The notes under the pieces: model-generated | The model's database searches: none | What the model was told of the DNA's origin: nothing | Seen by the model: the letters and a program-made list of their open reading frames with translations, nothing else | Shown here: piece after piece, positions 1-37,501 of the stretch | How the letters are laid out: the number at the start of each line of letters is the position of its first letter | Position numbering within the stretch: position 1 is the first letter of the stretch | Program-made: the position numbers and the translations under genes | NCBI GenBank assembly: GCA_024638815.1 | Contig: JAHEJM010000033.1 | Coordinates: forward strand, 1 to 37,501 | Source: Acidimicrobiales bacterium | Lineage (GTDB): Bacteria; Actinomycetota; Acidimicrobiia; Acidimicrobiales; SZUA-35 | DNA: 37,501 nt | Direction: 5' to 3'

Positions 1-1229
1 CCGGTGCCGATCACGGCGATCACGGCGTTGATCAGCTGACCGTTACCGCCGCGGCCGACCGGGGTCGGGTCGAGCACACCATTGCCGCCCTGGTAGAACG
101 AGTTGTCGTCGAAGAAGTCGGAGAGCGGGATCGAGACGAGCTGCCAGCCGCCGCCGGCGACGGCGCAGGGTCCGGCCGGGCCGACGACGCAGTTGTACTG
201 GAACTCGTCGTCGTCGCCGCTCGAGTCTTGGGGACCGACTGCGGCGCCGTCGCCGTTGTCGTCGTCCTGGAGGTTGATCTCCAGCGTGTACTCCTGGTCG
301 GCGTCAGGGTTGATCCAGAAGTTGAAGTACTCGGTACCGGACAGGTCGCTCGGGTTGTTGCGGCCGAAGCCGCCGTAGAACCCGGGCGTGCCGCCCGATC
401 CCCAGCCGGTCTCGAGGGAGAACGCGCCGCCGTCGGCCGGGGGAAGATCGCTGGCGTTGGGGCCTATGCCCCCGCCGCCGACGTCCCCGCCGAATGAGAA
501 CCAACCGTTGCCGGCAGGGTCGCCGTGCTCCATGTCGTCGAACACAACCTCGTCGAAGGCCAGCGGGCCGTCTGCGCTGAAGGCGAACTGATCGAAGTCG
601 ATCTCGACGGTGGACGGGTTGGCCCCCTCGACGCCGGCGATCACGATCACGATCTCGTCCAGAAGCCCGTCGAACGTACCGTCCCCACCGGTCGAAAGAT
701 CGGTCAGTGAGTCGAGCGGAGCACTTACGAGAACCCACTCGTCGTCGAAGGCCGAGGACGTGAAGGTGGTGTCCAGGCGGAACGAGTCCTCGGCCCCGTC
801 GGTCCAGCCATTGCCGTCGAGGTCCTCACGGAGGGTGACCTCCAGCGTGTAGGAGTCGACGGTGGCGTCGCTCTGGTTCAGCACCCAGACGTTGAACCAT
901 GCATCCGACGGCGGCGCCGGCTGCGCTCCGTTGTCGAAGTTCCTGAACGCCCCGCCGTAGAAGGTGGATGCCGTGCCCTGGCCACCCCAGCCGGTGCTGA
1001 GATAGTGGGTCCCTTCATAGGGTCGATCAGCCAGCGCGCCCCCACCTCCGCCGGCATTGTTGCCACCGAAGAAGCCCCAGTCCGAGGCGTCTCCGTCATT
1101 GAAGTCGTCGATCACGGTAGCCCCTGCGTTCGGGACGGCCAGCGCCGACGGCGACACCGCCAGCAATGTGGCCCCGATGGTCGCCAACACGGCCACCATT
1201 CTGAACGTCTTCTGTATGATCCCCGGCAT
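1..1229 (-). CDS. Secreted protein with two tandem carbohydrate-binding-like domains (3' end outside window)
   Basis: About 409 residues are visible and the frame is still open at the window edge. The start is the ATG at 1229, preceded by GAGGAG about 6 bases upstream. Residues 1-31 look like a Sec signal peptide: basic start, hydrophobic stretch, and an ALA cleavage-type end. The mature part holds two related domains, about residues 37-190 and 223 onward. Each begins with a DDF/DDM..GD..GW..FGG pattern and later has a TGWG..GT..FYGG..RN pattern. Acidic DxDGNG-like turns suggest bound calcium. This layout resembles the beta-sandwich carbohydrate-binding modules of secreted polysaccharide-degrading enzymes, but no catalytic domain is seen in the visible part. 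The CebR-type operator just upstream supports a role in beta-glucan use. The exact family is inferred, not recognised. Confidence 0.75.
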   Translation of the reverse strand, partial: MPGIIQKTFRMVAVLATIGATLLAVSPSALAVPNAGATVIDDFNDGDASDWGFFGGNNAGGGGGALADRPYEGTHYLSTGWGGQGTASTFYGGAFRNFDNGAQPAPPSDAWFNVWVLNQSDATVDSYTLEVTLREDLDGNGWTDGAEDSFRLDTTFTSSAFDDEWVLVSAPLDSLTDLSTGGDGTFDGLLDEIVIVIAGVEGANPSTVEIDFDQFAFSADGPLAFDEVVFDDMEHGDPAGNGWFSFGGDVGGGGIGPNASDLPPADGGAFSLETGWGSGGTPGFYGGFGRNNPSDLSGTEYFNFWINPDADQEYTLEINLQDDDNGDGAAVGPQDSSGDDDEFQYNCVVGPAGPCAVAGGGWQLVSIPLSDFFDDNSFYQGGNGVLDPTPVGRGGNGQLINAVIAVIGT

Positions 1230-1249
1230 GACGTCTCCTCGGCATTGTA

Positions 1250-1263
1250 TGGGAGCGCTCCCA
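1250..1263 (-). promoter_or_regulatory. CebR/LacI-family operator overlapping a promoter
   Basis: The 14-bp perfect palindrome TGGGAGCGCTCCCA is identical to the CebR box that controls cellulose/cello-oligosaccharide genes in Streptomyces. On the minus strand a good -10 hexamer, TACAAT, lies right after it at 1244-1249. The operator therefore sits in the -35/-10 spacer, the classic place for repression. The secreted protein starts at 1229. The regulator gene is not in the window. Confidence 0.7.
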
Positions 1264-1472
1264 CCAGGTGACCGTCAACGAAATACAACAACGCCGCTTG
1301 GCGGCACGTCATCGCATCATGGCGCTGCAAGGAGGAGCGGCAACACCGTATAGCAGGGTTGTGGCGATTTCAAGTTCAAGATGATGGCATCGAGCCCTGC
1401 ACCCGGCACACCGAGGCCAAAATCGATGGAGCACGGAGCCGGTAGCGATGCCGATATCGGCGGCGACGGCTC

Positions 1473-2135
1473 TCAGCGGACCCGTCGCAGCACCCGCAAC
1501 GAGCCTGTAGCCGACACCTCGGAGAACCGACCGGATTCCAGCGCCGGGAGGTAGATCTCCTCGTAGGGCGGGCGTCCACCGTCGGCCGGATCGGGGAACA
1601 CGTCGTGGATAACCAAGAGGCCGCCGACGGCCAGCTGCGGCGTCCACAGCCGGTAGTCGTCGCGGGCGGGCTGCACCCCGTGGCCGCCGTCGATGAACAG
1701 CAGCGACAGCGGCGTTGACCAGTGCCGGGCCACCGCGGCCGACGGGCCGACCACGGCCACCACCGCGTCCTCGAGGCCGGCATCGTGGATGGTGCGGCGA
1801 AAGAAGGGCAAGGTGTCCATCTTCCCCACCCGGGAATCGACCAGGTCGGGCTCATGCCACTCCCACCCCGGCTGGTTCTCCTCCGAGCCTCGATGATGGT
1901 CGACGCTGTACAGCACGGTCCCGGCCCTGGCCGCCGGCGGACCCAGGTAGCAGGCCGACTTGCCGCAATAGCCGCCGACCTCGAGAAATGGTCCGAGGGT
2001 GGGGTCGGCCGATGTCGCCGCCGCAGCCAAGGCCAGCCCCTCGTCGTGGGGCATGAAACCCCGGGCTGAGCGGGCGATGGCCAGCTCCCGTTCGGTCAAC
2101 GGAGTCGTCACCGTGATCCGAGCCGGACCAACCAC
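1473..2135 (-). CDS. Class I SAM-dependent methyltransferase (Methyltransf_24 type)
   Basis: 220 residues. The SAM-binding motif I appears as FLEVGGYCGKSACYLG, and an acidic residue ends the next strand in LYSVDHH. LLFIDGGH is the typical post-motif of the Methyltransf_24 group, whose members often act on sugars or other small molecules in surface-polymer synthesis. The substrate cannot be told. The GTG start at 2135 directly follows the stop codon of the GtrA-like gene in the same frame, so the two are probably translated in sequence from one mRNA. Another in-frame GTG lies about ten codons downstream. The pairing with a GtrA-like protein suggests cell-envelope glycan work, which is inference. 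Confidence 0.78.
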   Translation of the reverse strand: MVGPARITVTTPLTERELAIARSARGFMPHDEGLALAAAATSADPTLGPFLEVGGYCGKSACYLGPPAARAGTVLYSVDHHRGSEENQPGWEWHEPDLVDSRVGKMDTLPFFRRTIHDAGLEDAVVAVVGPSAAVARHWSTPLSLLFIDGGHGVQPARDDYRLWTPQLAVGGLLVIHDVFPDPADGGRPPYEEIYLPALESGRFSEVSATGSLRVLRRVR

Positions 2136-2615
2136 CTAGACGTGAATGGCCGATTCGGCCGCCTCGATGACCTCGCTGGGGCGGGCGAACACCTTGTGCA
2201 GCAGCAGGAACTTGCCCAGCCACACCAGGAAATAGCCGGTCAGACTGCCGATCAGGATCATCACGGTGGCCTCGAACAGTCGATCGGCGGCCTCGGCCAA
2301 GGCGGTCGACACCACCAGCCCGACCAGGGCGATGGTCCAGAAGGGCATCACCTCCGAACGCAAACTTGATCGACCCTTCACTTGCCAAACCCATTGCCGA
2401 CTCATGAAGTACGCTGGAACGGAGGCGGTCACGGCGGCGAAGGTGTTTCCCCCACCGCCGCTCCAGGCCCACCAGTTGATGGCCATGAACAGCAGCAACT
2501 GGTGGTTCACCACGTTGACCAACGACACCACGAGATAGCGGCTCATACGTCCGATGTGACGATCGAACAAAGACCGCACGGTCCCGGAGATTTTTTGTCC
2601 AGAAGAGTGCCCCAT
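2136..2615 (-). CDS. GtrA-like membrane protein
   Basis: 159 residues from the ATG at 2615. Four hydrophobic segments follow a short basic N-terminus that contains RYLVVSLVN, typical of the GtrA family start. The second segment has the family-like pattern YFMSRQWVW, which corresponds to the conserved NF..N..W/FxF region. GtrA proteins are thought to help flip polyprenyl-linked sugars across the membrane for surface glycan modification. The open frame continues upstream to about 4097, but that part is antisense to the sugar dehydrogenase and is not real coding. The ribosome-binding site at this start is poor, and a second ATG 24 codons further in (MSRYLVV) is possible. It is divergent from the gene at 2745. 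Confidence 0.75.
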   Translation of the reverse strand: MGHSSGQKISGTVRSLFDRHIGRMSRYLVVSLVNVVNHQLLLFMAINWWAWSGGGGNTFAAVTASVPAYFMSRQWVWQVKGRSSLRSEVMPFWTIALVGLVVSTALAEAADRLFEATVMILIGSLTGYFLVWLGKFLLLHKVFARPSEVIEAAESAIHV

Positions 2616-2744
2616 GATGCGTTTCGTAGAAGTCAAGACCTTCAAGGCTATCCAGTCGTCACGCCCAGCCCCGATATGAGGCCCGGTCGGCGCCGAAACG
2701 AGCATCGTCACCAGTGGCACCGACACAGCGGCTACCGAAACAGT

Positions 2745-4214
2745 ATGAGACTTCGCTTGGCGATGGGCGTCGCCGTCGCTTTTGCCCTCATGGCCACGGC
2801 GTGCGTCCCCGACGAGCCGGGTACCGCCACCGTCGACCCGTTCGACAACAACGCGTCCCGGACCGTGTCCGAGCCACCGAACGACACCATCGGCTCGACC
2901 CGGCGCACCATCCCCGAGGAGGCACCCTCGTCGACCGAGGCCACCGTGACGTTTCCCGCCACCGAGCCCGAGCTCGGGCCCCTTCCGGAGCCTCCGTGGG
3001 CCGGTGAGCGATTTGACCTCCAGCCCATCGCCCAGGCCTCGACGATGCTGGGCTTCGCCACCCGGTCCGGGACCGACGACCTGTGGCTGGCCGAACGTGA
3101 CGGCCGGGTTCGCGTGGTGCAACGCCGAGTGTCGCTCGATGGCGGATACGAGGCGGTCAAATTGCTCAACACGGTGGTGCTGGACATCACCGACAAGGTC
3201 GGCACTGCGGGAGAGGGAGGTCTGCTGGGGCTCGACTTCTCCACCAATGGCGACTACCTCTATGTCAGTTACACCGACAACGATGGCGACTCGGTCGTCG
3301 CCGAATACCGCATGGGTCCGCTTCAGGCCCTTGCCGAGACCGAACGCATCGTGATGACCGTGCCCCAGCCCTACGCCAATCACAACGGCGGCCAGATCAC
3401 CTTCGGACCCGATGGTTTCCTCTACTACGCCCTCGGCGACGGAGGCAGTAGCGGTGACCCCGAGGGCAACGGCCAGAACCTCGACACCCTGCTCGGGTCC
3501 ATTCTCCGCATCGATCCGTTCGAGCCGCCGGAGAACCAGAGCTATGCCGTGCCCGCCGACAACCCGTTCGTGGACCGGTTCGACGCCAAACCCGAGATCT
3601 GGCTCTATGGCGTACGCAACCCGTGGCGGCTCTCCTTCGACCACGCCACCGGCGATCTGTGGATCGGCGATGTCGGCCAGAACGAGATCGAGGAGATCGA
3701 CTGGTTGCCCAACACCGGAGTGAGGCCGGCCGGTTACGGGGCCAATCTGGGCTGGGACATCATGGAGGGTGACCGGTTGTTCGAGGGCGAGGCGCCCCCC
3801 GCCGATCATGTGGGCCCGGTGTTCACCTACGGCCACGACTTCGGTCGATGCTCGGTAACCGGTGGCTACGTCTACCGGGGCGAGCAGAACGAGAACCTCG
3901 CCGGTGCCTACCTGTTCGCCGACTATTGCAGCGGCGAGGTCATCGGACTCAGGATTCTGGACGACGGTCGGATCCTCGTGTCCCCCCTGGAGTTCGACCG
4001 CCGGTTGGGTCGGGTGGTGGCCTTCGGCCAGGGTCCGGAGCAGGAGCTGTACGTGCTCGAGGCCGACGGCGTCGTCTCCCGCATCCAGCAACAGCAATGG
4101 AGGCGGGAGACCGAGGTCTTCGAGGGCGACGAGGCCATCCCTGCCGGACGGTATCGGGTGGACATCCAGGCCGGTCCAGACGATCCCGTCATCGCCGATC
4201 TCGGCGGCGACTAG
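2745..4214 (+). CDS. Lipoprotein PQQ-dependent sugar dehydrogenase (glucose/sorbosone dehydrogenase family)
   Basis: 489 residues. Residues 1-20 form a lipoprotein signal ending in the lipobox LMATAC (Cys20), so the protein should be anchored outside the membrane. A low-complexity Thr/Pro/Glu linker of about 70 residues leads to a six-bladed propeller of the GSDH/HHIP type. Visible family motifs are LWLAERDGRVRVV, GEGGLLGLDFS, NHNGGQITFGPDGFLYYALG, GVRNPWRLSFD, WIGDVGQNEIEEIDW and YLFADYCSGEV. The family oxidises aldoses using PQQ and calcium. The His in NHNGG and the Arg in RNPWR match the usual active-site region. No PQQ synthesis genes are in the window, so the cofactor source is unknown. 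An upstream extension of the frame back to 2382 overlaps the divergent GtrA-like gene and lacks a signal peptide, so it was rejected. Confidence 0.9.
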   Translation: MRLRLAMGVAVAFALMATACVPDEPGTATVDPFDNNASRTVSEPPNDTIGSTRRTIPEEAPSSTEATVTFPATEPELGPLPEPPWAGERFDLQPIAQASTMLGFATRSGTDDLWLAERDGRVRVVQRRVSLDGGYEAVKLLNTVVLDITDKVGTAGEGGLLGLDFSTNGDYLYVSYTDNDGDSVVAEYRMGPLQALAETERIVMTVPQPYANHNGGQITFGPDGFLYYALGDGGSSGDPEGNGQNLDTLLGSILRIDPFEPPENQSYAVPADNPFVDRFDAKPEIWLYGVRNPWRLSFDHATGDLWIGDVGQNEIEEIDWLPNTGVRPAGYGANLGWDIMEGDRLFEGEAPPADHVGPVFTYGHDFGRCSVTGGYVYRGEQNENLAGAYLFADYCSGEVIGLRILDDGRILVSPLEFDRRLGRVVAFGQGPEQELYVLEADGVVSRIQQQQWRRETEVFEGDEAIPAGRYRVDIQAGPDDPVIADLGGD

Positions 4215-4271
4215 GGCAAATCAGCCTAGGGGCAAATGGGTCCGGAGACTGGCCATCAAGGGCCGGTGGAC

Positions 4272-4277
4272 TATACT
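4272..4277 (+). promoter_or_regulatory. -10 element of candidate small RNA promoter
   Basis: The hexamer TATACT is a strong sigma-A -10 match in an otherwise GC-rich stretch, 57 bases after the stop of the sugar dehydrogenase gene. The -35 region (around 4249-4254, CTGGCC) is weak. Transcription would begin near 4283 and run directly into two hairpins, with no open reading frame of note. Confidence 0.5.
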
Positions 4278-4282
4278 GGGCC

Positions 4283-4385
4283 TTCCAACCAACACACCCC
4301 GCATCCTGTTCTCCCGATCAGGATGCAGCCAGTGGCCTCTGACGCTCACAACCCGCCAGCGTCAGAGGCCACACCCGTTTTCGGG
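4283..4385 (+). ncRNA. Candidate small RNA with two C-rich hairpin loops (6C-like)
   Basis: Between the convergent genes ending at 4214 and 4439, a -10 box is followed by two perfect hairpins. Hairpin 1 has an 8-bp stem (4301-4308 with 4319-4326) and the loop TTCTCCCGAT. Hairpin 2 has a 15-bp stem (4332-4346 with 4358-4372) and the loop CACAACCCGCC. A short T run follows at 4378-4381. Two adjacent stem-loops presenting unpaired cytosines are the hallmark of the actinobacterial 6C RNA, whose loops are thought to pair with G-rich ribosome-binding sites. The match is not perfect: the longest C run is three, not six. Hairpin 2 may also end transcription of the upstream gene. Exact ends are estimates. 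Confidence 0.55.
4332..4381 (+). terminator. Strong 15-bp hairpin with short T run
   Basis: A perfect 15-bp inverted repeat with an 11-base loop, followed after five bases by TTTT, which itself sits in a small CCCG-TTTT-CGGG hairpin. It probably terminates the candidate small RNA and perhaps readthrough from the sugar dehydrogenase gene. The T tract is weak by E. coli standards but ordinary for high-GC actinobacteria. Confidence 0.6.
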
Positions 4386-4438
4386 CCTCGTCGCCGGTCC
4401 GGCACCAGTGTGGGGACGGAGGTCGGCCGTGCCCGTCG

Positions 4439-4909
4439 TCAGAGCTTGTAGCGGTAGACGTTTGTCTCCCGGGGCTCGAAGCCAAGGCGCCGATAGAGGC
4501 GGTTGGCCGCCTCCCGCGACGGCCGCGACGTGAGGTCGACCGTGGTGGCGCCGGCCTCGGCGGCCATGGTCAGGGCATGACGGTTCAGGGCTGAGCCCAC
4601 GCCGCGGCCCCGGGCCTCGTCATCCACCACCACATCCTCTATCCAGGCCCGTATCCCGGTGGGGATGGCAAACAGCACCAGCGTCAGGCTGCCCAGGATC
4701 CGCCCTTCGACCCGGGCCACGAGCAGGCGGGACGCCTCGGACGCGGCGATCGTCTCCAGCACCTTCTTGGACGGCGGCGGGTTGGAGGAGGACAGTTGGG
4801 GGATGAGCCGTTCGAAGGCGGCCACCACCTCGTCGGTCACCTCGGTGATCTCGGAGATCTCGGTACCGGTGGTGGCGGTGTGGTTGTCAGCGGTTGCATC
4901 AGTGCTCAT
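4439..4909 (-). CDS. GNAT-family N-acetyltransferase
   Basis: 156 residues. The GNAT fold is clear: the acetyl-CoA pyrophosphate-binding motif is in VVVDDEARGRGVGSAL, matching the R/Q-x-x-G-x-G/A consensus, followed by helix residues and the closing ANRLYRRLGFEPRETNVYRY, which is the usual C-terminal tyrosine-rich strand. The first 30 residues are Thr/Ala-rich and probably disordered. The acceptor substrate is unknown. The start at 4909 is chosen because an AGGT ribosome-binding sequence precedes it. This start region is a tandem 17-bp duplication (see the repeat at 4904-4937), which creates a six-codon upstream frame whose TGA overlaps the ATG. It is convergent with the small RNA candidate and divergent from the PAC2 gene. 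Confidence 0.88.
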   Translation of the reverse strand: MSTDATADNHTATTGTEISEITEVTDEVVAAFERLIPQLSSSNPPPSKKVLETIAASEASRLLVARVEGRILGSLTLVLFAIPTGIRAWIEDVVVDDEARGRGVGSALNRHALTMAAEAGATTVDLTSRPSREAANRLYRRLGFEPRETNVYRYKL

Positions 4910-4937
4910 CGGTCTACCTTGCTCATCGGTCTACCTT
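4904..4937. repeat. 17-bp perfect tandem duplication of a ribosome-binding/start region
   Basis: The 17-bp unit 4904-4920 is repeated exactly at 4921-4937. On the minus strand each copy carries AGGT, a seven-base spacer and ATG, the translation start signals of the GNAT gene. Because 17 is not a multiple of three, the upstream ATG opens a different frame of six codons (MSKVDR) that ends in a TGA overlapping the true ATG as ATGA. Confidence 0.9.
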
Positions 4938-5088
4938 CCAATCCCGACGGACCCTTCCAGCCGGGACGTCGGGCGTTCACGCCTGTCAGTATGGTCCGGA
5001 TTGGGCATCGTCCGCGGCCCGAACCGCATCGTGGTGGGAACCTCGACCGGGCTCAGGCCGTCCGGACTACGCCAGAGTACGACCGTCC

Positions 5089-5094
5089 GATAGT
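5089..5094 (+). promoter_or_regulatory. -10 element upstream of the PAC2 gene
   Basis: GATAGT lies 10 bases before the ATG at 5105, so transcription would begin about four bases upstream of, or at, the start codon. No ribosome-binding sequence is present in that space. This is the layout of a leaderless or near-leaderless actinobacterial gene. Confidence 0.45.
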
Positions 5095-5104
5095 GTGGTG
5101 GTCG

Positions 5105-5950
5105 ATGGACTACCTGGAATGGACAGCCGATCGTCCCGAGCTGGACAACCCGATCATGATCCTCGGCTTCGAGGGATGGAACGACGCCGGCGAGGCGGCC
5201 TCGTCGGCGGCCGCCCACATCCGGGACCGGTTCCTGGGTGAGGAGTTCGCCACCATCGATCCCGAGCCCTTCTACGACTTCACCACCAGCCGGCCCACCA
5301 TCCGGCTGGAGGAAGGTGCTCGGGTCATCGATTGGCCCACCAACAGCTTCTCCGCCATCACCGGCGACCACGCCCCCCGGGACCTCATCGTCATGGTCGG
5401 GGTCGAGCCGCAGCTCCGGTGGCGGACCTTCACCGAGCAGGTGGTGACCATGGCCGAGGAGTACGACGTGGACATGGTGGTGTCCCTCGGTGCTCTCATC
5501 GCCGATGTCATCCATTCCCGGCCCACTCCAATCTACGCCTCGTCCTACGACCCCAAGCTCATGCGGGAACTCGACCTCGAGCCCTCCAGCTATGAGGGTC
5601 CGACCGGCATCGTCGGAGTCATCAACGAGGCCCTGCGGTCCATGGGCTACGGAGCGGTGTCGCTGTGGGGCACCGTGCCCAGCTACGTGCCGCATGCCGT
5701 GTCGCCCAAGGCCGCTCTGGCCCTGGTCAATCGGGTGGCCACCCTGTTGGAAATCACGGTACCGACCACGGCCCTCGAGATCGCGGCCGCCGCCTACGAA
5801 CGCCAGATCAACGATCTGGTGGACGACGACGCCGACACCAAGGCCTACATCGAGCGGTTGGAGCAGGAGTACGACTCCAGCATGGGACCCGACTCGGGTC
5901 GAGAGCTCATCGAGGAGCTGGAGGAGTTCCTCCGCGATCGCGGCGACTAA
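5105..5950 (+). CDS. PAC2-family protein
   Basis: 281 residues. The N-terminal part (MILGFEGWNDAGEAASSAA) and the central VGVEPQLRWRTF and MVVSLGALIADVIHSRP segments match the PAC2 family, related to eukaryotic proteasome assembly chaperones and common in actinobacteria. Later patterns such as SSYEGPTGIVGVINEALR and SLWGTVPSYVP also fit. The C-terminal 50 residues are acidic and probably helical. The cellular role of bacterial PAC2 proteins is not well settled; a link to the actinobacterial proteasome is plausible but no proteasome gene is in the window. The ATG at 5105 was chosen because the family begins close to it and a -10 box lies just upstream. A longer in-frame extension to 4796 is antisense to the GNAT gene. 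Confidence 0.88.
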   Translation: MDYLEWTADRPELDNPIMILGFEGWNDAGEAASSAAAHIRDRFLGEEFATIDPEPFYDFTTSRPTIRLEEGARVIDWPTNSFSAITGDHAPRDLIVMVGVEPQLRWRTFTEQVVTMAEEYDVDMVVSLGALIADVIHSRPTPIYASSYDPKLMRELDLEPSSYEGPTGIVGVINEALRSMGYGAVSLWGTVPSYVPHAVSPKAALALVNRVATLLEITVPTTALEIAAAAYERQINDLVDDDADTKAYIERLEQEYDSSMGPDSGRELIEELEEFLRDRGD

Positions 5951-5962
5951 CCCCACCCCCAT

Positions 5963-6120
5963 TCTCCGGACTTTGAGCCCCGACCAACCCTCAATCTCCG
6001 AACTTCGAGCACGGTCCGACCCTCCTTCTCCGAACTTCGAGCACGGACCGACCCTCCTTCTCCGAACTTCGAGCACGGACCGTCCCCTAAACGGGTCGTG
6101 GGCGGCTCAAAGTTCCGGGA
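5963..6120. repeat. Four-copy 32-bp tandem array with an inverted partial copy
   Basis: Units start at 5963, 5995, 6027 and 6059, an exact 32-bp period. Units 2-4 are nearly identical; unit 1 is diverged. The array is followed by 6104-6120, an inverted partial copy of the unit start. ACTTTGAGCC in unit 1 (5970-5979) pairs perfectly with GGCTCAAAGT at 6104-6113, so the RNA from either strand could fold with units 2-4 in the loop. The array fills the gap between the convergent PAC2 and Nudix genes and carries no coding signal. There are no unique spacers, so it is not a CRISPR array. Confidence 0.88.
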
Positions 6121-6129
6121 GGTGATTGG

Positions 6130-6891
6130 TCAGTGCCAGACCAGACCCCGGGGCAAGTCGTAGTAGACCTCGGTCGTCTTACCCTCGATGGCGTCGTAGG
6201 TGTGGGGACCCCACAAGTCGAAGTTGGCCACCGGATGGGGCAGTTCGTGGCGACCGAACCAACCCACGTCCAGGCATTCCTGGGGATGGGGAGTCAGTTC
6301 ACCGCCCACGGCTCGGCACAGGAACACGATGCTGTACAGCGGTACCCGACTGAAACCGGCCCGCAGCCCATCGAAGATGGCGATGGGACGCACCACCTCG
6401 CACAGGATGCCCGTCTCCTCGTGGACCTCCTTGACCGCCACTTCGGCCGGTGAGTAGCCGACATCGGCCCAACCGGTGGGATAGAGCCAGACCCCTGAGT
6501 CGGCCCGTTGAATGAGCAGCAATCGCCCGTTGTCATCGGTCACGGCCGAGCCCACCGCCACCTTTGGGGTGACGTAGCCGGCAACCCGATGCCCCACCGA
6601 ACGAAGCCAGGCCTCGACGGAGGTCTCGGGCGCAGTCCGATCCTCGGGAGCCTTCAGCCGATGCTCGGCCGCCGAACGGATGTCGCCGGCGATGGCCAGG
6701 ATCTCGTGATACCGCTCGACCTCGAAACCGTTGTCGGTGAAGGCCAACCCGGTCCGAGCGATGGCGGCCAGCGCCTCGGACCAGCGGTTCAAATCTTCGG
6801 TCGAGGCCGCCCGGTCGGGCTCGGACGGCGCCGGCAGCGGGCCGCCACCACTGTCGGAAGCCGCCACATCGTCTGCCATCGGATTCAACAT
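6130..6891 (-). CDS. Nudix hydrolase with N-terminal Nudix_N-type domain
   Basis: 253 residues. Residues about 30-75 (RWSEALAAIARTGLAF, then FEVERYHEILAIAGDI) match the helical N-terminal domain found in one Nudix subfamily. The Nudix box is GWADVGYSPAEVAVKEVHEE plus TGI. It keeps the REVxEETG-type metal-binding helix (with K for R) but has Tyr where the classic box has the first Glu, a difference I recall as usual in this GGWADVG subfamily. Such enzymes hydrolyse nucleoside-diphosphate-linked compounds; the substrate is unknown. The gene follows glnD after 13 bases on the same strand, so it is likely the last gene of that run. It ends against the 32-bp repeat array. Confidence 0.87.
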   Translation of the reverse strand: MLNPMADDVAASDSGGGPLPAPSEPDRAASTEDLNRWSEALAAIARTGLAFTDNGFEVERYHEILAIAGDIRSAAEHRLKAPEDRTAPETSVEAWLRSVGHRVAGYVTPKVAVGSAVTDDNGRLLLIQRADSGVWLYPTGWADVGYSPAEVAVKEVHEETGILCEVVRPIAIFDGLRAGFSRVPLYSIVFLCRAVGGELTPHPQECLDVGWFGRHELPHPVANFDLWGPHTYDAIEGKTTEVYYDLPRGLVWH

Positions 6892-6904
6892 AGGGCAAAC
6901 ATCG

Positions 6905-9235
6905 CTATCCGTCGATGTCGCCCACCACCTCTCGCACCACGGACTCCCGACCCACCGTGGAGACGATGCCGCCGTGGGCCGGGCCGTTGCCCGCGATGTC
7001 GGATAGGGCGAGGGTGATCTCGTCCACGATCTGGCGGTCGTTGACCTTTTCCCCGTCGGGCATGGTGACGTAGAAGCTGTCGACGGCCTGGGGGCCGAAG
7101 GTCTGGATCTTGGCCCGACGGATGTCGAGCTGCAGCTCCTGCATCTCCTTGGTCAGCAGGTAGAGCAGACCGGTCTGGTCCGGAGCCTGGACCTCGATGA
7201 CGGTGGCCCAGTCCGAGATTTCGTTGTCGACCAAGACCTTGTGCCGGGGTGGCGAGGCCGACAGGCGACGCTGGTAGCGGGCCTGCTCCTTGGCTCGGCG
7301 CTGAATCCGAGCCCGCAGAGCCAGCCGGCCGTCCAAGGCCCGGTTCACCGTCTCGTACACCTGGCCCCACTCGACAGGCCCGGTTTCCGGGATGACGAAG
7401 GTGAACTCATAGGCCGCCATCGAGGCGTCGTTCGAGGTGGCGGAATGGGAGACGGCGTCGACGATCTCCAGACCGTGCACGGCCAGTGCACCGGCCAAGG
7501 CGGAGAACAGACCGATACGATCGTGGGCCACCACCGTGAGGGTGTTGTCCCGGCCGTCGAGATACCGCACGCCCCGGTTCATGATCTCGACGATCGTGTT
7601 GTCGGGGAACTCCCGGACCGCCATGTCCTGGACCCGACCGCCCTCCAACACATGGTTGGTTCGATTCACCAGCTGCTCCAGCAGGCCGGCCTTCCAGGTG
7701 CCCCACGCCGACGGACCGGTGGCCAACGAGTCGGCCTCGGTGAGAGCGGCGAGCAGATCCAGGAATTCGACGGTGTCGACGGCGGCGGCCACGGTGCGGA
7801 TGGTGCCGGGATCCGACAGGTCGCGGCGGGTGGCGATATCGGGCAACAGCAGATGGTGGCGGCACAGATCGACCAGCACTGCGACGTCGTCGTCGGGATA
7901 ACCCATGCGCTCGGCCATGGCGGCGATGATTTTCTGACCCACCTCGGTGTGGTCGCCGGGGTAGCCCTTGCCGATGTCGTGGAACAGCGCACCAACCACC
8001 AGCAGATCGGGACGGGTGACTCGGTCGACCAAGGCCGAGGCGTTGACGGCGGCCTCGCACAGGTGACGATCCACGGTGAAGGTATGGAGAACGTTGCGCT
8101 GGGGCCGGCATTGCACAGTGGTCCACTCGGGAAGGATGCGTTCCATGAGCCGGAAGTGGTCCAGATCCTCGATGACCTTGACCGCAGGTCGACCGGCCAA
8201 CCACAGTGCGGCGAACAACTCCCGGGCCTCGGCCGGCCACGGATCGGGCATTCCGGTCCAGTTGTCCTGAAGCCAGCACAGATCATCCCGGTCGATGATC
8301 ATTCCCCGGGTGGCGGCCTCGGCTGCCAGTCGCAACGGCAACAGGCGGTCGTGAGCCCGATCGTGGACCGACGTGGGGGTCAGAACCCCGGGGCCTTCGG
8401 CGGCCCGATGCTCCCGGCTCCACCGACCCCAGGCCTCGTCGCTGCACCAGGCGATGCGCCGGGCGGCCCGGGCCAGCTCCAGCATGAACGGGCCGCTGCC
8501 GTCGTAGCCCATGGCTCCAGCCACCGCGTCCTGGTCGTCCAGGGTGAGGACATCACCGGCCCGTCCGGCCAGACGATGCAGCTCGACCCGGGCCTGCAGG
8601 AGAAGATCGACCTCGACGTCGAGCCCGTACAGGAACTCCTCGGCGAATCCGGGCATGGCCCGTGACGCCCATCCCATGGCGTGGACGTCGCGCAGCCCGC
8701 CTCGACCCTCCTTGACATTGGGTTCGATCTGGGCCGCGGCGTCACCCCGCTCGTCGTGGCGGTCGGCCACACTGTGGGCCAGCTTGTCCAGCAGCTCATC
8801 CCGGCGGGTGGCCCACGCCTTGGCCGTCAGCTCGTCGATGCGGCGCTGCAGATCGGGATTGCCGGCGATGAGCCGGGTGTCGAGGAAGGCGGTGGCCCAT
8901 TCGAACTCCTCGCCCAGCAGGGTCTCGGCCTGATCAAGGGTGACCACCACGTAGCCCAGATTCAGGCCCCGATCCCAAGCCGGATACCAGAGGGCCTCGG
9001 CCAGGTCACCGCCGTCGGCGTGCTCGGTGTGGACGAGAACCACGTCCACGTCGCTGAAGGGAAAGAGCTCCCCCCGGCCGTAGCCTCCGACTGCCAGCAG
9101 AGCCATATGGGCCAGGTCGTCGATGCGCTCCTCGGCCACGGCCCGGAACCAGTCGTCGGTGGCCCGGGCGTGGGCTCGCACATAGTCCCGGCCCGACAAC
9201 TCCGGGGCCACCAGCAGCGGTTGCCGCTTGCTCAT
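6905..9235 (-). CDS. glnD: Bifunctional PII uridylyltransferase/uridylyl-removing enzyme
   Basis: 776 residues, slightly shorter than the proteobacterial enzyme. Domains in order: nucleotidyltransferase with GGYGRGELFPFSDVDVV (residues about 50-66, metal ligands Asp62 and Asp64); the GlnD signature EPNVKEGRGGLRDVHAMGWA near 171-190; an HD hydrolase domain with ALFHDIGKG (His419-Asp420); and two C-terminal ACT domains from about 566 and 679 (LTVVAHDRIGLFSALAG; VIEVQAPDQTGLLYLL) that sense glutamine. It modifies PII protein to report nitrogen status; in some actinobacteria the modification is adenylylation rather than uridylylation, and the sequence cannot decide. No PII or ammonium-transporter gene is in the window. 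The ATG overlaps the stop of the preceding gene by four bases. Confidence 0.95.
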   Translation of the reverse strand: MSKRQPLLVAPELSGRDYVRAHARATDDWFRAVAEERIDDLAHMALLAVGGYGRGELFPFSDVDVVLVHTEHADGGDLAEALWYPAWDRGLNLGYVVVTLDQAETLLGEEFEWATAFLDTRLIAGNPDLQRRIDELTAKAWATRRDELLDKLAHSVADRHDERGDAAAQIEPNVKEGRGGLRDVHAMGWASRAMPGFAEEFLYGLDVEVDLLLQARVELHRLAGRAGDVLTLDDQDAVAGAMGYDGSGPFMLELARAARRIAWCSDEAWGRWSREHRAAEGPGVLTPTSVHDRAHDRLLPLRLAAEAATRGMIIDRDDLCWLQDNWTGMPDPWPAEARELFAALWLAGRPAVKVIEDLDHFRLMERILPEWTTVQCRPQRNVLHTFTVDRHLCEAAVNASALVDRVTRPDLLVVGALFHDIGKGYPGDHTEVGQKIIAAMAERMGYPDDDVAVLVDLCRHHLLLPDIATRRDLSDPGTIRTVAAAVDTVEFLDLLAALTEADSLATGPSAWGTWKAGLLEQLVNRTNHVLEGGRVQDMAVREFPDNTIVEIMNRGVRYLDGRDNTLTVVAHDRIGLFSALAGALAVHGLEIVDAVSHSATSNDASMAAYEFTFVIPETGPVEWGQVYETVNRALDGRLALRARIQRRAKEQARYQRRLSASPPRHKVLVDNEISDWATVIEVQAPDQTGLLYLLTKEMQELQLDIRRAKIQTFGPQAVDSFYVTMPDGEKVNDRQIVDEITLALSDIAGNGPAHGGIVSTVGRESVVREVVGDIDG

Positions 9236-9549
9236 CGCCGGTCCGGTCTCCCCTCGGGCTGCTCGAGCAGTTGGGGGAGACGTTTGAAGAACACCGATCG
9301 GGCCAGCACCTCGGTGAACCCGGCCCGGAAAGCCCGATCGTAGCCGTCGCTGTCGACATGGGGCCCGAACCCGATGACCGGGACGTCACCGGTGCAGAAG
9401 TCGCCCAGGACCTGGGCCGGACAGCGATCAAGGTCCACCAGGATCAGGTCGGGCTCAAGCTCCATGGCCTGAGCCGGGTCGTCGACGAACCGCACGCCGG
9501 CCCCGAATCGCGATCGATCGAACAGGTTGGGGACGTAGGCAACGATCAT
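9232..9549 (-). CDS. Small conserved protein, possible degenerate receiver-like domain
   Basis: 105 residues from the ATG at 9549 (MIVAYVPNLFDRSRFG). The frame runs further upstream, but that part is an antisense-like Arg/Pro-rich stretch overlapping the next gene. The pattern of LILVDLD, then VIGFG and later AGFTEVLARSVFF resembles strands 3-5 of a response-regulator receiver domain with the normal N-terminal acidic pair missing, so phosphorylation is unlikely. Similar short proteins occur in actinobacteria, but I do not know a function. Start and stop both overlap neighbouring genes by four bases (ATGA), so it is translationally coupled between the 165-residue protein and GlnD. Confidence 0.7.
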   Translation of the reverse strand: MIVAYVPNLFDRSRFGAGVRFVDDPAQAMELEPDLILVDLDRCPAQVLGDFCTGDVPVIGFGPHVDSDGYDRAFRAGFTEVLARSVFFKRLPQLLEQPEGRPDRR

Positions 9550-10043
9550 GGGTCGACCTGCCGGGTCGGGCCGGCGCCGGTCGCCTGTCGGCGGCGAAGA
9601 TGAACGTGGGCTTTGGCCGCTCCCCACACCAGGCCCGATTCGTGGACGTCGGGACCGAGATCGGAGAAGGCGGCGGGAGTCAGGTCATACACATCGTCGG
9701 GGTTGATAGCCACCGCATGGTCGTCCCTTCGTAGCTCGGGGACTCCCTGTCGGGCCAGGATCTCGGTGGGATAGCGGCTGGCGGTGCGGATCAGGGTCAG
9801 GGGATTGGTCCACTGCTGGTCGAGATCGAGGGCCAGCAACTCGTCCAGCCTGGTACCGATGTCATCGGCGGCGGCCCTGCCGGCGGCCACCGCCTCGTTC
9901 CGTGTCTCGTCGGGCAGGGGCCCGGGGTGACGACGTTCGACGGCCCGCTCGACCCAGCCGGGCAGAGCCAGCCTCACCGTCTCAGCCAGCCGGGCGCCGT
10001 AGTCGGCCAGCTTGCGGTCAGCGTCGGGATCGGCCTGAGCCAT
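9546..10043 (-). CDS. Conserved actinobacterial protein of unknown function
   Basis: 165 residues from the ATG at 10043; a TTG at 10058 that overlaps the previous stop as TTGA is an alternative. No known catalytic motif is visible. The N-terminal half is helical and charged. The C-terminal half has NPLTLIRTASRYPTEIL, a DDVYDLTPAAF segment and the closing DVHESGLVWGAAKAHVHLRR, which looks like a strongly conserved family signature. It overlaps the next gene by four bases and lies only 11 bases after the S1-domain gene. Its fixed place between an S1-domain protein and GlnD is the only functional hint. Confidence 0.75.
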   Translation of the reverse strand: MAQADPDADRKLADYGARLAETVRLALPGWVERAVERRHPGPLPDETRNEAVAAGRAAADDIGTRLDELLALDLDQQWTNPLTLIRTASRYPTEILARQGVPELRRDDHAVAINPDDVYDLTPAAFSDLGPDVHESGLVWGAAKAHVHLRRRQATGAGPTRQVDP

Positions 10044-10054
10044 GGGGCGACGGC

Positions 10055-11428
10055 TCAACCCCGGAACTCGACGGCGCGCCGGATCGACAACTCGATACGA
10101 CGGCGGGAGGGATCGACCGACAGGACCTTGACTCGAACCTCGTCGCCGGGGGCCACCACCGCTTCCGGGCTCGACACCCGGTATTCGGCCAGCTCCGAGA
10201 GATGGACCAGACCCTCGAACCCCTCGATCAGCACGAAGGCCCCGAAATCGACGAGCCGGGTCACGGTGCCGACCAAGATCGAATCGGGTTCGATGGCCTT
10301 GAGCGGATCTTTGGTGGTTTGACGGATGGAGAGCCCGATACGACGCTTCTTGACCTTGACATCGAGCACCTTGACCTCGACCTCGTCACCCACCGACACC
10401 ACATCGGCCGGCTTGCCCACCCGGTACCAGCTCAGCTCCGACAGGTGAACCAGGCCGCTGACCCCACCAAGGTCGACGAACGCCCCGTAGTCGGCCAGGG
10501 ACTGCACCGTGCCTCTGCGGACCTCTCCCACCTTGAGCGAGTTCATGAACTCCTGGCGCTCCTTGCGTTGCGCCCTCTGGAGGATGGCCCGGCGGCTCAG
10601 CACCAGCTTTTCCCGTCGGGGATCGATCTCCAGGATCTTCAGATCCAGCGTCTGGTCGAGGTAGGGCTCGAAGTCCTGGACCGGGCTCAGTTCAAGATGC
10701 GATGCCGGGACAAAACCACGAACACCGGCATCGACCACCAGACCTTTGCGGCTGGCCGACACCACTCGGCAACGAACGGTCTCGCCCTTCTTCGCGTGCT
10801 CGATGAGCTTGGTCCAGGCCAGGCGTTTCAGGGCCCAGCTCCTGGACAGGACCACCCGATTCTTGGGATCCTCGCGAGCCAGCTCGACACCGAAGGCCCG
10901 GTCCCCCACCGACAACACCTCGGACGGTGCCTCGTTGTGGAGGCCGAAGTTTCGGCGGCTGATGAGGGCCTGGCGTCCGTCGTCGAGGGTGAGTTCGACC
11001 TCGTCGGCCGACACCGCCGTCACGACCCCTTCAACCGTTTTGCCCAAATTCGGCGAGGCCGGAGCGGGACCTCCGGACGGGGGTGGAGGCACCGGTGTCG
11101 ACGGACCGGGCGGGGGAGGCGGCGGGCTCGGCGCCTCGGCCTCGTGGGACTCTTCAACGGCCGACTCATCGGACTCGGCGGGCGTCGCCTCCGACTCCAC
11201 CGACTCCACCACCGCCGACGACACCGACTCCACCGACTCGACCACCGCCGACTCATGCGGCACAACCGGCGACGACACCGACTCATCCGACTCGACAGTC
11301 GCCAGCGGGGGCGGGGCTTCTATCGACCGAGCCGCAACTTCGTTCGCGCCATTGCTCTCTGCGTCGGCAGAAACAGGGTCCTTCTGGTCACCGGTTTCGG
11401 TGTTTGTGGGCTCGTCGAGGCCACTCAT
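10055..11428 (-). CDS. Four-domain S1 RNA-binding protein (ribosomal protein S1-like)
   Basis: 457 residues. Residues 1-128 are disordered: Ser/Glu/Val repeats around 43-95, then a Pro-rich stretch at 100-125. Four S1 OB-folds follow at about 129-196, 214-279, 300-369 and 385-451. The last two carry the canonical RNA-binding surface (GTVQSLADYGAFVDLGGVSG; GTVTRLVDFGAFVLIEG), each followed by GLVHLSEL. The first two are less canonical, as in true ribosomal S1 where they serve docking. It could be the organism's main S1 or an extra paralogue; the window cannot tell. The long acidic N-terminus is unusual. It is the first gene of the coupled series leading to glnD and is divergent from the N-acetyltransferase gene. 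Confidence 0.88.
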   Translation of the reverse strand: MSGLDEPTNTETGDQKDPVSADAESNGANEVAARSIEAPPPLATVESDESVSSPVVPHESAVVESVESVSSAVVESVESEATPAESDESAVEESHEAEAPSPPPPPPGPSTPVPPPPSGGPAPASPNLGKTVEGVVTAVSADEVELTLDDGRQALISRRNFGLHNEAPSEVLSVGDRAFGVELAREDPKNRVVLSRSWALKRLAWTKLIEHAKKGETVRCRVVSASRKGLVVDAGVRGFVPASHLELSPVQDFEPYLDQTLDLKILEIDPRREKLVLSRRAILQRAQRKERQEFMNSLKVGEVRRGTVQSLADYGAFVDLGGVSGLVHLSELSWYRVGKPADVVSVGDEVEVKVLDVKVKKRRIGLSIRQTTKDPLKAIEPDSILVGTVTRLVDFGAFVLIEGFEGLVHLSELAEYRVSSPEAVVAPGDEVRVKVLSVDPSRRRIELSIRRAVEFRG

Positions 11429-11585
11429 AACACCAGAGTAGGCACGAAAATGGGTATTTGTGGTATCTGACCGGGGGGGAGAAGCGGGAGTAACGAAACG
11501 GTTACCCGGCTCGATCCGACTCCGCCATCGCGGCCGACCGGGACGGACTCTTGCCGGGCCAATGGCTGTAGGGTCTGGAGTCGGG

Positions 11586-12413
11586 ATGGAACGGACTGCG
11601 CACGGCTCGATCGATGTTGACGGCTACCTCACCCGGCTCGGGTTCGAGGGCCGGCCGGAGATGACCATCGATGGTCTGAGCAGGCTCATGGACGTTCATC
11701 TCCGCTCGATCCCATTCGAGAACCTGGACGTCTACTTCCAACGGGGCATCGGCGTTGACCCCACGGCGGCGGCACGCAAGATCGTGGAGGGCGGTCGGGG
11801 CGGCTGGTGTTTCGAGCTGAACGGGGCGTTCGCCCTGCTACTGGCCGAACTCGGATTTGACGTTCGGATTCTCGGGGCGGCAGTGCTGTTGGACGGGCCG
11901 AATCGAACCGTCGATCATGTGACTCTGGAGGTGACACTCGAGCAGCCGTACCTGGTCGACGTTGGCTTCGGCGATGGCTTCATCCGCCCCCTACCCCTGA
12001 ACTCCACCGAGGATCTCAACGGCGGCAGCGGTCGGTTCCGCTTCATGCCCAGCCCGGAGGGAACGACGCTGGTACGACTGACGGAGACGGTTGACGAGGC
12101 TACCGGAGCCGAAGGTGAGGCCGGGGCAGGGCCGGAAATCGGACTGGAGCCCCAATACCGGTTCCGCCGGGTGGCCCTGACCATGGACGACTTCGCCCCC
12201 GCTTCCGAGCGGCTCTACTCCGACACCGAATCCGCCTTCCGGTCCCAACCGATGCTCACCCGACTGCTCGACAGCGGCGCCGATCGAGTCACCCTTCTGG
12301 CCGACGAGCTGCAGATTACGGTGGACGGCCACCGTCGCACCACCATGGTGAGCGAGACGGCCTGGGTTCAGGCTCTGCGGCAATGGTTCGAGATCGATCC
12401 CACGTCCATCTGA
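11586..12413 (+). CDS. nat: Arylamine N-acetyltransferase
   Basis: 275 residues, the usual family length. The catalytic triad is visible: Cys75 in RGGWCFELN, His111 in VDHVTLEV and Asp125 in LVDVGFGD. The N-terminal IPFENLDVY and the G-RGG-C context are typical. The enzyme transfers acetyl (or propionyl) groups from CoA to arylamines and hydrazines in the cytoplasm; the natural substrate in actinobacteria is uncertain. The ATG at 11586 is preceded by GGAG about 7 bases upstream. A TAGGGT -10-like box at 11569-11574 would give a very short leader. An in-frame ATG at 11562 is less likely because it overlaps that promoter. It is convergent with hemQ, the gap holding a 32-bp repeat pair. Confidence 0.93.
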   Translation: MERTAHGSIDVDGYLTRLGFEGRPEMTIDGLSRLMDVHLRSIPFENLDVYFQRGIGVDPTAAARKIVEGGRGGWCFELNGAFALLLAELGFDVRILGAAVLLDGPNRTVDHVTLEVTLEQPYLVDVGFGDGFIRPLPLNSTEDLNGGSGRFRFMPSPEGTTLVRLTETVDEATGAEGEAGAGPEIGLEPQYRFRRVALTMDDFAPASERLYSDTESAFRSQPMLTRLLDSGADRVTLLADELQITVDGHRRTTMVSETAWVQALRQWFEIDPTSI

Positions 12414-12483
12414 CCCGACCCACTGCTCTTTCTTCGCCCACCACCGCGTTCCCCGAGCAGTTGTCGCGTGTGGTCCCCCAACT

Positions 12484-12547
12484 GGGACGAATCGACACAA
12501 ATCCCCGCCGGTGCAGGGACGAATCGACACAAATCCGCGCCGGTGGG
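12484..12547. repeat. Two-copy 32-bp tandem repeat between convergent genes
   Basis: Units 12484-12515 and 12516-12547 match at 29 of 32 positions. Both begin GGGACGAATCGACACAAATC. The gap lies between the convergent nat and hemQ stops and has no coding signal. The sequence is unrelated to the array at 5963-6120, yet the unit length and the placement between convergent genes are the same. Confidence 0.85.
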
Positions 12548-12578
12548 GTGGGATGGTTCCTCGGGAAGGACGGGGGGG

Positions 12579-13340
12579 TCAGCTCTCGCTTCCGATGGCG
12601 GTGAGAGCCGCCGCGGGCTCGGTCACCATGCCGGTGTAGAACGGGCCGAACTCGGCGTACACCGCCGAGGCCTGGTCGTAGCGCATGGTGTACACCACCT
12701 CCTTGAGCACGTCGGGCCGCACAGCGAACAGGGTGACCCCCCACTCGTAGTCGTCGAGGCCGGTGGAGGCGGTGATGAGCTGAACCAGGCGGCCGGCGAA
12801 CTTGCGGCCGCTGGTCCCATGCTCGTACATCAGCTCCTTGCGGCGTTCATAGGGCTCGGTGTACCAGTTCTGCTCCGGGTTGCGCCGCTTCGACATGGGA
12901 TAGAAGCACCACGCCTGCTTGCCGTCGGGCGGCATCCGGGGGTACAGCCGGTCGTTGCGCATCTGTTCGGGTAGCCCCTGGGCATACTCGCTGAGCTCGG
13001 TGATGGACACATAGCTGTCCACCACATCCAGGCCGGCCAGTTGGAGATCGGTCTGAAGAGTGCGCAGGGCCCGCAGGCCGGGTGCCACGGCCATCACGGC
13101 AAGATCGGCCTTGTGACCCAACAAGACCACCATGACGACCTGGACTCCGTTTGCCGTGGCCTTGTCGATGGAGGACAGCACATCGGTGCGGTCCAGCAGC
13201 GGGGTCGGCTTGCAGAAAAGGTGGAGAACGGCGACCCCCTCACTCGGGGCGTCGGGCGGCGTGTCGGCTGCGGGTTGCCCGGCCGGGCTTGCCGTTGCTT
13301 CCTGTGGGGGTGGGGCTGCAGGCTCGGTCTTGTCACTCAC
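12579..13340 (-). CDS. hemQ: Coproheme decarboxylase (chlorite dismutase-like)
   Basis: 253 residues. After a Pro/Ala-rich tail of about 33 residues comes the HemQ fold. Key features are Tyr147 in FYPMSKRR (the conserved radical tyrosine region) and His174 in ELMYEHGTSGRKFAG (proximal heme ligand), followed by STGLDDYEWGVTLFA. The enzyme converts coproheme to heme b using peroxide, the last step of the coproporphyrin-dependent pathway of actinobacteria and Firmicutes. The start is a GTG at 13340 with GGAG about six bases upstream. It lies 30 bases after fdhD and in line with the nitrobindin and groEL genes. No other heme-synthesis gene is in the window. Confidence 0.93.
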   Translation of the reverse strand: MSDKTEPAAPPPQEATASPAGQPAADTPPDAPSEGVAVLHLFCKPTPLLDRTDVLSSIDKATANGVQVVMVVLLGHKADLAVMAVAPGLRALRTLQTDLQLAGLDVVDSYVSITELSEYAQGLPEQMRNDRLYPRMPPDGKQAWCFYPMSKRRNPEQNWYTEPYERRKELMYEHGTSGRKFAGRLVQLITASTGLDDYEWGVTLFAVRPDVLKEVVYTMRYDQASAVYAEFGPFYTGMVTEPAAALTAIGSES

Positions 13341-13370
13341 CGTCTCCAGTGTAGTGATGACCTCCGGCGC

Positions 13371-14177
13371 TCAAAGTAGCTCGTCGGGGCTGTAGACCTT
13401 GGCCCCGCCGTTGCGGGTGAACCCCAGCACGGTCATACCGGCTCGCTTGGCCGTGGCCACGGCCAGAGCCGACGGGCCGGATACCGCCACCAGGGCGGTG
13501 AAACCGGCGGCCCACGCCTTCTGGACCATCTCGAACGAGGCCCGACCCGAGACCACCAGCGCCATCTGCTGAGCCGGCAGCCGGTTGTCCAGCAACAGCC
13601 GGCCGTTGACCTTGTCCACCGCGTTGTGACGACCGATGTCCTCCCGCACCACCATCGCCTCACCCCGGCGGTCGATGGCGGCGGCGGCATGGACCGAACC
13701 GGTGGAGTCGAACAACGGCTGGGACGCCCGCAACCGATCAGGAGCGCAGGCCAGCACGGCCGGATCCCACCGGTCGTACGGCGGCAGCACTCGAAGGCGC
13801 TCGGTCAGGGTCTCGATGGCCTCGGTGCCGCAGATCCCGCACGACGAGGAGATCGACCCCAGCCGGGCCGTCGGCGTCGGCGCTCGACCTCCGGTGTCGA
13901 CCGACACCACATTGAACTCGCTGTCCACCGCCGAGCCGGTACCGCAGTAGCGGATGCCGGTGACCATGCCCGGTTCCAGCAGTCCCTCGGCCAGCAGAAA
14001 CCCGGCGGCCAGCTCGAAGTCGTGGCCCGGGGTGCGCATGGTGGACGACACGACCTCGTCATCGAGGTGGATGGTCAGCGGTTCCTCCACCACCAGCTCA
14101 TCGGGTTCCCTGCCACCCAGGCCGTCGTCGAGTCGGAACCGGCGGGTGAACACGCTGTGGGTACGGGACCGGACCAT
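13371..14177 (-). CDS. fdhD: Formate dehydrogenase accessory sulfurtransferase FdhD
   Basis: 268 residues. The conserved cysteine pair is in SSCGICG (Cys113, Cys116). Other family segments are DFELAAGFLLAEGLL, YCGTGSAVDSEFNVV, REDIGRHNAVDKVNG and ALVVSGRASFEMVQKA. FdhD takes sulfur from IscS-type desulfurases and passes it to the molybdenum or tungsten bis-MGD cofactor, which formate dehydrogenases need for activity. No formate dehydrogenase gene lies in the window, so its client is elsewhere. The ATG at 14177 precedes a typical short N-terminus. The gene sits 48 bases after the nitrobindin stop and 30 bases before hemQ, all on one strand. Confidence 0.95.
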   Translation of the reverse strand: MVRSRTHSVFTRRFRLDDGLGGREPDELVVEEPLTIHLDDEVVSSTMRTPGHDFELAAGFLLAEGLLEPGMVTGIRYCGTGSAVDSEFNVVSVDTGGRAPTPTARLGSISSSCGICGTEAIETLTERLRVLPPYDRWDPAVLACAPDRLRASQPLFDSTGSVHAAAAIDRRGEAMVVREDIGRHNAVDKVNGRLLLDNRLPAQQMALVVSGRASFEMVQKAWAAGFTALVAVSGPSALAVATAKRAGMTVLGFTRNGGAKVYSPDELL

Positions 14178-14225
14178 CAGGACGCCTTACGCGGGCGAGC
14201 CGCCGAGCGGAAGTAGGTACCGTTT

Positions 14226-14717
14226 CTAGGGTACCACCCGGTCCAGGGTGGCCGACAGGTGGTGGGTCATGGGCTCGCCTACCGCGGCCATGGCCATGTC
14301 GTAGGTCAGGGTGTCACCCTCGAAGGTGAAGCGACGGATGGTGCGGTCGACCCTGACCGCGGTGTCGGTCACCACCACATCGGGGCAGGTGAACTCGAAA
14401 CGACCCCCTGAGTCATTGGGTCTGAAATCGCCGGACAGGGCTTCCATGATGCCCGTGGGTTGGGCGATGACCAGCTCGATGGCGGGGAACCGCCAGTAGC
14501 CGGACTCGGCGTGGAGAGACAACCCGGTCTCGCCGTGCCTGGTCTTCTGGGTGTAGGCAAGGAAAGGTTTGCCCACGTGGCTGAAGCTGACTTCCTCCAT
14601 ATAGGTGAAGTCGTCGATGGTTGGATACGACCCCTCACCCCGGCCCCGCCACGTTCCCAACATGAAGACGAACGGTTGGACGTCGGGGTGCAGCTGGGGG
14701 GCCGGGGAGGAGGTCAT
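14226..14717 (-). CDS. Nitrobindin-family heme-binding protein (peroxynitrite isomerase type)
   Basis: 163 residues, normal for the family. It forms a ten-stranded lipocalin-like barrel, with the signature GTWRGRGEG near residue 21 and the C-terminal HHLSATLDRV, whose histidine is the expected heme ligand. Nitrobindins bind ferric heme on a solvent-exposed face and, in characterised members, isomerise peroxynitrite to nitrate. The ATG at 14717 lies 11 bases after the groEL stop, so co-transcription with groEL is possible. Its place beside hemQ suggests a role in heme or nitrosative stress handling, which is inference. Confidence 0.85.
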   Translation of the reverse strand: MTSSPAPQLHPDVQPFVFMLGTWRGRGEGSYPTIDDFTYMEEVSFSHVGKPFLAYTQKTRHGETGLSLHAESGYWRFPAIELVIAQPTGIMEALSGDFRPNDSGGRFEFTCPDVVVTDTAVRVDRTIRRFTFEGDTLTYDMAMAAVGEPMTHHLSATLDRVVP

Positions 14718-14728
14718 GACAATGGAGG

Positions 14729-16394
<1,666 letters not shown>

Positions 16395-16685
16395 CAAGCC
16401 ACCTTCTCCCGGCGAGTGAGCGGGGCCGATCATCACCAGCCCCCGGCGATGTCGGAACGGCAAGCGACCGGCCGACGAGGCATGTCGAAAAGCCGTCGTC
16501 GTACCGGTCGCCAGGGTTCCCGCGAATCAGTTGCCGGATGCCGGGCACAGGGTCGTACCGGCGGCCTGTGATCAAGGGCGATCACAGCAGAACAACACTC
16601 CTTCGGACCGAACATCGGGATCGTGACCGAAATGAGCCCATCGGCTCAACCAACTGAGCCGGGTGCCTTGGCGGCGGCCGAGGTT
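16395..16685. other. Intergenic region upstream of groEL
   Basis: About 290 bases between the CIRCE element and the glycerate kinase stop. Short open frames exist on both strands, but none has a ribosome-binding site, family resemblance or coding-like composition. Apart from the groEL promoter region at its left end and a small hairpin at 16633-16648, nothing was seen. Confidence 0.6.
16633..16648 (-). terminator. Small hairpin after glycerate kinase
   Basis: TGAGCC-CATC-GGCTCA forms a 6-bp stem with a four-base loop, 38 bases past the glycerate kinase stop. On the minus strand it is followed by TTTC. The stem and T run are short, so this is a weak candidate. Confidence 0.35.
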
Positions 16686-17744
16686 TCAGTCCCGGCCGAT
16701 GCCGGCGGGCCGGAAACGGGCCGAAAGAATGTCCGCCACCTGTTCGACCACCAGTACCGACGTCTCCCCGAGGGCGCGGTCCCGACCGTAGATCTCGACC
16801 AGGGACCGGACCTCGAGATCGTCGGGATGGCCCACGTCGTCGGCCACCACGCCAACCACGGCCACCACCGGAACCCCCATCTCCGAGGCCCATCGGTACA
16901 CGCCGCCCACCACCTTGCCCGAGAACGAGCCGGTGTCGAGCCGACCCTCGCCGGTGATACACAGGGCGGCGCCATGGAGAAGATCGTCGAGCCCGGCCCG
17001 CTCGGCCAGCAGCTCGAAGCCCGATTGCAGGCGAGCCCCGATGGCCACCAGGCCACCGGCCAGACCACCGGCGGCACCGGCACCGGCCACCGTGCTCAGA
17101 TCCACCTCGTACTTGTCGACATACAGCTGCTGCAACCGCTCCAGACGGCGGGTCAGCAGCCGGACCTGGGCCGGCGTTGCCCCCTTCTGGGGGGCAAAGA
17201 CGGTGGCGGCGTCGACAAACAGGGTGTCGACGTCACAGGCCACCACGATGTCGAGCGCCTTGAGCCTTCCCGGCGGGGGTAGCGCCTCCAGCGCACCCAG
17301 CCCACCATCGGTCGTGGCCGATCCGCCGAGCAGGACGTAGATGGTGCGGGCCCCGACCTCAACCGCCTGGGCGATCAGCTGACCGGTGCCGACGGTCGAC
17401 GCCTCCAGCGGGTCGTTGCCCTCGGCCCCACCGGCCAGCACCAGACCGGAGGCGGCCGACATCTCGATGAAGGCTTCGCGACCTTCCAGGCGCCAACCGG
17501 CCTCCACCGGTTGACCCAAAGGGCCGGTGACCGTGGTGACCTTGTTGGCCCCACCCAGGACCTCCAGCGAGCCCTCGCCACCGTCGGCCAGGGGTACAAC
17601 CCGTGGTGTCCAGCCGGCCTCGGTGGCCGCTCCGGCCGCCGCCACGCCCAACTCGACACTGCCGGCGGTGCCACGGAACTTGTCGAAGGCCAGGACCACC
17701 CCGGGGTCGTCGGAGTCGGACGGTCTCCGTCGCCGGGACATCAT
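16686..17744 (-). CDS. Glycerate kinase (GlxK/GarK family)
   Basis: 352 residues. Family features are VVLAFDKFRGTAGSVELG near the start (the lysine region of the D-K-F-K-G motif, here DKFRG), PLADGGEGSLEVL, GLVLAGG, LLGGSATTDGGLGALEAL with its nucleotide-binding glycines, GAGAAGGLAGGLVAIGA, and CITGEGRLDTGSFSGKVVGG. The enzyme phosphorylates D-glycerate to a phosphoglycerate with ATP, feeding glycolate or serine breakdown into glycolysis. The central region is about 20 residues shorter than in E. coli GarK. The first two codons are both ATG; the ribosome-binding site is poor. It lies 42 bases after the LytR_C gene on the same strand. Confidence 0.92.
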   Translation of the reverse strand: MMSRRRRPSDSDDPGVVLAFDKFRGTAGSVELGVAAAGAATEAGWTPRVVPLADGGEGSLEVLGGANKVTTVTGPLGQPVEAGWRLEGREAFIEMSAASGLVLAGGAEGNDPLEASTVGTGQLIAQAVEVGARTIYVLLGGSATTDGGLGALEALPPPGRLKALDIVVACDVDTLFVDAATVFAPQKGATPAQVRLLTRRLERLQQLYVDKYEVDLSTVAGAGAAGGLAGGLVAIGARLQSGFELLAERAGLDDLLHGAALCITGEGRLDTGSFSGKVVGGVYRWASEMGVPVVAVVGVVADDVGHPDDLEVRSLVEIYGRDRALGETSVLVVEQVADILSARFRPAGIGRD

Positions 17745-17786
17745 GGAGAATCGGATGACGTCACCGACGGCCGGACTGAAGTGGCA

Positions 17787-18566
17787 TCAGATGGGGATGG
17801 CGTCGTCGGTCCCGACCACGACCACGATGTCGGCCATACCGGCGTCTGCCGGATCATCGCTGAGGGAGGCGGCGGTGTCCAACGGCCCGACCAGTGAGTC
17901 CAGCCCGGTCCCCAGCGTTTCGGCCACGGCCAGGGCCTCGGCCTCGTAACCCTCGGAGTAGTAGATACCCGATTCCTGTGGCTCCAATGCGTTGCCGGCG
18001 GGGATGGTGGAGTACCCGGCCAGCGACAACAGATCGGTTCCCTGGCCGGCGATGCCGCTGCGGTCAGTGGCGTTGAGCACCTGCACCGTCACCTCGCCGG
18101 GGGGGCGAAGGGCGGAGGCCGTGGTGCTCGTCGTATCATCCGTGGTTTCGTCCACGGCCTGATCACCCACCCCCTGGTCGGTCGTGGCGTCACCCGCCAT
18201 GGAGCCATCGTCAGCCATCGACCCGTCGTCGACCACGCCATCGGCCCCGGCCTCGGCCTCTTCGGGAGCGGCCGGATCGAGACCCTCCCCGTCGCTGCCG
18301 TCCGGCGCATCGACGGTTTCCACTCCGTCGTCGGCCGCCACCGTGTCGTCCCCGGAAGGGGCATCCAGACTGCGAGTGAGCAGATAGCCACCGACGACGA
18401 GGGCCAGCAGCACCACGATCACGCCGCGGAACAGGTCGGTACCCCCGTAGCGGGCACGGCGATCCTCCTTCGGATCGGGGTCCTGATCGTGATAGTCGGA
18501 CTGATCGGGGTACGGCTCCGCATGCGGATCGGCGTAGTGGTCCAGATCGGGGGCTTGTCGAGACAT
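17787..18566 (-). CDS. Single-pass membrane protein with extracellular LytR_C domain
   Basis: 259 residues. Residues 1-45 are cytoplasmic, charged and Asp/Pro/Tyr-rich. A transmembrane helix follows at about 46-64 (DLFRGVIVVLLALVVGGYLL). A long acidic Asp/Ala/Thr linker runs to about 150. The C-terminal domain, from PGEVTVQVLNATDRSGIAGQ onward, matches LytR_C, often found at the end of LytR-CpsA-Psr wall-polymer ligases but here standing alone, as in several actinobacterial membrane proteins. It is probably a cell-envelope protein; the role is unknown. The ATG at 18566 has GGGAG upstream; a longer frame to 18749 was rejected because it lacks a ribosome-binding site and its added residues look non-coding. 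Confidence 0.85.
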   Translation of the reverse strand: MSRQAPDLDHYADPHAEPYPDQSDYHDQDPDPKEDRRARYGGTDLFRGVIVVLLALVVGGYLLTRSLDAPSGDDTVAADDGVETVDAPDGSDGEGLDPAAPEEAEAGADGVVDDGSMADDGSMAGDATTDQGVGDQAVDETTDDTTSTTASALRPPGEVTVQVLNATDRSGIAGQGTDLLSLAGYSTIPAGNALEPQESGIYYSEGYEAEALAVAETLGTGLDSLVGPLDTAASLSDDPADAGMADIVVVVGTDDAIPI

Positions 18567-18763
18567 GAAGGTCTCCCTCATCGAGAGCGGGCGCTGTTGC
18601 GAGAGGCGGCGACGGCGACGAGCCGTGGCCCACCGCCCGGGCCGGCTGTGACACGCCAACTCAGCTGACTCAAATGTAGCGCCACCGGCAGCCTCGCCCC
18701 GCCCACTGGGTAAACTCTTCGTCGGGGATCGTGCTCGCACGGTGAGCACGCCTCCCGGTTCAG

Positions 18764-18836
18764 GCCCGGGTAGCTCAGCTGGTAGAGCACCGCTCTTGTA
18801 AAGCGTAGGTCAGGGGTTCGATTCCCCTCCCGGGCT
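18764..18836 (+). tRNA. tRNA-Thr (anticodon UGU)
   Basis: The 7-bp acceptor stem GCCCGGG/CCCGGGC, the D arm (AGCTC with GAGC), the anticodon loop CTTGTAA with TGT at 18797-18799, and the T arm with GTTCGATTC are all present. The outer pair of the anticodon stem is a mismatch. The 3' CCA is not encoded. No intron or plus-strand terminator was seen. Confidence 0.95.
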
Positions 18837-18946
18837 CTTCGGCCGTTCGCTGACACCATCAAACGGCGACCACGTCAGTGAATCCCGCCGCAAATCAGGT
18901 GCCGGTGAATCGGTGCTCGGGGTCGGCCGGTGAATCGGCGCGGCGA

Positions 18947-21079
18947 TTACGGCAGTAAGATGTAGACCCGGCCCTGGGCCTTGGTCGACTGGACCGCAAG
19001 CAGGGCGTTGTCGGGAAGCACGCCCCCGACCGACCAGCAGACGGGCCCGCTCACCCCTTGGCCGGCCCCGAGCGTGGCCGCCAGGTCGAGCGAGTCGCCG
19101 GCGCCACACGGCGACGGAGTGGAGGCCAGATCGTTGCCGTCGGCATCGACCAGAGCCAGCTGCAGATCGGCCAACTCACCCTCACCCTCGGCCTCGTCGT
19201 TGACGATCTGCACAGCAAGGCGGGCCTCGCCGTCGGCGCCGTCGGACTCGACCGACTGCAGCTGGAGTGTCCACGGCTGGGTTTCGGCCCCGTCGGGATA
19301 CTCGACACGAATACCGGATCCAGGATCATGGGGATTGGCCAGCGAACCGATGACGGCTTCGGCGTTGCCATCCCCAGCGGTCTGCTCGGTGCCGTCAGCG
19401 CCGTCGTCGGAGTCGTTCTGCAGCTGGAACGCCAGGTAGCCGGCGACGCCGGCCGCGGCCAAGGCCAGAACTCCGAGGATGGCGTAGAGGACGCGCCGAC
19501 CCATCCCGGCCGAAGGGGTGGGGGCGTCCAGTGGCGACACCGCAGCCCGGGGCGACTCGTAGCCGAGGCTCGATGCCTGTATCGGAGGCTGGCCCGGTCC
19601 CGTCGGTTGCGGGGCCGCCTGGAAGTCCCCGCCCTGGTAGTCGGCGGCGAATCCAGGATCGGTGGAGGCCTCGGGGTCATAGCCCGGACCGTCATAGGCC
19701 GGTGAAGGCTGGCTCGGGCTGAAGCTCGGGGAATCGTAGGAATGGGTATCAGCGGCCTGGGTCTCGACCTGTCCCGGGGCCGTAGAGGCCTGGCCGTCAT
19801 GGTCGAAGCCGGCGTAGGCGGTCTCATCGCCGGTGGATTCGGCGGCGGCCGCCGAATCGTCGAGGGCCGCCAGGTCGTCGCCGGCCCGTTCGTATGGCTG
19901 CTCGCCGTATGCCTGCTCGCCGTGAGTTGGCTCGTCGTAGCTCGGCTCGTCATAGGCCGAATTGGCGAATCCCGGCCGCGAGTTGCCGAATCGGCCGGAG
20001 AACTCGGATCCGCTCAGGGTGTCGATCACGGGCTGCTCTGTCGTCGGTTCTCCGTCGACCTCGACCGAATCGGCCGGCGCCGTATCCGCTGCTGCATCCG
20101 ACAGCACATCGGACGTCATGGTCGACGGCGAATCCAGCGCCGTGCCCTCCACTGCTTCGGTGTCGGCATCGATCAGCGTGTCGGCATCGATCAGCGTGTC
20201 GGCATCGATCAGCGTGTCGGCATCGATCAGCTCGTCAGCATCGATCAGCTCGTCAGCATCAATCAGCTCGTCAGCATCAATCAGCTCGTCAGCATCAATC
20301 AGCTCGTCAGCATCAATCAGCTCGTCAGCATCGATCAGCGTGTCGGCATCGGCCTCAACCTGCTTGTTGATGTCGCCACGCCGAGCGTCGGCCTCGGCCT
20401 CGGCCTGCAGTCGCAGGAACAGCTCACTGCCGGTCTCCCGGGTTGTGCCGGCCAGCTCGGTCAGCCCGGCGGCAGCACCGGTTGCAGCGGCACCGGCTGC
20501 CGCCACCTCCGAGGTTCCGGGGCGGTCGTCGGGCGTGGACACCGACTCGACCGGCGTTTCGGTTCCGGTGCCGGCAACCGACGTCTCGGCCGATTCCGCC
20601 ACCCATGCCGTCATGGGCTGGTGATCGCCCGTGACGGCAGCGGCTGCCGCCGCCGATTCACCGGTGTCAAAGGTGCCGTCGTCGGGCCAGGGTTGGGACG
20701 ATGCGAATTCATCGTGGGAGCCGGACTCGGGGGGAGCCCAACTCGAACCGGTGGGCGAGCTGGACTCGGCGGAAGTTCCCGAGGAGAAGGGATCGGCGTA
20801 GGAGGATGCACCGGCCGCCGATTCACCGGTGTCGGCCGTCAGCGACGTCGTGTCGAAACCGGTGGCTTCGCCGAGGACGCTGTCGGGGGCCGTGGTTTCG
20901 GCAAACGCACCCTCGGCCGCCGTGTCGGTGACCGAGCCGTCGCCGGTCTCGATCTCGGCATCGGGACGAGGGCCGTAGCCTTCGGGCCACCACTGACCGT
21001 CGAAGGCCTCGTACCACCCTTGGGGTGGTGGCCATTCATAGAGATTTCCGTCCCAGGCTTTGTATGTTGCCTCAGTCAC
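18947..21079 (-). CDS. Large single-pass membrane protein with DAD-x-LI hexapeptide repeats
   Basis: 710 residues. The N-terminus (YKAWDGNLYEWPPPQGWYE and a further W/P/G-rich stretch) resembles the short Trp/Pro motifs of actinobacterial DUF2510-type modules. Residues about 45-525 are disordered, rich in Ser/Thr/Ala/Glu/Asp, with a hexapeptide block near 243-306 (see repeat) and Tyr/Pro/Asp repeats (SYDEPTHGEQ-like) near 380-420. A transmembrane helix lies at about 530-552 (VLYAILGVLALAAAGVAGYL). The last 150 residues form an extracellular beta-rich domain, DUF4352-like by pattern, with two cysteines. Positive charge before the helix puts the long acidic part in the cytoplasm. Function unknown; the topology recalls envelope or division scaffold proteins. 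Confidence 0.8.
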   Translation of the reverse strand: MTEATYKAWDGNLYEWPPPQGWYEAFDGQWWPEGYGPRPDAEIETGDGSVTDTAAEGAFAETTAPDSVLGEATGFDTTSLTADTGESAAGASSYADPFSSGTSAESSSPTGSSWAPPESGSHDEFASSQPWPDDGTFDTGESAAAAAAVTGDHQPMTAWVAESAETSVAGTGTETPVESVSTPDDRPGTSEVAAAGAAATGAAAGLTELAGTTRETGSELFLRLQAEAEADARRGDINKQVEADADTLIDADELIDADELIDADELIDADELIDADELIDADELIDADTLIDADTLIDADTLIDADTEAVEGTALDSPSTMTSDVLSDAAADTAPADSVEVDGEPTTEQPVIDTLSGSEFSGRFGNSRPGFANSAYDEPSYDEPTHGEQAYGEQPYERAGDDLAALDDSAAAAESTGDETAYAGFDHDGQASTAPGQVETQAADTHSYDSPSFSPSQPSPAYDGPGYDPEASTDPGFAADYQGGDFQAAPQPTGPGQPPIQASSLGYESPRAAVSPLDAPTPSAGMGRRVLYAILGVLALAAAGVAGYLAFQLQNDSDDGADGTEQTAGDGNAEAVIGSLANPHDPGSGIRVEYPDGAETQPWTLQLQSVESDGADGEARLAVQIVNDEAEGEGELADLQLALVDADGNDLASTPSPCGAGDSLDLAATLGAGQGVSGPVCWSVGGVLPDNALLAVQSTKAQGRVYILLP
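20160..20351 (-). repeat. 18-bp in-frame VNTR, ten full units plus a partial
   Basis: Ten 18-bp units begin at 20160 and repeat exactly every 18 bases to 20339, followed by a 12-base partial unit. Two unit types alternate in blocks: four GTGTCGGCATCGATCAGC units, then six TCGTCAGCATCRATCAGC units. They encode DADTLI and DADELI hexapeptides on the minus strand. Neighbouring units are almost identical at the DNA level, including silent positions, pointing to recent slippage. Confidence 0.95.
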
Positions 21080-21117
21080 TGCTCCTACCTACCTCTGCGT
21101 CCGGAACGCCGCACTCG

Positions 21118-22026
21118 CTAACTCGGATCCTGCCGGAGTCGCACGACTTCAAAACATGCTACGGCCGAAGCCATGGCAACATTCAGGCTGTTCAGATAAC
21201 CGGCGAGTGGTATCGAGGCTAGGACGTCGACGCGTTTGCGTACAAGCTGTGACAAACCCTGGCCCTCATCCCCCAAGACTAGGGCAATTCGCTCACCGGT
21301 ACGCGTCGGCAGGTCGAACAAGGAGCGATCTCCCGCCTGATCAAGCCCCACCGTCAGAATCCCGGCGTCGGTCAGATTGGCGATGGCGGTGGGAATACCG
21401 GCCACGATTGCCATGGGAACGTGCTCCACTGCGCCGGCCGCCACCTTGGTCACGGCGGGGGTCACATGGGCGGCCCGATGGCGGCCCAGGATCACACCGG
21501 TGACCCCGGCACATTCCGCCGTGCGCAGCATGGCGCCCACGTTCCCGGGGTCGGTCACCCCGTCCAGGACGAGCAGAAAGGCGTGGGGATCAGCCACCAA
21601 TTCGTCGAAGTCGGCCTCGGTCAGCGGGGCGGCCCGGGCCATCACGCCCTGATGGGATTCGGTCACGGCCTCCGACGCCAGGTGACGGCGGGACACCTTG
21701 CGATGAGGAACACCGAGTTCCTGAGCCAGCTGCTCGATGTCATCGAGGATGTCGGCGCGGGCGAGATCGTCGATCACCAAGACCTCACGAACCTGGCGTT
21801 TTCCGGCCAGTAGCAGCTCCCGTACAGCCTGGCGGCCCTCGACCTGTTCACCGCCGAGGCCGCGGGTTCGACGGCGTCGGGGCGAACCGGACGAAGATGG
21901 TGCCGACTGGCGGCGGCCCTGATCAGGACGGCTCTCGCCTCGACCGCGCCGGCCACTCCCGCCACTGCGCCGAGGATCCTTGCGTCCTGCCCGCCCCTGC
22001 CGGCGAGGCCCTTTTCTGCCCGTCAT
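21118..22026 (-). CDS. rlmB: TrmH-family rRNA 2'-O-methyltransferase (RlmB type)
   Basis: 302 residues from the ATG at 22026 (MTGRKGPRRQG). Residues 1-70 are a very basic Arg/Gly/Ser tail, typical of actinobacterial members and likely RNA-binding. A SpoU substrate-binding domain follows (VEGRQAVRELLLAG). Then comes the SPOUT knot with its three motifs: LDGVTDPGNVGAMLRTAE, LVLGDEGQGLS and IPLAGYLNSLNVAMASAVA. RlmB methylates a guanosine ribose in 23S rRNA (G2251 in E. coli). The order ispD-ispF-rlmB matches other actinobacteria, where cysS lies between ispF and rlmB; cysS is absent here. A longer frame to 22101 was rejected because it reads into the duplicated intergenic repeat. Confidence 0.9.
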   Translation of the reverse strand: MTGRKGPRRQGRAGRKDPRRSGGSGRRGRGESRPDQGRRQSAPSSSGSPRRRRTRGLGGEQVEGRQAVRELLLAGKRQVREVLVIDDLARADILDDIEQLAQELGVPHRKVSRRHLASEAVTESHQGVMARAAPLTEADFDELVADPHAFLLVLDGVTDPGNVGAMLRTAECAGVTGVILGRHRAAHVTPAVTKVAAGAVEHVPMAIVAGIPTAIANLTDAGILTVGLDQAGDRSLFDLPTRTGERIALVLGDEGQGLSQLVRKRVDVLASIPLAGYLNSLNVAMASAVACFEVVRLRQDPS

Positions 22027-22047
22027 TGTCGTCCCATCGCTCGGTTC

Positions 22048-22271
22048 GAGACTAGGTGCGGCGGGACGGCGCCCGCCACCTCGAGTTTGACCTTCGGCCA
22101 AACGTCGCCGAGAGTTGACCTAACCGTGAACATCCACGTCACCAAGCGAGACGAGGTGCGGCGGGACGGCGTTCCTGCCGCCGGCCGAAGACGGCTTGAA
22201 TTTGGCCTTTGGCCAAACGTCGCCGAGAGTCGACCTACTCGTGAACATCCAACTCACCACGCGATACGAGG
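22048..22271. repeat. Imperfect tandem duplication including the 3' end of ispF
   Basis: Unit A (about 22048-22155) and unit B (about 22148-22271) share long matching stretches; unit B has about 15 extra bases in the middle. On the minus strand unit B holds the last 11 codons of ispF (LVSRGELDVHE and stop), and unit A holds a diverged copy (LVSLGDVDVHG and stop) plus the same downstream sequence containing GGCGACGTTTGGCC. The whole lies between the ispF stop and the rlmB start. Confidence 0.85.
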
Positions 22272-22744
22272 GCCACGGCGAAGCATTGAATACCGTTACC
22301 CAGATCGGCGACGCCCTCGGTTCGCTTGCCCTTGACCGTGACCGGCGCTCCGACCGCAGCCGACAGGGTCTGCTCCATGCGAGATCGAACCGGGGCGATC
22401 TTGGGCTCGTCGCACACGACGGTGCAGTCGATGTTGACCACCCACCACCCGGCGTCTTGGACCCTACCGACGGCTTCGGTCAGCATGGCGATGCTGTCGG
22501 CGCCCTTGTTGGCGGAGTCGGTATCGGGGAACAGCTGCCCGATGTCACCCAGCCCCACCGCCCCAAGAACGGCATCGGTGCAGGCGTGGGCGATCACGTC
22601 GGCGTCACTGTGACCGGCCAGACCCCGCTGCCTATCGAAGGTCACGCCACCCAGGACCAGCGCCCGAGCCGGGTCGTTCGACCAGGGATGGACGTCATAG
22701 CCCTGCCCGATACGAAACGGGGCAACCATCGATTCGTCCGTCAT
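22235..22744 (-). CDS. ispF: 2-C-methyl-D-erythritol 2,4-cyclodiphosphate synthase
   Basis: 169 residues. The metal site is in GYDVHP (Asp17, His19) and GHSDADVIAHACTDA; LFPDTD is the substrate-loop motif. The enzyme cyclises CDP-methylerythritol phosphate in the MEP isoprenoid pathway, releasing CMP. The usual K-A-T-T-x-E segment reads VKGKRTEGVADLGNG, a mild divergence. The first codon overlaps the ispD stop as ATGA, so the two are translationally coupled. The 3' end is duplicated downstream (see repeat at 22048-22271). Confidence 0.96.
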   Translation of the reverse strand: MTDESMVAPFRIGQGYDVHPWSNDPARALVLGGVTFDRQRGLAGHSDADVIAHACTDAVLGAVGLGDIGQLFPDTDSANKGADSIAMLTEAVGRVQDAGWWVVNIDCTVVCDEPKIAPVRSRMEQTLSAAVGAPVTVKGKRTEGVADLGNGIQCFAVALVSRGELDVHE

Positions 22745-23430
22745 GCGTGGGCCTCATCGGTGGCCGGGAGCGACCGGCTCAGCACCTCGGCCACGGCCAG
22801 ATCCCGGGGAAAGGTGATCTTGATGTTGTCATGGTCACCGGCAACCTGCGTCACCGGTATCTCCAGCCGTTCGACGACGGTTGCATCATCGGAGGCCCGC
22901 AGGCCCGACTCATGGGCTCTGCGGACGACCTCGGTCCGGAACCCCTGCGGGGTCTGTACGGCAACGAAGCGAGTACGATCCACGGCCGGACCATCCACCT
23001 GGCGGAGGCTGTCCACCACCGGTACCACCGGGACAACAGCGTCGGCACCGGCGGCCAATGCCGTGACAACCCTGCGGGTCACGGCCGGTGACACCAGGGG
23101 GCGGGCGGCGTCATGAATGAGCACATGAGTGGCATGGTCGGGCACGACGGCAAGTCCGTTGCGAACCGAATCCGACCGCTCCACCCCTCCCTCGACCCGG
23201 TGCTCGACGCCGAGATCCCGGGCCGTACCCAGGAACGAGGGGCCGACCACGACCACCCCCTCGACAACAGAGGTCATGGCGGCAACCGACCAGTCGATGA
23301 CTCGGCGGCCGGCCAGGAGTTCGAGCTGCTTGGGTCGGCCGAAACGTCGGCCCGACCCTGCAGCCACCACAATGGCCCAGGGCCGGAATCCGGGGTTGCC
23401 TTCAAGCCGATGCTCGACGGTCTCGGTCAT
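22741..23430 (-). CDS. ispD: 2-C-methyl-D-erythritol 4-phosphate cytidylyltransferase
   Basis: 229 residues from the ATG at 23430. The CTP-binding loop is in IVVAAGSGRRFGRPKQLELL, followed by IHDAARPLVSP with the substrate-binding Asp-Ala-Ala-Arg, and QTPQGFRTEVV. It makes CDP-methylerythritol in the MEP pathway, one step before CMK and IspF. It overlaps ispF by four bases. In mycobacteria carD precedes ispD; here a divergent Crp/Fnr gene takes that place. The start has no clear ribosome-binding site; an in-frame extension to 23475 is less likely because the family begins close to residue 15 of the chosen start. Confidence 0.94.
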   Translation of the reverse strand: MTETVEHRLEGNPGFRPWAIVVAAGSGRRFGRPKQLELLAGRRVIDWSVAAMTSVVEGVVVVGPSFLGTARDLGVEHRVEGGVERSDSVRNGLAVVPDHATHVLIHDAARPLVSPAVTRRVVTALAAGADAVVPVVPVVDSLRQVDGPAVDRTRFVAVQTPQGFRTEVVRRAHESGLRASDDATVVERLEIPVTQVAGDHDNIKITFPRDLAVAEVLSRSLPATDEAHA

Positions 23431-23518
23431 CGGTGCCGACGGTAGCCGAAGGCCGACCAAACCCCCCATCGCCACGGCAGATGGGGCGGGATCGGCAGTT
23501 CCTCGCCAAGACGGAACG

Positions 23519-23534
23519 TGTGGTGTGTGTCACT
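23519..23534 (+). promoter_or_regulatory. Crp-like binding site upstream of the Crp/Fnr gene
   Basis: TGTGG-N6-TCACT matches 8 of 10 positions of the Crp/GlxR consensus TGTGA-N6-TCACA. It lies about 32 bases before the regulator's ATG, in the divergent region shared with ispD, so autoregulation and possible control of ispD are plausible. Confidence 0.5.
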
Positions 23535-23565
23535 TCCGGGGCCAACTGGTCTACCGTCTATGGGT

Positions 23566-24225
23566 ATGAACGGAATCGAAGTCCTGAGATCGGTCGAACT
23601 CTTTCGTGACCTCGACGACGACGCGCTGAACGAGCTGGCCAACTACACCGAACGGCGGAAACTGGCCCGGGGCGACGTGCTCTTCGAGGAGGATGCCGAG
23701 CCCGACGAGTTGTTCGTGGTCATTTCGGGACGGGTGGCCATGGTCAACCGGTCCATCGACGGTCGGGAATCGGTGGTGGCCCTCATGGAGAAGGGCAACC
23801 TGTTCGGCGAGATGCCCATGTTCGACGGACTTCCCCGCTCTACCGACGCCCGGGCCCTGGAATCGTCGGAGGTCCTGGCCATTCCCTACGACCCGGTGAA
23901 AGCTCTGTATGCCGCTCGACCCCGCCTGCTGTGGCGGGTGGTGGAGCTGCTGGCGGGGCGGCTCCGGCAGATGGACGGCGTGTTGGCCGACTCGGTGTTC
24001 CTCGATGTCACGGGACGAACGGCCAAACGTCTATTGGAGATCGCCGGCGATTCCGATGACTTCGCTCTCCCGGTCACACAGGAGGAGCTGGCGGGCATGG
24101 TCGGGGCCAGCCGGGAGCGGGTCAACAAAGCCATCGCCTCGTTCATCAAGCTCGGCTGGATCGCCCAGCGCGACCGGCGGTATCAGATTCTCAAGCGGGA
24201 TCAGCTCGAGCTCCGCTCGCGCTAG
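23566..24225 (+). CDS. Crp/Fnr-family transcription regulator
   Basis: 219 residues. The N-terminal cyclic-nucleotide-binding domain has GDVLFEEDAEPDELFVVISG and the cassette LFGEMPMFDGLPRSTDARAL, which keeps the Gly-Glu and Arg-Ser of the cAMP phosphate-binding site. A long dimer helix follows (WRVVELLAGRLRQMD). The C-terminal winged helix has VTQEELAGMVGASRERVNKA as recognition region. No Fnr-type cysteine cluster is present, so cAMP rather than an iron-sulfur cluster is the likely signal. It is close in layout to GlxR/Crp of other actinobacteria. An in-frame ATG two codons upstream (23560) is also possible; no ribosome-binding site is seen, which suggests a leaderless mRNA. Confidence 0.92.
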   Translation: MNGIEVLRSVELFRDLDDDALNELANYTERRKLARGDVLFEEDAEPDELFVVISGRVAMVNRSIDGRESVVALMEKGNLFGEMPMFDGLPRSTDARALESSEVLAIPYDPVKALYAARPRLLWRVVELLAGRLRQMDGVLADSVFLDVTGRTAKRLLEIAGDSDDFALPVTQEELAGMVGASRERVNKAIASFIKLGWIAQRDRRYQILKRDQLELRSR

Positions 24226-24272
24226 CCGGCACTCCCCCACCGGGCCGGCTCCGCAGGCTCGGGCCTCGACCC

Positions 24273-24959
24273 CTACGTGCGAACGACGTCGGACCGGGCC
24301 AGATGCTCGAACACTTGGGACCAGGCATCGGCCGAGTCCCGCGGACGGTGCACGGGCAGGTCGGGATCGTGGACAAAATCATGGCGGGCCCCCGGGTACC
24401 GGGCCACCTTCACCCCAAGCGAGATCAGCTCGTCCACGTCGGCCACGGGCGTGAACTGATCGTCGGTCCCGACCACGGCCAGGATCGACGACCGGTCCTC
24501 CACGTGGGTCAGCAGGTCCAGGGGCTCCCGCTGGTTCGGGCCCCGCCAATGGCTGGGCAGTCGGATCATGCCATAGAAGCTGACGATGCGGTCGAACCGA
24601 AGCGACGCCGCTGCTTTGTAGGCATACATCCCGCCGAGCGAGAACCCGATGAGGGCCACCGGGTCGACCTCCAGACGATTGGCGGCATCGACCAGGTCGG
24701 CCACGACCTCGTCGTCGTCCAGTCCGCTCACGGCTTGATCCCGGTCCTCGATGGTTGCCTGCTGCAAGTCGTCGCTACCGATGGCGTCGACCACGATCAC
24801 ATTCCAGTTCTGGGTCACGGCCAGGCTGGATGCCAGATCGTCGAACAACCGACGCCGACCGGCCAAATCGGGGGCGAGTACGACACCCCGGCGAGCTCCG
24901 ATGGTGGCATGCAAATCGGCCAATGCACCTGACGAGAGTTCGATCTCCACTAGTCTCAC
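24273..24959 (-). CDS. Alpha/beta hydrolase, dienelactone hydrolase family
   Basis: 228 residues. The nucleophile elbow is GFSLGGMYAYKAAA with Ser in place of the Cys of true dienelactone hydrolases. The catalytic acid is in GTDDQFTP and the histidine in GARHDFVHDP. Such proteins hydrolyse small esters or thioesters; the substrate is unknown. The start is a GTG at 24959 with no ribosome-binding site but a GATAAC box eight bases upstream, so it may be leaderless and have its own promoter. It lies 127 bases after disA on the same strand and ends 47 bases from the convergent Crp/Fnr gene. Confidence 0.85.
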   Translation of the reverse strand: MRLVEIELSSGALADLHATIGARRGVVLAPDLAGRRRLFDDLASSLAVTQNWNVIVVDAIGSDDLQQATIEDRDQAVSGLDDDEVVADLVDAANRLEVDPVALIGFSLGGMYAYKAAASLRFDRIVSFYGMIRLPSHWRGPNQREPLDLLTHVEDRSSILAVVGTDDQFTPVADVDELISLGVKVARYPGARHDFVHDPDLPVHRPRDSADAWSQVFEHLARSDVVRT

Positions 24960-24989
24960 TTGTTATCGGACGTTGACGATCAGGCCAAG

Positions 24990-25017
24990 CTCAGCGACGT
25001 TTGGTAGGAGGCCAAAC
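24990..25017. repeat. Short intergenic element resembling the ispF downstream repeat
   Basis: CTCAGCGACGTTTGG at 24990-25004 matches 14 of 15 bases of CTCGGCGACGTTTGG found twice downstream of ispF. Here GTTTGG and CCAAAC (25012-25017) form a small hairpin around TAGGAGG. It lies between disA and the hydrolase gene. It could be a dispersed intergenic motif or chance. Confidence 0.35.
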
Positions 25018-25086
25018 TCGGGGAGAGGTGGCCGACATCGAACACGCAATCCTCGGGTGTGGTCGACTCCCCGATCGAGGGACTCA

Positions 25087-26157
25087 TCAATACTGGTCGA
25101 TGATTGAATCACCAGCAAGCCGGGCGGCACCATCCTTCAGTGCCCTGGCCCGGGCCGCCCCGATGCCCTCGACCGCCTCCAGCTCGGCGGTGGTGGCACC
25201 CAGAATCTTGCGCAGCGTGCCGAAGTGCGCCACCACGCGCATGACATGGATCTCGTTGACCTGAGGCAGTTTGGACAGCAGTCGGAAACCCTTGGGTTCA
25301 CAACTCTCGTCGAGATTGCCCGACGGGCCCAACAGATGCAGGGTCCGAGCCAGGCGCTCGTCGTCGAACAGGGCCTCGTCATCCAGTTCTGCCAGCGCCT
25401 CCATGGCGTCCTCGGAGCGCAGGTCGGATCCGGGCTGCAGGTAGTCGATGATCAAGAGGCGCCGCTCGTCCTCGACCCCAACCATCAACTCCTCGAGTTG
25501 TAGCCGGACCAGACGGCCGTCGGTGCCCAGCTCGAGGAGGTTGAACTCGATCTCGGTGGAGATGCGAAGCACCATCTCCATGCGCTGGAGCACCTCGACC
25601 ACATGACGCACCGTGACCAGATCCTCGGCCTCCAGCGCCGATAGCTTGCGAGACACCTGCTGGAGGCGAGCCCGGTACCGCTCCAGGGTTTGCAGGGCCT
25701 GGTTCGATCGCTCCAGGAGACGGCTGGTGGAGTGGATCTGGGTGACCTGGTCGCCGATATAGACCTGGATCTGTTTGCGGGACTCCGACACCGCAACCAC
25801 CGGTGTGTTGAGCATACGGGCCACCCGTTCGGCCGTGCGGTGCCGGGTGCCGGTCTCCGACGTGGGCACATTGGGATTGGGGACCAGATGCACGTTGGCC
25901 CGGGCGATGCGACTGACGTCGGAGGCCAGGATGATCGCACCGTCCATCTTGGCCAGCTCGGAGAGGCGCTGGGGGGTGAAGGCGGCGTCCAGCAGGAACC
26001 CGCCGGAGCAGATGTTCAAGACCTCGGGCCCGTCCCCGATGACGATGAGACCGCCGCGCCCCGACTGCAACACACGGTCAAGCCCCTCTCGCAGCGGTGA
26101 GCCGGGCGCAATCAGGGACAACGTCCGAGTCAGCGCGGCATCTGATCGCAGATCCAT
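25087..26157 (-). CDS. disA: DNA integrity scanning protein, diadenylate cyclase
   Basis: 356 residues, standard length. The N-terminal diadenylate cyclase domain has the catalytic KMDGAIILASD (Asp72-Gly-Ala) and GTRHRTAER (RHR at 105-107). A helical linker follows. The C-terminal helix-hairpin-helix, including AVEGIGAARARALKDG, binds branched DNA. DisA makes c-di-AMP from two ATP in the octameric form and stops when it meets recombination intermediates. The ATG at 26157 was chosen to fit the family; the frame runs 22 codons further with non-family sequence. It follows radA after 158 bases on the same strand, the conserved radA-disA pairing. Confidence 0.96.
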   Translation of the reverse strand: MDLRSDAALTRTLSLIAPGSPLREGLDRVLQSGRGGLIVIGDGPEVLNICSGGFLLDAAFTPQRLSELAKMDGAIILASDVSRIARANVHLVPNPNVPTSETGTRHRTAERVARMLNTPVVAVSESRKQIQVYIGDQVTQIHSTSRLLERSNQALQTLERYRARLQQVSRKLSALEAEDLVTVRHVVEVLQRMEMVLRISTEIEFNLLELGTDGRLVRLQLEELMVGVEDERRLLIIDYLQPGSDLRSEDAMEALAELDDEALFDDERLARTLHLLGPSGNLDESCEPKGFRLLSKLPQVNEIHVMRVVAHFGTLRKILGATTAELEAVEGIGAARARALKDGAARLAGDSIIDQY

Positions 26158-26315
26158 ACATGCCCATGGTACTTTCACTTGGCGGTCGATGCCTTGAGCA
26201 TTGAGGCAAGACTTTGTCGCCACGGGAACTCGAGGTCGCGGCCCGAGGCCGTATCCCGAAACACGTCGACCAGATTCGCTCTCGACGACGATGCCCGGCG
26301 TCCTGGCCGGGGCTC

Positions 26316-27695
26316 TCAGCGGGCCGAGTCCAATTCCTGAGGGGTGAGAGCCAGGGCCTCGGAAAGAGTACCGGCCCGAATGAGGCGAAGGCCGGTGGGG
26401 CCATCACCGGCCGACGGAGGCACCACTGCGGTTCGGAAGCCCATGCGATACGCCTCCTGGAGGCGAAGTTCGAGCATGGGCACGGTGCGCAACTCACCGC
26501 CCAGGCCGACCTCGCCACAGGCCACCACGTCGGGGGCGATGGGGGCGCCGTCGATGGCCGAGGCCAGGGCGAGTGCCACGGCCAGGTCACCGGCCGGCTC
26601 GTCCACGGTGGCGCCGCCGGCAACCGACAGGAAAACGTCGGCGGTGCCGGCCCGATAGCCCGCCCTGCTGGCCAGCACGGCAGCCACCAGGTCCACCCGG
26701 CGACCGACCAGCCCCTGAACCGCCATTTGGCCGCTGCGCCCCGTCACCGGAGCCACCAAGGCCTGGACCTCGGCCAGGAACGGGCGTCGCCCGGCCAACG
26801 CCGGCGCAACCACCGATCCGGGGAGCGACGGCCGACGGTCCTGGAGGTAGCGCCGGGACGGGTCGGGGACGGCCTGGAGCCCGGAACCGGTCATCTCGAA
26901 GATGCCGATCTCACTGGTGGGGCCGAAGCGGTGCTTGGCCGCCCGCAGGAACCGCAGGCTACCGTGGCCGTCGCCGTCGAAGGTGACCACGGTGTCGACC
27001 ATGTGTTCCAACAGCCGGGGCCCGGCGATCGAGCCCTCCTTGGTGACATGCCCGATGATCAGCAGCGACACCCCGGTTGCCTTGGCCCCGTCGATGAGTC
27101 GGCCGGCCACGGCCTTGACCTGGCTTATCGAGCCGGGAGCGGTGTCGACCGAGTCGTCCCGCATTGTCTGGATGGAATCGATGATCAACAACTGGGGTTG
27201 CCGATGGGTCATGGCGGTGACCGCAGTATCGACGGAGACGTCGTCGACCACGAGCAGCCCGGCGGGGATGGGACCGAGGCGACCGGCCCGTGCCGCCACC
27301 TGACTGGGGGCCTCCTCACCGGCGACCAGAACCACGGAGCTGCCGGCGCCGGCGACGGCCGTGGCCATCTGCAGGGTGAGGGTGGACTTGCCCACGCCGG
27401 GTTCGCCGGCCAGGAGGGTGACCGAACCCGGGGTCAGCCCGCCACCGAGCACCCGGTCGACCTCGTCGACCCCAACCGGGAACGGCAGGGCCAAGTCGGG
27501 GTCGACCTGGTGGAGGGGTTGCAGGTTGGAACCGCCGTCCATGCCGGACCCACCCCGCAGACGCGACGGCCGGCGGGCCGAACGCTCGGCCTCGGCCATG
27601 GTGGCCCACGCCGAACAGCCCGGGCAGCGACCGGTCCAGGCCGGAGCCTCGGTTCCACAATCGGTACAGACGAAGATGCGCCTCGGTTTGGCCAT
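26316..27695 (-). CDS. radA: DNA repair protein RadA
   Basis: 459 residues. An N-terminal zinc finger (Cys10, Cys13, Cys24, Cys27 in CTDCG and RCPGC) leads to the RecA-like ATPase with Walker A GEPGVGKST (97-105). The C-terminal Lon-like domain follows, with ALASAIDGAPIAPDVVACGE as family region. The RadA-specific KNRFG motif appears as KHRFG (253-257), an Asn-to-His change in a motif that links ATP use to branch migration. RadA extends recombination intermediates with RecA and helps fork repair. The ATG at 27695 lies nine bases after the MFS stop, so it is probably co-transcribed with the genes from clpC onward; disA follows. Confidence 0.96.
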   Translation of the reverse strand: MAKPRRIFVCTDCGTEAPAWTGRCPGCSAWATMAEAERSARRPSRLRGGSGMDGGSNLQPLHQVDPDLALPFPVGVDEVDRVLGGGLTPGSVTLLAGEPGVGKSTLTLQMATAVAGAGSSVVLVAGEEAPSQVAARAGRLGPIPAGLLVVDDVSVDTAVTAMTHRQPQLLIIDSIQTMRDDSVDTAPGSISQVKAVAGRLIDGAKATGVSLLIIGHVTKEGSIAGPRLLEHMVDTVVTFDGDGHGSLRFLRAAKHRFGPTSEIGIFEMTGSGLQAVPDPSRRYLQDRRPSLPGSVVAPALAGRRPFLAEVQALVAPVTGRSGQMAVQGLVGRRVDLVAAVLASRAGYRAGTADVFLSVAGGATVDEPAGDLAVALALASAIDGAPIAPDVVACGEVGLGGELRTVPMLELRLQEAYRMGFRTAVVPPSAGDGPTGLRLIRAGTLSEALALTPQELDSAR

Positions 27696-27704
27696 GGGCA
27701 AAGA

Positions 27705-29024
27705 CTACTGAGCGGGTCTGACAGCCTCGGTCGAGACCGATGGCCTCCGGTCGACGAGCACGGCGGCCGAGATGACGGCCAGGATCAGGCAGACGGTCCA
27801 GACCGGCTGGTAGCTGCCGGTTGCGTCGACAATCCAGCCGGCGGCCGGCGAGCCCAGGCTGAGGCCGCCGAGAAAGCCGAGCATGACCACGCCCGAAGCC
27901 CGACCGGCCTGTAGTCGGGGCACGGTGACAATGATGGCAAGCATGGCCACGGCGTTCCAAGCGGCGATTCCGACGGCGTTCAGCACCGTCGACGGCCACG
28001 GCAACCAGGCCCCGACCCACGGGGTGGCCAGTAGCGACAGGCAATAGGCGGCGCCGACCAGGGCCAGCATGGCGAGCATGGGCGACGGCGCAATCCTCGT
28101 CTCGGCCAATCGTCCGACCACCACCCGAACCCCGACTCCCAACAAGCCGGTGACGGCCACCAGCAAGCCGGCAACGGTGACCGACAGACCGACCGTCTCA
28201 TGGGCCCACAGGGGAAAGAACCGGCTGGTGGCCCCGCCCACCGTGCCCATGAACAGGGCGTACAGAGCGAGTCGCCAGATCCACGGATCCAGCTGGTTCG
28301 AGGCCCCGGCCGAGTCCACCGTCCTCCCTGCGCCGCCATCGGCCCTTGCGCCAACCCCATGTCCTGCGACCTCGGCCCGGTCGGCTGCGGGCCGGGCGAC
28401 GTCGTGGTCGTTGTCGTCCCCGTCACGGTCGAGCAGCTCCCGTGCCTGGGGCGGCAATGCCACCATGACCAGCAGTGCGGCGCCACCGAAGGCCGCGGCG
28501 TAGACCCAGCTCGCCCCCCGCCAACCGAACCATAGGGCCAGGGTGGGCAGGGTCAAGCCGGAGAGGAAGATGCCCACCTGCACGCCGGACTGTTTGATTC
28601 CGGTGATGGTGCCCCGCCGTCCGGGGGCCACCCGTTCTGCGATGAGGGCGTTGGTGGCCGGATTACCCCAACCCTGGGGTATGCCGGCGACCACGGCCGA
28701 CACCGCCAGCATGATCACACTGGTCGATGCCGCCATCAGCCCCATGCCCAGGCCGCTGAGGACAAGGGTGACGAGTATGGAGGTTCGGGCCCCGATGCGA
28801 TCGGTGAGACGACCCGATGACGGAGCGGTCAGGGCCCCCACCATCGTGTTGACGGCACCGACCACGCCGATCTCGGTCCGGCTCATCGAGAACTCGGCCA
28901 GCAGATCGACGGTGAGCACGGCCATGGCGAAGATCTGGAACGACGACGCCGTCATCGCCCACACCAGGGTGGCCAGCAGGGCGGACCGGTTCTTGATCTC
29001 GTGGACCGGAGCGGTTGCGGTCAT
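27705..29024 (-). CDS. MFS transporter
   Basis: 439 residues with about 12 hydrophobic helices in two halves. The loop between helices 2 and 3 has the MFS motif A, here GRLTDRIGAR, and the second half repeats a weaker copy (GRLAETRI). The central cytoplasmic loop of about 55 residues is highly charged (repeated Asp, Ala, Arg). The pattern fits a sugar-phosphate/nitrate-like or drug-type member of the superfamily, but the substrate cannot be told. It lies 23 bases after the lipoprotein-HAD gene and nine bases before radA, an unusual place for a transporter. Confidence 0.9.
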   Translation of the reverse strand: MTATAPVHEIKNRSALLATLVWAMTASSFQIFAMAVLTVDLLAEFSMSRTEIGVVGAVNTMVGALTAPSSGRLTDRIGARTSILVTLVLSGLGMGLMAASTSVIMLAVSAVVAGIPQGWGNPATNALIAERVAPGRRGTITGIKQSGVQVGIFLSGLTLPTLALWFGWRGASWVYAAAFGGAALLVMVALPPQARELLDRDGDDNDHDVARPAADRAEVAGHGVGARADGGAGRTVDSAGASNQLDPWIWRLALYALFMGTVGGATSRFFPLWAHETVGLSVTVAGLLVAVTGLLGVGVRVVVGRLAETRIAPSPMLAMLALVGAAYCLSLLATPWVGAWLPWPSTVLNAVGIAAWNAVAMLAIIVTVPRLQAGRASGVVMLGFLGGLSLGSPAAGWIVDATGSYQPVWTVCLILAVISAAVLVDRRPSVSTEAVRPAQ

Positions 29025-29047
29025 GGGGTTCGACGGCGATGAGGATC

Positions 29048-30640
29048 TCAGCCGCCCGACGGTTCCTCTCCGGTGATGGAGGCCGCCATCTCGGTCGAGA
29101 ACCCATCGTCGTCTCCGAGATCGAAGGTGCGCAATAGCTCGTGGCCCCGGGCCTCCTCCCGTTCACCGTCGGGGTTGAACCAGGCGGTGCCGAAACCGTA
29201 CTGACGAGCTTCGTCCAGGGTGTCGAGGCTGTCGTCGATGACGAGAATTCGCTCCGCGGGCTCGCCGGTGACCCGGCGCAGCACCTCGAAAATCGGCCGG
29301 TCCGGCTTGCGAACCCCGACCGAACCGCTGACCACCCACGGGTCGATCAGACCCTCGAGGCTGTGGTTTCGTCGCAGTTTGGTGGCCCACTGGGCGCCGT
29401 CGTTGGTGATGCAGGCGGCCCGAATGCCATGGGATCGTAGCCGGCGCAAGTACTTGACCACTCCCGGCATGAGCTGGTGACGACCGAGATAGGCGGCGTC
29501 GAGTTCGTTCACAACCCCCTCCACCCCGATCGAAGGCCAGAACGCGGCCGATGTCATACGACCGAGACTGACCTGACGGGCCCGAGCCGCGATGTCCTCG
29601 GCCGACACGGTGGAACCCCGCTCCCGGGCAAAGGGAACCAGCAGCTTGTTGATGTCGTCGCCCTCCCGATACAGCACACCCATGCCGTCGAGAGCCACCA
29701 CCCGGAACTGACGCTGACCGTTCCCCCCGGTGCCACCGGGCTGAGTGCGACCGGTCGAGCCGGCCCGGCCCGAACCGGTGCCGCGACCGGCCGGTGCGGC
29801 ACGACGACCCTGGGCATCGACCGGACGTTTCTTGGGCGCCGGTTTGCGGCGACGGCCGCTGATGAAGCGAAGGAGCCGGGCGAACAACAGTAGGCCTGCG
29901 AGCACCGCGGCCACCACGGCCACGCCCCGCAGGACCTGGGCCGTGATGGAGCGCCGGGCCGAGGCCAGGGCCACGTCGACCCGTTCCCGCCGGGCCATCG
30001 TGACCCCCCATTGCGACGTCACCGACGACTCCGATTGGTCGAAGGCGGCGTTCGACTCGTCCTCCTGGATCTCTCCAGGAACGGTTACCGACAGTTGCAC
30101 GCTCAGGTCCTGCCCGTTGGCGCCGTAATACTCGGCGATGTCCTGCAGGCTCCGACCCAGCGCCGCCTCCAGTTCGGAGTCGGTGAACTCGCCGAACCCG
30201 TCGGTGGTGTCGATGACGCCGTTGACCTCATAGTCGAGCCGACCGAAGCTCTGTTCCCGGGTCAGGGTGAAGTCCTGGAACAAACCGGTTTGGCCACCCA
30301 GCTCACCCATCACCTCGGCGAACTGGGGTGGGGTACCGAACGCCTTCGAGGCGATGACCGTCACGTTGCCGGCCTCGCCCTCGGTCGGGGGCTCGATCTG
30401 CCAGCCGGCCTGGGCCAAGTCGGACAGCGGGATACCGGCCGAGTCCCGATCAAGGTCGAGCAGGCGGTCGGCGGCCTCCTGATCGAGTACGGCCTTGGCC
30501 ACGACCATGCCCGAGCCGTCGGGTTCGACGTCGACATCGACCTGAAGGTCGGCCCGGCACGAGGTGGCGACGGCAGCGAACAGCAGCAACCCGACCAGAC
30601 GCCACAACCGGTACTTTGGGCTCAAAACGCGACGAACCAC
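29048..30640 (-). CDS. Fusion: LppM-like lipoprotein domain, transmembrane helix, cytoplasmic HAD domain
   Basis: 530 residues. Residues 1-28 are a lipoprotein signal ending in a lipobox-like VATSC (Cys28). Residues 29-237 resemble the LppM extracellular domain (VDVDVEPDGSGMVVAKAVLD). A transmembrane helix spans about 238-260, followed by the basic stop-transfer FISGRRRK and a Gly/Arg/Pro linker. Residues about 312-500 form a HAD-superfamily domain: motif I VVALDGMGVLY (nucleophile Asp318), motif II CITNDG (Thr412), motif III RKPDRPIF (Lys445) and motif IV VIDDSLDTLDEA (Asp469-Asp470). Met320 replaces the second Asp of the usual DxD, as in haloacid-dehalogenase-type members, so phosphatase activity is doubtful. 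One continuous frame covers it all. GTG start; 50 bases after clpC. Confidence 0.82.
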   Translation of the reverse strand: MVRRVLSPKYRLWRLVGLLLFAAVATSCRADLQVDVDVEPDGSGMVVAKAVLDQEAADRLLDLDRDSAGIPLSDLAQAGWQIEPPTEGEAGNVTVIASKAFGTPPQFAEVMGELGGQTGLFQDFTLTREQSFGRLDYEVNGVIDTTDGFGEFTDSELEAALGRSLQDIAEYYGANGQDLSVQLSVTVPGEIQEDESNAAFDQSESSVTSQWGVTMARRERVDVALASARRSITAQVLRGVAVVAAVLAGLLLFARLLRFISGRRRKPAPKKRPVDAQGRRAAPAGRGTGSGRAGSTGRTQPGGTGGNGQRQFRVVALDGMGVLYREGDDINKLLVPFARERGSTVSAEDIAARARQVSLGRMTSAAFWPSIGVEGVVNELDAAYLGRHQLMPGVVKYLRRLRSHGIRAACITNDGAQWATKLRRNHSLEGLIDPWVVSGSVGVRKPDRPIFEVLRRVTGEPAERILVIDDSLDTLDEARQYGFGTAWFNPDGEREEARGHELLRTFDLGDDDGFSTEMAASITGEEPSGG

Positions 30641-30690
30641 GGGTCCACACTACTGGCAAGACCCGTGGCTTCGTCCGCGGAGTTGGGGAC

Positions 30691-33225
<2,535 letters not shown>

Positions 33226-33507
33226 CAAAAATCTCCCATATTCGGGCAATCAGTCTTCGGCGTGAGGGGTGTCAATTCGTCAGTGGGTTGTCGTGATATC
33301 GGTCGACCGGTGACCGTTGGAGGGGGGGGTGAGAGGATTGGCGGCCGGCCACCGAGGTTACTTCCCAGCCTACCGGTGCCGGCGGGTGGTCGTTACTCGG
33401 GTCCACGCTGTGGTCTACGTCGTCGGGCGTCGTCTTGGTTGCGTTTGTGTCGATACTCGGTGCTTCCTGAGGCCCATAGTAGATAGTCGGCCGGAGTTCC
33501 TGAAATC
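33226..33507. other. Divergent promoter region clpC / polyprenyl synthase
   Basis: About 280 bases between two divergent starts. On the minus strand TTGACA at 33270-33275 is a good -35 for clpC. On the plus strand an AT-rich TAGTAGATAGT at 33477-33487 could hold the -10 of the synthase gene. No CtsR or ClgR-type operator was recognised. A run of nine G starts near 33321. Confidence 0.5.
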
Positions 33508-34635
33508 GTGAGCACGGGGGTGATGACCCATGAACGGTCGGTGGCTTCAAGAGTTGATAACCCCGCAACGGCGTCGGATATTCACGATCTTGCTCTTGCG
33601 GTGCATCCAGATGCGGTGGTCAGGGCGTACGGTGAAGATGTGGACGCTTCGCCTCTTGCCTCGCTGCCCACAGCGGTCGACGACAGTGCTCGCATCGAAT
33701 CGTGCCTGCTGGACACGGTTCGCATCGATGACGATCCCTATCTGACCGAGATCGCGTCCCATCTGATCAAGGCAGGCGGGAAACGGCAGAGGCCGTTCTT
33801 CACTATTAGCGCCGCCGCCACCGGGCTCGACGACGGTGTCTCCGTCGATTACGACGTGGTTCGGGGCGGGGTGGCGGTGGAGCTGGTTCAGGTCGGCTCG
33901 CTGTATCACGACGACGTCATCGACGAGGCCCAGATCCGGCGCAAGGTTTCCAGTGTCAATGCCCGGTGGGGCAACCTACGGGCCATCCTGGCCGGCGACT
34001 ACCTACTGGCCAAGGCCTCGGAGATCGCCGCCGATCTCGGTACCGAGGTGGCGGGATTGCTGGCCACCACCATCGGTGAGCTGTGCAAGGGTCAGGTTGC
34101 CGAGCTGCAGACGCTGTACGACGTGAACCGCACGGTCGAGCAGTACCTACCGTCGATCGCCGGCAAGACGGCGTCGCTGTTCGCCGCCGCCACCCGCATC
34201 GGGGGCATCGTTCCCGAGTTCGAGCGGTCGGTCATCGACACCCTCACCGAGTTCGGACGGCTGTACGGCATGGCGTTCCAGGTGGTGGACGACATTCTCG
34301 ATGTCATCGCCACCGACGAGCAACTGGGCAAACCGGCGGGGAGGGACATGCTCGAAGGCGTGTACTCGCTGCCGGTGATCTACACCCTGCAGTCCTCGGT
34401 GGGTGATGAGCTGGCCGAGCTGCTCGACGACGGCCTGGCCGAGGATGACCGCAAGGCCGCCATCGACTGTGTCCGCCGGGGCCCCGGCATCGATCAGGCC
34501 CTGGCGATGGCCACCAAGTTCGTGGACGGGGCCCGGGCCGAGATCCTCTCGGTGTCGGACAACAAGGCGGCAAATGCCCTGGCCGACACCGCCGGCTACC
34601 TGCTGACCACCGTGGAGCGGGTCCAGGCGGCATAG
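33508..34635 (+). CDS. Long-chain polyprenyl diphosphate synthase
   Basis: 375 residues. The trans-prenyltransferase motifs are present: GKRQRP (91-96), first Asp-rich motif DDVID (135-139) with IRRK after it, GQVAEL in the middle and second Asp-rich motif DDILD (261-265). Gly and Ser lie five and four residues before the first motif, where short-chain enzymes carry bulky aromatics, so a long product (C35-C50, menaquinone side chain) is likely. The N-terminal 60 residues are an extension without family motifs. The start is a GTG at 33508 with GGAG about 11 bases upstream; the ATG at 33523 is an alternative. It is divergent from clpC; no menaquinone gene lies nearby. Confidence 0.92.
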   Translation: MSTGVMTHERSVASRVDNPATASDIHDLALAVHPDAVVRAYGEDVDASPLASLPTAVDDSARIESCLLDTVRIDDDPYLTEIASHLIKAGGKRQRPFFTISAAATGLDDGVSVDYDVVRGGVAVELVQVGSLYHDDVIDEAQIRRKVSSVNARWGNLRAILAGDYLLAKASEIAADLGTEVAGLLATTIGELCKGQVAELQTLYDVNRTVEQYLPSIAGKTASLFAAATRIGGIVPEFERSVIDTLTEFGRLYGMAFQVVDDILDVIATDEQLGKPAGRDMLEGVYSLPVIYTLQSSVGDELAELLDDGLAEDDRKAAIDCVRRGPGIDQALAMATKFVDGARAEILSVSDNKAANALADTAGYLLTTVERVQAA

Positions 34636-34762
34636 CTTTCGCCCACCGCTGGGTGAGCCTGGGCGGCCGTCGACCAGAGCCGGCCCTGGAAGCGCGGCCG
34701 CAACCTTCAGCCGACCGAGAGTCGACGTTGAGCCGTATGCGGTGTGTGCACGTCGGCCGACC

Positions 34763-36004
34763 CTACTCCCGTTGAATGGTTTGTGGCCGGGGTGGTGGGG
34801 TTTCGTTGGGTGTGGCCGGTCTGGTGTGCCAGACCACTTTGCCACTGGGCCCAAGCTGCGAGTACAAGGTGAGGTTCTGTTGGTGGAGTTCCCGGTGGCA
34901 GGGCCCGCACAGCAGGGCGAGTTGGTCGATGTCGGTCCGGCCCTTGGCCGGTGCAGTCCACGGCACCAGGTGGTGCGCCTCGCAGCGCTGAGGTGATGCA
35001 CCGCAGCGAACACAGCCTCCATCCCGTACCGCCAGTCCGATGAACTGAGCGGCCGACGCGCGTCGCCGAGTCCGTCCCAGCCACAGGGGTTGGCCGGCGC
35101 TGTCGGTGAACATGGCATAGATCGGTGAGCCGGCAACGTACGAGGCGAAGACGTCGTCGGCGATCGGGCCGGTGCCGTGTTGGGTGGCCGGCTTGGCACC
35201 CAGGTCCTCCAGATTGATGGACACGACCACGGCTGGTTTCGATCGGCCGCCGGTGGCGGTGCCGTCGAAGAACTCGACCGCAGCGTCGAAAAGGCGGTGC
35301 TCCCATGGCGCGTGCTCGCCGACCGGTCGGTCACGACCACCCCCGGCTTGGTAGGCGGCATCGGCCGACACGCAGACCTGACTCCAGATCCGATCGATGA
35401 TGGAATCCGGCCCTTCCAACACCAGGGTGGCCATGTCGGGCTTGCCCTCTCCGGCCGGTCTGAAACCGCGCCGGCACCGGCGGGCCTGCATCTGCCGGCG
35501 AGAACGGTCATTCACCTGACCTCGGTCTGCGTTGTCCTCCAGGTGCCGGTCGACCGCGTGGTCGGTCTGTCCCGGTGACATGCCGGCGACGTCATCTATC
35601 AACTCTTCGGGGATGTGCCCGGTCTCCGGGTGGGCGGCTTTGGTCAAGGCGTCGAGTGAGTCGGCGGCGATGGACCCGTCGGCCACTTTGGCCTCCAGCG
35701 ACGAGTTGGCCGCCACGGCGGCGGCCCGGCGGGCGTCTCGGTTCACGCTGCGCTGCGACCGGCCCCTACCACCAAGCAGACCCCGGGCTCGTTTCCGGTC
35801 CGAGTTGGTGTCACCGGACGAACCGGCCACCCGGGCGGCAGCGACCAGCCGTTCACGTTCCAGCCGTTGTTCGTACTGCTGAGCCCGGCGAATAAACTCC
35901 CGGTCACCGAGAAGCTGAAGCGACAACACCAGGCGATCGAACAACGCATCGACGTTAAGAGGCTGGGCCGCCTCACTGTCGATCTTTTGTTCGATCAAGG
36001 TCAT
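34763..36004 (-). CDS. HNH endonuclease, DUF222/13E12 type
   Basis: 413 residues from the ATG at 36004. The N-terminal part is helical and charged (LLGDREFIRRAQQYEQRLER), like the DUF222 domain common in actinobacterial 13E12 proteins. The C-terminal HNH fold has paired CxxC knuckles (CVRCG from 331; LLCGPCH) and the catalytic AHHLVPW (His344-His345) and HRELH. These proteins bind zinc and should cut DNA, but the biological role of the family is unclear; many copies per genome are usual. No transposase or inverted repeats flank it. It is convergent with the polyprenyl synthase and divergent from vapB. Confidence 0.85.
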   Translation of the reverse strand: MTLIEQKIDSEAAQPLNVDALFDRLVLSLQLLGDREFIRRAQQYEQRLERERLVAAARVAGSSGDTNSDRKRARGLLGGRGRSQRSVNRDARRAAAVAANSSLEAKVADGSIAADSLDALTKAAHPETGHIPEELIDDVAGMSPGQTDHAVDRHLEDNADRGQVNDRSRRQMQARRCRRGFRPAGEGKPDMATLVLEGPDSIIDRIWSQVCVSADAAYQAGGGRDRPVGEHAPWEHRLFDAAVEFFDGTATGGRSKPAVVVSINLEDLGAKPATQHGTGPIADDVFASYVAGSPIYAMFTDSAGQPLWLGRTRRRASAAQFIGLAVRDGGCVRCGASPQRCEAHHLVPWTAPAKGRTDIDQLALLCGPCHRELHQQNLTLYSQLGPSGKVVWHTRPATPNETPPPRPQTIQRE

Positions 36005-36159
36005 GCCACCACAATAACCAAAGGGTGTGACATCCAAGGTCAGCGGTAGAGGCGTTCCACCACTGGTCGGGCGGGTCCCGCTTCTACGTTCCGATCCCGA
36101 GCGGCCTGATCGACATCAGTTGACGGCGTTGTGCGCTGGTGTTCCGACACGGATAGGCG

Positions 36160-36165
36160 TATAGT
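36160..36165 (+). promoter_or_regulatory. -10 element of the vapBC promoter, leaderless
   Basis: TATAGT lies seven bases before the vapB ATG at 36173, so transcription should start at or one base before the start codon. No ribosome-binding site is present. A TTGACG at 36120-36125 is too far upstream to serve as its -35. Confidence 0.6.
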
Positions 36166-36172
36166 TAAGCGC

Positions 36173-36421
36173 ATGCCACGCGTGCAGGTGTACCTCCCCG
36201 ACGATCTCCATGCGGAGCTCAAGAAGCGGGGCCTGCCCGCGTCGGAGTTGCTCCAGATCGCGCTCCGAGCTGAGCTCGAACGACAAGACGCGCTCGATGA
36301 GACGTCCCGGTACGTCGACGAACTGGTCGCCGAGGTCGGCGAGCCGGACCAACGGCAACGTGCTCATGCCGACGCCATCGTGCGGCGAATCCGCGACCGC
36401 TCCTTCCATCGCGTGAGCTGA
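36173..36421 (+). CDS. vapB: VapB-type antitoxin
   Basis: 82 residues. The N-terminus PRVQVYLPDDLHAELKKRG has the strand-helix pattern of a ribbon-helix-helix DNA-binding domain, followed by SELLQIALRAELERQD. The C-terminal half is charged and should wrap the toxin. Antitoxins of this type neutralise the PIN toxin and repress their own operon. The start is leaderless (see promoter). The toxin gene begins three bases after the stop. The family assignment rests on pattern and on the PIN neighbour. Confidence 0.82.
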   Translation: MPRVQVYLPDDLHAELKKRGLPASELLQIALRAELERQDALDETSRYVDELVAEVGEPDQRQRAHADAIVRRIRDRSFHRVS

Positions 36422-36424
36422 GAA

Positions 36425-36805
36425 GTGCTGATTCTAGACAGCGGCGGACTGTCGCGTCTGTCAGCGCGCACGAAGACCGCAGCGGCCCTCATCCGGTCAC
36501 TCGTCGAGCACGACCTCTGGCCACCCATCGTGCCAACGGTCGTGCTCGTCGAGTCGCTGCAGGGCGATCCAGGACGCGACGCCAACCCCAATCGGTTCTT
36601 GAAGACATGCATCGTCGAACCCGCCGTGAGCGAATCGGCGGCACGACGGGCCGCGCAGCTCCGACGTCTCGCACGAACCGGCTCGGCGGTGGACGCTCTC
36701 GTCGTCGTGCTCGCAGAACCTGGCGGGACGGTGCTGACAGGGGACCACGCCGATATCGAAGCGCTCGCCGCGCACGCCGACCGCGTTGCTGTCGAGGTCA
36801 TCTGA
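36425..36805 (+). CDS. vapC: VapC-type PIN-domain ribonuclease toxin
   Basis: 126 residues. The four PIN acidic residues are visible: Asp5 in MLILDSGGL, Glu43 in VLVESLQG, Asp90 in SAVDALVVV and Asp107 in LTGDHADIEAL. VapC toxins cleave specific RNAs, often tRNA or 23S rRNA loops, when their antitoxin is degraded. The start is a GTG at 36425. The gene is intact, so the pair is probably active. Its codon choice uses more GCG and GCA than neighbouring genes, which hints at acquisition but was judged by eye only. Confidence 0.87.
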   Translation: MLILDSGGLSRLSARTKTAAALIRSLVEHDLWPPIVPTVVLVESLQGDPGRDANPNRFLKTCIVEPAVSESAARRAAQLRRLARTGSAVDALVVVLAEPGGTVLTGDHADIEALAAHADRVAVEVI

Positions 36806-36822
36806 CGAGTGGCGTTCTCGAT

Positions 36823-36844
36823 CACCTCGCCGACGGCCGAGGTG
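36823..36844 (+). terminator. Hairpin after vapC
   Basis: CACCTCG and CGAGGTG form a perfect 7-bp stem around an 8-base loop, 17 bases after the vapC stop. No T run follows, so it is a weak terminator candidate or an mRNA-stabilising stem. Confidence 0.4.
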
Positions 36845-37011
36845 CCGTTCCTCCACTGGCTGGTACGGCCGCGATACAGGTTTCGTGAACCGTGCGAACT
36901 GTCGGCCAGGGCGACCTACTGCGCAGCCTTGCTGCTCGACCGCTCGCCCATCAACAGCTGATCGACCGTGCGATAGGTCCCCGAACCGCCTCGATCTGGC
37001 AAGGTTTCGGG

Positions 37012-37501
37012 ATGGTCTGCGATGAACTCGACTCCTCCGGCGGCGTTCAGCTGCGACCTGTCCGGCCTCACGACATACCCTGGATGGTGCAGATGATGAC
37101 GGACCGTGAACTGGTTGGACCACACAACTGGCCCGGCTCGATGCCCGACCCTGACGAACTCGACCAGCGACTCCGCCACCGCCTCGCCGTAGACGGGCTA
37201 ATTCCCCGCGAATCGGGCAGACTCTAGTCGAACTCACCGATGGTCGCGCAATTGGCGATGTCACCTGGCGAAGCGAGAGATGGGGCCCATCCCCCAAGAG
37301 CCGATGCCTTGCGTTCGGCATCGCACTCCTGCCACAGCCTCGAGACCACGGATACGGCACAGAGGCTCAACGGCTCCTCATCGATTACCTGTTCGATCTG
37401 GACCGAGAGCTGAATCGGATCCAGTCGGATACCGCCATCGACAATCTCGCCGAACGTCGCTCGCTTGACAAGATAGGGATGATCGAGGAGGGCCGGATCC
37501 G
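37012..37501 (+). pseudogene. GNAT acetyltransferase gene with a frameshift, cut by window end
   Basis: From the ATG at 37012 the frame encodes VQLRPVRPHDIPWMVQM and MTDRELVGPHNWPG, the usual GNAT N-terminus, and stops at TAG 37225-37227. The same protein continues in another frame from 37224: LVELTDGRAIGDVTW, FGIALLPQ, DHGYGTEAQRLLIDYLF and ERRSLDKIGMIEEGR, the acetyl-CoA-binding part, running off the window. One missing base at GACTCTAG explains the break: an extra C would restore the frame. No slippery sequence is seen, so this is a disrupted gene or a sequencing error rather than programmed frameshifting. The C-terminal half keeps an intact GNAT pattern, suggesting a recent event. Confidence 0.75.

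Follow-up and report, generated by a model that had tools for sequence, protein, structure and literature searches.

A locus in an Acidimicrobiales genome very probably encodes a small regulatory RNA made up of two hairpins with conserved C-rich loops. The DNA analysed, hereafter the window, is a stretch of 37,501 nucleotides (assembly GCA_024638815.1, contig JAHEJM010000033.1), in which the element occupies an intergenic region around positions 4272-4385. Sequence comparison across three lineages suggests that the product is likely to be a trans-acting, base-pairing non-coding RNA of about 100 nt, expressed from its own -10-type promoter and belonging to an Acidimicrobiales family absent from Rfam 15.

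Anatomy and conservation of the element in the window's genus

The element is flanked upstream by a gene with a GSDH domain (plus strand, ending at 4214) and downstream by a GNAT gene (minus strand, 4439-4909), confirming the position between convergent genes given by a preceding sequence-only reading. Across 4272-4385, TATACT, a C/A-rich tail, an 8-bp hairpin, a 15-bp hairpin and TTTT occur in succession, and the following features have been recognised:

4216-4229, plus strand: conserved upstream box GCAAATCAGCCTAG, tentatively a candidate activator site, defined by eye from the pattern GYAAnnnnnCCTAG
4272-4277, plus strand: -10 box TATACT, exact in the five element-bearing genomes and matched in a promoter scan
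4285-4300, plus strand: unpaired C/A-rich 5' tail CCAACCAACACACCCC, with 15 of 16 alignment columns invariant in five genomes
4301-4326, plus strand: hairpin 1 of 8 bp with loop UUCUCCCGAU, from folding and alignment, four of eight pairs changed on both sides
4332-4372, plus strand: hairpin 2 of 15 bp with loop CACAACCCGCC, from folding and alignment, one of 15 pairs changed on both sides
4378-4381, plus strand: short T run TTTT, a weak 3' end signal read from the sequence, with a negative terminator scan

The two perfect stem-loops of the earlier reading, with loops presenting CCC and CCCGCC, are borne out by sequence and folding. Eight perfect pairs between 4301-4308 and 4319-4326 enclose the loop TTCTCCCGAT in hairpin 1, and 15 perfect pairs between 4332-4346 and 4358-4372 form hairpin 2. 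The folding energy of 4280-4390 is -52.4 kcal/mol, compared with -25.0 (sd 3.0) for 200 shuffled sequences (z -9.05), none of which folded as well. A search of the whole window against Rfam at gathering scores returned a tRNA as the sole match, and 401 bases around the element, searched up to E 10, gave three chance families, 6C not being among them.

The conservation in related genomes that the earlier reading had proposed as a check has been found as five homologues at the same locus. DNA searches detected the element in five of the 12 genomes of the genus, these being the window's own, G003, G007, G010 and G008 (E 9.2e-33 or better), and in each of the other seven the best DNA match had an E-value of 0.08 or more. 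All five elements are located between GSDH and GNAT. In G001, G004, G009 and G011, GSDH adjoins GNAT with 19-100 nt between the BLAST ends and no element, and no GSDH was found beside GNAT in G002 and G005, in a neighbourhood check that left out G006. Given its occurrence in five of 12 genomes of the genus and five of 39 of the family, the element is therefore dispensable; the GNAT tree has few supported branches and cannot date its gain or loss. A small conserved ORF (RRSxAML...RREQ-like, by eye) follows GNAT in loci L042, L045, L046 and L051, which belong to other genera of the family.

Over eight genome pairs, near-copies excluded, the RNA shows an identity of 0.85 against 0.53 in each flank, with shuffled sequences at 0.49-0.52. 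All 23 pairs are kept in all five sequences, with no broken pair and five pairs changed on both sides, and hairpin 1 varies by compensated substitutions in the five-genome alignment. Apart from a one-base gap in G007, which is the remaining column of the tail, no change is seen in the tail, in UUCUCCCGA of loop 1 or in AACCCGCC of loop 2. One-base gaps occur in both tail and linker and are evidence against a coding sequence. Loops and tail that resist change, together with stems that covary, are typical of an RNA that recognises something by its unpaired parts. Stem covariation, whose absence in relatives would have counted against the earlier reading, is present here and in the two lineages described below.

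The clear -10 box of that reading has likewise been confirmed, with a poor best -35 element (TGGCCA, spacer 16), and from its position transcription probably starts at 4283-4285. Upstream of TATACT, identity is near the shuffled level (0.53 vs 0.50), and the sole conserved part of this region in the five genomes is the GYAAnnnnnCCTAG box, directly 3' of the GSDH stop codon. Its CCTAG starts 47-48 nt before TATACT in all five genomes, a distance fixed within one base, and the box may possibly serve as a site for a regulator or activator. At the other end, the closing T run is present, but it comprises only four T, held in the short hairpin CCCG-TTTT-CGGG, and no terminator was found by a scan of 4150-4450. 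The run consists of seven T in G003 and of mixed T/C in the second lineage.

Related elements in two further lineages

A covariance model from the window's lineage (R1), run over 397 genomes of the order, matched seven genomes at E <= 0.001, among which G255, G402 and G072, all three of family f35, have been accepted together with the window's own genome. In the genus of G255, R1 matched 16 of 22 genomes at E <= 4.1e-4, of which 15 have the anatomy of the element and one, G310, has been rejected as a hairpin alone. A second model (R2), built from 15 second-lineage elements, adds G209 and G387, giving 17 of 22 genomes. Over the order sample, which covers part of this genus, R2 matched 19 of 397 genomes, namely 14 of the G255 genus, G272 of a third family (f32), three that were rejected, and G134.

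Second-lineage elements carry an extended -10 sequence TGCTANNNT in 16 of 17 cases and the tail ACCCAAACCACACCACCA, with one base different in G072. Hairpin 1 has 8 bp and a three-base loop that is not C-rich; hairpin 2 has 14-15 bp and the loop AUCCCGCCA in 13 of 17 elements, with close variants in G402, G072, G372 and G209. Among 13 distinct sequences, three of 23 pairs have changed on both sides. The neighbourhood, for which the gene families were taken from locus L153, comprises a cysteine-synthase-like gene upstream in all 17 genomes and rph downstream on the same strand, seen at 16 of the 17 loci. Where rph was seen, it lies 19-94 nt from the element (tblastn match) in 14 of 16 loci, and about 880 nt and 760 nt further on in G402 and G209, respectively. 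A second box, GATGTGCTATAAG (L153 1460-1472 and relatives), precedes CAAACC by about 28 nt in 16 of the 17 elements, with one change each in G402 and G209; it is absent in G072.

In the third family, R2 matched 11 of 40 genomes at E <= 1, and only G290 and G272 fitted on viewing; nine R2 rows of this family (E 0.02-0.99) were rejected. A model built from these two elements (R3) matched nine of 42 genomes at E <= 0.01, comprising eight of the nine genomes of the G290/G272 genus and G632 (E 0.0051), rejected for a loop without CCCGCC. All eight elements are located between a sigma-factor gene (of ECF type by Pfam in L208) with a following gene that has no Pfam match, on one side, and a gene that we take to be prmC, on the other. 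The latter name comes from sequence motifs, together with Pfam methyltransferase matches and a release-factor-like neighbour. The motif UCCCCGA, which matches UUCUCCCGA of the window's loop, occurs in seven of the eight, G434 being the exception. Eleven of 22 pairs have changed on both sides, nine of them in hairpin 2, and the covariation score was reached by none of 500 shuffles; the alignment was fitted to the structure, and the count therefore leans toward it. Hairpin 1 is poorly paired in this lineage (72% of cells), and on viewing no clear common -10 box was seen.

Cross tests between the models link the three lineages. R2, in whose construction the window's lineage had no part, ranked the five elements of that lineage as the top five matches in 49.5 kb (23.3-26.6 bits, the next match having 10.2). 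R3 matched all ten elements supplied from the other two lineages, and no further match up to E 1 was obtained in the 64.9 kb searched. R1 in turn matched both f32 loci (29.6 and 15.5 bits). All 30 accepted elements (5, 17 and 8 across the three lineages), one per genome, have a long hairpin with CCCGCC in its apical loop and, before this hairpin, a tract that is unpaired or weakly paired; they lie in intergenic DNA or just past a gene end. The long stem measures 15 bp in the five elements of the window's genus and at least 11 bp, as counted by script, in 24 of the 25 others, the exception being G442, with mismatches. Since R1 led to f35 and R2 to f32, the cross matches and the loop census are partly expected by ascertainment, the models themselves favouring loops of this kind. 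More independent support comes from the conservation of each match across a genus, its location in non-coding DNA and its covarying stems, and further from the presence of UCCCCGA in the third lineage even though R2 holds no such motif.

Whole-genome E-values alone would not settle whether these elements form one family, because in the R1 scan of the order a coding false positive in G016 (7.2e-6) outranks the accepted distant homologues (2.0e-5 to 2.9e-5). Over the 39 genomes of the window's family, nine matched R1 at E <= 0.1, five of them accepted; G016 and G049 were rejected as open coding sequence, and G052 and G001 (E 0.014 and 0.066) for lack of a fitting anatomy. Also rejected were G398, an inverted repeat with another loop, weak R1 rows of G154 (C15), G121 (C30) and G418, and, on viewing, the R2 matches of G298, G089 and G116, while R1 rows of G402 (C14), G310 (C91), a second place in G274, G326 and G121 (C38) were dropped unviewed on an E-value of 0.3 or more. 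Antisense matches of the palindromic hairpin 2 were left out of the counts, and MAFFT alignments across lineages, not being structurally clean, were kept out of model building. An R3 scan of the class matched two of 395 genomes and missed the window's own at E 0.01, and therefore says little about absence.

Further loci in two genomes are separate observations. The R3 match in G652 (E 0.0027), rejected for having no ACCCGCC, contains at L268 1501-1594 a hairpin TGTG-UUUCCCGA-CACA that resembles the first motif of the third lineage, and a second hairpin that likewise lacks ACCCGCC. G134 carries two paralogous loci on different contigs (L193 1501-1581 and L204 1501-1581), which combine a TATAGT box, the tail ACCCCCC and a pair of hairpins whose loops are different, and which are perhaps another C-rich small RNA.

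Relation to 6C and alternative explanations

The actinobacterial RNA 6C (RF01066) is known as B11 in Mycobacterium tuberculosis (PMC4046766, PMC8628891), and has two hairpins whose loops typically have six C each (PMC4046766). The likeness extends to the phylum, a length of about 90-100 nt and two successive hairpins with C-rich loops, the second of them near the 3' end. Stems kept by compensated changes, a general mark of such RNA families, are also found in the element in all three lineages. The earlier reading had seen in the window the architecture of 6C with shorter C runs, and proposed either a divergent 6C or a different RNA of the same logic. The 6C-like order of parts has stood, since nine 6C loci that were viewed present a hairpin, a short linker, a longer hairpin with a C-rich loop and then a C/T-rich end; membership in 6C has not gained support, and the different RNA fits best.

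That the element is nonetheless a true member of 6C, strongly diverged in Acidimicrobiales lineages that lost the long C runs, is considered unlikely. Besides the order of parts, this view is favoured by a score of 36.0 bits for the G255 element on the full 6C model (E 0.0017, with 231 bases searched). When 16 6C loci were scanned with R2, 13 weak matches of 8.8-22.6 bits resulted, nine of which, spread over seven loci, fall on the 6C element; in f103, CCCGCCC occurs in the first loop of two 6C matches that stay under the cut-off. However, the score of the G255 element falls short of the required 47 bits, and the match was absent from a 20-locus scan up to E 5 that used stricter filters. In the Rfam 6C scan proposed by the earlier reading, nothing in the window reached the gathering score (47 bits), and 4100-4500 gave no match up to E 10; the third-lineage element likewise had no 6C match up to E 10. 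Conversely, R1 found no full element in the 16 6C loci, where its single partial match, on hairpin 2, had 10.1 bits (E 0.54). The element also differs in having CCC and CCCGCC in place of any six-C run, and its C/A tail is unpaired, at a place where a further hairpin seems, by eye, to be present in several 6C loci. At E <= 0.001 and with stricter filters, no 6C match was found in 41 genomes comprising the window's own and its relatives, under settings that detected, of 14 controls, only C. glutamicum, below the cut-off. With stricter filters as well, the 6C model matched 16 of 198 genomes of the phylum at E <= 0.001, eight of them over the cut-off, and none of the 16 belongs to the window's class. 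The Streptomyces RNA Scr3202 (RF02833), which also has two hairpins and a C-rich second loop, gave the second-highest bit score on the G255 element, but its 27.8 bits are far below its cut-off of 52, and it was not found for the window element.

Explanations tied to the locus itself fare less well. An intergenic position between convergent genes and a stable hairpin followed by T would suit a strong transcription terminator serving GSDH and GNAT and nothing more, but the T run is weak, the conserved loops, tail and -10 box are not needed by a terminator, the same kind of RNA occurs at two other loci, and four genomes of the genus have GSDH beside GNAT without it; this explanation is regarded as highly improbable. 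A cis-acting leader or attenuator, or an RNA derived from a 3' UTR, would tie the element to a neighbouring gene, as might be suggested by its position close upstream of same-strand rph in most second-lineage loci, and by the L208 locus of the third lineage, where the upstream gene ends inside the model match. The neighbours nevertheless differ between lineages, the downstream gene is convergent in the window's genus, and rph is distant in G402 and G209. Three unrelated gene neighbourhoods make such a cis-acting role improbable, if somewhat less so than a terminator. The trans-acting RNA is thus retained as the preferred reading. In all three lineages, the element scored below the cut-off of every Rfam family, and among the matches listed in a search of titles and abstract starts in the open literature there was no report of such an RNA in Acidimicrobiales.

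Proposed mode of action and significance

Transcription would proceed on the plus strand from the -10-type promoter, its start and end points being those predicted from the sequence. The RNA would then most likely act in trans, pairing with G-rich stretches of particular mRNAs through two seeds, of which UUCYCCCGA lies within loop 1 or in weakly paired sequence and ACCCGCC within loop 2. The unpaired C/A tail could also pair with G-rich mRNA stretches, and hairpin 2 would additionally protect or form the 3' end. Base pairing with mRNAs is the likeliest mode because of the analogy with 6C, which, to go by the title of a 2019 report by Mai, reportedly pairs with mRNAs through its C-rich loops. 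The element may accordingly work like 6C while its membership in that family is not supported. Pairing of C-rich unpaired seeds with G-rich mRNA sites also occurs in C-rich-loop small RNAs of Firmicutes such as RsaE/RoxS, which differ in phylum and sequence and in that generic anti-Shine-Dalgarno pairing is unsupported for the Acidimicrobiales element.

The earlier reading had taken the loops to be complementary to G-rich ribosome-binding sites, a claim that the sampled gene starts do not support. In 237 gene starts, predicted on the window together with 366 kb more of its genome, the Shine-Dalgarno zone was compared with upstream and coding sequence. GGGAGA, the complement of loop 1, occurred three, three and one times in these zones, and GGCGGG, the complement of loop 2, one, three and five times, with no enrichment at the ribosome-binding sites of these starts; GGAGG, the real Shine-Dalgarno sequence of the genome, occurred 17, three and two times. 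A simple home-made gene caller and a sample of about a twelfth of the genome imply low power, although the GGAGG peak was as expected. In a duplex test of gene starts against coding sequence, 55, 27 and 9 of 60 shuffles equalled the tail, loop 1 and loop 2, respectively, and the true anti-Shine-Dalgarno control was likewise equalled by its own shuffles (27 of 60), so that the test does not discriminate. Given this lack of enrichment, a generic masking of ribosome-binding sites, or anti-Shine-Dalgarno role, is not supported by the sequence. Two genes of the window's own genome (L252 near 8855 and L248 near 9535), which look like paralogues, have been observed to begin with ATGACCGA(C/A)GGCGGGTTGCC, whose complementarity to the second loop spans nine bases.

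Regulatory RNAs of Acidimicrobiales, an abundant and mostly uncultured group, seem to be little described. It is conceivable, as a tentative proposal held below even likelihood, that this RNA is a regulator filling the place of 6C in the class, with its seeds UUCYCCCGA and ACCCGCC kept while its gene changed place among unrelated loci, including one immediately behind an ECF sigma factor gene pair. On this proposal the family may still show the ancestral state of 6C, with defined loop sequences rather than C runs and one or few conserved targets. With its covarying stems and near-invariant loops, the family yields a covariance model ready for use and seeds that can be tested, and offers something with which 6C can be compared.
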